From Eubacteriales bacterium (GTDB lineage Bacteria > Bacillota > Clostridia > Lachnospirales > Lachnospiraceae): a DNA stretch of 52,165 nucleotides. Location of the stretch: positions 1 through 52,165 of the forward strand of contig JAUNOK010000019.1 in assembly GCA_030537195.1 (NCBI GenBank), given 5' to 3'. Shown here piece after piece: positions 1 through 52,165 of the stretch. Positions within the stretch are counted from its first letter, which is position 1. Each line of letters begins with the position of its first letter. The notes below the pieces were generated by a model. That model searched no databases, had not been told where the DNA came from, and saw nothing but the letters and a program-made list of their open reading frames with translations. Made by a program: the position numbers and the translations under genes.

Positions 1-13
1 AAACTGCTCTGCT

Positions 14-43
14 ATTATAATATTAAAATGCGATATCTGTCAA
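14..43 (-). promoter_or_regulatory. Strong promoter reading out of the left edge
   Basis: On the minus strand a perfect TTGACA (38-43) is followed after 18 bp by TATAAT (14-19). It is preceded by phased A/T tracts like an UP element. The bases just upstream, AAAAAAGTGC, closely match those before the tRNA operon promoter at 48337-48365. The inverted repeat GATATCTGT (32-40)/ACAGATATC (91-99) spans it. I infer that a stable RNA or other highly expressed gene lies to the left. Confidence 0.7.
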
Positions 44-85
44 GCACTTTTTTGGCTTTTTTCAAAACTTTTTTCAAAAAATTAA

Positions 86-1504
86 TTAAAACAGATATCT
101 CGTCCACAGCAGAAAATTCTTAATCAGTTTCATTCTCCGCTCTCTCTTCGGAGTAAGCTCTACAGGCTGCACATTATATGGATTGTCGTATGTCCCATCA
201 GAATTAGCCTTTCTTGCACTATGCTCATACGTCTGCATGGCACTGCCAAGCTGCTCATTAATCTCCTTGCTGTCAATAACAAGCATAAGCTCCGTATCAA
301 GATATACGCTTCTCATATCAATATTAAATGAGCCAACCACCGATATATCATCGTCTATAAGAACTGATTTGCCATGGTATGAATATCCGCCTTCATACTC
401 CCAGACTTCAAGCCCTGTGCCAAGCACCTTATCCTTATACACATAATAGTCTGCCGAACCAAATGGATTGCCGTTATTGCCAACTGAATTAGTCATCAGA
501 GAAACACTGTCAACCGAATCGCATACCTTCTTTAATCCGTCATACATATACTCATTGCAGATAATATAAGGTGTATGTATCTTAACCTGCGAATCTGCCT
601 GCTCCATAAGCTTCGTGAGCTGATACCACACTACCGGCTTTTTCGCACCACACTCTATCGGATTGCTAAGAAGCGCTATATTATTGACTTCAACAGTTTC
701 GTCTGTATAATCATTGTCGGTCAGGTAATCTTTGTTATCTGCATAATAAATGTTGTAATTATCAAGCAGCTCCTTCCTTGCCGACTTGACCTTCTTATTT
801 CCTGCACATTTGTTATTCTTTAAAAATGCTTTGCTCTCCTTATAGTTCCATACACTCTCATAATAAGTAAGAACATCATTCACAGAGCTGGCTTCGTCAG
901 GACTTTCGCAGTACACAAGCACATCTCTGTCGTAATTCTTATGTCCCGGATATGCTCCAAGAAAATAGTTAAATGTATTCCTTCCTCCAAGTATGTAATT
1001 AGTCCTGTCGGCTATGACATATTTGTCATGAAGTCTTCCCATTGACTGCCACGGCTTGAAAGGATTGACCTTATTATATATCTTAACATTCACATTATCT
1101 GATGACGCAAGCGCCTTAAAATCAGGATTGCCCTTCATCTTGGTAAAACCTGACACACCATCAACTATTATATTAACCGACACGCCTCTGTCGGCAGCAT
1201 CAATGAGTGCGCCAAGCATAAGCTTTCCGCTGTCATCTGACCTGAAGTCAAATGTTGAGAGTATAATCTCGTTCTTCGCATTGCTTATCATTCTTATTCG
1301 TTCCTTAAGCGCTTCATCATTATCCTCGATAATACGCGCCCGCTCAACGCTTGACCGTTCTTTCCATATACCCTGCTCATCAAGCTGCTTAATCTCATCA
1401 GCAGTAAGCTCTGGCTGTTTGTGGTAACTTATTAAGGCGCAGGCTACGATTGCGGCAATAAGCACCACAAGCAGTATCACTGCACCAAGAATTATTCTCT
1501 TCAT
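86..1504 (-). CDS. Phospholipase D family membrane protein (cardiolipin synthase-like)
   Basis: A 472-residue protein with one N-terminal membrane segment (about residues 4-26) and two HKD phosphodiesterase motifs: HDKYVIAD near residue 159 and HGKSVLID near residue 377. That is the two-lobed arrangement of cardiolipin synthases and phospholipase D relatives, which transfer phosphatidyl groups or cleave phosphodiesters at the membrane. The frame stays open 44 codons upstream, but that part is GC-rich repeat sequence. The ATG at 1504 has AGGAG seven bases before it, so I use it. It lacks the paired N-terminal helices of classical Cls. The exact substrate cannot be read from the sequence. Confidence 0.8.
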   Translation of the reverse strand: MKRIILGAVILLVVLIAAIVACALISYHKQPELTADEIKQLDEQGIWKERSSVERARIIEDNDEALKERIRMISNAKNEIILSTFDFRSDDSGKLMLGALIDAADRGVSVNIIVDGVSGFTKMKGNPDFKALASSDNVNVKIYNKVNPFKPWQSMGRLHDKYVIADRTNYILGGRNTFNYFLGAYPGHKNYDRDVLVYCESPDEASSVNDVLTYYESVWNYKESKAFLKNNKCAGNKKVKSARKELLDNYNIYYADNKDYLTDNDYTDETVEVNNIALLSNPIECGAKKPVVWYQLTKLMEQADSQVKIHTPYIICNEYMYDGLKKVCDSVDSVSLMTNSVGNNGNPFGSADYYVYKDKVLGTGLEVWEYEGGYSYHGKSVLIDDDISVVGSFNIDMRSVYLDTELMLVIDSKEINEQLGSAMQTYEHSARKANSDGTYDNPYNVQPVELTPKRERRMKLIKNFLLWTRYLF

Positions 1505-1702
1505 AAGTTTTCTCCTATTGTAAGATTTCACGACAATTCTCCTTAAATATCCATCTATCCTCATCGCTGCCTGTGCGGGCAGCTCATACTCCAGGACTTC
1601 GTCCTGTCGTTGTCGCGGCGCTCCTCGAGAACCCATATAAAGTTCATAACTCGTGCAAGCACGACTATGAACTTTCCATGTCTTCTCTCATCGCTGCCCG
1701 CG
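1505..1702. repeat. GC-rich palindromic intergenic block
   Basis: This block stands out from its A+T-rich surroundings. It holds AAAGTTCATA/TATGAACTTT arms (1637-1675) enclosing TCGTG/CACGA, small hairpins (AGGAC-TTC-GTCCT, CTGCC/GGGCAG), and a direct repeat of GCAGCGATGAG (minus-strand reading) at both ends. It looks like a degenerate REP- or MITE-type element. It leaves an open frame running into the phospholipase gene that is probably not translated. Confidence 0.5.
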
Positions 1703-1751
1703 CAAAAGAGGCGCGCTATATATACATAATTATATATACAACACGCCTCTT
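1703..1751 (-). terminator. Intrinsic terminator after the FMN reductase gene
   Basis: Minus-strand AAGAGGCG pairs with CGCCTCTT, with an inner TATATATA palindrome, and is followed by TTTT. It lies 32 bp past the stop of the 1783-2364 gene. Confidence 0.7.
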
Positions 1752-1782
1752 ATGACATTAAATATTTATGAAGAATTATAAA

Positions 1783-2364
1783 TTATCTGATATAGTTGGT
1801 CTTAATCTTATTCTCGCCCTGTGGAAGCTCGATTCCCTGCTTCTTTGCTGCGTCTATTGACTTAACAAGCCATGCAAAGTTCTGACCTAAAAGTCTCATT
1901 GTCTGCATACCTTCCTCGTCCTTAACGACCTCATCAGGTGTATTACCATGAACGATATTCCAGTAATTAGATGATACAACCGGCATCTGGTTAATCTGGA
2001 AATATTTATTCAATACATCAACTGTTGATGTTGTTCCACCACGGCGGGCAGAAGCGATTGAAGAACCACATTTGTAACGAAGCTCGTTACCATATGCGCC
2101 AAATAATCTATCGAGGAACATTAATATCTCTCCTGTTGGAGAAGCATAATAAACAGGTGAACCAACGATAAGTCCGTCTGCATCAGTTATCTTAGCGCCA
2201 ACTTCCTTGACTACTGCATCAAGCTCGCCCTTAACAACTCTGCTGCCAACTGCAACTATCTCAGTCTCAATTCCCTGTGCCTCTAATTCCTTAGCAACAA
2301 CAGAAAGTGCTGTATATGTACAGCCTGCATCTCTTCTGCTGCCATTAACTAATACAACCTTCAT
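1783..2364 (-). CDS. Flavodoxin-fold NAD(P)H-dependent FMN reductase
   Basis: A 193-residue flavodoxin-like protein. The N-terminal GSRRDAGCTYTAL fits the FMN phosphate loop, and GSPVYYASPTGEILMFLDR (about residues 68-86) is the hallmark of the NADPH-dependent FMN reductase/iron-sulfur flavoprotein group. These cytoplasmic enzymes pass electrons from NAD(P)H to flavins or quinones. It lacks the C-terminal Cys cluster of the iron-sulfur flavoproteins. GGAGGTG precedes the ATG. It follows purB in the same direction with a 24 bp gap and so may be co-transcribed. The physiological acceptor is unknown. Confidence 0.85.
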   Translation of the reverse strand: MKVVLVNGSRRDAGCTYTALSVVAKELEAQGIETEIVAVGSRVVKGELDAVVKEVGAKITDADGLIVGSPVYYASPTGEILMFLDRLFGAYGNELRYKCGSSIASARRGGTTSTVDVLNKYFQINQMPVVSSNYWNIVHGNTPDEVVKDEEGMQTMRLLGQNFAWLVKSIDAAKKQGIELPQGENKIKTNYIR

Positions 2365-2388
2365 GTTATAACACCTCCAAATTATTAA

Positions 2389-3819
2389 TTAAACATTAAT
2401 CTCTGCCTTCATACCAAGTTCTTCCTTGTTAGCATCAAGGATAGGCTTGATAACATTAGCAAGATACTCGTCAACCTGTTCCTTAGAACGTCCAACATAC
2501 TTCATAGGGTCAAGCTTTGACTGTAACTCTTCAAGAGTAACACCGAACATTGGCTCTGCTGCAATAAGTTCAAGAAGGTTATTATCAAGACCTTCCTGCT
2601 TAACTCTCTTTCCTGCAATCATAGAAAGCTCTCTGATCTTCTCATGAAGTTCCTGTCTGTCTCCACCAGCCTTAACAGCATCCATCATGATATTCTCTGT
2701 TGCCATAAATGGAAGCTCTGCCATCATATGCTTGATGATAACCTTGTCATATACAACAAGTCCGTCAACAACATTTAAGTAAAGGTCAAGGATTCCGTCA
2801 ACAGCGAGAAATCCCTCTGGAACTGACATTCTTTTGTTAGCTGAATCATCAAGTGTTCTCTCGAACCACTGTGTAGATGAAACAATAGCCGGGTTAAGTG
2901 CATCACTGATAACGAAATCAGCAAGTGAAGCCATACGCTCACTTCTCATAGGATTACGCTTGTAAGCCATAGCTGATGAACCAATCTGTGACTTTTCAAA
3001 TGGCTCTTCAACTTCCTTGAGGTGCTGTAATAATCTGATATCATTAGAGAACTTGTGTGCGCTCGCAGCAATTCCTGCAAGTACATTAAGTACTCTTGTA
3101 TCAACCTTTCTTGAATATGTCTGACCTGAAACTGGAACGCAAGCGTCAAATCCCATCTTTTCTGCAATCTTTCCGTCAATCTGGCGGATTTTATCCTGAT
3201 CTCCGTTGAAAAGTTCAAGGAATGAAGCCTGTGTACCTGTTGTACCCTTGCAACCCAAAAGCTTCATTGTAGAAAGTACATAATCAAGGTCTTCAAGGTC
3301 CATAACTAATTCATTGAGCCATAATGTAGCTCTCTTACCAACTGTAGTTGGCTGTGCTGGCTGAAAATGTGTGAAAGCCAGTGTAGGCTGTGCCTTATAT
3401 TTATCTGCGAACTTAGAAAGCTCATCAATAACATTAACAAGCTTCTTACGAACAAGCTTTAAGCCCTCTGTCATAATGATGATATCAGTATTATCACCAA
3501 CATAGCATGAAGTTGCTCCAAGATGTATGATACCTTTAGCCTTAGGGCACTGAAGTCCGTAAGCATATACATGGGACATAACATCATGTCTTACTTCCTT
3601 CTCTCTTCTCTTGGCATCTTCATAGTTAATATCATCTTTGTGAGCCTTTAACTCATCAATCTGCTCCTGTGTGATAGGAAGTCCAAGTTCATGCTCTGTC
3701 TCTGCTAATGCAATCCAGAGTCTTCTCCATGTCTTAAACTTCATGTCTGGAGAGAAAATGTACTGCATTTCCTTGCTTGCGTATCTTTCTGCAAGTGGTG
3801 TCTGATATCTGTCGTTCAT
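2389..3819 (-). CDS. purB: Adenylosuccinate lyase
   Basis: Catalyses two fumarate-releasing steps of purine synthesis: SAICAR to AICAR, and adenylosuccinate to AMP. The fumarase/aspartase superfamily signature GSSAMAYKRNPMRSE lies at about residues 280-294, and the His of THFQPAQPTT is near residue 151. At 476 residues it is longer than the 430-residue Bacillus enzyme and closer to the long form seen in Clostridia and eukaryotes. An ATG exists six codons upstream, but the one at 3819 has AAAGGCGG at good spacing. It has its own promoter and is not linked to purCF. Confidence 0.95.
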   Translation of the reverse strand: MNDRYQTPLAERYASKEMQYIFSPDMKFKTWRRLWIALAETEHELGLPITQEQIDELKAHKDDINYEDAKRREKEVRHDVMSHVYAYGLQCPKAKGIIHLGATSCYVGDNTDIIIMTEGLKLVRKKLVNVIDELSKFADKYKAQPTLAFTHFQPAQPTTVGKRATLWLNELVMDLEDLDYVLSTMKLLGCKGTTGTQASFLELFNGDQDKIRQIDGKIAEKMGFDACVPVSGQTYSRKVDTRVLNVLAGIAASAHKFSNDIRLLQHLKEVEEPFEKSQIGSSAMAYKRNPMRSERMASLADFVISDALNPAIVSSTQWFERTLDDSANKRMSVPEGFLAVDGILDLYLNVVDGLVVYDKVIIKHMMAELPFMATENIMMDAVKAGGDRQELHEKIRELSMIAGKRVKQEGLDNNLLELIAAEPMFGVTLEELQSKLDPMKYVGRSKEQVDEYLANVIKPILDANKEELGMKAEINV

Positions 3820-3884
3820 CTCGTATCCGCCTTTCATATATCAAAATTTAGGTGTGCGCTCATCACAGAACCGCATACAAGTTT

Positions 3885-3913
3885 AGTATATCATAGCAGA
3901 ACTGCGTTTGCAA
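3885..3913 (-). promoter_or_regulatory. purB promoter
   Basis: TTGCAA (3908-3913), a 17 bp spacer and TATACT (3885-3890) on the minus strand, giving a leader of roughly 60 bases. No purine riboswitch aptamer is recognisable in that leader. Confidence 0.65.
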
Positions 3914-3984
3914 TTTATGACTTTAATTAGTGTATACAGATTACTCATCAAGTTTATATATACGAATCTGTCTGGGAAAAAGTT

Positions 3985-5166
3985 TTAATTGCTTTCAGCT
4001 TTTTTAAATTCACAATCCCCAAGAATATTATTTTTATCTATATACACAAGTTCTCCGCCCGTCTTTGCGAAAAACATATACTTTTCATCACCAAAATATG
4101 CTGTTCCTGAATTCTTATCGAGTGCAATTGTGTTCACAACCGTTCCATCAGTTTTCAGAACAAATATTTTTCTTTCTATCTTCTTGCTGTAATCAGTTGC
4201 ACTTCCAGCTCCGCCATTAGACATATACAGATAATTGCCATCATACGACATCGTAGCACGTACTATTGTTTCATCTGCTTTATACAATAATGATGAATCC
4301 GTCTCGTTAAGTTTTCTCGAATATAATCCTTTTCCAATTACAAAATAAAACAAGACGCCATTCTCTGCATCTACATAATAATCTGATATATTCTTATCAG
4401 AAATCACCTGCGCATCTCCTGTACCATAATCATAACAATACAGTAAAAATGATTCATTTATTTCACCTTTATCTCTGTCCAATGAATATGTTAATATCTT
4501 AAAGAATAGTTTATCCCCAAAGCTTCTTGCTCCTGATATAGCAGCATTTTTGCCTTCATATGAAAATGCTTCTTCTGATTGTCCTGTTCTTAAATCTATC
4601 TTCTTAATAACTTCTTTTCCAACTTCGTCACTTGCTGTATGTCCCAAATGGTCATAAGCATATATACAGTCATCATGAAAAACCATTGATATTGATGTTA
4701 CGCCGTCATTAGCAAACAAATCCGCCACATCCTCTCTCTTGCTTCCATCTTTCTGTATTCTTACAACCTTCGCCATACCTGCATCAACCCTTACCATATA
4801 TATGTAACCTTTATAATAATAGACAGGTGATGAAAGATAGTCCATTGAGAAAAATGCATTACAATCTGAATTATCGTGTGTACAGTCTGGTTTTGCACAT
4901 ACAGCTATTGTCCTTTGTGTCGCATCATCAAAATACTTCAGTGTAGTTCCATCAACATCATATGTAAGAAAATAATAGCCTTCCTCAGACTTTGCAATGC
5001 TGTGAATATCCGGATTCCAATAGCTCTGTTCGTCTGTTTCCCCACTGCTTTTGCCAATATCTATTGTCTTTTCTTTTTTCCCTTTCACCATTACAAGAAC
5101 TGCTGATAATGCAGCCACACAGATTACAACCCCGATAATTATTATAGATAATTTCTTCTTTGACAT
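3985..5166 (-). CDS. Membrane-anchored beta-propeller-like protein, unknown function
   Basis: A 393-residue protein with an N-terminal signal anchor (about residues 6-27) and a secreted body of repeated aromatic beta-strand segments such as GYYFLTYD and NYLYMSNG, which suggests a propeller. Residues 90-102 carry C-x-KP-x-C-x-H-x4-C, possibly a metal or structural cluster. I recognise this motif from uncharacterised DUF5050-like clostridial proteins, but no function is known to me. GGGGAGAAGG precedes the ATG. It sits 51 bp downstream of the ATPase gene and is probably co-transcribed with it. Substrate sensing at the surface would be a guess. Confidence 0.6.
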   Translation of the reverse strand: MSKKKLSIIIIGVVICVAALSAVLVMVKGKKEKTIDIGKSSGETDEQSYWNPDIHSIAKSEEGYYFLTYDVDGTTLKYFDDATQRTIAVCAKPDCTHDNSDCNAFFSMDYLSSPVYYYKGYIYMVRVDAGMAKVVRIQKDGSKREDVADLFANDGVTSISMVFHDDCIYAYDHLGHTASDEVGKEVIKKIDLRTGQSEEAFSYEGKNAAISGARSFGDKLFFKILTYSLDRDKGEINESFLLYCYDYGTGDAQVISDKNISDYYVDAENGVLFYFVIGKGLYSRKLNETDSSLLYKADETIVRATMSYDGNYLYMSNGGAGSATDYSKKIERKIFVLKTDGTVVNTIALDKNSGTAYFGDEKYMFFAKTGGELVYIDKNNILGDCEFKKAESN

Positions 5167-5217
5167 AAAAACACCTTCTCCCCCTCAAAACACACATTAT
5201 TTATTCTTGTATTACCA

Positions 5218-6447
5218 TCAAAACAGCTTTCCAGCCACCATAAATTGCGGTATATTTTCATGAATGATTCCATTTCTTTTTTGGATCATATCATTTCTTG
5301 TAAGTACATATTTAGGATAGTTATCTTTAATCATCTCTAATGGGGCATACTCACGATCTTCTGTTTCTCTGTTTAACATCGTTGTCATCGTTACCTGCAC
5401 ATAGCCATAGTTATTCATATTATCTCTCATAATAAAATCACATTCTAACTTTCCTATTCTTCCTATACTGATGTCATAACCCTTTGATTTTGCATAATTA
5501 AAGACAACATTTTCAAGGGCTGGTCCATAATTGATTCTGTTATCTGTATTTGTTGCAAAATAGAACCCCATATCTGACAAATAATACTTCTGCTCACCAT
5601 TTATGGATTTCTTTGATTTTAAATCAAATCGCTTACATTCGTATATTATTTTTGCATCCATAAGTATGTTAATATAACGGTTCAAAGTTTCTCTTTTTAT
5701 ATCCATTCCTGATTTATGAAGTTCTTTCAGCATACTCTTCAAACTAGTTGTTGAGCCAAAATTATTGATAAGATATGTCTGCACTTTTTCAAAAACTGAA
5801 ACGTTGCGAATCTTTACCCTGTGTTTAATGTCTTTTTCTAATATTTCCCCTATAACGCTCTTAATATATGTTCTCTTATCATCTGGATTATCATAAAATA
5901 TTGTTTTCGGAAACCCACCTTCAAGAAGATATTTATCTAATTCATCTGTTAAATTATAGCTCACCTCTTTGCCATAAAACTTCTTCATATCTATATATTC
6001 TTCAAATGAAAGCGGCATCATTTCGAATTCTATATACCTTCCTGTAAGCTTTGTAATTAACTCTCCACTTAAAAGATATGAGTTAGAACCCGTAATAAAG
6101 ATTGAATAATCCCCTTCACCACGAAAAGCATTAATTACAGCTTCAAATCCTTTAACATTTTGAATCTCATCTATAAATAAGTACTTCAATCCCTGAATAT
6201 CTATATATTCATCTATTATGTTTTCCAACTGTTCTGGAGTTTTTATGCTTTTATATTGTCTTGAATCAAGGTCTATTCTTATCAGATTCTCTTCCGGAAT
6301 TCCTACCCCTTTTAATTCCTCAATAATTGTCTGCATTAATGATGATTTTCCACATCTTCTGACACCTGTTAATACTTTTATAATATCAGCGTCATGATAA
6401 AATCCCCTGATTTTTTTGAGATAATTTTCTCTTTTATATAATTTCAT
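5218..6447 (-). CDS. AAA family ATPase with DUF4143 C-terminal domain
   Basis: A 409-residue protein with a Walker A motif GVRRCGKSS (residues 28-36), a Walker B FIDEIQ (91-96) and a sensor FITGSNS, followed by a C-terminal DUF4143 region with the restriction-endonuclease-like LECDFIMRD. This is the common AAA_14/DUF4143 architecture found in many copies in gut Firmicutes and Bacteroidetes. Its function is not established; links to selfish or defence elements are speculative. It has its own promoter and a GGAGG site before the ATG. It is the first gene of a probable two-gene unit with the 3985-5166 gene. Confidence 0.85.
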   Translation of the reverse strand: MKLYKRENYLKKIRGFYHDADIIKVLTGVRRCGKSSLMQTIIEELKGVGIPEENLIRIDLDSRQYKSIKTPEQLENIIDEYIDIQGLKYLFIDEIQNVKGFEAVINAFRGEGDYSIFITGSNSYLLSGELITKLTGRYIEFEMMPLSFEEYIDMKKFYGKEVSYNLTDELDKYLLEGGFPKTIFYDNPDDKRTYIKSVIGEILEKDIKHRVKIRNVSVFEKVQTYLINNFGSTTSLKSMLKELHKSGMDIKRETLNRYINILMDAKIIYECKRFDLKSKKSINGEQKYYLSDMGFYFATNTDNRINYGPALENVVFNYAKSKGYDISIGRIGKLECDFIMRDNMNNYGYVQVTMTTMLNRETEDREYAPLEMIKDNYPKYVLTRNDMIQKRNGIIHENIPQFMVAGKLF

Positions 6448-6481
6448 AAAACACCTCCATTTTCTTGCGTTTTATATTTTT

Positions 6482-6509
6482 ATTATAGCAAGAGAAATGT
6501 TTTTTTCAA
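6482..6509 (-). promoter_or_regulatory. Promoter of the AAA ATPase gene
   Basis: Minus-strand TTGAAA (6504-6509), a 16 bp spacer and TATAAT (6482-6487). One arm of a 10 bp inverted repeat touches the -35 box. Confidence 0.6.
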
Positions 6510-6557
6510 GTTAAGGGGGTATTTTTTTAATTTTTTGTTAATTTTATCCCCTTAACT
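6509..6557 (-). terminator. Inverted repeat after the HD gene; probable terminator
   Basis: AGTTAAGGGG (6509-6518) pairs with CCCCTTAACT (6548-6557) around a long A/T loop. On the minus strand it is followed closely by an A run rather than a T tract, so termination is less certain. The arms could instead be an operator for the ATPase promoter. Confidence 0.4.
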
Positions 6558-6571
6558 CAATTTTTTAATAA

Positions 6572-7168
6572 CTAATCCTCTTTAATATTACCCTTCTCAA
6601 CATTTGGCTTTATAAGCTTCTCATAAGAATACTTCCACAATTCTTCCGAACCTTCCGCAGTTCTTGCATTTCTCTTTAATATCTGGCTGAGATGAACTCC
6701 CTTTTCTGCCCAGCTCTTACCTTTTGAAGCATCATTTAAGATTACAGGCTGAAAGTTATCCATAGTTCTCGCAAACTTTGCCTCTGGTGTTTCCTGTGCC
6801 TCGAATTCTTCCCACAATTCGCGCATATATTTTCCCTGATCCTCTGGAAGAATACTGAATATTCTGTCAGCACATTTTAACTCACGCTCACGCTGTGTCT
6901 TCTTGGCTTCCTCATCGTAAGCATAAGTATCACCTGCATCTATCTCCACAAGGTCATGTATAAGAAGCATTGTCATTGTTCTAAGCACATCAATCTTTTC
7001 GTTGGCGTATTCTGACAACAGCACAGTCATAATTGCCATATGCCATGCATGCTCAGCGTCATCTTCCTTTCTTGAAGCGTCCGCCAGATAAGTCTGTCTG
7101 CCAATGCTCTTTTCCTTATCAATCTCTCTTATAAACTCTATCTGTCTGTCCAGTCTGTCCTTATCCAT
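6572..7168 (-). CDS. HD-domain phosphohydrolase (5'-deoxynucleotidase YfbR/HDDC2-like)
   Basis: A 198-residue HD protein with metal ligands H40, H71-D72 and a later Asp in ARTMDNFQP (about 137). The order AEHAWHMA...IHDLVEIDAGD is typical of the YfbR/HDDC2 group, which dephosphorylates deoxynucleoside 5'-monophosphates in the cytosol. The length fits that family. GAGGA lies just ahead of the ATG. It starts 56 bp after the siroheme synthase gene on the same strand. The substrate is inferred from the family only. Confidence 0.8.
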   Translation of the reverse strand: MDKDRLDRQIEFIREIDKEKSIGRQTYLADASRKEDDAEHAWHMAIMTVLLSEYANEKIDVLRTMTMLLIHDLVEIDAGDTYAYDEEAKKTQRERELKCADRIFSILPEDQGKYMRELWEEFEAQETPEAKFARTMDNFQPVILNDASKGKSWAEKGVHLSQILKRNARTAEGSEELWKYSYEKLIKPNVEKGNIKED

Positions 7169-7224
7169 ATTATTCCTCTTTTCTATAGATGTAATCTACA
7201 TATCTCTCGCCAGATGTGCCGGCA

Positions 7225-8601
7225 CTAATCTGTCAGTTCAAGAGCTGCAACCTCTCCGACAACTATAATAGCCGGTGACGGAAAGTCTGCCTCTTTCACC
7301 TTTCCTGCAATATCCGAAAGTGTTCCGACAAGCTTTACATATGTACCATCTGTATTCTCACCGTGAATTACAGCAACCGGTGTATCTGACGGCTTTCCGT
7401 ATCTCATCAGCTTTTCCGTAATCATGTCTATGCTCTTTAATCCCATAAGGAATACAAATGTTTCATCAAGCTTTGCATATGATTTCCACCTGATTTCTTC
7501 AATCTCAGGTGGCAGATTATCAGCCGTATGTCCTGTAATCACATGAAATCCACGGCTTGCACCCCTGTGTGTTACCGGTATTCCTGCCATTCCACACAAG
7601 CCTATACTTGAAGTAACTCCCGGAACTTCATGTACAGGTATGCCATGTGCTTTAAGCGCAAGTGCTTCCTCACCGCCTCTTCCAAACACATACGGGTCGC
7701 CGCCTTTCAGTCTCACAACATATTTACCCTCAAGTGCCTTGGCAGCAAGCAACTCATTAATCTCTTCCTGCGCCTTAGAATGTCTTCCGCTTCTTTTGCC
7801 TGCGTATATCAGTTCACAGCTCTCCGGTGCGAATTCCAGCAGATGCTCATCAATCAAATCATCATACACTATAACCTCTGCCCTTCTTATCTCCGACAAG
7901 CCTTTAAGTGTAATTAATTCGTATGAACCGCAGCCCGCACCAACAAGTGCTGCTCCTGGCAGTATCTTCTCTCTCCTGTTATCAAGATATTTCTGTAAAA
8001 ATGCGTTCTCTTCCTTACTGCTGCACACTCTGTCAGCTTTCATGCAGAATTCAGAAACTTCTCTTATAAATGCTGCTCTTTTCCTGTCATCATCTATCTT
8101 TTCTTTGGCAAGCGTCCTTACCTCTGAAAGATAATCTAATATATTCTCTATATTGTCAGATACATTTGCCTCAAAATCTCTTCTTAACTTGGCTGCAACA
8201 TGAGGACTTTTCCCACCTGTAACAAATCCTGCAACCATGTCACCCTTCTGTACAATTGAAGGGAATATAAAGTCGCACAGTTCCTGATTATCCACAACAT
8301 TTACAGGAATACCCTTTTCTTTGCACAATCTGGCAGCTTCTTTATCCACTTCTTCACCAGCCGCTGCAATAACAAAGTTGGCTTTTTCAATATCTTCCCG
8401 TGTGAAAGTTCTTCTTTCAATGCTGATTCTCTCGTCATCCTGCGCCATTGCTTCTATATCAGATTCTATTGATGGTGCAACGACAGTAATCTTCACGCCA
8501 AAGCCTTTTAACCTGCTTATCTTTCTTGCCGCTACCTTGCCTCCGCCGATAACAAGGCACTTCTCCCCTTCTATCTCTCTAAAAAACGGAAAATAACTCA
8601 T
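7225..8601 (-). CDS. cysG: Siroheme synthase: precorrin-2 dehydrogenase/ferrochelatase fused to uroporphyrinogen-III methyltransferase
   Basis: A 458-residue fusion in CysG order. The N-terminal Rossmann half (GGGKVAARK, residues 19-27; TGGKSPHVAAKLRR) oxidises precorrin-2 and inserts iron. The C-terminal half from about residue 215 is the SAM-dependent methyltransferase (RLKGGDPYVFGRGGEE; GIPVTHRG). The SAM loop reads GAGCGSYELITLKG rather than the usual GAGPGDPELLTLKG, an unusual substitution. I chose the ATG at 8601 because AGGGGA precedes it; the upstream in-frame codon has no ribosome site. No sulfite or nitrite reductase is visible nearby, so the siroheme consumer lies elsewhere. Confidence 0.88.
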   Translation of the reverse strand: MSYFPFFREIEGEKCLVIGGGKVAARKISRLKGFGVKITVVAPSIESDIEAMAQDDERISIERRTFTREDIEKANFVIAAAGEEVDKEAARLCKEKGIPVNVVDNQELCDFIFPSIVQKGDMVAGFVTGGKSPHVAAKLRRDFEANVSDNIENILDYLSEVRTLAKEKIDDDRKRAAFIREVSEFCMKADRVCSSKEENAFLQKYLDNRREKILPGAALVGAGCGSYELITLKGLSEIRRAEVIVYDDLIDEHLLEFAPESCELIYAGKRSGRHSKAQEEINELLAAKALEGKYVVRLKGGDPYVFGRGGEEALALKAHGIPVHEVPGVTSSIGLCGMAGIPVTHRGASRGFHVITGHTADNLPPEIEEIRWKSYAKLDETFVFLMGLKSIDMITEKLMRYGKPSDTPVAVIHGENTDGTYVKLVGTLSDIAGKVKEADFPSPAIIVVGEVAALELTD

Positions 8602-8643
8602 CCTGTTCCCCTTTTTCTTGTGATTATTAATGTCAGTTTTTAC

Positions 8644-8687
8644 CAAAAATGCCTACTAAAGAACACTTTTCATGCTTTTAGTAGGCA
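8644..8687 (-). terminator. purF terminator
   Basis: Minus-strand TGCCTACTAAA pairs perfectly with TTTAGTAGGCA and is followed by TTTTT. It ends the purC-purF unit and separates it from the siroheme gene. Confidence 0.85.
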
Positions 8688-8718
8688 ATTTATATTTCAT
8701 ATTCTATTTTCGCTTTTA

Positions 8719-10161
8719 TCAGCCCATCTCACCACGGATATCAATCTTAGGTGGCTCAATTGGATAATTGCCTGTAAAGCATGCGTCACAGTAACCTGTC
8801 TGTCCGCATATCATCTCGCTTAACTTGTCAACCTCAAGATATCCTAATGAATCTGCTCCAATAATCTTACAGATTTCATCAACAGAATGACCTGATGCAA
8901 TAAGCTGGTCTTCTGAAGGAATATCTGTTCCGAAATAACATGGGTGAAGGAAAGCTGGTGAACTGATTCTTACATGAACTTCCTTAGCACCTGCTGCCTT
9001 AAGAAGGCTTACAATTCTTGCACTTGTTGTTCCTCGTACAATTGAGTCATCAATCATGACAACTCTCTTGCCTGCAACTGCTTCCTTAAGTACATTCAAC
9101 TTAACCTTAACGCTTGACTCTCTCTGTGCCTGCTTAGGCTTGATGAATGTTCTTCCAACATAGTTGTTCTTAATAAATGCATTGCCATACGGAATTCCTG
9201 ATTCCATTGAGAAACCAAGTGCTGCCGGATTACCAGATTCTGGAACACCAACAACGATATCAGCATCTACAGGGTGAGTCTTTGCTAAGATTCTTCCTGC
9301 ATTAATTCTTGACTCATATACACCCATTCCATCAATCTTACTGTCTGGTCTTGCAAAATATATGTATTCAAATATACATCTCGCTGTATTTTTCTGGCAG
9401 AGTGACTTATCAGACTTGATTCCATCTTTAGTGATTGTAACAACCTCACCCGGCTCAACATCTCTTACAAACTCTGCACCTACAGTATCAAGCGCACATG
9501 TCTCTGATGATAAGAAATATGCATTATCTCTCTTACCTATACATAATGGCTTGAAGCCAAATGGGTCTCTTGCTCCGATAAGCTTTCTAGGACTCATTAC
9601 GATAAGTGAATAAGCACCCTTAATCTTCTTCATCGCATTTAAAACAGCTCCCTCAACAGTAGGAACATTAAGTCTTTCTCTTGCGATTAAGTAAGCGATA
9701 ACCTCTGAATCAATAGTTGTCTGGAAGATAGCTCCTGTATAAGAAAGCTCCTCTCGAAGTTCAACTGCATTAAGAAGATTACCGTTATGTGCCATGCCAA
9801 GAGTTCCCTTAACATAGTTAAGAACAAGCGGCTGAGCATTCTCACGGCTGCTGCTTCCGGCTGTTGAATATCTTACATGTCCGACACCTATATTACCGTT
9901 AAGCTTTTCAAGCTTCTCAGGATTAAAGACTTCATTAACAAGTCCCATATCCTTGTATGAAAGAACCTTTCCCTTAGGTCCTTCTGTATCACTGACTGCT
10001 ATACCGCAGCTTTCCTGTCCTCTGTGCTGAAGGGCAAAAAGGCCATAATATATTGTAGATGAAACATCATTGCCATCGAAATCATATACACCAAAGACTC
10101 CGCATTCCTCGTGAAGTTCATCTTCAGCATAGTGGCTGTCATTAATATCAATCTGATTCAT
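8719..10161 (-). CDS. purF: Amidophosphoribosyltransferase
   Basis: First committed step of purine synthesis: PRPP plus glutamine gives phosphoribosylamine. Cys20 follows a short acidic propeptide, as in Bacillus-type enzymes that are autocleaved to expose the N-terminal nucleophile. The PRPP loop is VVMIDDSIVRGTTS. All four [4Fe-4S] cysteines of the oxygen-sensitive class appear conserved: one in TARCIFEY, one in HPCYFG, and the CxxC of CDACFTGNYP. At 480 residues it has normal length. It follows purC by 26 bp and ends at a strong terminator. Confidence 0.97.
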   Translation of the reverse strand: MNQIDINDSHYAEDELHEECGVFGVYDFDGNDVSSTIYYGLFALQHRGQESCGIAVSDTEGPKGKVLSYKDMGLVNEVFNPEKLEKLNGNIGVGHVRYSTAGSSSRENAQPLVLNYVKGTLGMAHNGNLLNAVELREELSYTGAIFQTTIDSEVIAYLIARERLNVPTVEGAVLNAMKKIKGAYSLIVMSPRKLIGARDPFGFKPLCIGKRDNAYFLSSETCALDTVGAEFVRDVEPGEVVTITKDGIKSDKSLCQKNTARCIFEYIYFARPDSKIDGMGVYESRINAGRILAKTHPVDADIVVGVPESGNPAALGFSMESGIPYGNAFIKNNYVGRTFIKPKQAQRESSVKVKLNVLKEAVAGKRVVMIDDSIVRGTTSARIVSLLKAAGAKEVHVRISSPAFLHPCYFGTDIPSEDQLIASGHSVDEICKIIGADSLGYLEVDKLSEMICGQTGYCDACFTGNYPIEPPKIDIRGEMG

Positions 10162-10187
10162 AATTCTCCATTCCTTATCGACTGTGA

Positions 10188-11078
10188 TTATTTGCGGGAA
10201 AAATCCTTGCCTGTAAGAAGCTTATATGCTTCCTTGTACTTCTCAACTGTCTTCTCGATTACATCATCTGGAAGTAAATAATCACTGTCTGGATTAGCCT
10301 TTAACCAGTCTCTTACAAACTGCTTATCATATGATGGCTGGCTCTTTCCTGCCTCATATCCTTCTAATGGCCAGAATCTTGAGCTGTCTGGTGTAAGCAT
10401 CTCGTCACCGATAACTACCTCACCATTCTCATCAAGGCCAAATTCAAACTTAGTATCTGCAATAATAATACCCTTGCTTAAAGCGTACTCTGCACACTTC
10501 TTGTAAAGAGTGATAGTTGCGTCTTTAATCTTAGTAGCATACTCAAGTCCCTTGCCTGGGAACTGCTTTTCAAGAACTTCAATACTCTTCTCAAATGAGA
10601 TATTCTCATCATGGTCGCCAATCTCAGCCTTAGTACTTGGTGTGTAGATTGGTTCAGGAAGCTTCTCTGATTCCTTAAGTCCTTCTGGAAGCTTAATTCC
10701 ACAGACTGTTCCGTTCTCCTTGTAGCTTGCCCAGCCGCTTCCTGTAATATATCCTCTTACGATACACTCGATAGGAAGCATTGTAAGCTTCTTGCAAAGC
10801 ATACTTCTTCCAATATATTCATCCTTGTGGAAGAACTCTGGCATGTCATTAACATCAACTGAAACCATATGGTTAGCAACAACGTCCTTAGTATAATCAA
10901 ACCAGAACTTTGACATCTGTGTAAGGATTGCTCCCTTTTCTGTAACCTTGTTCTTTAAAATGTGATCAAATGCTGAGATACGGTCTGTAGCAACCATAAC
11001 AAGCTTGTCATCGCAATCATATACTTCTCTTACTTTTCCTTCATAGAGTAATTCACATTTTCCCATGAGTTCATCCAT
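10188..11078 (-). CDS. purC: Phosphoribosylaminoimidazole-succinocarboxamide synthase
   Basis: Ligates aspartate to CAIR to make SAICAR, the step before PurB. Recognisable segments include EGKVREVYDCDD, VATDRISAFD, PIECIVRGYITGSGW, IIADTKFEFG and GDEMLTPDSSRFWP. The 296-residue length fits the long clostridial form. Two starts are possible: the listed ATG, and one four codons later (11066), which has GGATGGA at better spacing. It is first in a two-gene purC-purF operon. Confidence 0.96.
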   Translation of the reverse strand: MDELMGKCELLYEGKVREVYDCDDKLVMVATDRISAFDHILKNKVTEKGAILTQMSKFWFDYTKDVVANHMVSVDVNDMPEFFHKDEYIGRSMLCKKLTMLPIECIVRGYITGSGWASYKENGTVCGIKLPEGLKESEKLPEPIYTPSTKAEIGDHDENISFEKSIEVLEKQFPGKGLEYATKIKDATITLYKKCAEYALSKGIIIADTKFEFGLDENGEVVIGDEMLTPDSSRFWPLEGYEAGKSQPSYDKQFVRDWLKANPDSDYLLPDDVIEKTVEKYKEAYKLLTGKDFSRK

Positions 11079-11118
11079 CCTTTTCTTCTTAATATAATTA
11101 TTAGTTAAAAAGTTATCA

Positions 11119-11141
11119 AACCGTAGTATTTATGCGGTTTA
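11119..11141 (-). promoter_or_regulatory. Leader stem-loop ahead of purC
   Basis: AAACCG and CGGTTT pair around an 11-base loop, close to the predicted 5' end of the purC transcript. There is no T run, so it is more likely an mRNA-end stabiliser or protein site than a terminator. Confidence 0.4.
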
Positions 11142-11156
11142 AAAACAAACAAAAAC

Positions 11157-11185
11157 ATTATATAACAGCGTTCCTTCAAAATCAA
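11157..11185 (-). promoter_or_regulatory. purC-purF promoter
   Basis: Minus-strand TTGATT (11180-11185), 17 bp, and TATAAT (11157-11162). It is divergent from the promoter of the 11307 gene. Confidence 0.65.
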
Positions 11186-11212
11186 TACACTTTATCTTTA
11201 TGCAATAACATA

Positions 11213-11241
11213 TTGCACAACCATTAATAATATCGTATTAT
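11213..11241 (+). promoter_or_regulatory. Promoter of the 11307-12020 gene
   Basis: TTGCAC (11213-11218), 17 bp, TATTAT (11236-11241), with a second TATAAT starting three bases later. The gene's ribosome site AGGAGGTGA is clear. Confidence 0.55.
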
Positions 11242-11306
11242 TATAATATAAATATAGTCCGTGTTATATCTGATATCATATTGCCCCAAACAGGAGGTGA
11301 ATCAAC

Positions 11307-12020
11307 ATGAGAAAGAAAATGAAATGGCTCATACCAGTCGTAATTGTAATAATACTTGCAGCATTTTTAATAATATTTATCTGCACCATATTATCGAAAT
11401 CACGTCATATCAGTATTGATTTATCAGACACAGATAGCTTTTCTGTTGTAAAAGAAGGCAATGAAATCAGCCTGACACCTGATGAAAAGACCCGGTTAAT
11501 TGACATGCTGGAAGATATAACCATTGTTCCGTGGACATACCCCAATTCAACAGGCTGGACATACAGAATATTATATACTGATAACGATAATCACACGAAT
11601 GACATCATCCCATTAAATAGCAGAATCATCATTAATAACAAAACATACCGGATATTAGGTAAATCTTCAAAGGATGTTACAGAATACCTTGACAGCATAT
11701 ATAACAAAACCCTTGTTACCATCAGCATAGATAATGCTGAAAGCATTACTGTAACCAATAAGAACAATCATAAAACTGCTGTTTTCACTGGAGATAAACT
11801 TCAGGAGCTGACAGATGCACTGGCGTACAAGCCTTCACATCCAATCACTTTTTATGACGATAAAGAATCAACTACCAGATATGTGCTTACTGTACAGTAT
11901 AAAGACGGCTCTTCAGATGAACTGCCTATTACACAATGCTCTGCCATTCTGTATAAAGACCAGTATCTGAGTGTTGACTCATATGCATTGGAATTGATTA
12001 ATGAAGAAGTTGGTAACTAA
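11307..12020 (+). CDS. Membrane-anchored protein of unknown function
   Basis: A 237-residue protein with a basic N-terminus and one hydrophobic anchor (about residues 5-29), followed by an extracytoplasmic domain rich in Ser, Thr and Asp. Two similar halves can be seen: each has a stretch about strain or threshold-like beta segments (SFSVVKEGNEISLT and SITVTNKNNHKTAVFTG), then a short 'tyrosine-rich yields' segment and a terminal strand pair, suggesting an internal duplication. AGGAGGTGA precedes the ATG. It is monocistronic with its own promoter and terminator. I do not recognise the family. Confidence 0.7.
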   Translation: MRKKMKWLIPVVIVIILAAFLIIFICTILSKSRHISIDLSDTDSFSVVKEGNEISLTPDEKTRLIDMLEDITIVPWTYPNSTGWTYRILYTDNDNHTNDIIPLNSRIIINNKTYRILGKSSKDVTEYLDSIYNKTLVTISIDNAESITVTNKNNHKTAVFTGDKLQELTDALAYKPSHPITFYDDKESTTRYVLTVQYKDGSSDELPITQCSAILYKDQYLSVDSYALELINEEVGN

Positions 12021-12044
12021 TACTACATATCCTCAACATTAAAT

Positions 12045-12084
12045 AATCCCAGCAACACATTATCAGTGTTACTGGGATTTCTTT
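12045..12084 (+). terminator. Terminator between convergent genes
   Basis: AATCCCAG pairs with CTGGGATT, with inner AACAC/GTGTT, then TTCTTT. It serves the plus-strand gene and may also act on the opposing GH28 transcript. Confidence 0.75.
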
Positions 12085-13459
12085 ATAATATCTCATAAGT
12101 TGTCTGTTCACTTGTAAGGCAGTCACATCCAACACGGTTCTCACCACTTGTTACAAATGATGAATCCTTAATGTGTATGTCTGTGATTGTCTCAGGCATA
12201 TCCTTCAAAGGCTCAATAACAATCGCTTCCTTAGCTCCAAGGCAGTTAATTCCCTCAAAATTAATATTCTTAATATAAGGAATATCATCCTTGTCAATTC
12301 CGTTAATCTCTTCATTTCTGTTAAGAGAATTAAGCACATATGACATTGTGAGAATAATTGCCTGTTCCTTAATATCAACCATATTAATATTCTTTATATT
12401 AATATTCTCGATAACTCCACCACGTCCAAGTGCACTCTTCATGCGGACTCCGACATCAGTTCCAAGGAAAGTACAATCTTCTATCAATACATTTTTAACA
12501 CCACGGCTCATCTCGCTTCCGATAACGAATCCGCCATGTCCCTTGTTAACAAGGCAGTCATGGATATACACATCCTCACAAGGTCCTTCAATCTGTCTTG
12601 CAACTGCATTCTTTCCTGACTTTAAGCAGATTGCATCGTCACCTGTTTCAAATGTACAGTTATGAATATGAACCTTCTTGCATGATTCAACATCAAGTCC
12701 ATCACCATTCTGTGCATAATATGGATTGCACACAGTAACATTTCTGACTGTTAGATTCTTACAGAAGAATGGGTGGATATTCCATGCTGGTGAATTCATA
12801 AATGTTACACCTTCAAGAAGAATCCTCTTGCAGTGACGAAGGCTTACCATTACAGGTCTGTAGAAATCATAATACTCGCTTGCTTTCTCAAGTGCATTCT
12901 CAGCATCAAGCTGGATATTATGCTCGTTACCCTTAAATGAGCTTTCTGTCGGCATCCATATGCCGCCTTCCTTAGTCTCAATTGTGTACTGGCTCTTTTT
13001 CATAAGAGCTTCCCACTGTCTGTCAGTCATCTTAAACTGCTTTACGGGACGCCACAGATCACCGCTTCCATCGATAATACCACTACCGGTTATACCGATG
13101 TTAATAGCATTTTCAGCTGTGATAGGAGACTTTGCTCTTATACACTCCTGACCTTCATAGTTGGTAATAATAAGCGGATACTGGTCAATATCTTTAGAGA
13201 ACTTAAGTATTGCATTCTTCTCAATTCTTAATTCAACATCACTCTTAATCTCGATTGGTGCTGTAAACCAGATTCCCTCAGGAATTACAACAGTTCCGCC
13301 GCCCTTTTCTGAGATATAATTAATTGCTCTGTTTATCGCGTCCGCATTTCTTGATGCATCCTCAATAGTGTAACAGTATGGTCTTGCACCGTAATTATTA
13401 ACATATACAACTCTGTCAACAAATGCTGGCAGTTTAACATCAAAATCAACTTTTTTCAT
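12083..13459 (-). CDS. Glycoside hydrolase family 28 (polygalacturonase-type)
   Basis: A 458-residue right-handed beta-helix enzyme. The GH28 catalytic set is present: NGDGLD (residues 251-256, for the usual NTDG), GDDAICLKSG (273-282), GHGG (307-310) and RMKS (339-342, for RIK). It hydrolyses alpha-1,4 galacturonosyl bonds. There is no signal peptide, so it probably acts inside the cell on imported oligogalacturonides, as exo-type or YteR-linked relatives do. AAGGAG precedes the ATG. It lies only 32 bp downstream of gatB and could be read through from it, an odd partner for a translation operon. Confidence 0.9.
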   Translation of the reverse strand: MKKVDFDVKLPAFVDRVVYVNNYGARPYCYTIEDASRNADAINRAINYISEKGGGTVVIPEGIWFTAPIEIKSDVELRIEKNAILKFSKDIDQYPLIITNYEGQECIRAKSPITAENAINIGITGSGIIDGSGDLWRPVKQFKMTDRQWEALMKKSQYTIETKEGGIWMPTESSFKGNEHNIQLDAENALEKASEYYDFYRPVMVSLRHCKRILLEGVTFMNSPAWNIHPFFCKNLTVRNVTVCNPYYAQNGDGLDVESCKKVHIHNCTFETGDDAICLKSGKNAVARQIEGPCEDVYIHDCLVNKGHGGFVIGSEMSRGVKNVLIEDCTFLGTDVGVRMKSALGRGGVIENINIKNINMVDIKEQAIILTMSYVLNSLNRNEEINGIDKDDIPYIKNINFEGINCLGAKEAIVIEPLKDMPETITDIHIKDSSFVTSGENRVGCDCLTSEQTTYEIL

Positions 13460-13491
13460 GACACATCTCCTTCCTGCCTTAAGTTTATGTG

Positions 13492-14943
13492 TTACTTTAA
13501 AAGCTCCTGTAAAAGAGCATTAACCATTCCCGGATTAGCTTTGCCCTGCATTGCCTTCATAGTCTGACCTACAAGGTAACCGATTGCCTGCTTCTTGCCG
13601 CCCTTATAATCAGCAACTGACTGTGGGTTATCAGCGATAACCTTCTCAACTGTTGCTCTGAGTGCGCCTTCATCATTAACCTGCTTTAAGCCGTGCTCCT
13701 CAACATATGCGTCAACATCAACATTTTCAGCAAATACATGCTCAAATATCTCTTTAGCTGCTGCATTGTTGATTTCTTTCTTCTCAACGAGAGTAATAAT
13801 CTTAGCAAGGCTGGCTGGTGAAAATGTTAACTCTTCGGCTCTGAATTCTCTTCCAGTCTTAGCTGATTCTTCCTTCATGAGTCGCATTGTCTCGCCCATA
13901 ATCCAGTTAGAAACCTTCTTTGGCTGGTTGCAGATTGCTGTAGCTTCCTCAAAGATTTCTGTGAACTTCTTAGAATCTGTAAGAATCTCTGCGTCATATT
14001 CAGGAAGTTCAAATTCTTCCATATAACGGGCTTTCTTCTCATCCTTGAACTCTGGCTGTTTAGCCTTAAGCTCTGCTAAATATTCGTCACTGATGTGAAT
14101 TGGAACAAGGTCTGGATCTGGGAAATATCTGTAATCCTGTGCATCTTCCTTTGAACGCATAGCATAAGAATATTCCTTATCATCATTCCATCTTCTTGTT
14201 TCCTGAACAACCTTCTCGCCTGCTTCGATTAAGTCAATCTGTCTTGCTGTCTCAGCCTTGATAGCTCTTTCAATCGCTGCAAATGAATTGAGGTTCTTAG
14301 TTTCTGTTCTTGTTCCGAACTCGCTTGAACCACGCTCTCTTACAGAAAGGTTGACATCGGCTCTCATAGAACCTTCCTGAAGCTTACAGTCAGAAGCCCC
14401 AAGATACTGGATAGTTGTTCTTAACTTAGTAAGGTAAGCAATAACTTCTTCTGCTGAACGCATATCCGGTTCAGAAACGATTTCGATAAGAGGTACACCT
14501 GAACGGTTGTAGTCTACATATGAAACACCTTCCCACTCATCGTGAATAAGCTTTCCTGCATCCTCTTCCATATGAATCTCATGGATTCTAATAGTCTTTT
14601 CTGTTCCATCTGCTAACTTGACATCAACATGTCCGTTACGACAGATTGGAAGATAAAGCTGTGAAATCTGATAATTCTGTGGGTTATCAGGGTAGAAATA
14701 ATTCTTTCTGTCGAACTTGCAGTCCTGTGTAATTGTACAGTTAGTTGCAAGTCCTACTGCTGCTGCATATTCAACAACCTTCTTATTAAGAACAGGAAGA
14801 GAACCTGGCATACCCGTACACACAGGGCAAGTATGTGAGTTAGGTGCTCCGCCGAACTCAGTTGAGCATCCGCAGAAAATCTTTGTCTTAGTAGCTAATT
14901 CAACATGGACTTCAAGTCCGATTACAACTTCATAATCTTTCAT
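13492..14943 (-). CDS. gatB: Asp-tRNA(Asn)/Glu-tRNA(Gln) amidotransferase subunit B
   Basis: The tRNA-binding kinase subunit of GatCAB. It activates the side-chain carboxyl of misacylated Glu-tRNA(Gln) or Asp-tRNA(Asn) with ATP for amidation. Diagnostic segments: YEVVIGLEVHVEL at the start, CPVCTGMPGSLPVLN (zinc cysteines with the earlier CGCS), DRKNYFYPDNPQNYQISQ, and a C-terminal YqeY-like tail ending in GMVNALLQELL. The 483-residue length is standard. Order gatC-gatA-gatB, with 15 bp after gatA. Confidence 0.97.
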   Translation of the reverse strand: MKDYEVVIGLEVHVELATKTKIFCGCSTEFGGAPNSHTCPVCTGMPGSLPVLNKKVVEYAAAVGLATNCTITQDCKFDRKNYFYPDNPQNYQISQLYLPICRNGHVDVKLADGTEKTIRIHEIHMEEDAGKLIHDEWEGVSYVDYNRSGVPLIEIVSEPDMRSAEEVIAYLTKLRTTIQYLGASDCKLQEGSMRADVNLSVRERGSSEFGTRTETKNLNSFAAIERAIKAETARQIDLIEAGEKVVQETRRWNDDKEYSYAMRSKEDAQDYRYFPDPDLVPIHISDEYLAELKAKQPEFKDEKKARYMEEFELPEYDAEILTDSKKFTEIFEEATAICNQPKKVSNWIMGETMRLMKEESAKTGREFRAEELTFSPASLAKIITLVEKKEINNAAAKEIFEHVFAENVDVDAYVEEHGLKQVNDEGALRATVEKVIADNPQSVADYKGGKKQAIGYLVGQTMKAMQGKANPGMVNALLQELLK

Positions 14944-14958
14944 ACTTATGCCTCCCTC

Positions 14959-16404
14959 CTATTCAAATCTTCCTCGTGCCTGCTCATAAGCGTAGCCTGC
15001 ACGGATAAGATTATTTTCTTTAAAGCAGTCACCAATAAGCTGTAAGCCGATTGGAAGACCATTCTTGTCCTTACCGCATGGAACTGAAAGTCCCGGAAGT
15101 CCGGCAAGATTTACAGAGATAGTATAGATATCTCCAAGATACATCTTAATAGGGTCAGAAAGTGATGAACCAAGCTTTGGTGCTGTTGTTGGTGCAACAG
15201 GTCCAAGAATTACATCATACTTTGCAAATGCTTCATCAAATGCTTTCTTAATAAGAGCCTTAACTCTTAACGCCTTAAGATAATAAGCGTCATAATATCC
15301 TGAACTTAATACGAAAGAACCAAGCATAATTCTTCTCTTAACCTCTGGACCAAATCCCTCTGAACGGGTCTTTTTGTACATGTTATGAAGACCTTCGTAT
15401 TCTTTAGTTCTATATCCGTATTTAACGCCATCAAATCGCTCAAGGTTAGAGCTTGCCTCAGCTGCTGCGATTGTATAGTAAGTAGGAATTGCGTATTCAA
15501 CAAGGCTTAAGTCAAACTCTTCCACGATTGCGCCCTTGCTCTCAAGAACTTTGGCAGCATTAAGAACAGCTTCCTTAACCTCAGGGTCAAGACCTTCACC
15601 AAAATAATCTCTTGGAATACCGATTCTCATTCCCTTAACATCATCAACTAATGCCTTTGTAAATGAATAATCATCTCTTCCGATAGATGTTGAATCCTTA
15701 TCGTCCTTGCCTGCAATAGCTTCCATGATAGTTGCACAGTCAGTTACATCCTTACATAAAGGTCCAATCTGGTCTAATGATGAACCGTAAGCAATAAGTC
15801 CGTAACGTGAAACAGTTCCGTAAGTTGGCTTTAAACCTACAACACCACAGTAAGAAGCTGGCTGTCTTATTGATCCACCTGTATCAGAACCAAGTGCTGC
15901 AAAACACTCATTTGCTGCAACTGCTGCTGCAGAACCACCTGATGAACCACCCGGTACATGCTCAGGATTACGAGGATTCTTAGTTGCGCCAAACGCACTT
16001 GTTTCAGTTGTAGAACCCATCGCGAATTCATCCATATTAGTCTTTCCGATAATTACTGCTCCGGCATTCTGAAGTCTCACAACCGCGTCTGCTGTGTAAG
16101 TTGGAACGAAATTACCAAGTATCTTTGATGAGCATGTAGTAAGCATGCCCTCTGTACACATATTATCTTTAATTGCAAATGGAACTCCGGCTAAAGGTCC
16201 TGTAAGTTTACCTGCCTTAATATCCTCATCCGCTTTCTTAGCTGCTGCAAGAGCTTTTTCCTTGTCAAATGTGACATAGCAGTTAAGCTCATCTTCAGAC
16301 TTTTCAATCTGTGCAATGACAGCTTCCATAGCCTCTGTTGCTGTTGTCTCACCCGCTTTAATCTTAGCAGCCAGTTCAACAGCTGTATAATCTAATAAAC
16401 TCAT
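14959..16404 (-). CDS. gatA: Asp-tRNA(Asn)/Glu-tRNA(Gln) amidotransferase subunit A
   Basis: The glutaminase subunit of GatCAB and a member of the amidase-signature family. It frees ammonia from glutamine and channels it to GatB. The Ser-cisSer-Lys triad is visible: Lys in VPFAIKDNM (about residue 78), and the two Ser in PGGSSGGSAAAVAA and GSDTGGSIRQPASYCG. The 481-residue length is typical. It begins 11 bp after gatC stops, so the three subunits are translated from one message. Confidence 0.97.
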   Translation of the reverse strand: MSLLDYTAVELAAKIKAGETTATEAMEAVIAQIEKSEDELNCYVTFDKEKALAAAKKADEDIKAGKLTGPLAGVPFAIKDNMCTEGMLTTCSSKILGNFVPTYTADAVVRLQNAGAVIIGKTNMDEFAMGSTTETSAFGATKNPRNPEHVPGGSSGGSAAAVAANECFAALGSDTGGSIRQPASYCGVVGLKPTYGTVSRYGLIAYGSSLDQIGPLCKDVTDCATIMEAIAGKDDKDSTSIGRDDYSFTKALVDDVKGMRIGIPRDYFGEGLDPEVKEAVLNAAKVLESKGAIVEEFDLSLVEYAIPTYYTIAAAEASSNLERFDGVKYGYRTKEYEGLHNMYKKTRSEGFGPEVKRRIMLGSFVLSSGYYDAYYLKALRVKALIKKAFDEAFAKYDVILGPVAPTTAPKLGSSLSDPIKMYLGDIYTISVNLAGLPGLSVPCGKDKNGLPIGLQLIGDCFKENNLIRAGYAYEQARGRFE

Positions 16405-16415
16405 ATGCGTCCTTT

Positions 16416-16712
16416 CTATGATTCAACAGTTTTAGGTACAATAAATCCTGATTCATTACATTCAGGTGCATTAGCAAGAGTTGCCTCGCTTCCGTCACCA
16501 TTAGTAACAACATCTTCTCTCATTACATTATTAACAGGGAACACATGTGACATAGGTTCTACCCCTGTAGTATCAAGCTCACCGAGCTTGTCAATATAAT
16601 CAAGCATGCTCGCCATATCCTTCTTGGCAGCTTCCTTCTCTTCATCAGAGAGTTCAAGCTTGGCAAGGATACCAACATACTCGATAGTCTCATCACTAAT
16701 TACATTAGCCAT
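16416..16712 (-). CDS. gatC: Asp-tRNA(Asn)/Glu-tRNA(Gln) amidotransferase subunit C
   Basis: A 98-residue linker subunit that wraps the GatA-GatB interface. It contains the family core [15 protein letters not shown], then [22 protein letters not shown] and NVMREDV. The frame is open 32 codons further upstream, but that part is the structured repeat block. The ATG at 16712 has AAAGGAG at eight bases and starts the conserved domain. Confidence 0.95.
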
Positions 16713-16743
16713 GTGTGCGTCTCCTTTCGTTGTCATATATACG

Positions 16744-16925
16744 CCTGGAGAAATTGGATAAATCATCACAAGACACGCTTTCGCTACTTGGAGACTCGCA
16801 GCGGACACTAACCGAAAGCAGCCACCTCCGTCTGAAAAGCCAGCTTTTCAGACTCCGCCAACTGCTTTCGCTAAGTGCCGGCGGCTCCAAAGTGTCTTGT
16901 TCACGCTTTATCCAATTTCTCCAGG
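16744..16925. repeat. Giant nested hairpin 1 between aspS and gatC
   Basis: A 182 bp palindromic structure. The outer 19 bp arms are perfect (16744-16762 with 16907-16925). Inside them lie CAAGACAC/GTGTCTTG (16769-16776, 16892-16899), CGAAAGCAG/CTGCTTTCG (16813-16821, 16862-16870) and GTCTGAAAAGC/GCTTTTCAGAC (16830-16840, 16843-16853). It is much more GC-rich than its flanks. No coding is supported. One arm carries a 21 bp stretch (16872-16892) whose exact inverse is at 17091-17111. Confidence 0.85.
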
Positions 16926-16930
16926 CTCAC

Positions 16931-16989
16931 ACATCTACCCCGGAACGAGCGCACGACATCGCTTTGCTCGTCGCCGTTGGGCGAGATGT
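16931..16989. repeat. Small nested hairpin 2
   Basis: ACATCT (16931-16936)/AGATGT (16984-16989) enclose ACGAGC (16945-16950)/GCTCGT (16966-16971). It lies between the two giant hairpins. A further GGGAA/TTCCC follows. Confidence 0.55.
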
Positions 16990-17060
16990 AGTGGGAATCT
17001 CCACTTCCCTTTCGTCCGAGAAATTTATATTTAGTTAGGTATTGTAGCAACGAACAGGCA

Positions 17061-17231
17061 GCGAGGTTTTATAAGTTCGCAAGCAAGGTGCTTTGGAGCC
17101 GCCGGCACTTAACGGATTCGGCTGTGGAGGTTGGGAAGCTTGCTTACCATACCTCTATAGCCGAATCCGTTTAGTACCGCTGCGAGCGACAAGCAGCGGG
17201 AGCGTGCCTGCGGTGAACTTATAAACCTCGC
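17061..17231. repeat. Giant nested hairpin 3 between aspS and gatC
   Basis: Outer arms of 17 bp (17061-17078 with 17215-17231, one bulged T) enclose a perfect 13 bp stem (AACGGATTCGGCT at 17111-17123 with 17159-17171), GAGGT/ACCTC and AAGC/GCTT. It begins 16 bp past the aspS stop on the minus strand. It shares an exact 21 bp inverted segment with hairpin 1, so the two are related units. Confidence 0.85.
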
Positions 17232-17247
17232 AGCCGTCCGTTGTTCA

Positions 17248-18993
17248 CTAATCCCTAACCTTAATATGAACTTCCCTAAGCTGCTGCTCTGTTACCTCAT
17301 TTGGTGCTCCGCACATTAAATCCTGTGCTGTTCCGCTCATTGGGAATGGAATTATCTCACGGATATTCTCTTCATTTCTAAGGAGCATAATCATACGGTC
17401 AACACCTGGTGCCATACCAGCGTGTGGTGGTGCACCAAACTGGAATGCGTTATATAATGCTCCGAATTTTGCCTTTAATACTTCTTCATCATATCCGGCA
17501 ATCTCAAATGCCTTAACCATTATCTGCATATCATGGTTACGAACTGCACCTGATGATAACTCTACACCGTTGCAGACAATATCATACTGGTATGCAAGAA
17601 TATCAAGAGGATCTTTTGTATTAAGTGCCTCAAGTCCGCCCTGTGGCATTGAGAATGGATTATGTGTAAATCCAATCTTCTTAGTTTCTGGATCTCTTTC
17701 AAACATTGGGAAGTCATTAACATAACAGAATCTGTATGCATTTTTCTCAATAAGGTCAAGTCTCTCACCAAGTTCGTTTCTGATCTGTCCTGCGAAATAT
17801 GCAGCTCTGTCTTCCTTATCAGCGATAAAGAAGATTGTATCTCCTGCCTGAAGTCCTGCAAGGTCTTTGATTTCTCCTTTGAGTTCTTCTGGAATAAACT
17901 TATCGATTGGTCCCTTGTAGCTTCCGTCTTCAAGAACTTCAAGGTATCCAAGTCCACCCATTCCGATTCCTGTAGCGAACTTAAGTAACTTCTCATGCTG
18001 TCCCTTTGAAAGCTTTGCATGTACATTGATTGCTCTTACAGTCTTGTTCTGGAAAGGCTTGAATGTACATTTGTTAAAGAATTCTGAAAGGTCAATGATT
18101 CTAAGAGGGTTACGAAGGTCTGGCTTATCTGAACCAAACTCAAGCATTGCCTGCTTGTAGCTGATGATTGGATAAGGAGCCTGTGTAACTTCGTATCCTT
18201 CTGGTGCGAATTTGGCAAATGTTTCTGTAAGAACCTCTTCACCGATTCTGAATACATCTTCCTGTGTAGCGAAGCTCATCTCGAAATCTAACTGATAGAA
18301 TTCTCCTGGTGAACGGTCAGCTCTTGCATCCTCATCTCTGAAGCAAGGTGCAATCTGGAAATATTTATCAAAGCCAGATACCATAAGTAACTGCTTATAC
18401 TGCTGTGGTGCCTGTGGAAGAGCATAGAATTTGCCCTTATATTTTCTTGAAGGTACGATATAATCTCTTGCGCCCTCTGGTGATGAAGCACAAAGGATTG
18501 GTGTCTGGATTTCAAGGAATCCCATGTCTGTCATCTTCTGACGAAGGAATGCGATAACCTTTGATCTGAATATCATGTTATCCTTAACCTTCTGGTTTCT
18601 TAAATCAAGATATCTGTACTTAAGACGCACATCCTCTCTTACTTCCTTAGAAGTCTGTACTTCAAATGGAAGCTGCTGGTATACCTGTCCAAGTATTGTA
18701 ATCTTCTTAGCTTCAAGCTCGATTGTTCCTGAAGGAATCTTAGGATTGTAAGTCTCCTCATCTCTCTGCTCCATAATACCTTCGATAGCGATACACTCTT
18801 CCTTGTGAATACCATCAAGTAATGTTGTATCACGAAGTACCACCTGAAGTACTCCATACATATCTCTGAGGTCGATAAATGAAACTCCTCCGTGGTCACG
18901 GATGTTCTCAACCCATCCAGCAACCTTTAATTCCTTGCCGATGTAACTTTCATTAACTTCACTTAAGTTAACATCTCTGTACATGTTTGCCAT
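17248..18993 (-). CDS. aspS: Aspartyl-tRNA synthetase (probably non-discriminating)
   Basis: A 581-residue class IIb synthetase with an N-terminal OB-fold anticodon domain (GWVENIRDHGG), a catalytic core (motif 2 in CFRDEDARADRSPGEFYQ; motif 3 in HAGMAPGVDRMIMLL) and the bacterial GAD insertion. His34 in RDHGG is the residue found in non-discriminating AspRS; discriminating enzymes usually have Leu there. With gatCAB directly downstream, this suggests it also charges tRNA-Asn with Asp for amidation. GGAG precedes the ATG at 18993; upstream in-frame codons lie in the leader. Expression is under the T-box upstream. Confidence 0.95.
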   Translation of the reverse strand: MANMYRDVNLSEVNESYIGKELKVAGWVENIRDHGGVSFIDLRDMYGVLQVVLRDTTLLDGIHKEECIAIEGIMEQRDEETYNPKIPSGTIELEAKKITILGQVYQQLPFEVQTSKEVREDVRLKYRYLDLRNQKVKDNMIFRSKVIAFLRQKMTDMGFLEIQTPILCASSPEGARDYIVPSRKYKGKFYALPQAPQQYKQLLMVSGFDKYFQIAPCFRDEDARADRSPGEFYQLDFEMSFATQEDVFRIGEEVLTETFAKFAPEGYEVTQAPYPIISYKQAMLEFGSDKPDLRNPLRIIDLSEFFNKCTFKPFQNKTVRAINVHAKLSKGQHEKLLKFATGIGMGGLGYLEVLEDGSYKGPIDKFIPEELKGEIKDLAGLQAGDTIFFIADKEDRAAYFAGQIRNELGERLDLIEKNAYRFCYVNDFPMFERDPETKKIGFTHNPFSMPQGGLEALNTKDPLDILAYQYDIVCNGVELSSGAVRNHDMQIMVKAFEIAGYDEEVLKAKFGALYNAFQFGAPPHAGMAPGVDRMIMLLRNEENIREIIPFPMSGTAQDLMCGAPNEVTEQQLREVHIKVRD

Positions 18994-19045
18994 TGCAATC
19001 TCCTTTCTTTTCTGGACAGGCAAAATATTATGTCCTGTCAAATAA

Positions 19046-19330
19046 AAAAACTAACATCCCGCGCAAAAAAGCCCCAGGATGTAATATACATCCCGGGGCG
19101 AATAAACTGTGTTATCCGCGGTACCACCCGCATTGAAAAGTTCTAAACTTCTCATCTCATTGCACTTAACGCGTGTAACGGAATGACCTACCCAGCCGTG
19201 GCTGCTCAACCATTCAACTCCAGAGCGTTCCTCTTATCAATTCCCTGCGTATGCTTTCAGTCGGTGGCATCACTTTCCTGTCAGGTTCCATGAAAAGAAG
19301 TCTCTTTCATAGTCTTTAAGATATTCATAC
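19046..19330 (-). promoter_or_regulatory. T-box riboswitch leader of aspS
   Basis: The minus strand carries the T-box core AATGCGGGTGGTACCGCGG (19116-19134), whose UGG bulge pairs with uncharged tRNA ends. Stem I-like sequence lies upstream to about 19330, and an intrinsic terminator downstream overlaps the antiterminator alternative. Uncharged cognate tRNA, presumably tRNA-Asp or tRNA-Asn, would turn on aspS and perhaps gatCAB. I could not assign the specifier codon with confidence. Confidence 0.92.
19065..19100 (-). terminator. T-box terminator hairpin
   Basis: Minus-strand CGCCCCGGGATGT pairs with ACATCCTGGGGC, followed by TTTTTT. This is the regulated terminator of the aspS leader. Confidence 0.9.
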
Positions 19331-19336
19331 ACATGA

Positions 19337-19365
19337 ATAATATCATAAAGAATATTACATTTCAA
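19337..19365 (-). promoter_or_regulatory. aspS promoter
   Basis: Minus-strand TTGAAA (19360-19365), 17 bp, TATTAT (19337-19342). The predicted start at about 19330 fits the T-box 5' end. Confidence 0.65.
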
Positions 19366-19478
19366 GTACAATATCATGTTCTTTTTATCTGTTTTATATC
19401 AATATAATTGCAAAGTATATGTAGTTTATCAAAACATTTTGGATTATAATTCATAAAAATAACAAAGGAGCTGACTAT

Positions 19479-20432
19479 ATGAACATTTATCTTGCAGGAG
19501 ACTCTATTGTACAGAATTATACTGAGGAAGAATTTATCGCAGGCTGGGGACAATTTCTGCCACAATTTTTTAAGTCTGATGTAAATGTATTTAACTATGC
19601 CAAGGGTGGCAGAAGTTCAAGACTTTTTATTAATGAAGGAAGATTCGAAGAGATTGACAGACACATTCAGGCTGGCGACTATCTTTTTATAGAATTCTGC
19701 CACAATGATGATGCTTCCAAAGATTATAAATCTATGTTTAACCGTTTTGTGGAGCTTGGAACCCCTGACGATGATGGTACATTTCCAGTCATCCCCGGAG
19801 TTAAAGTTTCCAAAGATTACATACCACCTGAATATATTGAGGCGCTTAATAATGATGATTCCATAGCTGATAAACAGGCTGTACTTAACAGTGTTCTTGC
19901 TGTAAACCAGTCTTATCCATATGATACTTACTATCCATACTCAAAAGACGCTTCTATGGGAAGTTACAAATGGTTTATCAAACAGTTTATTGATATGGCT
20001 AGAAAACATAGTGCCATTCCTGTATTAGTCACAGCTCCCGCAAGAACATTTTTCAATGCTGATGGAACAATTATGGATGCTCCCGGCTGCCACGGCGGCA
20101 ATAATTTCAGCTATATAAGAGCCATGCGCCAGATTGGTAAAGAAACGGGTACTCCTGTACTTGACCTGTTTTCTTATTCAGTTAGTCTCTTTGAAAAAAT
20201 CGGACATGATAATATCCATAGATATACCTCCATCAAGAAAGGTATCAATAAAGGAAAATGGCCTGACGATTTCTTAAAAGAACTCGCCAAGCCAGAAACT
20301 GTTTCTGAGAATACACATTTTAACAAGGACGGTGCAATGCTTATCACCGAAGGTCTGGTGGAACTGATTCGTGAATGCCAGAATCCTCAGCTTCATGAAT
20401 TGCAGTCAGCCTTGCTTCATAACCAGATATAA
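19479..20432 (+). CDS. SGNH hydrolase, rhamnogalacturonan acetylesterase-like (CE12)
   Basis: A 317-residue SGNH/GDSL esterase. Block I is AGDSIVQNY (catalytic Ser), block II NYAKGGRSSR (Gly), block III FIEFCHNDD (Asn), and block V ENTHFNKDGA (Asp and His pair). The HND and late THF-x2-DGA arrangement matches carbohydrate esterase family 12, which removes acetyl groups from pectic rhamnogalacturonan. There is no signal peptide, so it would act on imported fragments, in keeping with the cytoplasmic GH28 at 12083-13459. AAAGGAG precedes the ATG. It is divergent from aspS and shares no operon. Confidence 0.85.
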   Translation: MNIYLAGDSIVQNYTEEEFIAGWGQFLPQFFKSDVNVFNYAKGGRSSRLFINEGRFEEIDRHIQAGDYLFIEFCHNDDASKDYKSMFNRFVELGTPDDDGTFPVIPGVKVSKDYIPPEYIEALNNDDSIADKQAVLNSVLAVNQSYPYDTYYPYSKDASMGSYKWFIKQFIDMARKHSAIPVLVTAPARTFFNADGTIMDAPGCHGGNNFSYIRAMRQIGKETGTPVLDLFSYSVSLFEKIGHDNIHRYTSIKKGINKGKWPDDFLKELAKPETVSENTHFNKDGAMLITEGLVELIRECQNPQLHELQSALLHNQI

Positions 20433-20450
20433 TACTGATTACATCTGGTT
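20421..20450. terminator. Hairpin at convergent gene ends
   Basis: AACCAGAT (20421-20428) and ATCTGGTT (20443-20450) straddle the two stop codons. The T-rich tail is weak (ATTATT). Confidence 0.5.
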
Positions 20451-21098
20451 ATTATTAATATAACTCCATGCTTCTTCTGGGCTGTGTACAACAAACTCAG
20501 CCCCGTTATCCTTTAAGAATTCTTCATCTCTGAATCCCCAACCGACCATGCATACATCCATTCCTGCATTAGCCGCTGTCTGGACATCTACTTCTGAATC
20601 TCCGACATATACAGCCTGCGTTCTGTCTACATCAAACTGTCTTAATACTTCATTAACGCTGTCCGGATATGGCTTTCTTCTTATGCCTTCTCTTTCCCCG
20701 ACTGCATAATCAAAAAGTCCTGGGAAATAATCCTTACACAATGTCTGTACTCCATAATCAGCCTTGTTAGATACAACTGCAGTATACACACCTGCATTTC
20801 TTATATTCTCGATAAGTTCTTTTATTCCATCATAAGGTCTTGTCTTATCGGCACAGTGCTTCTTGTAATGCTCTGTAAATGTTTCATGAACCTTAACTAT
20901 CATGCTTTCCGGTGTTCCCTGTGGCACAGCTCTCTCCATCAGTTTTCTTATTCCATTGCCAACAAAATGTCTGATTTCTTCAATCGTCCTCTCTGGCATA
21001 TCAAATACCGAAAGTGCATAATTGGTACTGTCCGCAAGGTCTTCCAATGTATTAAGTATAGTTCCGTCAAGATCAAATATAACGATTTTGTATTTCAT
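20439..21098 (-). CDS. HAD-family phosphatase (phosphoglycolate phosphatase-like)
   Basis: A 219-residue class I HAD hydrolase. Motif I is DLDGTILNT (nucleophile Asp9, acid Asp11), motif II VVSNKADYG, motif III Lys in GIRRKPYPD, and motif IV VGDSEVDVQTA. A helical cap follows motif I, as in Gph/PpaX. It removes phosphate from a small cytosolic metabolite such as 2-phosphoglycolate; the actual substrate is not determined by these motifs. It lies 23 bp after the GntR regulator on the same strand and is last in that run. Confidence 0.85.
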   Translation of the reverse strand: MKYKIVIFDLDGTILNTLEDLADSTNYALSVFDMPERTIEEIRHFVGNGIRKLMERAVPQGTPESMIVKVHETFTEHYKKHCADKTRPYDGIKELIENIRNAGVYTAVVSNKADYGVQTLCKDYFPGLFDYAVGEREGIRRKPYPDSVNEVLRQFDVDRTQAVYVGDSEVDVQTAANAGMDVCMVGWGFRDEEFLKDNGAEFVVHSPEEAWSYINNNQM

Positions 21099-21121
21099 AT
21101 ATCCTCCTTGTTATGGCTTCT

Positions 21122-21802
21122 CTATCCCAGCAGCTTCTCAATTATATCGTAATGCTCATCAATCGCTGCATTAAGTGTCTCAACATCTTTCTCTATAAGA
21201 CTATCATATATCATTTCATGTGTCTTTAAAAGTTTCTTTTTCATGATTCCATCTGCATGCTTTATTACATAGTCTATCCATTCACGATAGACCTCAACGA
21301 CAGCTTCCATCAGCGTAATCCACAGGTTGTTGCCGGTATCTGCAATCAGTTCCTCGTGAAATGCTTTATCAGTATCAACGAGCGTATCACCTGTTACTGT
21401 GTTCATCTGATGCACCATGTTCTGTAATCGTTCCTGCTGTTCCTTTGTAAGTCCTGCATCTATTACTGCATTGCATACTGACTTTTCCATCATACGGCGG
21501 AATTCACATACTTCCCGTTTAGTAATAGTCTTTAATGCAATCATCATTAATATAGTCTGCTTTATAGACTGTCCGACATTCTCCGATATATAATTGCCTG
21601 AACCCTGACGACGTTCTATAAGCCCCATTCCATGCATAATACTTAATGCTTCTCTTGTTGAATTACGTCCTATTCCAAGTGTCTCTGCAAGTGCGCGCTC
21701 AGTAGGCAGCTTGCTTCCTATTGTAAGCTCCCCACTTTTCATAAGTTCATATATATATTCAATTGCCTTTTCGTATTCCTGCACATTTTTCTTCTGATTC
21801 AT
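21122..21802 (-). CDS. GntR-family (FadR/FCD type) transcriptional regulator
   Basis: A 226-residue regulator with an N-terminal winged helix (SKLPTERALAETLGIGRNSTREAL, then GLIERRQGSGNYI) and an all-helical FCD effector domain with His ligands (FHEELIAD and the H of KTHEMIYD). FCD regulators bind small carboxylates or sugars acids, often with a metal ion. I chose the ATG at 21802, which has AAAGGA close upstream; 12 further codons upstream have no ribosome site. It may control the adjacent lrgAB-kinase genes or a distant sugar-acid pathway. Confidence 0.87.
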   Translation of the reverse strand: MNQKKNVQEYEKAIEYIYELMKSGELTIGSKLPTERALAETLGIGRNSTREALSIMHGMGLIERRQGSGNYISENVGQSIKQTILMMIALKTITKREVCEFRRMMEKSVCNAVIDAGLTKEQQERLQNMVHQMNTVTGDTLVDTDKAFHEELIADTGNNLWITLMEAVVEVYREWIDYVIKHADGIMKKKLLKTHEMIYDSLIEKDVETLNAAIDEHYDIIEKLLG

Positions 21803-21861
21803 ACTTTCCTTTATAACGAGGCTGTCCTCTGCTTTCATGCTATTTGTTATCTGACGCAGGA

Positions 21862-22437
21862 TTATAACACTCCTGTCTCATTAATATAAGCTTCTATAAG
21901 TCTTAATGCACCATCTTCCCCAACCTTTGAAACATCTATGCTTATATCGTAATATTCTGCATTTCCCCATTCTTCGCCTGTATAATAATTGTGATATGTG
22001 CGTCTTCTAAGATCTGTATCTTCAACTATCTTTGCTGCTTTCTTAGAGCTGACATTGTGCTTCTTTTCTATAAGTTCTGCTCTTTTCTCTTTGTTTCCTG
22101 TGAGAAATACTGATATAACATCTTCTCTGTGTCTGAATGCATTATTTCCGCACCTGCCGACAACTACGCAGTTTTCATTACCGATTATGTCAGCCATAGC
22201 CCTGCGTGGAGTTTTTCCATTATCTGTTGTATCATCACCTGCCATGGTGTCTGCATATAACATCATATCAAGAGGCATTTCTCCATAAAAATACGGATAT
22301 TTTTCATACAGACCTTTCTCTTTTGCCAGTCTGCACACAGCATCCTTATCATAGAATGGTATAAAATATTTCTCTGCCAGTGCCTTTCCTATCTGGTCTC
22401 CCATACATCCACATTGTCTTGCAATCGTGATTATCAT
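21862..22437 (-). CDS. Cytidylate kinase-like family protein
   Basis: A 191-residue P-loop-like protein of the Cytidylate_kin2 type: ITIARQCGCMGDQIGKALAEK at the N-terminus (degenerate P-loop), then VVVGRCGNNAF and a C-terminal lid RRRTYHNYYTGEEWG. The family is common in Clostridia and its true substrate is unknown; it is distinct from housekeeping Cmk. The ATG at 22437 has AGGAGG at eight bases, preferred over the GTG three codons upstream. It lies 18 bp after lrgB. Confidence 0.8.
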   Translation of the reverse strand: MIITIARQCGCMGDQIGKALAEKYFIPFYDKDAVCRLAKEKGLYEKYPYFYGEMPLDMMLYADTMAGDDTTDNGKTPRRAMADIIGNENCVVVGRCGNNAFRHREDVISVFLTGNKEKRAELIEKKHNVSSKKAAKIVEDTDLRRRTYHNYYTGEEWGNAEYYDISIDVSKVGEDGALRLIEAYINETGVL

Positions 22438-22455
22438 GTTTAACACCTCCTAATT

Positions 22456-23148
22456 TTACATAAATCCAGCAAATAATGATGAAAGTACAACTGTAAGTAT
22501 ACCTGCAACTGCTATCGAAAGACTGCTCATTGCGCCTTCAATTTCGCCCATTTCCATAGCCTTGGCTGTTCCTATCGCATGTGCAGCAGATCCTAACGCA
22601 AGTCCTTTGGCAATCGGTTCTTTTATTCTGAATATTTTACATATAAGCTCACCAAATATATTTCCAAGAACTCCTGTTACAACAATAACTGCAACTGTGA
22701 TTGTTACATAACCTCCAAGCTCCTCAGAAACTCCCATACCAATAGCAGTAGTTATTGACTTTGGAAGAAGTGTAACATATTCAGCATGACTCAGGTTCAT
22801 AAGTTTAGATAACACAAGTACTGTTGTTAAACTTGTAAGCACACCTGATGCTATTCCAACAACAACTGCCTTATAATTCTTCTTAAGAAGGCTCCACTGC
22901 TCATACAGCGGAATTGCAAGACATACAGTTGCCGGTGTAAGAAACCAGCTAAGATACCTGGCACCCTGATTATATACATCATAATCAACGCCTGATACTG
23001 CAAGTACTATTATTGTTATTATTATTGATATAAGCAGTGGATTAAATATTCCAAGCTTGAATTTTTTCTTAAGCACAGAACCAATAAAGTATGACAAAAG
23101 ACTTAAAGTGACTCCTGCAAAAAGTGATTCTCTGAAAAAATCATTCAT
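22456..23148 (-). CDS. lrgB: LrgB/CidB-family membrane protein
   Basis: A 231-residue integral membrane protein with about seven hydrophobic segments. It contains the LrgB core LLPKSITTAIGMGVSEELGG and ALGSAAHAIGTAKAMEMGE. LrgB/CidB proteins with LrgA/CidA form a holin-like or pyruvate/glycolate-type transport system; plant PLGG1, a glycolate/glycerate carrier, is a fusion of the same two parts. It overlaps the end of the lrgA gene by eight bases, so the two are translationally coupled. Confidence 0.92.
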   Translation of the reverse strand: MNDFFRESLFAGVTLSLLSYFIGSVLKKKFKLGIFNPLLISIIITIIVLAVSGVDYDVYNQGARYLSWFLTPATVCLAIPLYEQWSLLKKNYKAVVVGIASGVLTSLTTVLVLSKLMNLSHAEYVTLLPKSITTAIGMGVSEELGGYVTITVAVIVVTGVLGNIFGELICKIFRIKEPIAKGLALGSAAHAIGTAKAMEMGEIEGAMSSLSIAVAGILTVVLSSLFAGFM

Positions 23149-23536
23149 TAGTATTAACCTCATTTCTTTCTGCTTTGCGTAATTCTCTCTTCCTGTCAGC
23201 GCGTATGATTATCTGTGTAACCTGACCTGTAACAGCCATAACCGTAATTATCGCAACAACCGTAACAACAAGCACTGATACAAGCATAGGCTTTAACACA
23301 CCCCATGAAGCCATCAGTCCTACACCTGCCGGAATAAACATAACAGGCATTACAGCTATAAGAAATTTCCCTGCGTCTTTTACCCAGCTAAGCTTTATAA
23401 GTCCGGTAAGAAGTCCAACAAAAAGTATCACCATTCCATATATACTGGCTGGAACCGGCAGCGGAAGCAGATATTTAAGTGCTTCTCCGACAAATGAAAT
23501 AGCCAGTATTATAAGAAATTGTCTCAGTAATTTCAT
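23141..23536 (-). CDS. lrgA: LrgA/CidA-family membrane protein
   Basis: A 131-residue protein with four membrane helices and the family signature PVPASIYGMVILFVGL followed by MFIPAGVGLM. It is the small partner of LrgB. The HAD protein at the end of this gene run resembles phosphoglycolate phosphatases, and LrgAB relatives carry glycolate, so a glycolate theme is possible but only inferred. GGAGA precedes the ATG. A basic C-terminal tail faces the cytosol. Confidence 0.9.
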   Translation of the reverse strand: MKLLRQFLIILAISFVGEALKYLLPLPVPASIYGMVILFVGLLTGLIKLSWVKDAGKFLIAVMPVMFIPAGVGLMASWGVLKPMLVSVLVVTVVAIITVMAVTGQVTQIIIRADRKRELRKAERNEVNTNE

Positions 23537-23553
23537 AACATTTCTCCATCAAT

Positions 23554-23600
23554 AAAAAATTTGCGGCATAAATTGGTGCTACCAATTCGTACCGCAAATT
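23554..23600 (-). terminator. Terminator after folD
   Basis: Minus-strand AATTTGCGG/CCGCAAATT with inner AATTGGT/ACCAATT, followed by TTTTTTATT. It separates the glnA-folD run from lrgA. Confidence 0.85.
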
Positions 23601-23629
23601 ATAATACATTCTTATTTACAATAAAGCAA
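23601..23629 (-). promoter_or_regulatory. Candidate lrgA promoter
   Basis: Minus-strand TTGCTT (23624-23629), 17 bp, TATTAT (23601-23606). Transcription would begin inside the folD terminator hairpin, so this is tentative. Confidence 0.4.
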
Positions 23630-23637
23630 GGACTTTT

Positions 23638-24480
23638 TTATGCTCTTCTTGCCTTAGCTGCCTTAAGCAGATGTTTTGCAAGAACTGATGTTGTTACCGA
23701 ACCTACTCCTCCAGGAACCGGTGTGCATACAGAAGCATTCTCTGCTACATCTTCAAAATCAACATCACCACACAGATTGCCGTCTTCATCAACATTTATT
23801 CCAACATCTATTACAACTGCACCATCTGCAACGAATGATTTGTCAACCATCTTTGCAACGCCTGCTGCCGCAACAAGCACCTCAGCTCCCTTACATACTC
23901 CCGGCATATCAACCGTCTTAGTATGGCACACTGTTACTGTGGCATTCTTCTTCATAAGCATCATTGCAACCGGCTTGCCGATAACAAGGCTTCGTCCGAT
24001 GACTACTGCTCTCTTGCCCTTTAAATCAACGCCTGCATAGTCCAGCATTTCAATTACAGCTTCTGCTGTACATGGACCATATCCTGTAGGGTCACCTGCA
24101 TATACCTTTGCAAGATTCATAGGTGATATTCCGTCAAGATCCTTCACACTTGCAATTCTGTTCTCAATTGCCTTCTCATCAAGATGTTTTGGCAGAGGTC
24201 TTAAAAGAAGAATTCCGTCAATGTCGTCATCTTCATTAATCTTGTCAAATTCCTTCTGGAAAGTATCATTATCAATATCAGCAGGAAATGTATATGAAGT
24301 ACATCCAAACCCTACTTTTTCCATCTTCTTGGTTGCACCACGCTCATATGACATATCATCTGGTCTTTCACCAACACGCACAATCGCAAGATGTGGAATT
24401 GCGCCCTTCCAATCCTTCATCTCTTCAATAATCTTCTCATTAATAGCGTTAGCAACCGGTAATCCCTTAAGTGTCTCCAT
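23638..24480 (-). CDS. folD: FolD-family methylenetetrahydrofolate dehydrogenase lacking cyclohydrolase residues
   Basis: A 280-residue FolD fold. The NAD(P)-binding half has VVIGRSLVIGKPVA and TPVPGGVGSVT, and KDLDG retains the active-site Asp. Tyr45 is kept, but the Lys four residues later that is essential for cyclohydrolase activity (human Lys56) is Ala49. The Gln of GxLVQLPL (human Gln100) is Leu93. I infer a dehydrogenase that no longer hydrolyses methenyl-THF. The neighbouring FchA-type gene, 23 bp upstream, would supply that step. It is last in the glnA-to-folD run and is followed by a terminator. Confidence 0.88.
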   Translation of the reverse strand: METLKGLPVANAINEKIIEEMKDWKGAIPHLAIVRVGERPDDMSYERGATKKMEKVGFGCTSYTFPADIDNDTFQKEFDKINEDDDIDGILLLRPLPKHLDEKAIENRIASVKDLDGISPMNLAKVYAGDPTGYGPCTAEAVIEMLDYAGVDLKGKRAVVIGRSLVIGKPVAMMLMKKNATVTVCHTKTVDMPGVCKGAEVLVAAAGVAKMVDKSFVADGAVVIDVGINVDEDGNLCGDVDFEDVAENASVCTPVPGGVGSVTTSVLAKHLLKAAKARRA

Positions 24481-24503
24481 TCACATTTCTCCTATTCCTT
24501 ATT

Positions 24504-25133
24504 CTATGGTCTTACAGCATCCATAACTCTTCCAAATGTTTCCTCTTCAATCTGCGCAGCTTCTGCAAGCAGCTTATCTGCCCTGAAGTTCATATCATCA
24601 GCAAGTTCTCTGTCCTTCATAAGCTTTGTATTGATAAATACATTAAGTGAAGCGCCCTTCATTGCAGCTTCACACATTGTTATGCCAACACCCGCGTCGC
24701 TGATTGCAATTCTGCTTCCGATTACAGATATACGGTCAATAAGCTTCATGGCTTCAAGTATAAGTTCCATCATTGACAGAGGGGCTTCTGAGGCTGTAAC
24801 AAGTGCCTTTGCCATTATCTCTTCTCTTGCCTTAATCTGTTCTTCTGTATCCTTAGGAAGTCCATAAGCGGCTGCCAGAGGCTTAAAGCTCTCTGCGTCC
24901 TTATCCATACATTCTGCAAGCTTCTTAGTAAGGTCTGTAGCTTTAACAATAAGCTCTTCTATCTCTTCCTGATATTCTGCGTACTTCTTCTTTCCTGTAG
25001 TAAGGGCAAGCACCATATTGCCAAGGCTCATGCCGACTGCTGCCATATATCCACAAGCTCCGCCGCCACCTGGCACCGGTTCACTTGAAGATAATACTGT
25101 AAGGAAATTATCCATTGTCATATCTGTCATCAT
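24504..25133 (-). CDS. Cyclodeaminase/cyclohydrolase family protein (FchA-like methenyl-THF cyclohydrolase)
   Basis: A 209-residue helical protein of the FTCD C-terminal/FchA family. The folate-binding signature SSEPVPGGGGACGYMAAVGMSL stands at the N-terminus, followed by the expected KxxAECMDKDAESF and a long C-terminal helix. Family members either deaminate formimino-THF or hydrolyse methenyl-THF. With the FolD-like neighbour missing cyclohydrolase residues, the latter is the likelier role. Its start is one base past the dapF stop, with GGGAGG inside the end of dapF. Confidence 0.87.
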   Translation of the reverse strand: MMTDMTMDNFLTVLSSSEPVPGGGGACGYMAAVGMSLGNMVLALTTGKKKYAEYQEEIEELIVKATDLTKKLAECMDKDAESFKPLAAAYGLPKDTEEQIKAREEIMAKALVTASEAPLSMMELILEAMKLIDRISVIGSRIAISDAGVGITMCEAAMKGASLNVFINTKLMKDRELADDMNFRADKLLAEAAQIEEETFGRVMDAVRP

Positions 25134-25134
25134 G

Positions 25135-26034
25135 TTAAATGTCTACCTCCCCTGTAAATACAGTCTTAGCAGGGCCTTCAAGATATACAGTATTCTCATC
25201 TTTATCCCATGTAATCTTTAAGTCACCACCAAGAAGATGAAGTGTTGCTGTTGTGTCGCACATTCCATTAAGAACAGTTGCAACAAGACTTGCACACGCA
25301 CCTGTACCACAGGCAAGTGTCTCGCCAGAACCTCTCTCCCACACACGCATATTAAGATTATTCTTATCTACAACCTGAATAAATTCTGTATTAATTCTCT
25401 CTGGAAATGCTTTATGATTTTCAAAGAAAGGTCCGATTTTTTCAATCTCAAATTTCTTAATATCAATGTCTTTATCAAGATAAACAATAGCATGAGGATT
25501 ACCCATTGAAACTCCTGTAACCTTGTACTCTTTATCTTCTACGACAATAGTTTCATCTACAACAGGTGTCTTAATAACCTGTCCTGCAATTGTCTCTATC
25601 TCACTGCCTTTATATTCTTTAAGTTCTTTCGTATCAACAGGAATCTGTGCTGCCTCAAGAATAGGTGCGCCCATATTGACTCTTGCTGTTTCAACCTTAC
25701 CGTCTGCGCCAAGCTTAAGCTCAAGTATCTTAACACCAGCAAGTGTATCAATTGTAACTGTTGTCTTATCTGTAAGCCCGTTATCATATACGAACTTTCC
25801 AACACATCTTATTCCATTGCCACACATCTGTCCCTGCGAACCATCTGCGTTGTACATCTCCATAAAGAAGTCCGCTTTATCAGACTTCTTAATAAGAATA
25901 AGTCCGTCTGAACCTATTCCAAAATGTCTGTCACTTAAATCAATTGCAACCTGTGACGGATTATCAATTACCGACTGTGTGCAGTCTACATATATGTAGT
26001 CGTTTCCTGCTCCATGCATTTTAGTAAACTTCAT
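25135..26034 (-). CDS. dapF: Diaminopimelate epimerase
   Basis: Converts LL- to meso-diaminopimelate for lysine and peptidoglycan synthesis. The two catalytic cysteines are Cys71 in MCGNGIR and Cys242 in ETLACGTGA, acting as acid and base. N-terminal [15 protein letters not shown] is diagnostic. The 299 residues are slightly longer than the usual 275-285. I chose the ATG at 26034 because AAGGAG precedes it; the 41 codons upstream overlap the ANTAR gene and are not conserved. Confidence 0.96.
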
Positions 26035-26084
26035 ACTTAGTCTCCTTTTCCTTATATTATAAATGCAGTGATAAAACACATTTG

Positions 26085-26639
26085 TCATACATCCTGATAT
26101 ATTCCCATCACCATAGATGCTGACTCTACCATTGTATTGCCACTGTCCATGCTGCATTTCTGGATATATCTGAATGCTTCCTGCTCTGACATATTATTTC
26201 TCTCCATAAGCAGATGCTTTGCATCATCAATTATCTTCTGTTCTTCCGGGCTTCTCTTTCTTGGCTGTGACCTTAACTTTCTTCTTCGCCTTATCTGCGC
26301 CTGAAGCATCATCTCAATAGTTGATACAAGGTCATTAACCTTTATTGGCATTGCCGCACATACAATTCCATTGTCCTGACAATCTTCCCACAGATTCTGC
26401 GATGCAACTAACAGCATCTCGAAACTCTTCGGCTTATACTCATATAATTCAGTATATACCATATTATCTGACAGCTTGTAACCACATATAATTATACCAT
26501 CGGATAAAGTATCTGCCTGATTGATTGCCTGTGCTCCACTCGTACATGGTACAGCGACATCAAAGCCTCTGTGAATCAAAAGATTCCTGACTGCTTTAGC
26601 TTCCTCTAACTTAGGAAATGCTACAATCAATGTGGACAT
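26085..26639 (-). CDS. ANTAR-domain antiterminator with pseudo-receiver, glnA-linked
   Basis: A 184-residue two-domain protein. The C-terminal ANTAR domain (about residues 128-184) has the RNA-binding three-helix pattern [20 protein letters not shown]. The N-terminal receiver-like domain has Cys-Gly (52-53) where the phosphoacceptor Asp should be, and PIK instead of KP at the conserved Lys, so it is unlikely to be phosphorylated. ANTAR proteins next to glutamine synthetase genes (NitR type in clostridia) promote antitermination of nitrogen genes. It starts 44 bp after glnA and probably shares its message. Confidence 0.87.
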
Positions 26640-26683
26640 CCATTAACTCCTTTTCTACTTAATATACGCTTTACCATGTTTAA

Positions 26684-28018
26684 TCAATATTTGTAAAGAT
26701 ATTCATCAATCTCCCACTGTGAAACTCTTGTTGTGTAATTCTCCCATTCTTTCATCTTGGCTTCAACATACTTGGTTGTAATATGCTCACCAAGAACACC
26801 GCATAAGAATTCATCTGCAACAAGACAGTCAACTGCTTCCTTAAGGTCTGCAGGCATATTCTCGATTCCTGCTGCCCTTCTCTCACCAGGAGTCATCTCA
26901 TATATATTGCAGTCAACACTCTCAGGCACTTCAATCTTATTCTTAATACCGTCAAGTCCTGCTGCAAGGCAGAGTGCAAGGGCAAGATATGGATTAGCTG
27001 TTGGGTCTGGATTTCTCAACTCAACTCTTGTTCCATTACCTCTTGATGCCGGTATTCTTATAAGAGGACTTCTGTTCTTAGATGACCATGCGATGTATAC
27101 AGGTGCCTCATAGCCTGGTACAAGTCTCTTATATGAATTAACAAGAGGATTAGTTATTGCTGACATACCTTTGGCATGCTTCATGATACCCGCAATAAAA
27201 TGATATGCGTCATCTGACAAACCAAGCTTGCCATTCTCGTCTGCAAATATATTCTTGCCATCCTCAGTTGCAAGTGACATATTGATGTGCATTCCTGAAC
27301 CACTCATACCGAACTTTGGCTTTGGCATAAATGTAGCATAAAGTCCATGTCTCTTGGCAATTGTCTTAACTGTCATCTTAAATGTCTGAATATTATCTGC
27401 TGTCTTTAAAGCTTCATCGTACTTAAAATCAATCTCATGCTGTGCAGGCGCTACCTCATGGTGTGAAGCCTCAATCTCAAATCCCATGTCCTCAAGAGTA
27501 AGAACCATATCTCTTCTTATATTCTCTCCCAAATCATTAGGGCCAAGATCAAAATATCCTGCTTTCTCATGGCTTAATGTTGTAGGGAGTCCATTATCGT
27601 CTGTATGGAATAAGAAGAATTCACATTCAGGACCGACATCAAAACGGTATCCTAAATCATTCGCCTCTTTAATAGTTTTCTTAAGTATCCATCTTGGGTC
27701 ACCCTCGAAAGGCTTGCCATCTGGTGTATATACATCGCAGATAAGTCTCGCAACCTTTCCCTGCTGTGGTCTCCAAGGGAATATCTCAAATGTATCATAG
27801 TCAGGATACAGATACATATCTGACTCTTCAATTCTTACAAAGCCTTCTACAGAAGAACCGTCAAACATGCATTTGTTATCAAGTGCTTTCTCAAGCTGGC
27901 TTGAAGTAATTGCAATATTCTTAAGTGTTCCAAAAATATCAGTAAACTGAAGACGTATGAACTCAACATCCTCTTCTTCTACCATTCTGAATATATCGTC
28001 CTTAGTGTATCTGCTCAT
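26684..28018 (-). CDS. glnA: Glutamine synthetase, type I
   Basis: Makes glutamine from glutamate, ammonia and ATP in a dodecamer. Conserved segments: [10 protein letters not shown] (glutamate flap), [54 protein letters not shown] and the C-terminal [12 protein letters not shown]. The 444-residue GSI-alpha form lacks the 25-residue insertion and adenylylation Tyr loop of GSI-beta, so feedback and transcript control are expected. Arg62-type feedback residues sit in [15 protein letters not shown] precedes the ATG. I saw no terminator in its 120-base leader for the ANTAR partner to act on. Confidence 0.97.
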
Positions 28019-28121
28019 AAGAAACCTCCGTTATAATTATATATTTCTTATTGTGGCTTATTGCCAACTTTTATAAATATACTACATTTTAATCTCTTTG
28101 TGTAGAATACTAATATTTTTC

Positions 28122-28150
28122 TTGAATAATTTTGTTTCTTAATGTACCAT
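28122..28150 (+). promoter_or_regulatory. Candidate capA promoter
   Basis: TTGAAT (28122-28127), 17 bp, TACCAT (28145-28150). The -10 match is weak. Confidence 0.4.
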
Positions 28151-28207
28151 AGTTATGCATATTTCGTCTTTTTAAGACATATATTAATAATTTTAAGGGA
28201 GATAATT

Positions 28208-29500
28208 ATGACTAAGAAAACAAAACTTATTGCTATCATTGTAGCTGCTGTTCTTGTTGTTGCTATAGGAATTGCATGTATTGTCATCGGCAGTCACAAG
28301 AATAATGACACACCAACTGTTGCTGATAACACAGAAGAAACTACCGCTGAACCGGTAACTGAAGAAGAGACTACAACTAAAGAACCTACAGTTGAAGTCG
28401 ACCTTATGATGATTGGTGACATGCTTATGCATGAAGGAGTTGTTAAGAGTGGTCTTATGGATGACGGATCTTACAACTTCGACCATCTCTACACTAACAT
28501 AGCTAAAGATATCAGTTCAGCTGACATAAGAATCGTTAATCAGGAGACAATCCTTGGTGGTTCTGATTTTGCTTACACTGGTTATCCAACATTTAACTCA
28601 CCATGGGCACTTGGTGATGCAGAAGTTAAAGCAGGATTCAACATTATCCTTCATGCTACTAATCACACATTAGATAAGGGACTCAAGGGCGTTGAGAACT
28701 GTCTTTCATTCTGGAAGACTTACCATCCTGACACTCCTGTCCTCGGTATTAATGAAACTGAAGAAGACTATGAGAACATATATGTATATGAAAAAGAAGG
28801 ATTTAAGATAGCATTCCTTAATTACACATATGGAACTAATGGTATTCCTCTTCCGGATTCTAAGCCTTATATCGTTAACATGCTTGATAAGGACAAGATT
28901 ACAGCAGATGTGACTAAGGCCAAAGAGCTTGCCGATATGGTTATTGTGCTTCCTCATTGGGGTACTGAATATGTATACACTCCTGATTCTAACCAGAATT
29001 ACTGGACACAGCTTTTCTTAAGCCTCGGTGTTGATGTTGTTATAGGTACACATCCTCACGTTCTTGAACCTGTTGAAGTTGTATCTGATACTAAGGGACA
29101 CGAAATGCTTGTCTACTATTCACTTGGTAACTTCGTATCTAATCAGGATCAGAAGCCTCGTATGATTGGTGGTATGGCTAAGATGACACTTGTTAAGGAT
29201 TCAACAGGCTGCTACGTTAAGAATTACAATCTTACACCAGTTGTAACACAGAAGCTTTTCGGACAGAAAGCAATCACTACATATAAGTTAAGTGACTACA
29301 CAGATTCACTCGCATCAGGCAACGCAATCCGCAATGATTCCGGCTGCTCTGATTTCAGCCTTTCATACTGCCAGACTCTTGTTAAGCAGATTCTTGGCGA
29401 TGATTATGATGAAAGTACAAGTGAATTAAATGTTTCACTTCATCCTGACGGTCTTGTGAAAGACGCAGCAGCAACAGAAAGCAGTTCTTCTGCTAACTAA
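28208..29500 (+). CDS. CapA-family metallophosphatase-like surface protein
   Basis: A 430-residue protein with an N-terminal anchor (about residues 8-28), a Thr/Glu-rich linker (about 35-65), then a PGA_cap domain: MMIGDMLMHEGV, NQETILGG, HATNHTLDKG, LPHWGTEYVYTP and GTHPHVLEPVE, the metal-binding set of this calcineurin-like family. CapA of Bacillus aids poly-gamma-glutamate export, but most stand-alone homologues have no proven role. AAGGGAG precedes the ATG at 28208; 22 upstream codons lack a ribosome site. It is followed by a cell-wall deacetylase, so a surface role is likely. Confidence 0.87.
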   Translation: MTKKTKLIAIIVAAVLVVAIGIACIVIGSHKNNDTPTVADNTEETTAEPVTEEETTTKEPTVEVDLMMIGDMLMHEGVVKSGLMDDGSYNFDHLYTNIAKDISSADIRIVNQETILGGSDFAYTGYPTFNSPWALGDAEVKAGFNIILHATNHTLDKGLKGVENCLSFWKTYHPDTPVLGINETEEDYENIYVYEKEGFKIAFLNYTYGTNGIPLPDSKPYIVNMLDKDKITADVTKAKELADMVIVLPHWGTEYVYTPDSNQNYWTQLFLSLGVDVVIGTHPHVLEPVEVVSDTKGHEMLVYYSLGNFVSNQDQKPRMIGGMAKMTLVKDSTGCYVKNYNLTPVVTQKLFGQKAITTYKLSDYTDSLASGNAIRNDSGCSDFSLSYCQTLVKQILGDDYDESTSELNVSLHPDGLVKDAAATESSSSAN

Positions 29501-29570
29501 CTTAAAAAAGCTGTAATTTTTCAAAATGTAAAGAGATATATTGATACTAAGTATTATCCGAGGTATCAGT

Positions 29571-30557
29571 ATGTCTCTTTTTTCTAATAAGAAAATGCGC
29601 ATTATATTCATATACTGTGGCATAATTATTCTTCTAATCTGCGGTGTAATAGCCGCAAGACATAAAAAGTCCTCTGCACAAGAGAGCTCTGCAAACACTT
29701 CCACAAGCACTGATGAATTGTCTGGATTACCAGATAATTCAGGCATCTCAGATAAATCAAACACTCAGAACAATTCCAACCTGTCTCAGTCCTCCTCTGA
29801 TTCTGACAGAAAGCCTCCCTTCGATTCTTCCAATCAAGGAAACGGAATCGGCGGTGGTGCAATTATGGGCAATTGCAGTATAGGCAGCCGCAAACTTCCT
29901 ATATACTGCGTTGACCTTAGTAAAAAGGCTAATCTTGATACCTCAAAGAAATATGTTTCCATATCATTTGATGCTGCATGGGGCGATGAAGACACCATAA
30001 AAATTCTTGATATCCTTGATAAATATAATGTTAAAACCACATTTTTCATGACCGGGGGATGGGTCGACAGCTATCCTGACAAGGTTCTGGAAATCTATAA
30101 CCGCGGTCACGACCTCGGTAATCACAGCCAGAACCATAAAGAAATGAGCAAACTTTCTGTTAGCGAGCAAAAAGAAGAAATCATGTCTGTTGCCAATAAA
30201 ATAAAAGAAATCACCGGATATACGAGCTTTCTATTCCGCCCGCCATACGGTGATTACAATTCAACACTTATTGATACAGTCTATGGCTGTAACTTCTATC
30301 CTATAGAATGGGATGTAGATTCCCTTGACTGGAAGGACTACGGAACCGACAACATAATTAAAACCGTGACAACACATAAAGCCCTTAAGAACGGTTCCAT
30401 AATTCTTATGCACAACGGTGCCAAATACACTGCTGAAGCCCTTGAATCCGTAATAACCGGACTACAGTCACAAGGTTACGAAATAGTGCCTATATCACAG
30501 CTTATTAATACGGAGAATTTCCATATGGACGGAACCGGGCTGCAGATTCCTGACTGA
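29571..30557 (+). CDS. Membrane-anchored polysaccharide deacetylase (NodB domain, PdaB-like)
   Basis: A 328-residue protein with an N-terminal membrane segment (about residues 9-29), an Asn/Ser-rich spacer, and a carbohydrate esterase 4 domain. Motif 1 is SFDAAWGDED (Ala in place of the second Asp of FDDG), motif 2 GNHSQNH (zinc His pair), motif 3 FRPPYGDYN, and motif 5 ILMHNG. The FDAAWG form is typical of sporulation-type deacetylases such as PdaB, which act on peptidoglycan. GAGG lies seven bases before the ATG at 29571. It is 70 bp downstream of capA. Confidence 0.87.
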   Translation: MSLFSNKKMRIIFIYCGIIILLICGVIAARHKKSSAQESSANTSTSTDELSGLPDNSGISDKSNTQNNSNLSQSSSDSDRKPPFDSSNQGNGIGGGAIMGNCSIGSRKLPIYCVDLSKKANLDTSKKYVSISFDAAWGDEDTIKILDILDKYNVKTTFFMTGGWVDSYPDKVLEIYNRGHDLGNHSQNHKEMSKLSVSEQKEEIMSVANKIKEITGYTSFLFRPPYGDYNSTLIDTVYGCNFYPIEWDVDSLDWKDYGTDNIIKTVTTHKALKNGSIILMHNGAKYTAEALESVITGLQSQGYEIVPISQLINTENFHMDGTGLQIPD

Positions 30558-30571
30558 ATAATATTCATATA

Positions 30572-30605
30572 CATAAGGTGCTTTGTATAAACTTAGCACC
30601 TTATG
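30572..30605. terminator. Terminator between NodB gene and toxin-antitoxin pair
   Basis: CATAAGGTGCT (30572-30582) pairs perfectly with AGCACCTTATG (30595-30605). The T tail is short. It overlaps the antitoxin stop codon and may serve both convergent transcripts. Confidence 0.6.
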
Positions 30606-30831
30606 CAACTTTATTATTGTAATCAGTCACATATACTTCGCTTGCAATCGCTCTTGCTTTTTCCACAATCTTTTCCAAGCGGGTCATAACCTCATCTGAA
30701 AAATACTTTTCTCCACATTCCTCACATTCTTCACAAGGAACATTCTTAATTATAATTACACAATTATCAAAAGTAACAACATGTGTTGTAACCGATGGTT
30801 TTGTTGTTTTACATTTACAATAAAAACACAT
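30601..30831 (-). CDS. YgiT-type zinc-finger antitoxin (MqsA N-terminal like)
   Basis: A 76-residue protein with CxxC at residues 2-5 and C-E-E-C-E-E-C-GEKYF from residue 33, the zinc-binding fold of the MqsA/YgiT N-terminal domain. The short C-terminal helix region (RLEKIVEKARA) lacks the HTH of full MqsA, as in many small YgiT antitoxins paired with DUF4258 toxins. It starts one base after the DUF4258 gene stop. It would bind and neutralise that protein. Confidence 0.85.
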   Translation of the reverse strand: MCFYCKCKTTKPSVTTHVVTFDNCVIIIKNVPCEECEECGEKYFSDEVMTRLEKIVEKARAIASEVYVTDYNNKVA

Positions 30832-30832
30832 A

Positions 30833-31144
30833 CTATTGCTCCTTTCTTGTCTTTAAATCTGCTTCAAACTTATCCGTATTAGGGTAATATGCTGTTACTA
30901 TATACACATTATCTCCATCATAACCTAATATAACATGTATAACCCTGTTTCTTAGTGTATATCCAAATATCAGACAGCTTGGATAAGGATAATCATTAAT
31001 ATAATCCTCAATAATTTCCCCATTCATTATACAATTGAGAACATCTGTCCTCTTGATATCTCTCTCAGCCATTCTTGCTGCAACATGCACTGACCACTTT
31101 ATCTTCCTTAATGTACACGCTTCTCTTATCTTTTCTATATCCAT
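30833..31144 (-). CDS. DUF4258 protein, probable toxin of a type II pair
   Basis: A 103-residue protein matching the DUF4258 pattern: IKWSVHVAARMAERDIKRTDVLNCIMNGEIIEDY, then YPSCLIFGYTLRNRVIHVILGYDGDNVYIVTAYYP. The H-x3-R-M-x-ER and late TAYYP segments are shared with RelE/BrnT-like ribonuclease folds. It stands before the YgiT gene, the usual toxin-first order for this pair. No toxicity data can be inferred. Its own promoter is clear. Confidence 0.82.
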   Translation of the reverse strand: MDIEKIREACTLRKIKWSVHVAARMAERDIKRTDVLNCIMNGEIIEDYINDYPYPSCLIFGYTLRNRVIHVILGYDGDNVYIVTAYYPNTDKFEADLKTRKEQ

Positions 31145-31164
31145 ATATACCCTCTCTTTATCAT

Positions 31165-31193
31165 ATTATAATCGTTTTGATTTAATTATACAA
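31165..31193 (-). promoter_or_regulatory. Promoter of the DUF4258/YgiT operon
   Basis: Minus-strand TTGTAT (31188-31193), 17 bp, TATAAT (31165-31170). Confidence 0.65.
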
Positions 31194-31310
31194 CTCGCAC
31201 TTGTATTTTTATATTAAATATAATATATCATATATAATAATTATTGTAAAGAAATAAATCATTTCAATTATTTATTATATCTTGTATATAAATTAATTAT
31301 GCATATTTAC

Positions 31311-31339
31311 TTGTAAATAGCTCGTTGTCGCATTATAAT
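31311..31339 (+). promoter_or_regulatory. Promoter of the dehydrogenase operon
   Basis: TTGTAA (31311-31316), 17 bp, TATAAT (31334-31339), about 35 bases before the first start codon. Confidence 0.65.
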
Positions 31340-31378
31340 TTGGTAGTCAAAATATTTTAGGTTCAAAAGAGGTGTACT

Positions 31379-32593
31379 ATGAACATTTTTAAGAAAATAT
31401 ACTGCAGAAGTTTTCAGACTGTATTCAAGATTGCACTGCCATTTCTTCCTTACAGAAAGCCTAAGATTATAGGTGCGTTGTCTGATATTCCATCTGTACT
31501 TAACAAAAAGAAGAAAGTATGTCCTGTGATTATTACTGACCCGGGAATCGCAAAGCTCGGCATCCTTTCAATGCTTACTGATGTATTCGACAATGCCGGA
31601 ATTGAATACCATGTTTACGATAAGACTGTGGCTAATCCTACCACTGATACTGTGGAGGAAGCACTTGCCATATATAAAGATAACCAATGTGACTGCATAA
31701 TCGGCTTTGGCGGCGGTTCGAGCATGGACTGCGCCAAAGCAGTTGGTGTAAGAGTTGCAAGACCTAAGACTCATCTGTCTAAGCTCGGTGGAATACTTAA
31801 GGTTCACGCAAAGCTTCCTCTGCTGATTGCAATTCCTACGACAGCAGGAACTGGCAGCGAAACCACTCTTGCCGCTGTAATTGTAGACGCCGAAACCCGT
31901 CACAAATACGCTATCAACGATTTCCCACTTATTCCAAGATATGCGGTTCTTGACCCGAAGGTAACGCTTACACTTCCTGCTTCAATTACTGCAACAACAG
32001 GAATGGACGCGCTTACACATGCTGTAGAAGCCTACATCGGAAACTCAACAACGCCTGGCACAAGAAAAGATGCGCTTATGGCAACTGAGCTTATATTCAA
32101 CAATCTTGACGCAGCGTATACTAATGGCTCTGATGCCACAGCAAGAAAAAATATGCTTAAAGCCGCTTATTATGCCGGCTGCGCCTTCACTAAATCATAT
32201 GTCGGATATGTACATGCAGTTGCACATTCACTTGGCGGCGAATACAATGTTCCTCACGGACTTGCAAATGCAGTAATTCTCCCAATGGTTCTTGAAAGCT
32301 ATGGAGAATCAGTCTATAAGAAGCTTCATGACCTTGCGATTGCTGCCAGTGTTGCAGATAAGGATATGTCAGATGAGACTGCTGCCAAAGCATTTATACA
32401 GGCAGTTAAAGATATGAAAGCAAGATTTAACATTGGCGATACTATTCCAGAGATTAAAGAGGAGGACATCCCTAAACTTGCCAGATATGCTGACAAAGAG
32501 GCTAATCCTCTCTACCCTGTCCCGGTTCTTATGGACGCCAAGACACTTGAACAGTTCTACTATAAACTTATGAGCAATAAAAATGAGGTGTAA
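31379..32593 (+). CDS. Iron-containing alcohol dehydrogenase
   Basis: A 404-residue group III dehydrogenase with a Rossmann half (GFGGGSSMDCAKAVG), the substrate loop IPTTAGTGSET, and a metal site in GMDALTHAVEAYIG and HAVAHSLGGEYNVPHGLAN, where His and Asp ligands bind Fe(II) or Zn. It interconverts alcohols and aldehydes with NAD(P)H in the cytosol. An N-terminal extension of about 20 basic residues precedes the core. AGAGGTG precedes the ATG. The next gene, an aldehyde dehydrogenase, starts one base after its stop, so the pair may process one substrate in sequence. Confidence 0.92.
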   Translation: MNIFKKIYCRSFQTVFKIALPFLPYRKPKIIGALSDIPSVLNKKKKVCPVIITDPGIAKLGILSMLTDVFDNAGIEYHVYDKTVANPTTDTVEEALAIYKDNQCDCIIGFGGGSSMDCAKAVGVRVARPKTHLSKLGGILKVHAKLPLLIAIPTTAGTGSETTLAAVIVDAETRHKYAINDFPLIPRYAVLDPKVTLTLPASITATTGMDALTHAVEAYIGNSTTPGTRKDALMATELIFNNLDAAYTNGSDATARKNMLKAAYYAGCAFTKSYVGYVHAVAHSLGGEYNVPHGLANAVILPMVLESYGESVYKKLHDLAIAASVADKDMSDETAAKAFIQAVKDMKARFNIGDTIPEIKEEDIPKLARYADKEANPLYPVPVLMDAKTLEQFYYKLMSNKNEV

Positions 32594-32594
32594 T

Positions 32595-33974
32595 ATGGAA
32601 GCTGCAGAAATCAATAAATTTGTCCAGTCACAAAGACATTTCTTCCTGACCGGAACTACACTTAATGTAAATGTGAGAATTGACGCCTTAAAGAAACTTT
32701 ATTCGGCAATTAAGAAACATGAAAATGCAATATATGACGCACTCTGCAAAGACCTCGGAAAGAGCCAGTTTGAAAGCTACATGTGCGAAGTCGGACTTAC
32801 TCTAAGCGAAATATCATATATGTTAAAGCACATAAAAACTTTCAGCAGGGAGAAAAATGTACCAACACCTCTCGCACAATTTCATTCCAGAAGCTTTAAG
32901 AAGCCATCACCACGAGGCGTTGTTCTTATAATGAGTCCGTGGAATTATCCATTTCTCCTTACTATGGAACCTCTAGTTGATGCGATTGCTGCTGGAAATA
33001 CTGCAATTCTTAAGCCAAGTGCATACTCACCTAATGTCAGTGAAGTTATGTGCAATATTATTAGAGAGGTATTTGATTCAACTTATGTATCCGTTGTAAC
33101 TGGTGGAAGGGCTGAGAATACATGCCTGCTTAATGAACATTTTGATTACATATTCTTTACCGGAAGTCAGGCTGTCGGTAAAGAAGTCATGCGTAAAGCC
33201 GCTGAATACTTAACTCCTGTAACACTTGAGCTTGGCGGAAAAAGCCCTTGTATAGTAACAGAATCTGCAGACTTAAAGCTTGCCGCAAGAAGAATAGTGT
33301 TCGGCAAATTCTTAAACTGCGGTCAGACATGCGTTGCACCTGATTACATATATGTTCAGGACAGCGTCAAAGACCAGCTTGTGAAAGAACTTATCCACGA
33401 AACCAAGCGTCAGTTTACAGATTCTCCACTTAACAGCAACGATTACGGTAAAATTGTTAATGAGAAACATTTTAACAGAATCTCAGGACTTATTAATAAG
33501 AGCAAAGTTGTTCTCGGAGGTGCATCAGATGCCGATTCCCTGCGGATTGAACCGACAATAATGGATAACGTCACATTTGATGATGCTGTCATGCAGGAAG
33601 AAATCTTCGGACCACTTATGCCAATACTGACCTTCCACTCTATCGAGGAGGCGGTAAACACTGTAAATGCACACATGCATCCGCTTGCTCTGTACATATT
33701 CACTAAGAATAAGAAAGAAGCCCGCTATGTAACATCAAGATGTAATTACGGCGGTGGCTGTATCAACGATACAATTATTCACCTTGCAACTTCTGCAATG
33801 GGCTTTGGTGGATTCGGGGAAAGCGGCATGGGTTCTTATCACGGAAAAGCTGGATTTGACACATTTTCACACTACAAGAGTATCGTAGATAAGAAATGCT
33901 GGCTCGACCTGCCTATGCGCTACCAGCCTTATACGAAATTGAACGATAAACTGATTCATATGTTTTTAAAATAG
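32595..33974 (+). CDS. NAD(P)-dependent aldehyde dehydrogenase (class 3-like)
   Basis: A 459-residue aldehyde dehydrogenase. Key segments: MSPWNYPFLLTMEPL (cofactor-binding), FFTGSQAVGK, ELGGKSPCIV (general base Glu), and LNCGQTCVAPDYI (catalytic Cys). The length and lack of a C-terminal helix extension place it near the class 3/fatty aldehyde group. It oxidises aldehydes to acids in the cytosol. The ATG at 32595 has GAGGTG inside the end of the upstream gene. It ends at a shared bidirectional terminator. Confidence 0.92.
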   Translation: MEAAEINKFVQSQRHFFLTGTTLNVNVRIDALKKLYSAIKKHENAIYDALCKDLGKSQFESYMCEVGLTLSEISYMLKHIKTFSREKNVPTPLAQFHSRSFKKPSPRGVVLIMSPWNYPFLLTMEPLVDAIAAGNTAILKPSAYSPNVSEVMCNIIREVFDSTYVSVVTGGRAENTCLLNEHFDYIFFTGSQAVGKEVMRKAAEYLTPVTLELGGKSPCIVTESADLKLAARRIVFGKFLNCGQTCVAPDYIYVQDSVKDQLVKELIHETKRQFTDSPLNSNDYGKIVNEKHFNRISGLINKSKVVLGGASDADSLRIEPTIMDNVTFDDAVMQEEIFGPLMPILTFHSIEEAVNTVNAHMHPLALYIFTKNKKEARYVTSRCNYGGGCINDTIIHLATSAMGFGGFGESGMGSYHGKAGFDTFSHYKSIVDKKCWLDLPMRYQPYTKLNDKLIHMFLK

Positions 33975-33990
33975 AATTACTGTAATACTA

Positions 33991-34025
33991 AAAAAGCTGA
34001 TACACAATTGTGCATCAGCTTTTTA
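33991..34025. terminator. Bidirectional terminator
   Basis: AAAAAGCTGATACACAA/TTGTGCATCAGCTTTTT. It ends the dehydrogenase operon on the plus strand and the tRNA-Leu on the minus strand. Confidence 0.9.
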
Positions 34026-34028
34026 TTA

Positions 34029-34110
34029 TGCGGATAACAGGAGTTGAACCTGCACGTCTGTTGACACTAGAACCTAAATCTAGCGCGTCTGCCAATTCCG
34101 CCATATCCGC
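34029..34110 (-). tRNA. tRNA-Leu (anticodon TAG)
   Basis: Full cloverleaf on the minus strand: acceptor GCGGATA/TATCCGC, a long variable arm, and anticodon loop TTTAGGT. No CCA is encoded. A lone gene with its own promoter and terminator. Confidence 0.93.
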
Positions 34111-34121
34111 GAACATGTGCT

Positions 34122-34150
34122 ATATTATCATATTCATGAGATGTCGTCAA
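34122..34150 (-). promoter_or_regulatory. tRNA-Leu promoter
   Basis: Minus-strand TTGACG (34145-34150), 17 bp, TAATAT (34122-34127), about 10 bases before the tRNA 5' end. Confidence 0.65.
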
Positions 34151-34336
34151 CCTTGAATTTACTGGTGAAACGGATTATTCGATGTGCTAATTTTTATTTT
34201 TTGCGACAAAATATTATATTAGTTTATTCTTCGTATTTAATCTTTTTCAATATTGGTGTATACATTTATACCAGGGTGTTATTTAAATTTTACTTTAATA
34301 GTTTATACTTTATCCCAGATTATTATAATCTAAATC

Positions 34337-34420
34337 TAGTGTATTTATCTCTATAATCCGACAAACTTCATAGAAAATACACGGTATGGGATTACCTATT
34401 TACTAGGTAATCCCTTTTTT
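34337..34420 (+). ncRNA. Candidate small RNA with strong terminator
   Basis: The plus strand has TATAAT at 34325-34330 with a modest TTTATA 16 bp upstream. A predicted RNA of about 85 bases follows: a stem GTGTATTT (34340-34347)/AAATACAC (34376-34383), then the terminator at 34388-34420. No open frame or other plus-strand gene explains this terminator. It ends five bases before the stop of the frame-shifted end of the opposing lipoprotein gene. Confidence 0.45.
34388..34420 (+). terminator. Orphan intrinsic terminator
   Basis: GGGATTACCT/AGGTAATCCC around seven bases, then TTTTTT. On the minus strand it has no T run, so it reads rightward, though there is no annotated gene before it. Confidence 0.85.
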
Positions 34421-34425
34421 ATTAA

Positions 34426-34557
34426 TTAGTTACTTTGTGTCTCTCCACAAGTTTTACATATATACCCCACTAATACTCTCTCATCATATGCTTCTGAAAC
34501 GGTTACAGTTCTTGTCTCATAATGTCCTTCTTCATCATGATGTATATAGTCTGTAAT
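34426..34557 (-). other. Out-of-frame 3' end of the lipoprotein gene (-1 frame)
   Basis: After the A7 run at 34557-34563 the -1 frame continues for 43 codons and encodes ITDYIHHDEEGHYETRTVTV and then GYICKTCGETQ, a second CxxC zinc-ribbon half that fits the domain begun upstream. A -1 shift would give a 322-residue protein. Confidence 0.75.
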
Positions 34558-35393
34558 TTTTTTCTAGTAGTAGAATTCATACAACTACCGCCATGTTCCA
34601 TACATGAAAACTGATGTTCACTTCTTTCATCATTTGATAAAAATTCTGCCTGTGCTATTCCTTCAGAGATACAATGTTCACACATTCCTCTATCGCACTG
34701 AATACATACATAATACTTAGTGTACACAGGTTCATCCCAAGCAGCCTTATCAACTACCCACACTTGCTCATCTCTTGTTTCAGCCTCATGGCTAACTGTC
34801 TTATAGACTGGTTCCCAGTTATGTTCATGTGAAGGCGTATCAGGCGTTGAAGGTTTTGTCTCTGGTTCGCTAGGTGTTGTATTTCCACCGTTATCAGAGC
34901 TGCTGCCTCCACTATTCGAACCTGAATTATTGTTATCATTATTTTTATTATTGTCAGCAACGTCAGTGGATGGCTTCGTAGGAATAACTTCATCAGCCTT
35001 CGGAATCTTATCGTCCTTGGCTGCTTCCGAAATTTCTCCTGCCACGGTCTCATCAGTAATAGTGATTGTTCCTCCTGCACTTTCTTCGTAGTTATCAGCC
35101 TTAATTTCTGTCCGATTTCCGTCACGATCCTGAATTATAACAACTTTTTCGCCGTCCTCATTTGTTTCCACAATTCCGGCAACTTCAACTGTATTACCTT
35201 CCGCATCTTTTACCGCGATTGTAACCTGTTCCTCTGTTGTTTTCTTCTTGTTGTCTTTAGTTTCCTGCTCTGTTACTGCCTTTGTGGTTTTTTCAGTTGA
35301 AACAGACTTTTTCTTTCCGCAACCTGCAGATGCGAAAATCAAGCAGCATGATAAAAATACTGCTGCCCCTTTTAATAAATGTCTCTTTATCAT
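34503..35393 (-). CDS. Lipoprotein with Zn-ribbon C-terminus, frame-interrupted
   Basis: A 296-residue zero-frame product. The signal peptide ends in the lipobox SAGC (Cys25), followed by a Lys/Thr/Glu-rich region, an Asn/Ser/Gly linker (about residues 145-175) and a C-terminal domain with HEHNWEPVYKTVSHEAETR and CIQC-x4-C-x2-C. The last 17 zero-frame residues look random, while the -1 frame continues the conserved domain. The break is at an A AAA AAA heptamer (34557-34563), so programmed frameshifting, polymerase slippage, mutation and sequencing error are all possible. AGGAGG lies before the ATG. Its function is unknown. Confidence 0.75.
   Translation of the reverse strand: MIKRHLLKGAAVFLSCCLIFASAGCGKKKSVSTEKTTKAVTEQETKDNKKKTTEEQVTIAVKDAEGNTVEVAGIVETNEDGEKVVIIQDRDGNRTEIKADNYEESAGGTITITDETVAGEISEAAKDDKIPKADEVIPTKPSTDVADNNKNNDNNNSGSNSGGSSSDNGGNTTPSEPETKPSTPDTPSHEHNWEPVYKTVSHEAETRDEQVWVVDKAAWDEPVYTKYYVCIQCDRGMCEHCISEGIAQAEFLSNDERSEHQFSCMEHGGSCMNSTTRKKLQTIYIMMKKDIMRQEL
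34557..34563 (-). other. A7 slippery heptamer
   Basis: In the zero frame this reads A AAA AAA (after AG), the classical -1 slippage form. The downstream frame shift is exactly -1. Confidence 0.7.
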
Positions 35394-35613
35394 ACGAGCT
35401 TCCTCCTAATATAAATATCGAGAGAAACACTCGCTTCTTATAATTAATTATAAATTTCAAAAAACAGAGTCTTGTGGTAGTGGTAGTGACTCCGCTTCTT
35501 ATCTTTAGCATACTCAATCACTTTTGTTATTTCAATATGACATTTTCACAAAACATGTTACAGAAATAATAAAGTAAGAAGCAAAAACGTGTTTCTCTCT
35601 ATAATATGTATTA

Positions 35614-35629
35614 GGATATTTAAATATCC
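35614..35629. repeat. Perfect 16 bp palindrome in the gap before the transposase
   Basis: GGATATTTAAATATCC in the 357 bp non-coding stretch 35394-35750. That stretch also holds a weak minus-strand hairpin GGAGTC/GACTCT with TTTTTT upstream of the lipoprotein gene, and A/T-rich dyads near 35640-35690. No gene is seen here. Confidence 0.6.
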
Positions 35630-35750
35630 TTGTTGAACTATCATTTATCGATAAAAATATCATCAAAATGATAAAAATTAATTTTTTTTCGCAAACTAAT
35701 TGACTTAAAATTCGTTATGCCTGAAAATTTAATTGTAAGCTTACGACCCA

Positions 35751-36935
35751 ATGATATTTAGGTCTTTAAACATCGATGTTGATTTTTATCAAAGGAGCTT
35801 AAAACATTTGAATGAATTAAATCTTCAAGAAATCGACATTATTTCTAGCCATTTAGAAAACGACACACATTATTATACTGTAAAACCATCAGAATACAAT
35901 ACTATTTGTGCTTTTTGTGGCTCAACTAATATTGTAAAGTATGGCAAAACAATGCGTAAGTTATTAGACTTACCAGTTCGCGATGAAAGAATAATAATTA
36001 ATGTTATTGTTCCACGATACAGATGCAATTGTTGTAATCAGACCTTTTCGCATACTTTTCAATTCGTTGATAAGCATGCCAAAGTAACTAATAGACTTAG
36101 AGAAAAGATTGAAAAATTGTTTCTGTATCGCAGTCTGTCTGACATATCGCAGGAATATAACATTTCTGTCCCTGCAATTGAGAGAATTGCAATGAAATAT
36201 ATTCACCAAAAAGATGCCAGCAGACACATAATTTTACCTGAATTATTGGGAATTGACGAAGCACATATTAGTAATAATGCTTATGGGTTATTTGTTGATA
36301 TAGAAAATCATAAACCCATAGAATTATTAAGGAATAATACCTATAACGAAATGAGTAGATTTCTAAATAGTGTTGATTATTCTAACGTCAAAGTAGTAGT
36401 AATTGATATGACGCCTAAATATAAGAGGCTCATTAAAACAATAATACCTGATGCACATATTGTTATTGATAAATTTCATATTCAGCAGGATGTTCAGAAG
36501 GCTTTCAAAAAAGAATTGGCAAAATATGACAATATTATACTTTATGAAATCAGGACATTGCTTTTATATAAAAGAGAATCTCTATCTTATGAACAACAGC
36601 AACTATTAAACGAATACATATCAAGATATCCTCAGGTTAGTTTCATTTATGAAATTAAAGAATTGCTAATTAACATTTATAATACTACTGATAGGAATTC
36701 TGCTGAACAGATTATTGATAAAGCTTCTGCGTTAATAACAGTTGATTATATCTTTTTTTATCATTTATTGGAAAAGATTCTCAATTGGAAGCAGGAGATA
36801 TTGAATTATCATGACTATCAATATACTAATGCGGTTACAGAGGGGATTAATAAAAGAATTGCCCAATCCAATTATATTGGTAATGGCTATTCATTTCCAA
36901 TATTACGAGCAAGGCTGCTATATTCCGATAAGTAA
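35751..36935 (+). mobile_element. ISL3-family transposase
   Basis: A 394-residue transposase. An N-terminal zinc ribbon (C53, C56 and C92/C94/C95) and an HTH-like segment lead into a DDE domain: D169 in GIDEAH, D219 in VVIDM, and E364 in NAVTEGINKR, with the family-typical NGYSFPILRARLL end. The frame is intact. Codon use is more A+T-rich than its neighbours. I could not find convincing terminal repeats: only TTAATTGTA is shared between the two flanks in inverted order. It is either a degenerate insertion or one whose ends need a close relative to define. Confidence 0.88.
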
Positions 36936-36995
36936 TTGGAAATTATCCAATTGTGATGTACAATTAAGAAAATCTGTTTTATAAGGAGAAAGGCT

Positions 36996-37865
36996 ATGGC
37001 AGAGTATATATTAGAAAATGACGCATTAAAGGTTACAGTTGCTTCTAAGGGCTGCGAAATCAGAGATGTATTATGCAAAACCGACAATACACACAGAATG
37101 TGGAACGCCAACCCTGAAGGATGGAAAAGAGTTGCACCTGTTCTGTTCCCGCTTATTGGCAAATATAAGAATAACCAAAGCATTTATAATGGGAATGTTT
37201 ACGAGATGGGTCAGCATGGTTTTGCAAGAGATATGGAATTCTCTCTCGTTAAGCATACTGATAATTCGCTTGTTATGAGGCTTGAAGCTGATGAGAACAC
37301 TAAGACGAAATATCCGTTTGATTTTGCATTAGAGCTTGAGTATCACCTTGCTGGTAATGAAATTAAAGAGGTGTACAGAGTAATCAATACTGACAAGGAA
37401 ACGATACATTTCAGCATTGGCGGACACCCGGCTTTCGTGACACCTTCTAATGATGCAAGCATGGCAGGCTGCAAAGTCCGATTCGACGCAGACAGAATTA
37501 CTTATCATCTGCTGTCAGGCGATGGCTTGATGGAAAGAGAAAAACTTGAACTTCCATTAGTAAACCATGAATACACCATAGAGAATGACAGCTTCGAGAA
37601 AGACGCTCTTATTATTGAAGGCAATCAGGCAGGTGAGGTAAGCCTTGTGAAAGACGGAAAGCCTTTCGTCACTGTTAAGTTTGACACACCTGTTTTCGGT
37701 CTATGGTCTTGTAAAGCGAAAAATGTGCCATTTGTGTGCATAGAGCCATGGTACGGAAGAACGGACGCTGTTGATTTTACAGGGGAATTGAAGGACAGAG
37801 AATATAGCAATCATCTTGCTGTAGGAGAAGTTTTTGAAAAGACATTTTCAATTAAATACATGTAA
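36996..37865 (+). CDS. Aldose 1-epimerase family protein (LacX-like)
   Basis: A 289-residue galactose-mutarotase-fold protein. Conserved features: FPLIGKYKNN, the H of MGQHGFARD, FSIGGHPAF (catalytic His), and C-terminal WSCKAKNVPFVCIEPWYGRTD (Glu). This is the LacX/YeaD-like subgroup, which interconverts sugar anomers, often phosphosugars. GGAG precedes the ATG. Only 60 bp separate it from the transposase, so its native promoter may have been replaced or lost. It ends at a strong terminator. Confidence 0.9.
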   Translation: MAEYILENDALKVTVASKGCEIRDVLCKTDNTHRMWNANPEGWKRVAPVLFPLIGKYKNNQSIYNGNVYEMGQHGFARDMEFSLVKHTDNSLVMRLEADENTKTKYPFDFALELEYHLAGNEIKEVYRVINTDKETIHFSIGGHPAFVTPSNDASMAGCKVRFDADRITYHLLSGDGLMEREKLELPLVNHEYTIENDSFEKDALIIEGNQAGEVSLVKDGKPFVTVKFDTPVFGLWSCKAKNVPFVCIEPWYGRTDAVDFTGELKDREYSNHLAVGEVFEKTFSIKYM

Positions 37866-37902
37866 AAAGGTGCGTCGTATATGTTATATACGGCGCACTT
37901 TT
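37866..37902. terminator. Terminator between convergent genes
   Basis: GTGCGTCGTATA pairs with TATACGGCGCAC (one G-T), with A and T runs on both sides. It is suited to both the mutarotase and the Rpn-like gene. Confidence 0.9.
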
Positions 37903-37922
37903 ATTAATATACATGTTCTGCT

Positions 37923-38807
37923 TTAAGCATTCTGCTCTGCTAACAGTTTTTCGTACTTTTCCTTCCAGATATCAGATTCCTGCTTCAACCTATCTATATC
38001 CTTTGTCATTTGATCCTTTTCCTCTGTCATCTGATTCATTTTCTTTGTTAATTCATCCTTTTCCTTAGTTAATCTCTCCATCTCATCTTGCAGATATTTT
38101 TCCTCTATCTCTGCTCTCCTGCGTGCTTCGCACTGCTGGCGTACCGTCTTATCTGCATTTAATGTATACATTGTTTCCACTGCTTCTTCCATATATTCAT
38201 TATTCTTAACAGCCATACGCAGTTCCTCCCATGTCTTTGCCTTGAAGATTCTTGCCCATGTGTCGATTCCGTACATCTTATCTTCTTCTGTTGCCATTGC
38301 TATCTGCGTTAAGTCTAACACACCTATCCCTAATTTGTCACTATAGAGCCTATGTGTTTTCTCATCAAAAAAATAATATTTTGCATAAAACTTTGGTTCC
38401 TCTTTACATAGTGTATAATCCAGTATTCCTATGTTAAGAACTGGCTTTATATTTTTGTATGGCTCTCCTTCATTGAGCTGACTAAAATCACCACATAAAT
38501 AACATAGTGACCTTTCCTCCCAGTCATGCAGATTATTCACTTGCATTTCAAGATTCAACATTCTATTGTTATTAAGCACAATATTCACATCGAGCACATA
38601 AGTTCTCGAATCTATAGTTTCACCAAGTATTATTGGATTAGTTATCTCTATACTCATAATCTGCTCCGGCTGCAAATGTAACAATACACTGGTTAATCCT
38701 ATCAATGCCTTTTTACTTTTTTGCAATGTAGCTCGAAACATGTAATCATTAGTCATTCCATAATCAATAGTTCCTTTTGCATCTTTAATTGGTGATTCTT
38801 TCCCCAT
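37923..38807 (-). CDS. Rpn/PD-(D/E)XK nuclease family protein with coiled-coil tail
   Basis: A 294-residue protein of the 'PD-(D/E)XK nuclease family transposase' (Rpn-like) group. The start IDYGMTNDYMFRATLQKS and the core YVLDVNIVLNNNRMLNLEMQV contain the D and ExQ catalytic residues. YKNIKPVLNIGILDY follows. From about residue 215 the tail is a long charged coiled coil with a repeating EKDxMTK unit. Such proteins are abundant in gut Clostridia and their biological role is not settled; recombination or phage defence has been proposed for relatives. A CAGGAGG site lies before the ATG. Confidence 0.85.
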   Translation of the reverse strand: MGKESPIKDAKGTIDYGMTNDYMFRATLQKSKKALIGLTSVLLHLQPEQIMSIEITNPIILGETIDSRTYVLDVNIVLNNNRMLNLEMQVNNLHDWEERSLCYLCGDFSQLNEGEPYKNIKPVLNIGILDYTLCKEEPKFYAKYYFFDEKTHRLYSDKLGIGVLDLTQIAMATEEDKMYGIDTWARIFKAKTWEELRMAVKNNEYMEEAVETMYTLNADKTVRQQCEARRRAEIEEKYLQDEMERLTKEKDELTKKMNQMTEEKDQMTKDIDRLKQESDIWKEKYEKLLAEQNA

Positions 38808-39083
38808 ATAACTCCTCCTGTATTCCTTTTCTCTACTCTTCCTTTGGGTAATTACGGCGATATGTATTTCTTTGCCAGAATTTCAAATGTTATTAGACAT
38901 TAACATTTGTGAATATATGTATTATCACATAATAATTATATTATTTCAATACTTTTTTAATTAAAATTATGTATATTTTAAAAATGTTTTCGTAAGTTCT
39001 TATTAAATAATCCCGTTAAATTTAAAATACATCCAAAGGGATTACATATACAAAACAATCATAATAGCTTTTTGTCTCGTGCA

Positions 39084-39149
39084 CAAGACAAAATCATATG
39101 TAAATTGTCTTATACGCAAGACAAAATCATATATAAATTGTCTTATGCA
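39084..39149. repeat. Two tandem 33 bp hairpin units
   Basis: Each unit has AAGACAA and TTGTCTT arms around an AATCATATRTAAA-type loop; the copies start at 39084 and 39117. A partial arm GTCT/AGAC lies just upstream. They sit in the 463 bp gap 38808-39270, which otherwise shows A/T-rich sequence and an AATCCC/GGGATT pair near 39012-39046. No gene is seen. Confidence 0.7.
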
Positions 39150-39176
39150 AATTACGCATCTCATCTCCTATAAAAT

Positions 39177-39255
39177 AAAAAGACGGAGCACCATCTCTTC
39201 CCATACATCAGCCACTCGCTCTGTATGGAATTCTAATGTTTCTACTCCGTCTTTT
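39177..39255 (-). terminator. Complex terminator after the Mrp gene
   Basis: Minus-strand AAAAGACGGAG pairs with CTCCGTCTTTT over 79 bases, with an inner CCATACA/TGTATGG hairpin, then TTTTATTTT. It is larger than a usual terminator and may be a processed structured RNA end. Confidence 0.7.
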
Positions 39256-39270
39256 ATATGAATTCTTCTG

Positions 39271-40095
39271 TTAACCCATAATTGCATTAAATATTTCATC
39301 TAATGCAGATACATCAAGTTCCTCTGCCTTGCCTGAATCTACAAGCTCAGCAACTTTTGCATCCATTGGAAGCTTTGCAACCGTCTTGATATCATTAGCT
39401 GCTGCCACTTCATCAATCTTGCTCTTTCCGTATATATAATGAATATTGCCGCAATCTGGACATTTGAAATAAGACATATTCTCAACAATTCCAAGTACAG
39501 GGATATTCATAAGCTTAGCCATATTAATTGCCTTCTCGACAATCATTGAAACAAGATCCTGAGGTGATGTTACAATAATAATTCCATCTACTGGCATAGA
39601 CTGGAAAACTGTAAGAGGTACATCTCCTGTTCCTGGAGGGCAGTCAACAAACATACAGTCTGTCTCATCCCAGTCAACATCTTCCCAGAACTGCTTAACA
39701 ACACCAGCAATTACAGGACCTCTCCATATAACTGGATCAGTCTCCTTATCCATAAGAAGATTAAGTGACATTACCTTAATACCATTCTGTGAAGTTTCAG
39801 GATACATTACTGTACCATCTTCATTACATGTAGCTCTCTGGTTAAGTCCAAATGACTTAGGAATTGATGGTCCTGTTATATCTGCATCAAGTATTGCTGC
39901 CTTCTTTCCTTCCTTGTTAGCCTTAACTGCCAGCATTGATGTAACAAGTGATTTACCAACACCACCCTTACCGCTGACAACAGCTATAACCTTCTTAACT
40001 TTGCCATTATTGGCATTTCGTACTATCTGTGGTCCCTTTCTTGACTCACAATCTGAACTGCAGCTTGAGCAGCTTCCTGAACAATTCTCGCTCAT
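39271..40095 (-). CDS. Mrp/NBP35-family iron-sulfur carrier ATPase
   Basis: A 274-residue P-loop NTPase with the deviant Walker A GKGGVGKS (residues 42-49), DADITGPS and FVDCPPGTGD. Cysteines 5, 9, 12 and 16 form an N-terminal cluster like NBP35, and FKCPDCGN near residue 211 is the CxxC that binds the bridging [4Fe-4S]. It delivers iron-sulfur clusters to apoproteins in the cytosol. GGAGG precedes the ATG. It is 15 bp downstream of the EAL gene. Confidence 0.93.
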   Translation of the reverse strand: MSENCSGSCSSCSSDCESRKGPQIVRNANNGKVKKVIAVVSGKGGVGKSLVTSMLAVKANKEGKKAAILDADITGPSIPKSFGLNQRATCNEDGTVMYPETSQNGIKVMSLNLLMDKETDPVIWRGPVIAGVVKQFWEDVDWDETDCMFVDCPPGTGDVPLTVFQSMPVDGIIIVTSPQDLVSMIVEKAINMAKLMNIPVLGIVENMSYFKCPDCGNIHYIYGKSKIDEVAAANDIKTVAKLPMDAKVAELVDSGKAEELDVSALDEIFNAIMG

Positions 40096-40110
40096 AACTT
40101 CCTCCTGTTA

Positions 40111-42378
40111 TTAATTCATATATTTTTCTTCAAATTCATCGACTGGTATAGGCTTCGAGAAATAATACCCCTGGAATATATGACAACCCATCTCTGACAG
40201 CATCATAAGCTGCTTCTCTGTCTCAACTCCTTCAGTAATTACTTCCATTCCAAGCTTGCTTCCAAGCGAAATAATTGTCTCCAGAATATCCTGTCCTTTA
40301 ATTTCATTCTCGGTAGCACGCAGGAACGCCATATCAATTTTAAGAACATCTGCACTTATATCTTTTAACATATTCAGAGAAGAATATCCACTACCAAAAT
40401 CATCAATTTCAATTCTGAAGCCATATTTGCGAAGTTTTCTGATAACTTCCATATTCTTCTTAAGGTCTGACATAAGCGCTGTTTCTGTTATCTCCAGCTT
40501 CAGAAGTGCCGGATTGATATCATATTTTCTTACAATATCTGTCATAACCTCATATACATCAATAAGATAGAAATCCTTCGTAGATATATTAACAGATATG
40601 TGATGGCTTGTATCGCCTCTATTCTTCCACTCACTAAGCTTTTCTGCTGCGCATTCCCACATATACATATCAAGCTTATATATAAGTCCTGTGGACTCTA
40701 ATACATCAATAAAGAAATATGGTGAAAGTAATCCTCTGTCCGGATGCTGCCAGCGTACAAGCGCCTCTGCGCCATAAGCATTACCATTAACATCCACCTG
40801 AGGCTGAAGAAACATTTTGAATTCCTTATTTGCAAGTGCCCCCTCAAATTCTCCTATAATTCTTCTTTCTTCAAGCGTTCTCTGAAGAAGCTTATCATCA
40901 TAGTATGCAATATTGGTTTCGTAATTATTCTTGATAGTTTCGATAGCAATATACGCCTTGTCGCACATGTTACTTACAGGCTCGTCTATATCGTCAATAT
41001 CGTACACACCAACAACAATTCTTATCTTAAATGACGCATTATTAAATGTATCCTGCATCATTGTTATAGAATTTTCCATAATATCTTTATTAAATCTGTC
41101 TTTAGGCATACACACAGCGAATCTGTCATTCTGGATTCTGCCACTTATATATCCGGGTTCCGATGATTGCTTTATCAGGTCTGCCTGCAGTTTAATAATC
41201 TCATCACCCTTCTTAATTCCGAAAAGTTCATTAACCAGCTTGAAATCCTTAATATTACTGCATACAAGACAATATTTGTTAGAGGAGTCTTCTTTAATCT
41301 TCCTTGCTGTCTCCTCATAGAATTGTTCTTTATTAAGCAGACCTGTCAGACTATCATGTGTAGCCTTGTACTTTTCCTGCTCAATAAGCTTTGCCGACTC
41401 CGTACTATCATTAAATATGAAATAATCACATATAAAATTCCCTTTATCATCAAAAATACGATTATATGCTATATCATATTTTCTCCAGTCATCACCAGTT
41501 TCTATTGTCTGCTGGTACTTTCTGTTAACATGCTCATCCTGTTCGGCTATCCATGCAGCATAATTCTTCTCCACAGCATTCACATCATCATCTATTCCAT
41601 ATATCCCCTTTACAATTCCGTTGCAGTATATGCACCTTCCCGCATTGTCAAAACAGATAATTCCGCTGTTCATATCTTTGATAATCAGTGAAAATGTGTT
41701 CTCTATAAGCTCATTTGGCACATACTCAAACGGAAAGTAATAGAGAAGTATCGACATCACTCCAAAGATAAGCATCGACATATCATATATTGAATCAGAC
41801 CATATTGTAAGCACATCTAGCAGGAATGCAGCAGATATCGATGCAAGAATTGCAAAATACCTGAATCTGTAGAATTTGGATACCCTCTTTATCATAACAA
41901 CATAACTCAGCAACAGAAGCAGCATTATGCCATATGTATATATATAATGTGTAACTCCTATAACATTTACTTTGTTAAACTGCACAATTATCTGATCTTT
42001 TGATATATCCGTTACATCAAATATCCACCTTGTCCATGTATTAACTATAAATGCCACAGTCTCAAATGCTGAATAGGCAATCATTGTCAATTTAACAGCA
42101 GGTACGCTTTTAAACATACCTGTATAATACTGTGTATAATTCATAAGCATAACCAGCATCCAGTCAAACATTGCCATTATAAGACCCTTACACAACACAG
42201 TAAGTGTAACGCCTGGTACATATGTATATATAAAGAAAATCACTCCACACACACAGGCACTAAGTTCATATAAGAAGACAATTGTAGCCAGCTGTCCATT
42301 CTTTTTCCTCGCTTTAACCGCACATGCACCAATCATCAGGATGACCAGTACCATAACAAGTCCATAAAATATCTTCAT
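40111..42378 (-). CDS. Membrane EAL-domain phosphodiesterase with degenerate GGDEF
   Basis: A 755-residue protein: about seven membrane helices (residues 1-215), a PAS-like segment (about 228-330), a GGDEF domain (about 340-500) and an EAL domain (about 510-755). The GGDEF signature reads IQNDRF (415-420), so diguanylate cyclase activity is unlikely. The EAL part keeps EAL (538-540), Asn597, Glu629 in EITET, IDDFGSGYSS (658-667), LKID and EGVE, which together bind metals and c-di-GMP. It is probably a membrane sensor that lowers c-di-GMP. It shares the strand with the Mrp gene. Confidence 0.93.
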   Translation of the reverse strand: MKIFYGLVMVLVILMIGACAVKARKKNGQLATIVFLYELSACVCGVIFFIYTYVPGVTLTVLCKGLIMAMFDWMLVMLMNYTQYYTGMFKSVPAVKLTMIAYSAFETVAFIVNTWTRWIFDVTDISKDQIIVQFNKVNVIGVTHYIYTYGIMLLLLLSYVVMIKRVSKFYRFRYFAILASISAAFLLDVLTIWSDSIYDMSMLIFGVMSILLYYFPFEYVPNELIENTFSLIIKDMNSGIICFDNAGRCIYCNGIVKGIYGIDDDVNAVEKNYAAWIAEQDEHVNRKYQQTIETGDDWRKYDIAYNRIFDDKGNFICDYFIFNDSTESAKLIEQEKYKATHDSLTGLLNKEQFYEETARKIKEDSSNKYCLVCSNIKDFKLVNELFGIKKGDEIIKLQADLIKQSSEPGYISGRIQNDRFAVCMPKDRFNKDIMENSITMMQDTFNNASFKIRIVVGVYDIDDIDEPVSNMCDKAYIAIETIKNNYETNIAYYDDKLLQRTLEERRIIGEFEGALANKEFKMFLQPQVDVNGNAYGAEALVRWQHPDRGLLSPYFFIDVLESTGLIYKLDMYMWECAAEKLSEWKNRGDTSHHISVNISTKDFYLIDVYEVMTDIVRKYDINPALLKLEITETALMSDLKKNMEVIRKLRKYGFRIEIDDFGSGYSSLNMLKDISADVLKIDMAFLRATENEIKGQDILETIISLGSKLGMEVITEGVETEKQLMMLSEMGCHIFQGYYFSKPIPVDEFEEKYMN

Positions 42379-42480
42379 AAGCGATATCTCCTAATAATTA
42401 TTGTAATCCACGAATATATTATTCAGTATTATACCTTGAAATCCGTAATTTTGCAAATGCATAGTGAGAAGAAACGGTGC

Positions 42481-42518
42481 AAAAATCCCCTCTGTCTCAG
42501 AATTGAGATAGAGGGGGA
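42481..42518 (-). terminator. Terminator after the zinc-ribbon operon
   Basis: Minus-strand CCCCTCTATCTCA/TGAGACAGAGGGG around ATTC, followed by ATTTTTG. Confidence 0.9.
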
Positions 42519-42527
42519 ATCATAACA

Positions 42528-43688
42528 TTATTCAACTTTAGTCCAGATTGTATTTTTACCCCAATTTGTTGTACCGTTACTTCCCGTCGGACTAATCAGG
42601 GTTCCATCTGCATTTAAAACAAATTTAGATGTATAACCTTGTATTTCGGTTGGACCATTTGGTGGAAAATTATCAATACATTTTGTAAATGAACAAACAA
42701 TGGTTCCATCTGAATTAACTTCATAACTACCACTATGATTATTCTTATAGCCTTTGCAAGAAACTGTGCCATCGCTATTAAATATCAATGTATATTTTGA
42801 TGAATATTCCATAGCTGGGTCATTTCCTGTATAACTTGTCCAAGAACCTTCTATAGCCTTTTTAGTTGTCGAAGCAGCTGAAAGAGTTTCCGTATTTGTT
42901 TTTGCCGTTTCACCAGACAAATCATCTATAATCTGCTGTATTGTCTTAGGTCTGTTATATACAAATGCTGTTTTTCCGCTAGTATCATAGGAATTGACTT
43001 CCTCTTCCTGAATCTTTCCATCAATTATCTTATATATTTTGTAAACATATACACCCTGTCGTCCACTTTCAATGTCAAGTTCATTACTCTTTTCTGCATA
43101 ATACATTTTCCCTGAAGCAATATTTTTTGAATCAATTGTCGTATTATCAGATGTAACAAGAATATTTCCTGCGGCAGTATTGCTTCCCAATATCATCAGT
43201 TCTGGAATATCATCATTATTTATGTAAATATATTCACATCCACCATAATTTTTAGAATCAATATTTTTTAAATATTCTATATACTGTTTTTTCCAGTTAT
43301 TAGCTTGCGTTGTAGCCTCTGTTGATTTTATAGTTTCGTCTACTGACTCAGTTGCTACGACTGTTTCCAAGTCATTCTTGGCATTATTATTATCATTATT
43401 TGATTTCCTGCTTGTCACTGTCACTATAATTATAACAATAACAACAATGATAAGTACACCAATAGCCCCACATAATATAGGTATCATCCGTTTCCTTTTT
43501 CCAACGGGCTTACCTGATGTATCATTTACAGCATCATCAATTACAGTATTATCCTGTTTTTCTGCTTCCTTGCTTTGCTCTGAATCTACTGCTTTTTCTT
43601 GTGGCACAGTCTCAACTTTCGCTCCACATTCTTCGCAGAACACAGCATTATCTTCAAGCTCTGCCCCACAATTTTCACAATATTTCAT
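42528..43688 (-). CDS. Zinc-ribbon membrane protein, unknown function
   Basis: A 386-residue protein. The N-terminal zinc ribbon has C4/C7 and C18/C21 (YCENCGAE and FCEECGAK), followed by an acidic linker and one membrane helix (about residues 69-92). The extracellular part contains a segment like a mediator of calcium-independent 'readout' (YGGCEYIYINNDDIPELMIL) and a C-terminal beta domain with two NSDGT/NADGT strands (GSWTSYTG to TIWTKVE), resembling a lipocalin-like fold. Start GGAGG is clear. It lies 11 bp after the 43700 gene, so the two are one operon. I do not recognise a function. Confidence 0.75.
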   Translation of the reverse strand: MKYCENCGAELEDNAVFCEECGAKVETVPQEKAVDSEQSKEAEKQDNTVIDDAVNDTSGKPVGKRKRMIPILCGAIGVLIIVVIVIIIVTVTSRKSNNDNNNAKNDLETVVATESVDETIKSTEATTQANNWKKQYIEYLKNIDSKNYGGCEYIYINNDDIPELMILGSNTAAGNILVTSDNTTIDSKNIASGKMYYAEKSNELDIESGRQGVYVYKIYKIIDGKIQEEEVNSYDTSGKTAFVYNRPKTIQQIIDDLSGETAKTNTETLSAASTTKKAIEGSWTSYTGNDPAMEYSSKYTLIFNSDGTVSCKGYKNNHSGSYEVNSDGTIVCSFTKCIDNFPPNGPTEIQGYTSKFVLNADGTLISPTGSNGTTNWGKNTIWTKVE

Positions 43689-43699
43689 TATGCAACCTC

Positions 43700-45463
43700 C
43701 TAGAATTTATATCCACATGTTCCGCAAAACTTTGCTTTGCTCTTTATAGTAGCTCCACATTGTGGACAAGTTTTAAATTCACTTTCTTCTGAAGTTCCAG
43801 AAACTGTATTCTTTACCTTATCTGTTGCTCCTGCAAACATTTTCTTTGTACCATCAAAGAACCCTGCTGCTTTAGGCTTTACATTTTCCGCTGTAGTAAC
43901 TTCTTCATTTGTTGCTTCTATAGCTGTATTCTTCTCAAATGGTACTTTACCCATAAGATTCTTTCCAAAATTCTTGACAGAATCTTTTGCTGAGCCAACT
44001 GCTTTCATCACATTTTCCTTACGACAAAGCTTTTTTCTCTTTTTAGTAAGTGCATCTAATAAAGACAGTGTTTCATATCCATATTCTCTCATCTTACCTT
44101 CAGCAGTAACAATATATGAATCAATAGTTTCTGAATCCTGAAATCCGTCAATGTATCCTGTAAGCTGACTCATAATAAGCAACTGCAAATCTTCTCTATT
44201 CTTCTGATATACTGTAGATGGTAATGTTTCATAATATTTCTCTACCAAATCATCCATATCCATATCTTTTACAGGTTCATCAAAGAATGAAGTAAACTGT
44301 TCTTCAGCCTTATCTCTATCATCAATAGTATCATACACATATGCATTAAATGTTCTTCTCTTTGTATAAAGTGATTCTTTATAATCATCCACCTCAGACA
44401 AATACTTACATTCAGTAACATCAAATGGTTTCATTTCAGCTCTTATCTGTTCTTCAAATGGAACGATACTTTCATATGTTGTATATTCGTTCATGTTATA
44501 CATAGACCTGAGATAACTATCAGCTAAATCCTGTTTATCAATATTCAGATAATTAACTGTATTATTCAGTTCGTCTGTTAATCCATTGTGTTTTTTCATT
44601 ATATAAGAATATACTCTTGTCTCATATGGATTCAATGTGAGAATCTTAATAATCTGCTGTAACTCCAACTGAGGATTATTCTCGTCATGGTCAAAATTAC
44701 CTGCAATAGCATTTCTTATCTCTGGTTCAATCTTTTCAAGTTCTTCATCTGACGGATATGTAAATGTTTTATCAACCCTGTCATTTATTATTCTTGCAAT
44801 TGTCTTATGAAGCTGATATACATCTTTTCCCATTGCACGCACCAAAGAATTTTTAGTACTTACTCTTGAGAAAATATCTTCTTTTTCAGATTCAGCTGCC
44901 TTCTTGTCCAGTGCCCCTAATCCTGCCGATAATAATGCTGCCCCTCCTGCCATCACAGCATTCATTGCCATTGTTTCTGTTTCAGCTTGAACAACATTGC
45001 CTAAATCTTTTTTCACATCTCCTGTTTGTCTGTAAAATCCTAATGTTTGAAATGTATTTCCAGCATCCGCCACCATTTCTTTCCTGTCAGCTTTACCTTG
45101 TGCTACATCTGCATCTATTGCATTAATTTCCCTTATAATATTCAATATTGTATTCTTATAAGTGATGTCAAAATCTTTACCATATTCTTCTCTAAGGACT
45201 TCTTCATCTACATCATAGATTCCATATGAAATAAGATGTATAGCCCCTATCTGCAAATACTCCTTAAACAGTCTGTCTAACATATACTGTGCTGATAACT
45301 GTAAATCCTTATATGACTTTACACTCTTATCATAACTTTCTGATACCTTAACCTCTACCTCTTTAGATAATTGCAAAAATTTGTTTCTTAAAGAGTTATA
45401 AGCATCCATTTCTTCTGTCAATACTACAGCTGATGACAAAACATTTAATCTCTTCTCGCTCAT
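43700..45463 (-). CDS. Large helical protein with C-terminal zinc ribbon, unknown function
   Basis: A 587-residue protein that is mostly alpha-helical and charged, with a Gly/Ala-rich hydrophobic segment (about residues 165-185) that could insert in or touch membrane. A basic region (KKRKKLC, about 485) precedes a Lys-rich linker, and a zinc ribbon (C566, C569, C580, C583) closes the protein. The ribbon type matches the one at the start of the downstream membrane protein, suggesting the two work together. It is transcribed from a promoter that overlaps an operator-like dyad, divergent from a small XRE regulator. I do not recognise the family. Confidence 0.75.
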   Translation of the reverse strand: MSEKRLNVLSSAVVLTEEMDAYNSLRNKFLQLSKEVEVKVSESYDKSVKSYKDLQLSAQYMLDRLFKEYLQIGAIHLISYGIYDVDEEVLREEYGKDFDITYKNTILNIIREINAIDADVAQGKADRKEMVADAGNTFQTLGFYRQTGDVKKDLGNVVQAETETMAMNAVMAGGAALLSAGLGALDKKAAESEKEDIFSRVSTKNSLVRAMGKDVYQLHKTIARIINDRVDKTFTYPSDEELEKIEPEIRNAIAGNFDHDENNPQLELQQIIKILTLNPYETRVYSYIMKKHNGLTDELNNTVNYLNIDKQDLADSYLRSMYNMNEYTTYESIVPFEEQIRAEMKPFDVTECKYLSEVDDYKESLYTKRRTFNAYVYDTIDDRDKAEEQFTSFFDEPVKDMDMDDLVEKYYETLPSTVYQKNREDLQLLIMSQLTGYIDGFQDSETIDSYIVTAEGKMREYGYETLSLLDALTKKRKKLCRKENVMKAVGSAKDSVKNFGKNLMGKVPFEKNTAIEATNEEVTTAENVKPKAAGFFDGTKKMFAGATDKVKNTVSGTSEESEFKTCPQCGATIKSKAKFCGTCGYKF

Positions 45464-45510
45464 ATAAAGTTCCTCCTCATATTAAATTTTTACGATATGT
45501 AACTGCATTT

Positions 45511-45539
45511 ATTTTAGTACACATATTTACTAAAATCAA
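45511..45539 (-). promoter_or_regulatory. Promoter of the zinc-ribbon operon with overlapping operator
   Basis: Minus-strand TTGATT (45534-45539), 17 bp, TAAAAT (45511-45516). The dyad ATTTTAGTA (45511-45519)/TACTAAAAT (45528-45536) exactly fills the spacer and -10 region, an arrangement expected for repressor binding. Confidence 0.7.
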
Positions 45540-45540
45540 T

Positions 45541-45556
45541 AGTAAAGATTTTTACT
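45541..45556. promoter_or_regulatory. Second operator-like dyad
   Basis: AGTAAA-GATT-TTTACT, upstream of TATAAT (45560-45565) of the XRE gene. It shares the TTTACT half site with the first dyad. Confidence 0.6.
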
Positions 45557-45598
45557 TAGTATAATTAAAAAGAAATTATTCAATCGGAGGATATCTTA

Positions 45599-45805
45599 TT
45601 GGATTACATTCGCAGAATTAAAGATCTTAGAGAAGATTCTGACTACACACAGGAATATGTTGCACATGTACTTGGTACATCCCAAACAATGTATGCACGC
45701 TATGAACGAGGTGCCAATGAATTGCCTATACGGCACCTGATTTCATTATGCAGACTCTATCATGTGTCTAGTGATTATCTTCTAGGATTATCGGACAAAA
45801 AATAA
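45599..45805 (+). CDS. Small XRE-family helix-turn-helix regulator
   Basis: A 68-residue protein that is almost only an HTH_3 domain: IKDLREDSDYTQEYVAHVLGTSQTMYARYERG, then PIRHLISLCRLYHVSSDYLLGLSD. The start codon is TTG at 45599, with GGAGG eight bases before it; no ATG is available. It is divergent from the 43700-42528 operon, with two dyads between them, so it probably controls that operon and itself. Its last codons form part of the terminator hairpin. Confidence 0.88.
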   Translation: MDYIRRIKDLREDSDYTQEYVAHVLGTSQTMYARYERGANELPIRHLISLCRLYHVSSDYLLGLSDKK

Positions 45806-46086
45806 GAGCAGACGCTAAAGTTTTTCATCACCTTAGTATCTGCTCTTATTTTTAAGTTGTGTTTTCTATTTACTATCTTAATAGGATTTTTGACTTCTTT
45901 CACAAATGTATTCCCATATCCGTCATCTTTATATTTTTTCCAATTGTAATCATCCTCATTGCCATAAAGTTGACCCTTGTAATTCTTAACTTCAAAAATA
46001 AACACACCATATTTATTTACAACAACATTAGTTACAATGATGATAATAAGTACAGCTATCAATATTGCTATGATTGTGATAACCAA
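45775..46086 (-). pseudogene. Truncated membrane-anchored NERD-domain protein
   Basis: A 103-residue frame with an N-terminal membrane helix and then YGVFIFEVKNYKGQLYGNED and VKEVKNPIKIV, the core of the NERD (nuclease-related) domain with its D/ExK-like EVK. The upstream GE-containing half of NERD is missing and the C-terminus runs into a terminator hairpin of the convergent XRE gene (31 bp overlap), so this is probably a deletion remnant. The start is TTG at 46086 with GGAGG six bases before. It may still be translated. Confidence 0.55.
45796..45853 (+). terminator. Terminator of the XRE gene
   Basis: AAAAATAAGAGCAGA/TCTGCTCTTATTTTT with a T run. It also covers the end of the NERD remnant. 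Confidence 0.85.
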
Positions 46087-46131
46087 TTCATACCTCCTCT
46101 GTGTTTAAATTGATTCTATCATAAACCTCTT

Positions 46132-46209
46132 TTAAAAATTAATAAAGAATAAATAAGTCCATCGGGTTCGAACCCCGGTAAAGTAATCCTTATCCATTAC
46201 CAGTAACAT
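46132..46209 (-). CDS. Possible 25-residue small protein
   Basis: An ATG at 46209 has AGGAGG six bases upstream, giving MLLVMDKDYFTG and then a tail ending at 46132. It lies just ahead of the NERD remnant. The frame includes a tRNA T-arm-like sequence, so it may be chance or the broken 5' end of a gene. Confidence 0.25.
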   Translation of the reverse strand: MLLVMDKDYFTGVRTRWTYLFFINF

Positions 46210-46226
46210 TGGCAACCTCCTATAAA

Positions 46227-46275
46227 TAAAATAAGAGCAAGCACTTAAGTTTCTTTACTCAAGTACTTGCTCTGT
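46227..46275 (-). terminator. Terminator after DUF3303 gene
   Basis: AGAGCAAG/CTTGCTCT with inner ACTT/AAGT. On the minus strand it is followed by TTATTTTATTT. Confidence 0.7.
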
Positions 46276-46357
46276 TTCTTTGTATCATAGTTATTATATA
46301 TAGTTGTAGGTGGGGTACGTATATTCTGTAAGATGTAATCTACAAACTGGAAGTTGT

Positions 46358-46618
46358 CTACTTCTTCATTTTCTCGCTCATTTCATGGCTGCTTATTACT
46401 GGTATAAACGTAAAATCAGTAACATCATTCCAGTTTGAAGCCCACTCGTGCAACAGTTCTATACTTTCAGCTTCATTGATTTGATAACAGGTATTACCAT
46501 CTTCCGCACCCCAACTGTTGACATAGCTTACGCCCTCTGGCATCATTCGTCCTTTTTCATGGAATCTTTTATAAACAGCTTCCTTGTCTTTGTATTTTTC
46601 AATTACCATATATAACAT
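46358..46618 (-). CDS. DUF3303 family protein
   Basis: An 86-residue protein matching DUF3303: MLYMVIEKYKDKEAVYKRFHEKGRMMPEG, then YVNSWGAEDGNTCYQINEAES, LHEWASNWNDVTDF and PVISSHEMSEK. These small dimeric ferredoxin-like-fold proteins have no established function. The ATG at 46618 has GGAGGT at seven bases and fits the family start. It is 27 bp downstream of the GNAT gene and probably co-transcribed. Confidence 0.85.
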   Translation of the reverse strand: MLYMVIEKYKDKEAVYKRFHEKGRMMPEGVSYVNSWGAEDGNTCYQINEAESIELLHEWASNWNDVTDFTFIPVISSHEMSEKMKK

Positions 46619-46644
46619 CTTCTTTACCTCCTTAAACATTCCAC

Positions 46645-47433
46645 TTATTCCAGCTCATATTTTCCCTTTGCATAAAAATAAAATAACTTTTCGGCAAATA
46701 CAGACCCCTGTTTTGTCTGCAACTTTTTTGCGATTTCATTATCCTTTGAAATCATTACATATGGAATCATATTATTTTTTATCATTTGATTCGCTATAAA
46801 TGACTGCATCCTGCTGGCAAGATTTTGTCTTCTTGAATCCGGAGCGACATACTCAAATCCTAAAGAACCATCTTTGTGAATTCCGGCATATGCTTTTATT
46901 CCTTTTCCATCATCAAGTATCCACATCTGTTTATGGTCTATTCTGCTCAACAATTGTTCATGCCCCGAACGGATATATGTTCTTTCAATATAAGGCAAAT
47001 CCTCTATCGTCGCTAATCTTATTCCATTTTCATCTACAACTGAAGTTCCCGGTACTAATCCAATGATAAAATCCTCATGATAGGTGAGAATGTCAACCTT
47101 GTTAAATAATTCGGACACTCGATCAATGTTTGTATAAACAGCAATATATTTTTCATTTTCTACATAAGGTAACAACAGATCACACAATTCCTGATCTGTC
47201 ATATTACGTGGAAGATTCCCCATAACAGATAACCATGGTTGAAATGTATTGTCTTCTGCAATATAAAAATCTTCTGTTTCGTATATTATAAATAATCGAC
47301 TATTTATTGTAGCATAATAATCACGTATATACTCAACAATCCCCTCATCTTTTATCAACGTATTCAACGGCTTGATTTCTGTCCTATATTCACCCATTAC
47401 ATTGTCTTTGATAAACAATATTACCACCTTCAT
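46645..47433 (-). CDS. GNAT N-acetyltransferase
   Basis: A 262-residue protein with a non-catalytic N-terminal domain and a C-terminal GNAT fold (from about residue 139, IRLATIEDLPYIERTY). The acetyl-CoA-binding motif A is GFEYVAPDSRRQNLASRMQSFI, somewhat weak in the usual RxxGxG/A. It transfers an acetyl group to an unknown amine. The listed ATG lacks a good ribosome site; TTG five codons in has GGTGG five bases ahead and may be the true start. No other clue to the substrate is present. Confidence 0.8.
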   Translation of the reverse strand: MKVVILFIKDNVMGEYRTEIKPLNTLIKDEGIVEYIRDYYATINSRLFIIYETEDFYIAEDNTFQPWLSVMGNLPRNMTDQELCDLLLPYVENEKYIAVYTNIDRVSELFNKVDILTYHEDFIIGLVPGTSVVDENGIRLATIEDLPYIERTYIRSGHEQLLSRIDHKQMWILDDGKGIKAYAGIHKDGSLGFEYVAPDSRRQNLASRMQSFIANQMIKNNMIPYVMISKDNEIAKKLQTKQGSVFAEKLFYFYAKGKYELE

Positions 47434-47645
47434 AAATACCGATTTGTTTTACTCATTTTAACATAAAACTCACCCAAGTTAAAACTACAATTATCAATCA
47501 TTCCACTCCATCTGACACCAAGTGCCACAAAAGTGCCCAACCTACCCACAAACATTCCCAGTGTTTATGCGGGTTTTCAAAATCACAATAATTAATACCT
47601 GGAAATAATAAAGAATGAATTTCTTCACAAGACGCCCGTTCCCCT

Positions 47646-47658
47646 CCTAGTCACTAGG
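47646..47658. repeat. Short perfect palindrome in the gap before the tRNA cluster
   Basis: CCTAGT-C-ACTAGG. The 271 bp stretch 47434-47704 otherwise holds the tRNA terminator and no gene. Confidence 0.4.
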
Positions 47659-47662
47659 CACG

Positions 47663-47697
47663 AAAAGAAAAAAGGGAATGGTTTTTCAACCATTCCC
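47663..47697 (-). terminator. Terminator of tRNA operon 1
   Basis: Minus-strand GGGAATGGTT/AACCATTCCC followed by TTTTTTCTTTT, just past tRNA-Lys. Confidence 0.9.
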
Positions 47698-47704
47698 ATC
47701 TTAA

Positions 47705-47777
47705 TGAGCCCACCGGGGTTCGAACCCGGGACACCTAGATTAAAAGTCTAGTGCTCTACCAACTGAGCTATGAGCCC
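47705..47777 (-). tRNA. tRNA-Lys (anticodon TTT)
   Basis: Cloverleaf with anticodon loop CTTTTAA and acceptor GGGCTCA paired to TGGGCTC (two G-T wobbles), discriminator A. Last gene of tRNA operon 1. Confidence 0.95.
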
Positions 47778-47843
47778 ATAATATATACTAAATATAAGTT
47801 ACTATCTATTTCAATCATCCAGCTTCGGATTCTGACTACCGAG

Positions 47844-47916
47844 CTGGGCTAGCTGGATTCGAACCAGCGTAATGCAGGGATCAAAACCCTGTGCCTTACC
47901 GCTTGGCGATAGCCCA
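47844..47916 (-). tRNA. tRNA-Gln (anticodon TTG)
   Basis: Acceptor TGGGCTA/TAGCCCA, anticodon loop TTTTGAT, T-arm GGTTCGAATCC. A CCAGCTCGG/CCGAAGCTGG hairpin overlaps its 3' end and the spacer. Confidence 0.95.
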
Positions 47917-47930
47917 AGAAATAAAAAAAG

Positions 47931-48005
47931 GGTGGGTACAGGGATTCGAACCCTGGACCTTCAGAGCCACAATCTGACGCGCTGACCAGCTGTGCTATAC
48001 CCACC
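47931..48005 (-). tRNA. tRNA-His (anticodon GTG)
   Basis: Anticodon loop TTGTGGC, with an encoded extra 5' G (-1) opposite C73, the identity element of tRNA-His. Confidence 0.95.
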
Positions 48006-48051
48006 ATAATACAAAAGTCATAAGCTACTGGCCATGACTCATAAAAAAAAG

Positions 48052-48125
<74 letters not shown>

Positions 48126-48129
48126 ACAA

Positions 48130-48200
48130 AGCGGGTGATGGGAATCGAACCCACGTATCTAGCTTGGAAGGCTAGTGTTCTACCATTGAACTACACCCGC
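48130..48200 (-). tRNA. tRNA-Gly (anticodon TCC)
   Basis: Acceptor GCGGGTG/CACCCGC and anticodon loop CTTCCAA, discriminator T. Confidence 0.95.
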
Positions 48201-48219
48201 ATGATTATTAAGTTGTAAG

Positions 48220-48294
48220 TCGGGGTGACAGGATTCGAACCTGCGACCTCTTGATCCCAAATCAAGCGCTCTAGCCAAGCTGAGCCACACCCCG
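48220..48294 (-). tRNA. tRNA-Pro (anticodon TGG)
   Basis: Acceptor CGGGGTG/CACCCCG and anticodon loop TTTGGGA. First gene of tRNA operon 1. Confidence 0.95.
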
Positions 48295-48301
48295 TTTTTG
48301 T

Positions 48302-48334
48302 TTCTTGCGTTTGCTCTGTTCCGCAACGCAAGAA
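48302..48334 (-). promoter_or_regulatory. Leader stem-loop of tRNA operon 1
   Basis: TTCTTGCGTT and AACGCAAGAA pair perfectly around a 13-base loop, near the predicted transcript start. It is probably an RNase processing or leader element. Confidence 0.55.
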
Positions 48335-48336
48335 TG

Positions 48337-48365
48337 ATTATATTATAAGGTCCCCTATATGTCAA
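48337..48365 (-). promoter_or_regulatory. tRNA operon 1 promoter
   Basis: Minus-strand TTGACA (48360-48365), 17 bp, TATAAT (48337-48342), both perfect consensus. It is preceded by phased A/T tracts like those at the left edge of the window. Confidence 0.9.
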
Positions 48366-48439
48366 CACTTTTTTTGAATTTTTTTCAAATTTTTTCAAAA
48401 TTTTTCCGCAAAGTCTGGGAACCCGCATATTTACTGGGT

Positions 48440-48922
48440 TTATACATATCTCAAATCAAACGTCATTTCGCCATTATCATCAATTTCTAACATAATATAT
48501 GTACATCTTTTGTCTGCCTGACGTGGATATGAGATACTTCCAGGATTAATAAATGTCAGTTCATCTTCAACCAGAATCAATGGTCTGTGAGTATGTCCGA
48601 ACATAACAATATCAATTCCCCTTGCTATACACTCCTCCCTGAGAGTCTGTAAATCAAGTGAAACGCAATAATTATGACCGTGTGTTAATAAAACTTTCCT
48701 ACCGGCAAGCTCAATTTCACGTTCTCTTGGGAGCGGTGAAAAAAAGTCATTATTCCCCGGTACCATTATTGTTTCACACCCGGCAAGTTCCTGTATTATA
48801 TCCTCTTCTCCTTCGATATCACCAAGATGAATAAGTAAATCAAATGGCTGCTCATTATATATCGCTTCCGCCAGATTACCGTGTCTTCTGTGTGAATCGC
48901 TAACAATCATTATCCTCTGCAT
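48440..48922 (-). CDS. YfcE/MJ0936-family metallophosphoesterase
   Basis: A 160-residue calcineurin-like phosphodiesterase with the five metal motifs VSDSHRR, HLGDIEG, PGNND, THGH and FGHTHRP. This family hydrolyses phosphodiesters of unclear natural substrate in the cytosol. The ATG at 48922 has GGAGG four bases before it. It follows rdgB directly and is the last gene of a three-gene unit. Confidence 0.9.
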   Translation of the reverse strand: MQRIMIVSDSHRRHGNLAEAIYNEQPFDLLIHLGDIEGEEDIIQELAGCETIMVPGNNDFFSPLPREREIELAGRKVLLTHGHNYCVSLDLQTLREECIARGIDIVMFGHTHRPLILVEDELTFINPGSISYPRQADKRCTYIMLEIDDNGEMTFDLRYV

Positions 48923-48943
48923 AAAACCTCCAGAATGAGCCAA

Positions 48944-49531
48944 TTAGAGGCACTCATCCAGTTCTTTCTTTATAAGTTCAAGTGCCTTACCTCTGTGGCT
49001 TATCTTATTCTTCTCCTCAGGATCAAGCTGTGCTGATGTTTTGCCATATTCAGGCAGATAAACAATAGGGTCATAACCAAAACCGTTCTCTCCAACGATT
49101 TCCTTGCTTATAAGCCCCTCCATTGTACCTCTCTTAACAATTTCCCTTCCATCAGGAAAACATACTGCTATGGCGCATACAAAGCGTCCACTCCTGTCCT
49201 GTCCTTCAACGCCCTCAAGTCTTTTAATAAGAGCTGCATTCTTAATATCATAAGAAGTATCATGTCCCATATATCGGGCAGAATACACGCCTGGTTCCTT
49301 ATTAAGATAATCAATCTCTAGTCCTGAATCATCAGCCATGGTAAGCTGTCCTGTAAGCTTGCAGACAGCTCTCGCCTTAATCAGCGCATTTTCTTCAAAT
49401 GTAATGCCATTTTCTTCCACATCAAGGTCAATTCCTGCGTCCTTAAGAGAAATAATATTGTATCCTTTAAGAATCTCTTTAACTTCCTTAACCTTATCCT
49501 TATTATTAGACGCTAAAATAATTGTAGTCAT
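48944..49531 (-). CDS. rdgB: XTP/dITP diphosphatase (RdgB/HAM1)
   Basis: Removes non-canonical purine nucleotides (XTP, dITP) from the pool as monophosphate plus pyrophosphate. Diagnostic segments: ASNNKDKVKEVKEIL, MADDSGLEIDYLNKEPGVYSARYMG and GFGYDPIVYLPE, then KNKISHRGKAL. The 195 residues are standard. Two bases separate it from the methyltransferase stop, and the phosphodiesterase follows it. Confidence 0.96.
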   Translation of the reverse strand: MTTIILASNNKDKVKEVKEILKGYNIISLKDAGIDLDVEENGITFEENALIKARAVCKLTGQLTMADDSGLEIDYLNKEPGVYSARYMGHDTSYDIKNAALIKRLEGVEGQDRSGRFVCAIAVCFPDGREIVKRGTMEGLISKEIVGENGFGYDPIVYLPEYGKTSAQLDPEEKNKISHRGKALELIKKELDECL

Positions 49532-49533
49532 AA

Positions 49534-50694
49534 TTATCTGTCCTGTCCCTTCTCTTTCTTAGGTGGCTTTGGTCCCTGGAATGAGTAAAAATATGTCTTT
49601 AACATTCCATTATATATCTTTCTGTTCTTATCAGGCTTTCTGCCAAAATATTTCACAGCATCCTCATACGAAGTAATCATATAAGCAGACCATGAATCCA
49701 GCTTGGCAAACTGTCGTCCAAATGCGGAATATATTCCCGGAAGTGTCTCCTTGTCCTCAAGTCTTTCTCCATAAGGCGGATTAGTTATAATAAAGCCATA
49801 TTTCTTATGATGGCTCAGGTCTGCTACACTTCTTTCCTGAAAATGTATTAACTTCTCTACTCCTGCATTCTCTGCATTGCTTCTGGCTTTCCTGATAACG
49901 TCAGCGTCAATATCAAATCCCTGTATATCAGTCTCAATATCAAGATTAATCATATCTTCAGCTTCTTCAACAGCATCATACCACAATTGCTTATCAATTA
50001 TGTTAGTCCACTTCTGTGCTGTAAATTTACGATTCATTCCCGGTGCAATATTAGCTGCTATCATAGCTGCTTCAATGGGAAATGTACCACTTCCGCAGAA
50101 TGGATCAACAAGAATTCTGTCACCCTTCCAAGGAGTCAGCATAATAAGTGCCGCAGCAAGCGTCTCTGATATAGGAGCCTTACCTGCAGCTGGTCTGTAA
50201 CCTCTTTTATGAAGCGAATCGCCTGATGTATCAAGTGCAATAGTAACAACATCCTTCATAATAGTAACTCTTATAGGATATGAATCGCCATCTTCCTCAA
50301 ACCATCCTATTCTATAATGCTCTTTAAGTCTCTCTACAATTGCCTTCTTAACAATTGACTGTATATCAGAGCTGCTGAACAGTTTACTGTTAACAGAATT
50401 AGCTTTAGTTACCCAGAACTTACCATTCTTAGGTATAAAATTCTCCCATTCAAGGTCCCTTGTTTTGTCAAATAGCTCTGTAAACGTCTCAGCCTTAAAC
50501 TGACCCACTTTAATCAAAATACGTTCTGTAGTCCTTAAATTGATATTAGCGCGGCATATGGCCTCAGAATCGCCCACAAAAGTGACCTTTCCATCTTCTA
50601 CAGATGATATGTCATATCCAAGATCATATATTTCCCTTTTTAATACTGATTCCAGACCAAAATGGCAGGGAGCAATTAATTCGTATGTATTCAT
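49534..50694 (-). CDS. THUMP-domain class I RNA methyltransferase (RlmL N-terminal/YpsC-like)
   Basis: A 386-residue RNA guanine-N2 methyltransferase type. The N-terminal THUMP/ferredoxin-like part (about residues 1-155) binds RNA, and the C-terminal Rossmann part has the motif DPFCGSGTFPIEAAM and the catalytic NPPYGERL. The closest described role is 23S rRNA m2G2445 methylation by RlmL. The start is clear with GGAGG. It heads the unit methyltransferase-rdgB-phosphodiesterase. Confidence 0.92.
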   Translation of the reverse strand: MNTYELIAPCHFGLESVLKREIYDLGYDISSVEDGKVTFVGDSEAICRANINLRTTERILIKVGQFKAETFTELFDKTRDLEWENFIPKNGKFWVTKANSVNSKLFSSSDIQSIVKKAIVERLKEHYRIGWFEEDGDSYPIRVTIMKDVVTIALDTSGDSLHKRGYRPAAGKAPISETLAAALIMLTPWKGDRILVDPFCGSGTFPIEAAMIAANIAPGMNRKFTAQKWTNIIDKQLWYDAVEEAEDMINLDIETDIQGFDIDADVIRKARSNAENAGVEKLIHFQERSVADLSHHKKYGFIITNPPYGERLEDKETLPGIYSAFGRQFAKLDSWSAYMITSYEDAVKYFGRKPDKNRKIYNGMLKTYFYSFQGPKPPKKEKGQDR

Positions 50695-50721
50695 ATATCC
50701 TCCAAAAGTACATTTATATAT

Positions 50722-50750
50722 ATATTAATGCCTATGCAAATGGGTGTCAA
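50722..50750 (-). promoter_or_regulatory. Promoter of the RlmL-like/rdgB/phosphoesterase unit
   Basis: Minus-strand TTGACA (50745-50750), 17 bp, TAATAT (50722-50727). Confidence 0.75.
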
Positions 50751-50754
50751 TCCG

Positions 50755-51105
50755 TTAATTGATTACACAATTTCCCTTATATGCCTCAAATCCTCCTACC
50801 ACTGTCTTACATCGGTAACCAAGTCTTGACATTTTTTCACATACAATAAGACTTGAAGACCCTTTATCGCAATAAAAAATATATATTCTGTCTTTATTAC
50901 TGAATACGCGTCTGAATTCATAAGAAACTTTTCCATACCGGAATATATTATTTATATCTGATATCAGTTTATTATATTCATAATGTATTGCGCCTTTTAT
51001 TCTGGAACATAAGAATTTGTCTTCATCTCTTATATCAATTATTGTTACATAGGGATCATTTACATAATAATCTATTTTTCTGGAACTGACCATTTCACAT
51101 GACAT
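50755..51105 (-). CDS. Rhodanese-like domain protein
   Basis: A 116-residue single-domain rhodanese. The motif TIIDIRDEDKF opens the fold and the active-site loop FYCDKGSSS carries the persulfide-forming Cys with three following small residues. It ends VVGGFEAYKG. Such proteins transfer sulfur between small thiols or act as carriers in the cytosol. Start: AGG lies close before the ATG. It appears monocistronic. Confidence 0.85.
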   Translation of the reverse strand: MSCEMVSSRKIDYYVNDPYVTIIDIRDEDKFLCSRIKGAIHYEYNKLISDINNIFRYGKVSYEFRRVFSNKDRIYIFYCDKGSSSLIVCEKMSRLGYRCKTVVGGFEAYKGNCVIN

Positions 51106-51205
51106 AGGTTACCTGCATAATATAGGTTTTATTATATTATACTTTCATTATATCGTTTTATTACCACTTTGTTATGTAAGGCCGCATAAGCGACCCGTAT
51201 TCTGA

Positions 51206-51379
51206 CTAATAGCAGTCAGACTCATCAGAACCTGATGTCTTATTCTTAGAATTCTTAGATGACTCATTCTTGCTGTTTGTAGAATTAGTCTCGTTGTATG
51301 AATTTCTTGAGTTTGTTGAATTGCTGGAATTGGTAGAATTCTTTGAGTTTGTTGAATTTTTAGATGTGTTCTTTGACAT
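51206..51379 (-). CDS. Small Asn/Ser-rich repeat protein
   Basis: A 57-residue hydrophilic protein made mostly of a six-residue NSTNSx repeat (Asn, Ser, Thr with Lys or Arg), ending SGSDESDCY with a single Cys. The repeat is visible at DNA level as about 18 bp units. GGAGG lies eight bases before the ATG at 51379, a strong sign of translation; the ATG 15 bp earlier contains that site and is unlikely. A 12 bp palindrome TACATTAATGTA (51404-51415) stands upstream. I recognise no family. It could be an adhesive, spore or intrinsically disordered protein. Confidence 0.65.
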   Translation of the reverse strand: MSKNTSKNSTNSKNSTNSSNSTNSRNSYNETNSTNSKNESSKNSKNKTSGSDESDCY

Positions 51380-51403
51380 AATATCAACCTCCATTAATAT
51401 TTT

Positions 51404-51415
51404 TACATTAATGTA
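51404..51415. promoter_or_regulatory. Perfect palindrome ahead of the Asn/Ser-rich gene
   Basis: TACATTAATGTA, 25 bases before the start codon. Candidate operator. Confidence 0.4.
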
Positions 51416-51449
51416 GTATTGCTATTTTGTTATATTTTATTCAGAATAC

Positions 51450-51477
51450 TAAAAAAACCTTGCATGACTGCAAGGTT
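51450..51477 (-). terminator. Terminator of tRNA operon 2
   Basis: Minus-strand AACCTTGCA/TGCAAGGTT followed by TTTTTT. Confidence 0.9.
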
Positions 51478-51484
51478 AAATAAA

Positions 51485-51558
51485 TGTACGTGACAAGATT
51501 CGAACTCGCGACCTTCTGGTCCGTAGCCAGACGCTCTATCCAGCTGAGCTACACGTAC
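51485..51558 (-). tRNA. tRNA-Arg (anticodon ACG)
   Basis: Acceptor GTACGTG/CACGTAC and anticodon loop CTACGGA. The A34 is presumably deaminated to inosine by TadA. Confidence 0.95.
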
Positions 51559-51581
51559 TTCCTAAACACTTTCGTGTTTAG

Positions 51582-51668
51582 TGCCGGCAACGGGAATCGA
51601 ACCCGTATGGGAGTATAAGTCCCGCAGGATTTTAAGTCCTGTGCGTCTGCCAGTTCCGCCACACCGGC
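51582..51668 (-). tRNA. tRNA-Leu (anticodon TAA)
   Basis: Long variable arm, anticodon loop CTTAAAA, acceptor GCCGGTG/TGCCGGC. Confidence 0.95.
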
Positions 51669-51707
51669 TTGGTGTACTATAAATTATTGCTATCATAAAG
51701 ATAGCAG

Positions 51708-51781
51708 CGACCCGGATGGGGTTCGAACCCACGACCTCCGCCGTGACAGGGCGGCGCTCTAACCAGCTGAGCCACCAGGCC
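51708..51781 (-). tRNA. tRNA-Asp (anticodon GTC)
   Basis: Acceptor GGCCTGG/CCGGGTC, discriminator G, anticodon loop CTGTCAC. A likely ligand of the aspS T-box. Confidence 0.95.
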
Positions 51782-51798
51782 ATAACGAGTAGAACAAA

Positions 51799-51872
51799 TG
51801 GACCTTCGGGGACTCGAACCCAGGACCGACCGGTTATGAGCCGGTTGCTCTAACCAACTGAGCTAAAGGTCC
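51799..51872 (-). tRNA. tRNA-Met (anticodon CAT), elongator type
   Basis: Acceptor GGACCTT/AAGGTCC with a normal first pair (no initiator C-A mismatch) and anticodon loop CTCATAA. It could also be a tRNA-Ile2 with modified CAT; the first pairs favour Met. Confidence 0.9.
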
Positions 51873-51876
51873 AAAA

Positions 51877-51948
51877 AGCCGACTGTCGGAGTCGAACCAA
51901 CAACCTGCTGATTACAAATCAGCTGCTCTGCCATTGAGCCAAGTCGGC
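51877..51948 (-). tRNA. tRNA-Thr (anticodon TGT)
   Basis: Acceptor GCCGACT/AGTCGGC and anticodon loop TTTGTAA. Confidence 0.95.
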
Positions 51949-51977
51949 AATTTGAATTTCCTTTATGTTCTACTCTA

Positions 51978-52049
51978 TGACTCCAAGGGGATTTGAACCC
52001 CTGATACCACCGTGAAAGGGTGGTGTCTTAACCGCTTGACCATGGAGCC
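51978..52049 (-). tRNA. tRNA-Glu (anticodon TTC)
   Basis: Acceptor GGCTCCA/TGGAGTC and anticodon loop CTTTCAC. A GatCAB-dependent organism uses GluRS on tRNA-Gln too. Confidence 0.95.
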
Positions 52050-52112
52050 GTATAAAAAAATATAAGAATGAATTGGAACAATTATCCTATTGTCCTATAT
52101 CCATTCTTATAA

Positions 52113-52165
52113 CTCCCCGAGTAGGGCTCGAACCTACAACAACTCGGTTAACAGCCGAGTGCTCT
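52113..52165 (-). tRNA. tRNA-Asn (anticodon GTT), cut by the window edge
   Basis: The 3' half is present: acceptor TCGGGGA, T-arm GTAGGTTCGAGCCCTAC and anticodon loop CTGTTAA. The 5' half lies beyond the right end. Confidence 0.9.

Follow-up and report, generated by a model that had tools for sequence, protein, structure and literature searches.

Facing nested palindromes between aspS and gatC belong to a widespread, so far unnamed hairpin family of Lachnospiraceae

The aspS-gatC gap

The window analysed here, a stretch of 52,165 nucleotides from a Lachnospiraceae genome (G000), carries aspS and gatC on the minus strand, and the gap between them (16712-17247) is occupied by two nested palindromes, E1 and E2 (Table 1). 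An earlier reading of the sequence alone had described the gap as filled by two GC-rich nested palindromes, and this description is correct: both are present and take up the gap, whose G+C content is 0.519 compared with 0.381 for the window. The lengths of 182 and 171 bp given at that time approximate the inner palindromes; the whole palindromes are longer, approximately 16707-16964 and 17020-17275, and extend into the start of gatC and the coding end of aspS. The perfect stems, put at 13-19 bp, were roughly right; a strict, ungapped, centred scan yields longest stems of 20 bp in E1 (16743-16762 with 16907-16926) and 11 bp in E2. The 21-bp segment at 16872-16892, noted as shared in opposite orientation, is the exact reverse complement of 17091-17111.

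The cores of E1 and E2 represent the same nested-hairpin module of approximately 100-150 nt, facing opposite ways, with E1 oriented against the aspS-gatCAB operon. When 2079 positions of the window were scanned for palindromes, the top score (34) was obtained at the E2 centre, and the E1 centre (score 20) tied with one unrelated position, 31250. Folded as RNA, E1 reaches -92.5 kcal/mol (z -12.58) and E2 -115.5 kcal/mol (z -9.94), and none of 200 shuffled sequences was equally stable in either case.

Table 1. Features of the aspS-gatC region, in window coordinates
Feature	Position	Strand	Remarks
gatC	16416-16711	-	start set by similarity; longest ORF starts at 16808
gatC-side host arm	16707-16750	-	gatC start codon, ribosome-binding site and upstream bases
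E1 inner palindrome	16743-16926	+	20-bp perfect outer stem; approximately the 182-bp palindrome described earlier
E1 core	16760-16908	+	covariance model R1, 96.3 bits; E1 is in R1's own alignment
Inverted, decayed copy of gatC start region	16920-16964	+	far side of E1
Spacer remainder	16965-17019	none	55 bp separating the two mirror copies
Inverted, decayed copy of aspS end	17020-17061	+	far side of E2
E2 inner palindrome	17057-17235	-	approximately the 171-bp palindrome described earlier
E2 core	17075-17220	-	covariance model R1, 107.9 bits; E2 is in R1's own alignment
aspS-side host arm	17233-17275	-	last codons of aspS (...EVHIKVRD stop) and following bases
aspS	17248-19041	-	longest ORF

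A dispersed family of hairpin cores

A BLAST search with the gap detected further pieces of it in the genome of the window and matched 9 of 22 genomes of the genus, the own genome included. A covariance model, R1, was built from an alignment of 20 copies. In the window it matches E1 and E2 only, in the own genome it has 22 matches, and it finds the core in 15 of the 22 genus genomes (own included), with up to 24 matches in each. Among 299 genomes of the family, drawn nearly all from different genera, 105 have matches; no more than 11 candidates were scored in any genome of this set, which makes its copy counts lower bounds. The 56 stretches of named contigs matched by a 20-nt pattern, in which two positions are two-fold, are labelled as Lachnospiraceae or other Clostridia.

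The core matches span approximately 100-175 nt. The core is laid out as a side hairpin ACGCUNNCGCU, which reads A-C-GC-NNNN-GC-U and has two pairs, followed by the paired segments RCUU/AAGY, GY(U)CGC/GCGRC and CGGUACU/AGUGCCG, an A/A mismatch and a tip hairpin of variable length. In one genome (G302), seven matches to a single core are 78-88% identical over approximately 100-150 nt, and by eye the arms of the eight copies shown are mostly unrelated. At locus L269 of this genome, the 5' half of a core and its flank are partly duplicated in tandem, directly before a full copy. Small CTAAGC/GCTAAG-like hairpins are seen by eye nested within the tip or side hairpins of the core at eight loci of G208 (L276, L279, L280, L282, L283, L285, L288, and L289).

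At the Rfam gathering score the window gives only tRNAs, and 14 copy-bearing loci give no matches; a permissive threshold produced seven weak matches, the best with an E-value of 0.093, which we read as chance. We recognised no description of this hairpin family in the open-access papers covered by our literature search. Two patterns had no match in viral contigs, and in plasmid records the only two matches lie on Lachnospira eligens replicons of approximately 627-629 kb. The single match in phage records (L451, MT839578.1 3353-4175) is a full-length match to the model with 78.2 bits. The record itself is an unverified 4175-bp faecal contig named 'Bacteriophage sp.' and may be a mislabelled bacterial contig. 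The family is real, widespread in Lachnospiraceae, and so far unnamed.

Occupied and empty sites

The aspS-gatC gap was compared in 19 of the 22 genus genomes. Four of them (G000, G001, G008, and G016) have the doublet, in gaps of 512-547 bp. In G017, whose AspRS is 97% identical, the gap is only 15 bp. A divergent core scoring 24-26 bits is present at this place in G002, G003, and G004 (L126, L124, and L127, respectively), where short repeated hairpins of type CAAAAGCGCTTCGCTGTTTG accompany it. Most genomes of the genus possess, besides the gatCAB-adjacent aspS, a second AspRS-like gene, approximately 40-42% identical (L140-L146 and others).

Further sites that are filled in some relatives and empty in others are L391, L396, and L006. 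The empty L391 site has no palindrome in G008, G016, and G001, and the insertion there has its own arms of 16-17 bp. A further stretch of approximately 8 nt is complementary to the flanking host sequence but carries little weight at this length. Candidate target-site duplications seen by eye (TA flanks in the G013 copies, a 3-bp repeat at L391, and TGTAA at L006) follow no consistent rule. Mobility of the element is well supported by these comparisons. The suggestion that the palindromes, if mobile, would be MITE-like and fit no family known by name holds, because copies are dispersed, relatives show both filled and empty sites, and Rfam has no match.

Facing doublets

Among the 150 matches listed, all 14 pairs of cores within 400 bp of one another face each other. 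Grouped by flanking genes, they represent approximately five independent sites, namely aspS-gatC, the loci of a 178-codon, a 146-codon and a 211-codon gene, and contig C331 of G009. The nine pairs separated by 400-2500 bp in the same list are oriented ++ in four cases, +- in two, -- in two, and -+ in one.

Pairing at the DNA level

In 96 distinct copies, 94.7% of the cells of the core are paired and 19 of its 21 pairs have changed on both sides (mean of shuffled controls 12.2, with none of 500 reaching the observed value), alignment A3 having been fitted to the R1 structure and thus being biased towards it. The 20 founding copies show such changes in 9 of 21 pairs, and the covariation signal is lost when the pairing partners are slid. 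Copies elsewhere and covariation of the stems, the absence of which the sequence-only reading had held to speak against an element, were thus both found.

Helices selected as RNA are expected to contain G-U pairs well above A-C mismatches. In the core, G-T mismatches number 62 and A-C mismatches 37, and a single position, which is T-G in 42 of the 96 copies and never A-C, contributes 42 of the 62, leaving 20 against 37. This position shows a strand polarity, so one strand is not interchangeable with the other. The outer arms, whose counts are independent of A3, contain 141 G-T and 178 A-C mismatches (94 of 106 copies, identical arms removed). Pairwise comparison of the arms in 11 sets of orthologs, likewise independent of A3, revealed 30 double and 154 single changes, with 49 G-T and 51 A-C, so the arms decay symmetrically.

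With respect to tandem neighbour genes, 34 copies are in sense and 25 in antisense orientation (p 0.30); this count started from 102 distinct copies, of which 6 lie inside ORFs of at least 100 codons and 15 are without clear neighbours. A count of U-tracts at the arm ends gave zero, but with a poorly defined end point, and is given no weight here. Since G-U does not exceed A-C (one position aside), no significant orientation bias is seen, and all 14 listed close pairs face each other, a DNA element is indicated and not an RNA. Where pairing is kept, it is kept at the DNA level, a conclusion that is well supported. Of the stable RNA between aspS and gatCAB proposed earlier, the very stable folds stand, but a functional RNA is unsupported, given the lack of G-U preference in the arms, the occurrence of copies in either orientation, and the antisense position of E1.

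Arms and mirror copies of host gene ends

Sequences adjacent to the core vary with the site. A motif search covering 438 loci, in which at least one match is due to chance, yielded 148 distinct 30-nt upstream arms falling into 75 clusters. In the aspS-gatC gap, the arm on the far side of E2 looks like the aspS end in inverted form, and that on the far side of E1 like the inverted start of gatC. We scored these mirror copies against 5000 first-order shuffles. For the aspS end, the scores (with the number of shuffles reaching them) are 20 in G008 (0), 14 in G000 (39), 13 in G016 (128), and 10 in G001 (1222), the G016 value being marginal and that of G001 not significant. For the gatC start region, they are 15 in G000 (1), G001 (0), and G008 (4), and 11 in G016 (58). 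G002, a genome without this doublet, has a similar aspS end, which is thus host sequence. A fold-back footprint at the window's own locus is supported by these comparisons.

The same test was applied family-wide to 120 contexts kept after removal of near-identical ones; the aspS copy of G001 was dropped in this step and three aspS orthologs stayed. Upstream coding ends are mirrored in 7 of 81 contexts at p<=0.01 and in 11 of 81 at p<=0.05, with 70 of 81 not significant, and downstream gene starts in 1 of 36. The seven contexts include the three aspS orthologs and one (L115) in which the end of a MITE overlaps the gene. Of the four species with the doublet at aspS-gatC, some thus have clear mirror copies there and others weak ones, and at most other sites none was detected. 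In a set of 20 doublets, hand-picked as facing pairs and including orthologs, the outer flanks are matched inversely in the spacer at p<=0.005 for 10 left and 14 right flanks. Such matches indicate that the palindromes continue outward, and the host arm can be told from the other only in cases with a gene end.

Origin of the doublet and competing explanations

Taken together, the most probable reading is that E1 and E2 form an inverted doublet and that their family consists of mobile, non-autonomous DNA hairpins, which on insertion make a fold-back copy of the host DNA beside them. As to the molecular mechanism, we tentatively propose that hairpin cores cap free 3' DNA ends and prime fold-back copying of the host, and that two capped ends are then joined. 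Once the core had been attached to such a 3' end, its conserved strand would point away from the host; the foot of the core would snap back and prime copying of the neighbouring host DNA, producing the mirror arm. If both ends of a break were so treated and then joined, the resulting order would be host, core, mirror, followed by mirror, core, host. This is the arrangement at aspS-gatC, for which the joining of two ends, each having first gained a core of like polarity, folded back and been copied, may be the simplest route, and such two-end capping would account for the observation that the close core pairs found all face each other. Movement would need a paired core, the arms would be a footprint decaying afterwards, and the element would depend on an enzyme acting in trans. 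The doublet may affect the expression of aspS-gatCAB, though this would be a mere by-product.

Two other readings also start from mobile DNA. In one of them, which we consider unlikely, cores insert into the loops of pre-existing palindromes such as intrinsic terminators or MITE centres, in the manner of SMR-A repeats, and the arms are the earlier target sequence. In agreement with it, G001 and G008 have a plain terminator hairpin at L008 where G000 has a core within that hairpin, one copy in G302 occupies a place where most of the nine congener loci shown have a plain terminator (by eye), and in G208 and G013 cores occupy the middle of MITE palindromes. However, neither the empty L391 sites nor the 15-bp gap of G017 contains a palindrome, such insertion would not be expected to mirror a coding end, and the simple terminators may themselves be deletion relics, which the L404 loops in G000 and G008 resemble. 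Insertion into ready-made hairpin loops is possible for copies located at terminators; as a general model it was demoted on the palindrome-free empty site at L391 and the mirrored ends of aspS and gatC. The other reading, quite unlikely in our view, treats the copies as ordinary MITEs, whose terminal repeats are recognised by a resident transposase while the core is carried passively. The conserved ends AGRYRNTTGCGAAAC, common to the G013 and G208 copies, are indeed more frequent than a control pattern in G208 (107 vs 9), G013 (47 vs 3), and G151 (71 vs 9), but they are not enriched in G005 (7 vs 5) or G207 (7 vs 4), and the diversity of the 30 nt beside the core (75 clusters, the comparison covering these 30 nt) does not favour this explanation. 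In G013 and G208 the cores reside within MITE-like units with conserved ends, some of which lack the core and some of which have small hairpins nested in it. MITE-like units with the core at the centre and GGGGCTGTCGCATTAAG-type ends also occur at L407, L408, and partly L398; similar ends are presumably found in IS families. Reading frames next to single terminal repeats included no transposase recognisable by eye, several of these loci stopping at contig breaks. Looking for an autonomous partner through the terminal repeats led to MITEs and contig ends, again with no transposase identified on visual inspection of the reading frames, and ORF lists inspected by eye likewise revealed no transposase gene belonging to the element.

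A structured regulatory or processed RNA under RNA-level selection, such as an attenuator, an RNase III site or an sRNA, would fit the very stable folds, the strong covariation and the strand polarity of the T-G core position. This explanation is improbable given that G-U is not enriched in the arms or the remaining core, that orientation bias is not significant, that E1 is antisense to the operon, and that the unit is missing from close relatives. Mobilisation of REPIN-like elements by a RAYT/Y1 tyrosine transposase appears highly improbable. Inverted doublets and compensatory changes are shared with REPINs as these are presented in PMC3116915, but Y1 matches (PF01797) do not correlate with the core copy number among 22 genomes (rho 0.07, p 0.77): G000, G009, G004, and G012 have no Y1 match despite 22, 16, 10, and 6 core matches, respectively, and G014, G019, and G021 have 1, 4, and 3 Y1 matches and no core match. 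A Y1/RAYT mobiliser is disfavoured by this independence.

If insertion with fold-back copying is correct, each event makes a new palindrome out of host sequence, and an apparently unannotated element, widespread in gut Lachnospiraceae, writes mirror copies of the sequence next to it. Otherwise odd long palindromes could then be explained, and the model would point towards an enzyme working on DNA ends or hairpins. The covariation of the core could mislead RNA-discovery pipelines into calling the element a riboregulator, and a comparison of G-U with A-C counts offers an easy way to separate such DNA palindromes from RNAs.

Comparison with described repeats

MITEs are small, dispersed, mostly intergenic elements with terminal repeats. 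The copies studied here are likewise small, dispersed and mostly intergenic, and some of them have terminal repeats; they differ in that the sequence adjacent to the core is locus-specific and shared terminal repeats are seen only in subsets. With the structured RNAs of Rfam they share a covarying secondary structure, whereas their mismatch pattern is that of DNA palindromes. We found no description of a fold-back mirror footprint in the open-access literature searched.

The closest described systems found, judged by the portions of the sources available, are the short mobile repeats of Haloquadratum and the REPINs. SMR-A of Haloquadratum walsbyi is a palindrome-associated repeat of approximately 110 bp with many copies, transposase-free by its size, and its mobilisation is called enigmatic; it has inverted termini, copies commonly more than 95% alike within a type, and inserts inside palindromes of IS605-type elements and PATEs (PMC3119063). 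Compared by description, the core family is similarly short, without room for a transposase, present in many copies and associated with palindromes, but the arms beside its core vary with the site, and those in the window look like the ends of host genes. Insertion into palindromes without duplication, as in SMR-A, is compatible with the copies at terminators and in MITEs, and not with those at L391 or aspS-gatC.

REPINs are doublets of REP sequences, extragenic, inverted, hairpin-forming, non-autonomous, and showing compensatory changes (PMC3116915, PMC3733652). The REP units are palindromes of 20-40 bp tagged GTAG or CGTC, those with GTAG being linked to RAYT genes (PMC3733652). The inverted doublets described above (14 of 14 pairs within 400 bp among the 150 matches listed, approximately five sites) are REPIN-like, but the core, at about 100 nt or more, exceeds the size of REP units as given in that source, and Y1 genes do not track the core copies (none in the own genome, with its 22 core matches). 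A survey of stem-loop families names Clostridium perfringens and C. tetani, and the string 'Lachnospir' is absent from its main text (PMC2267715).

A second dispersed repeat

Another dispersed repeat, of approximately 120-150 nt and containing GGATTGGACGTTGAAG, was observed in the right flank of L389 (query positions 2046-2200). Matches to this repeat number in the dozens in G001, with some also in G000 and G008; they often form short tandem runs.
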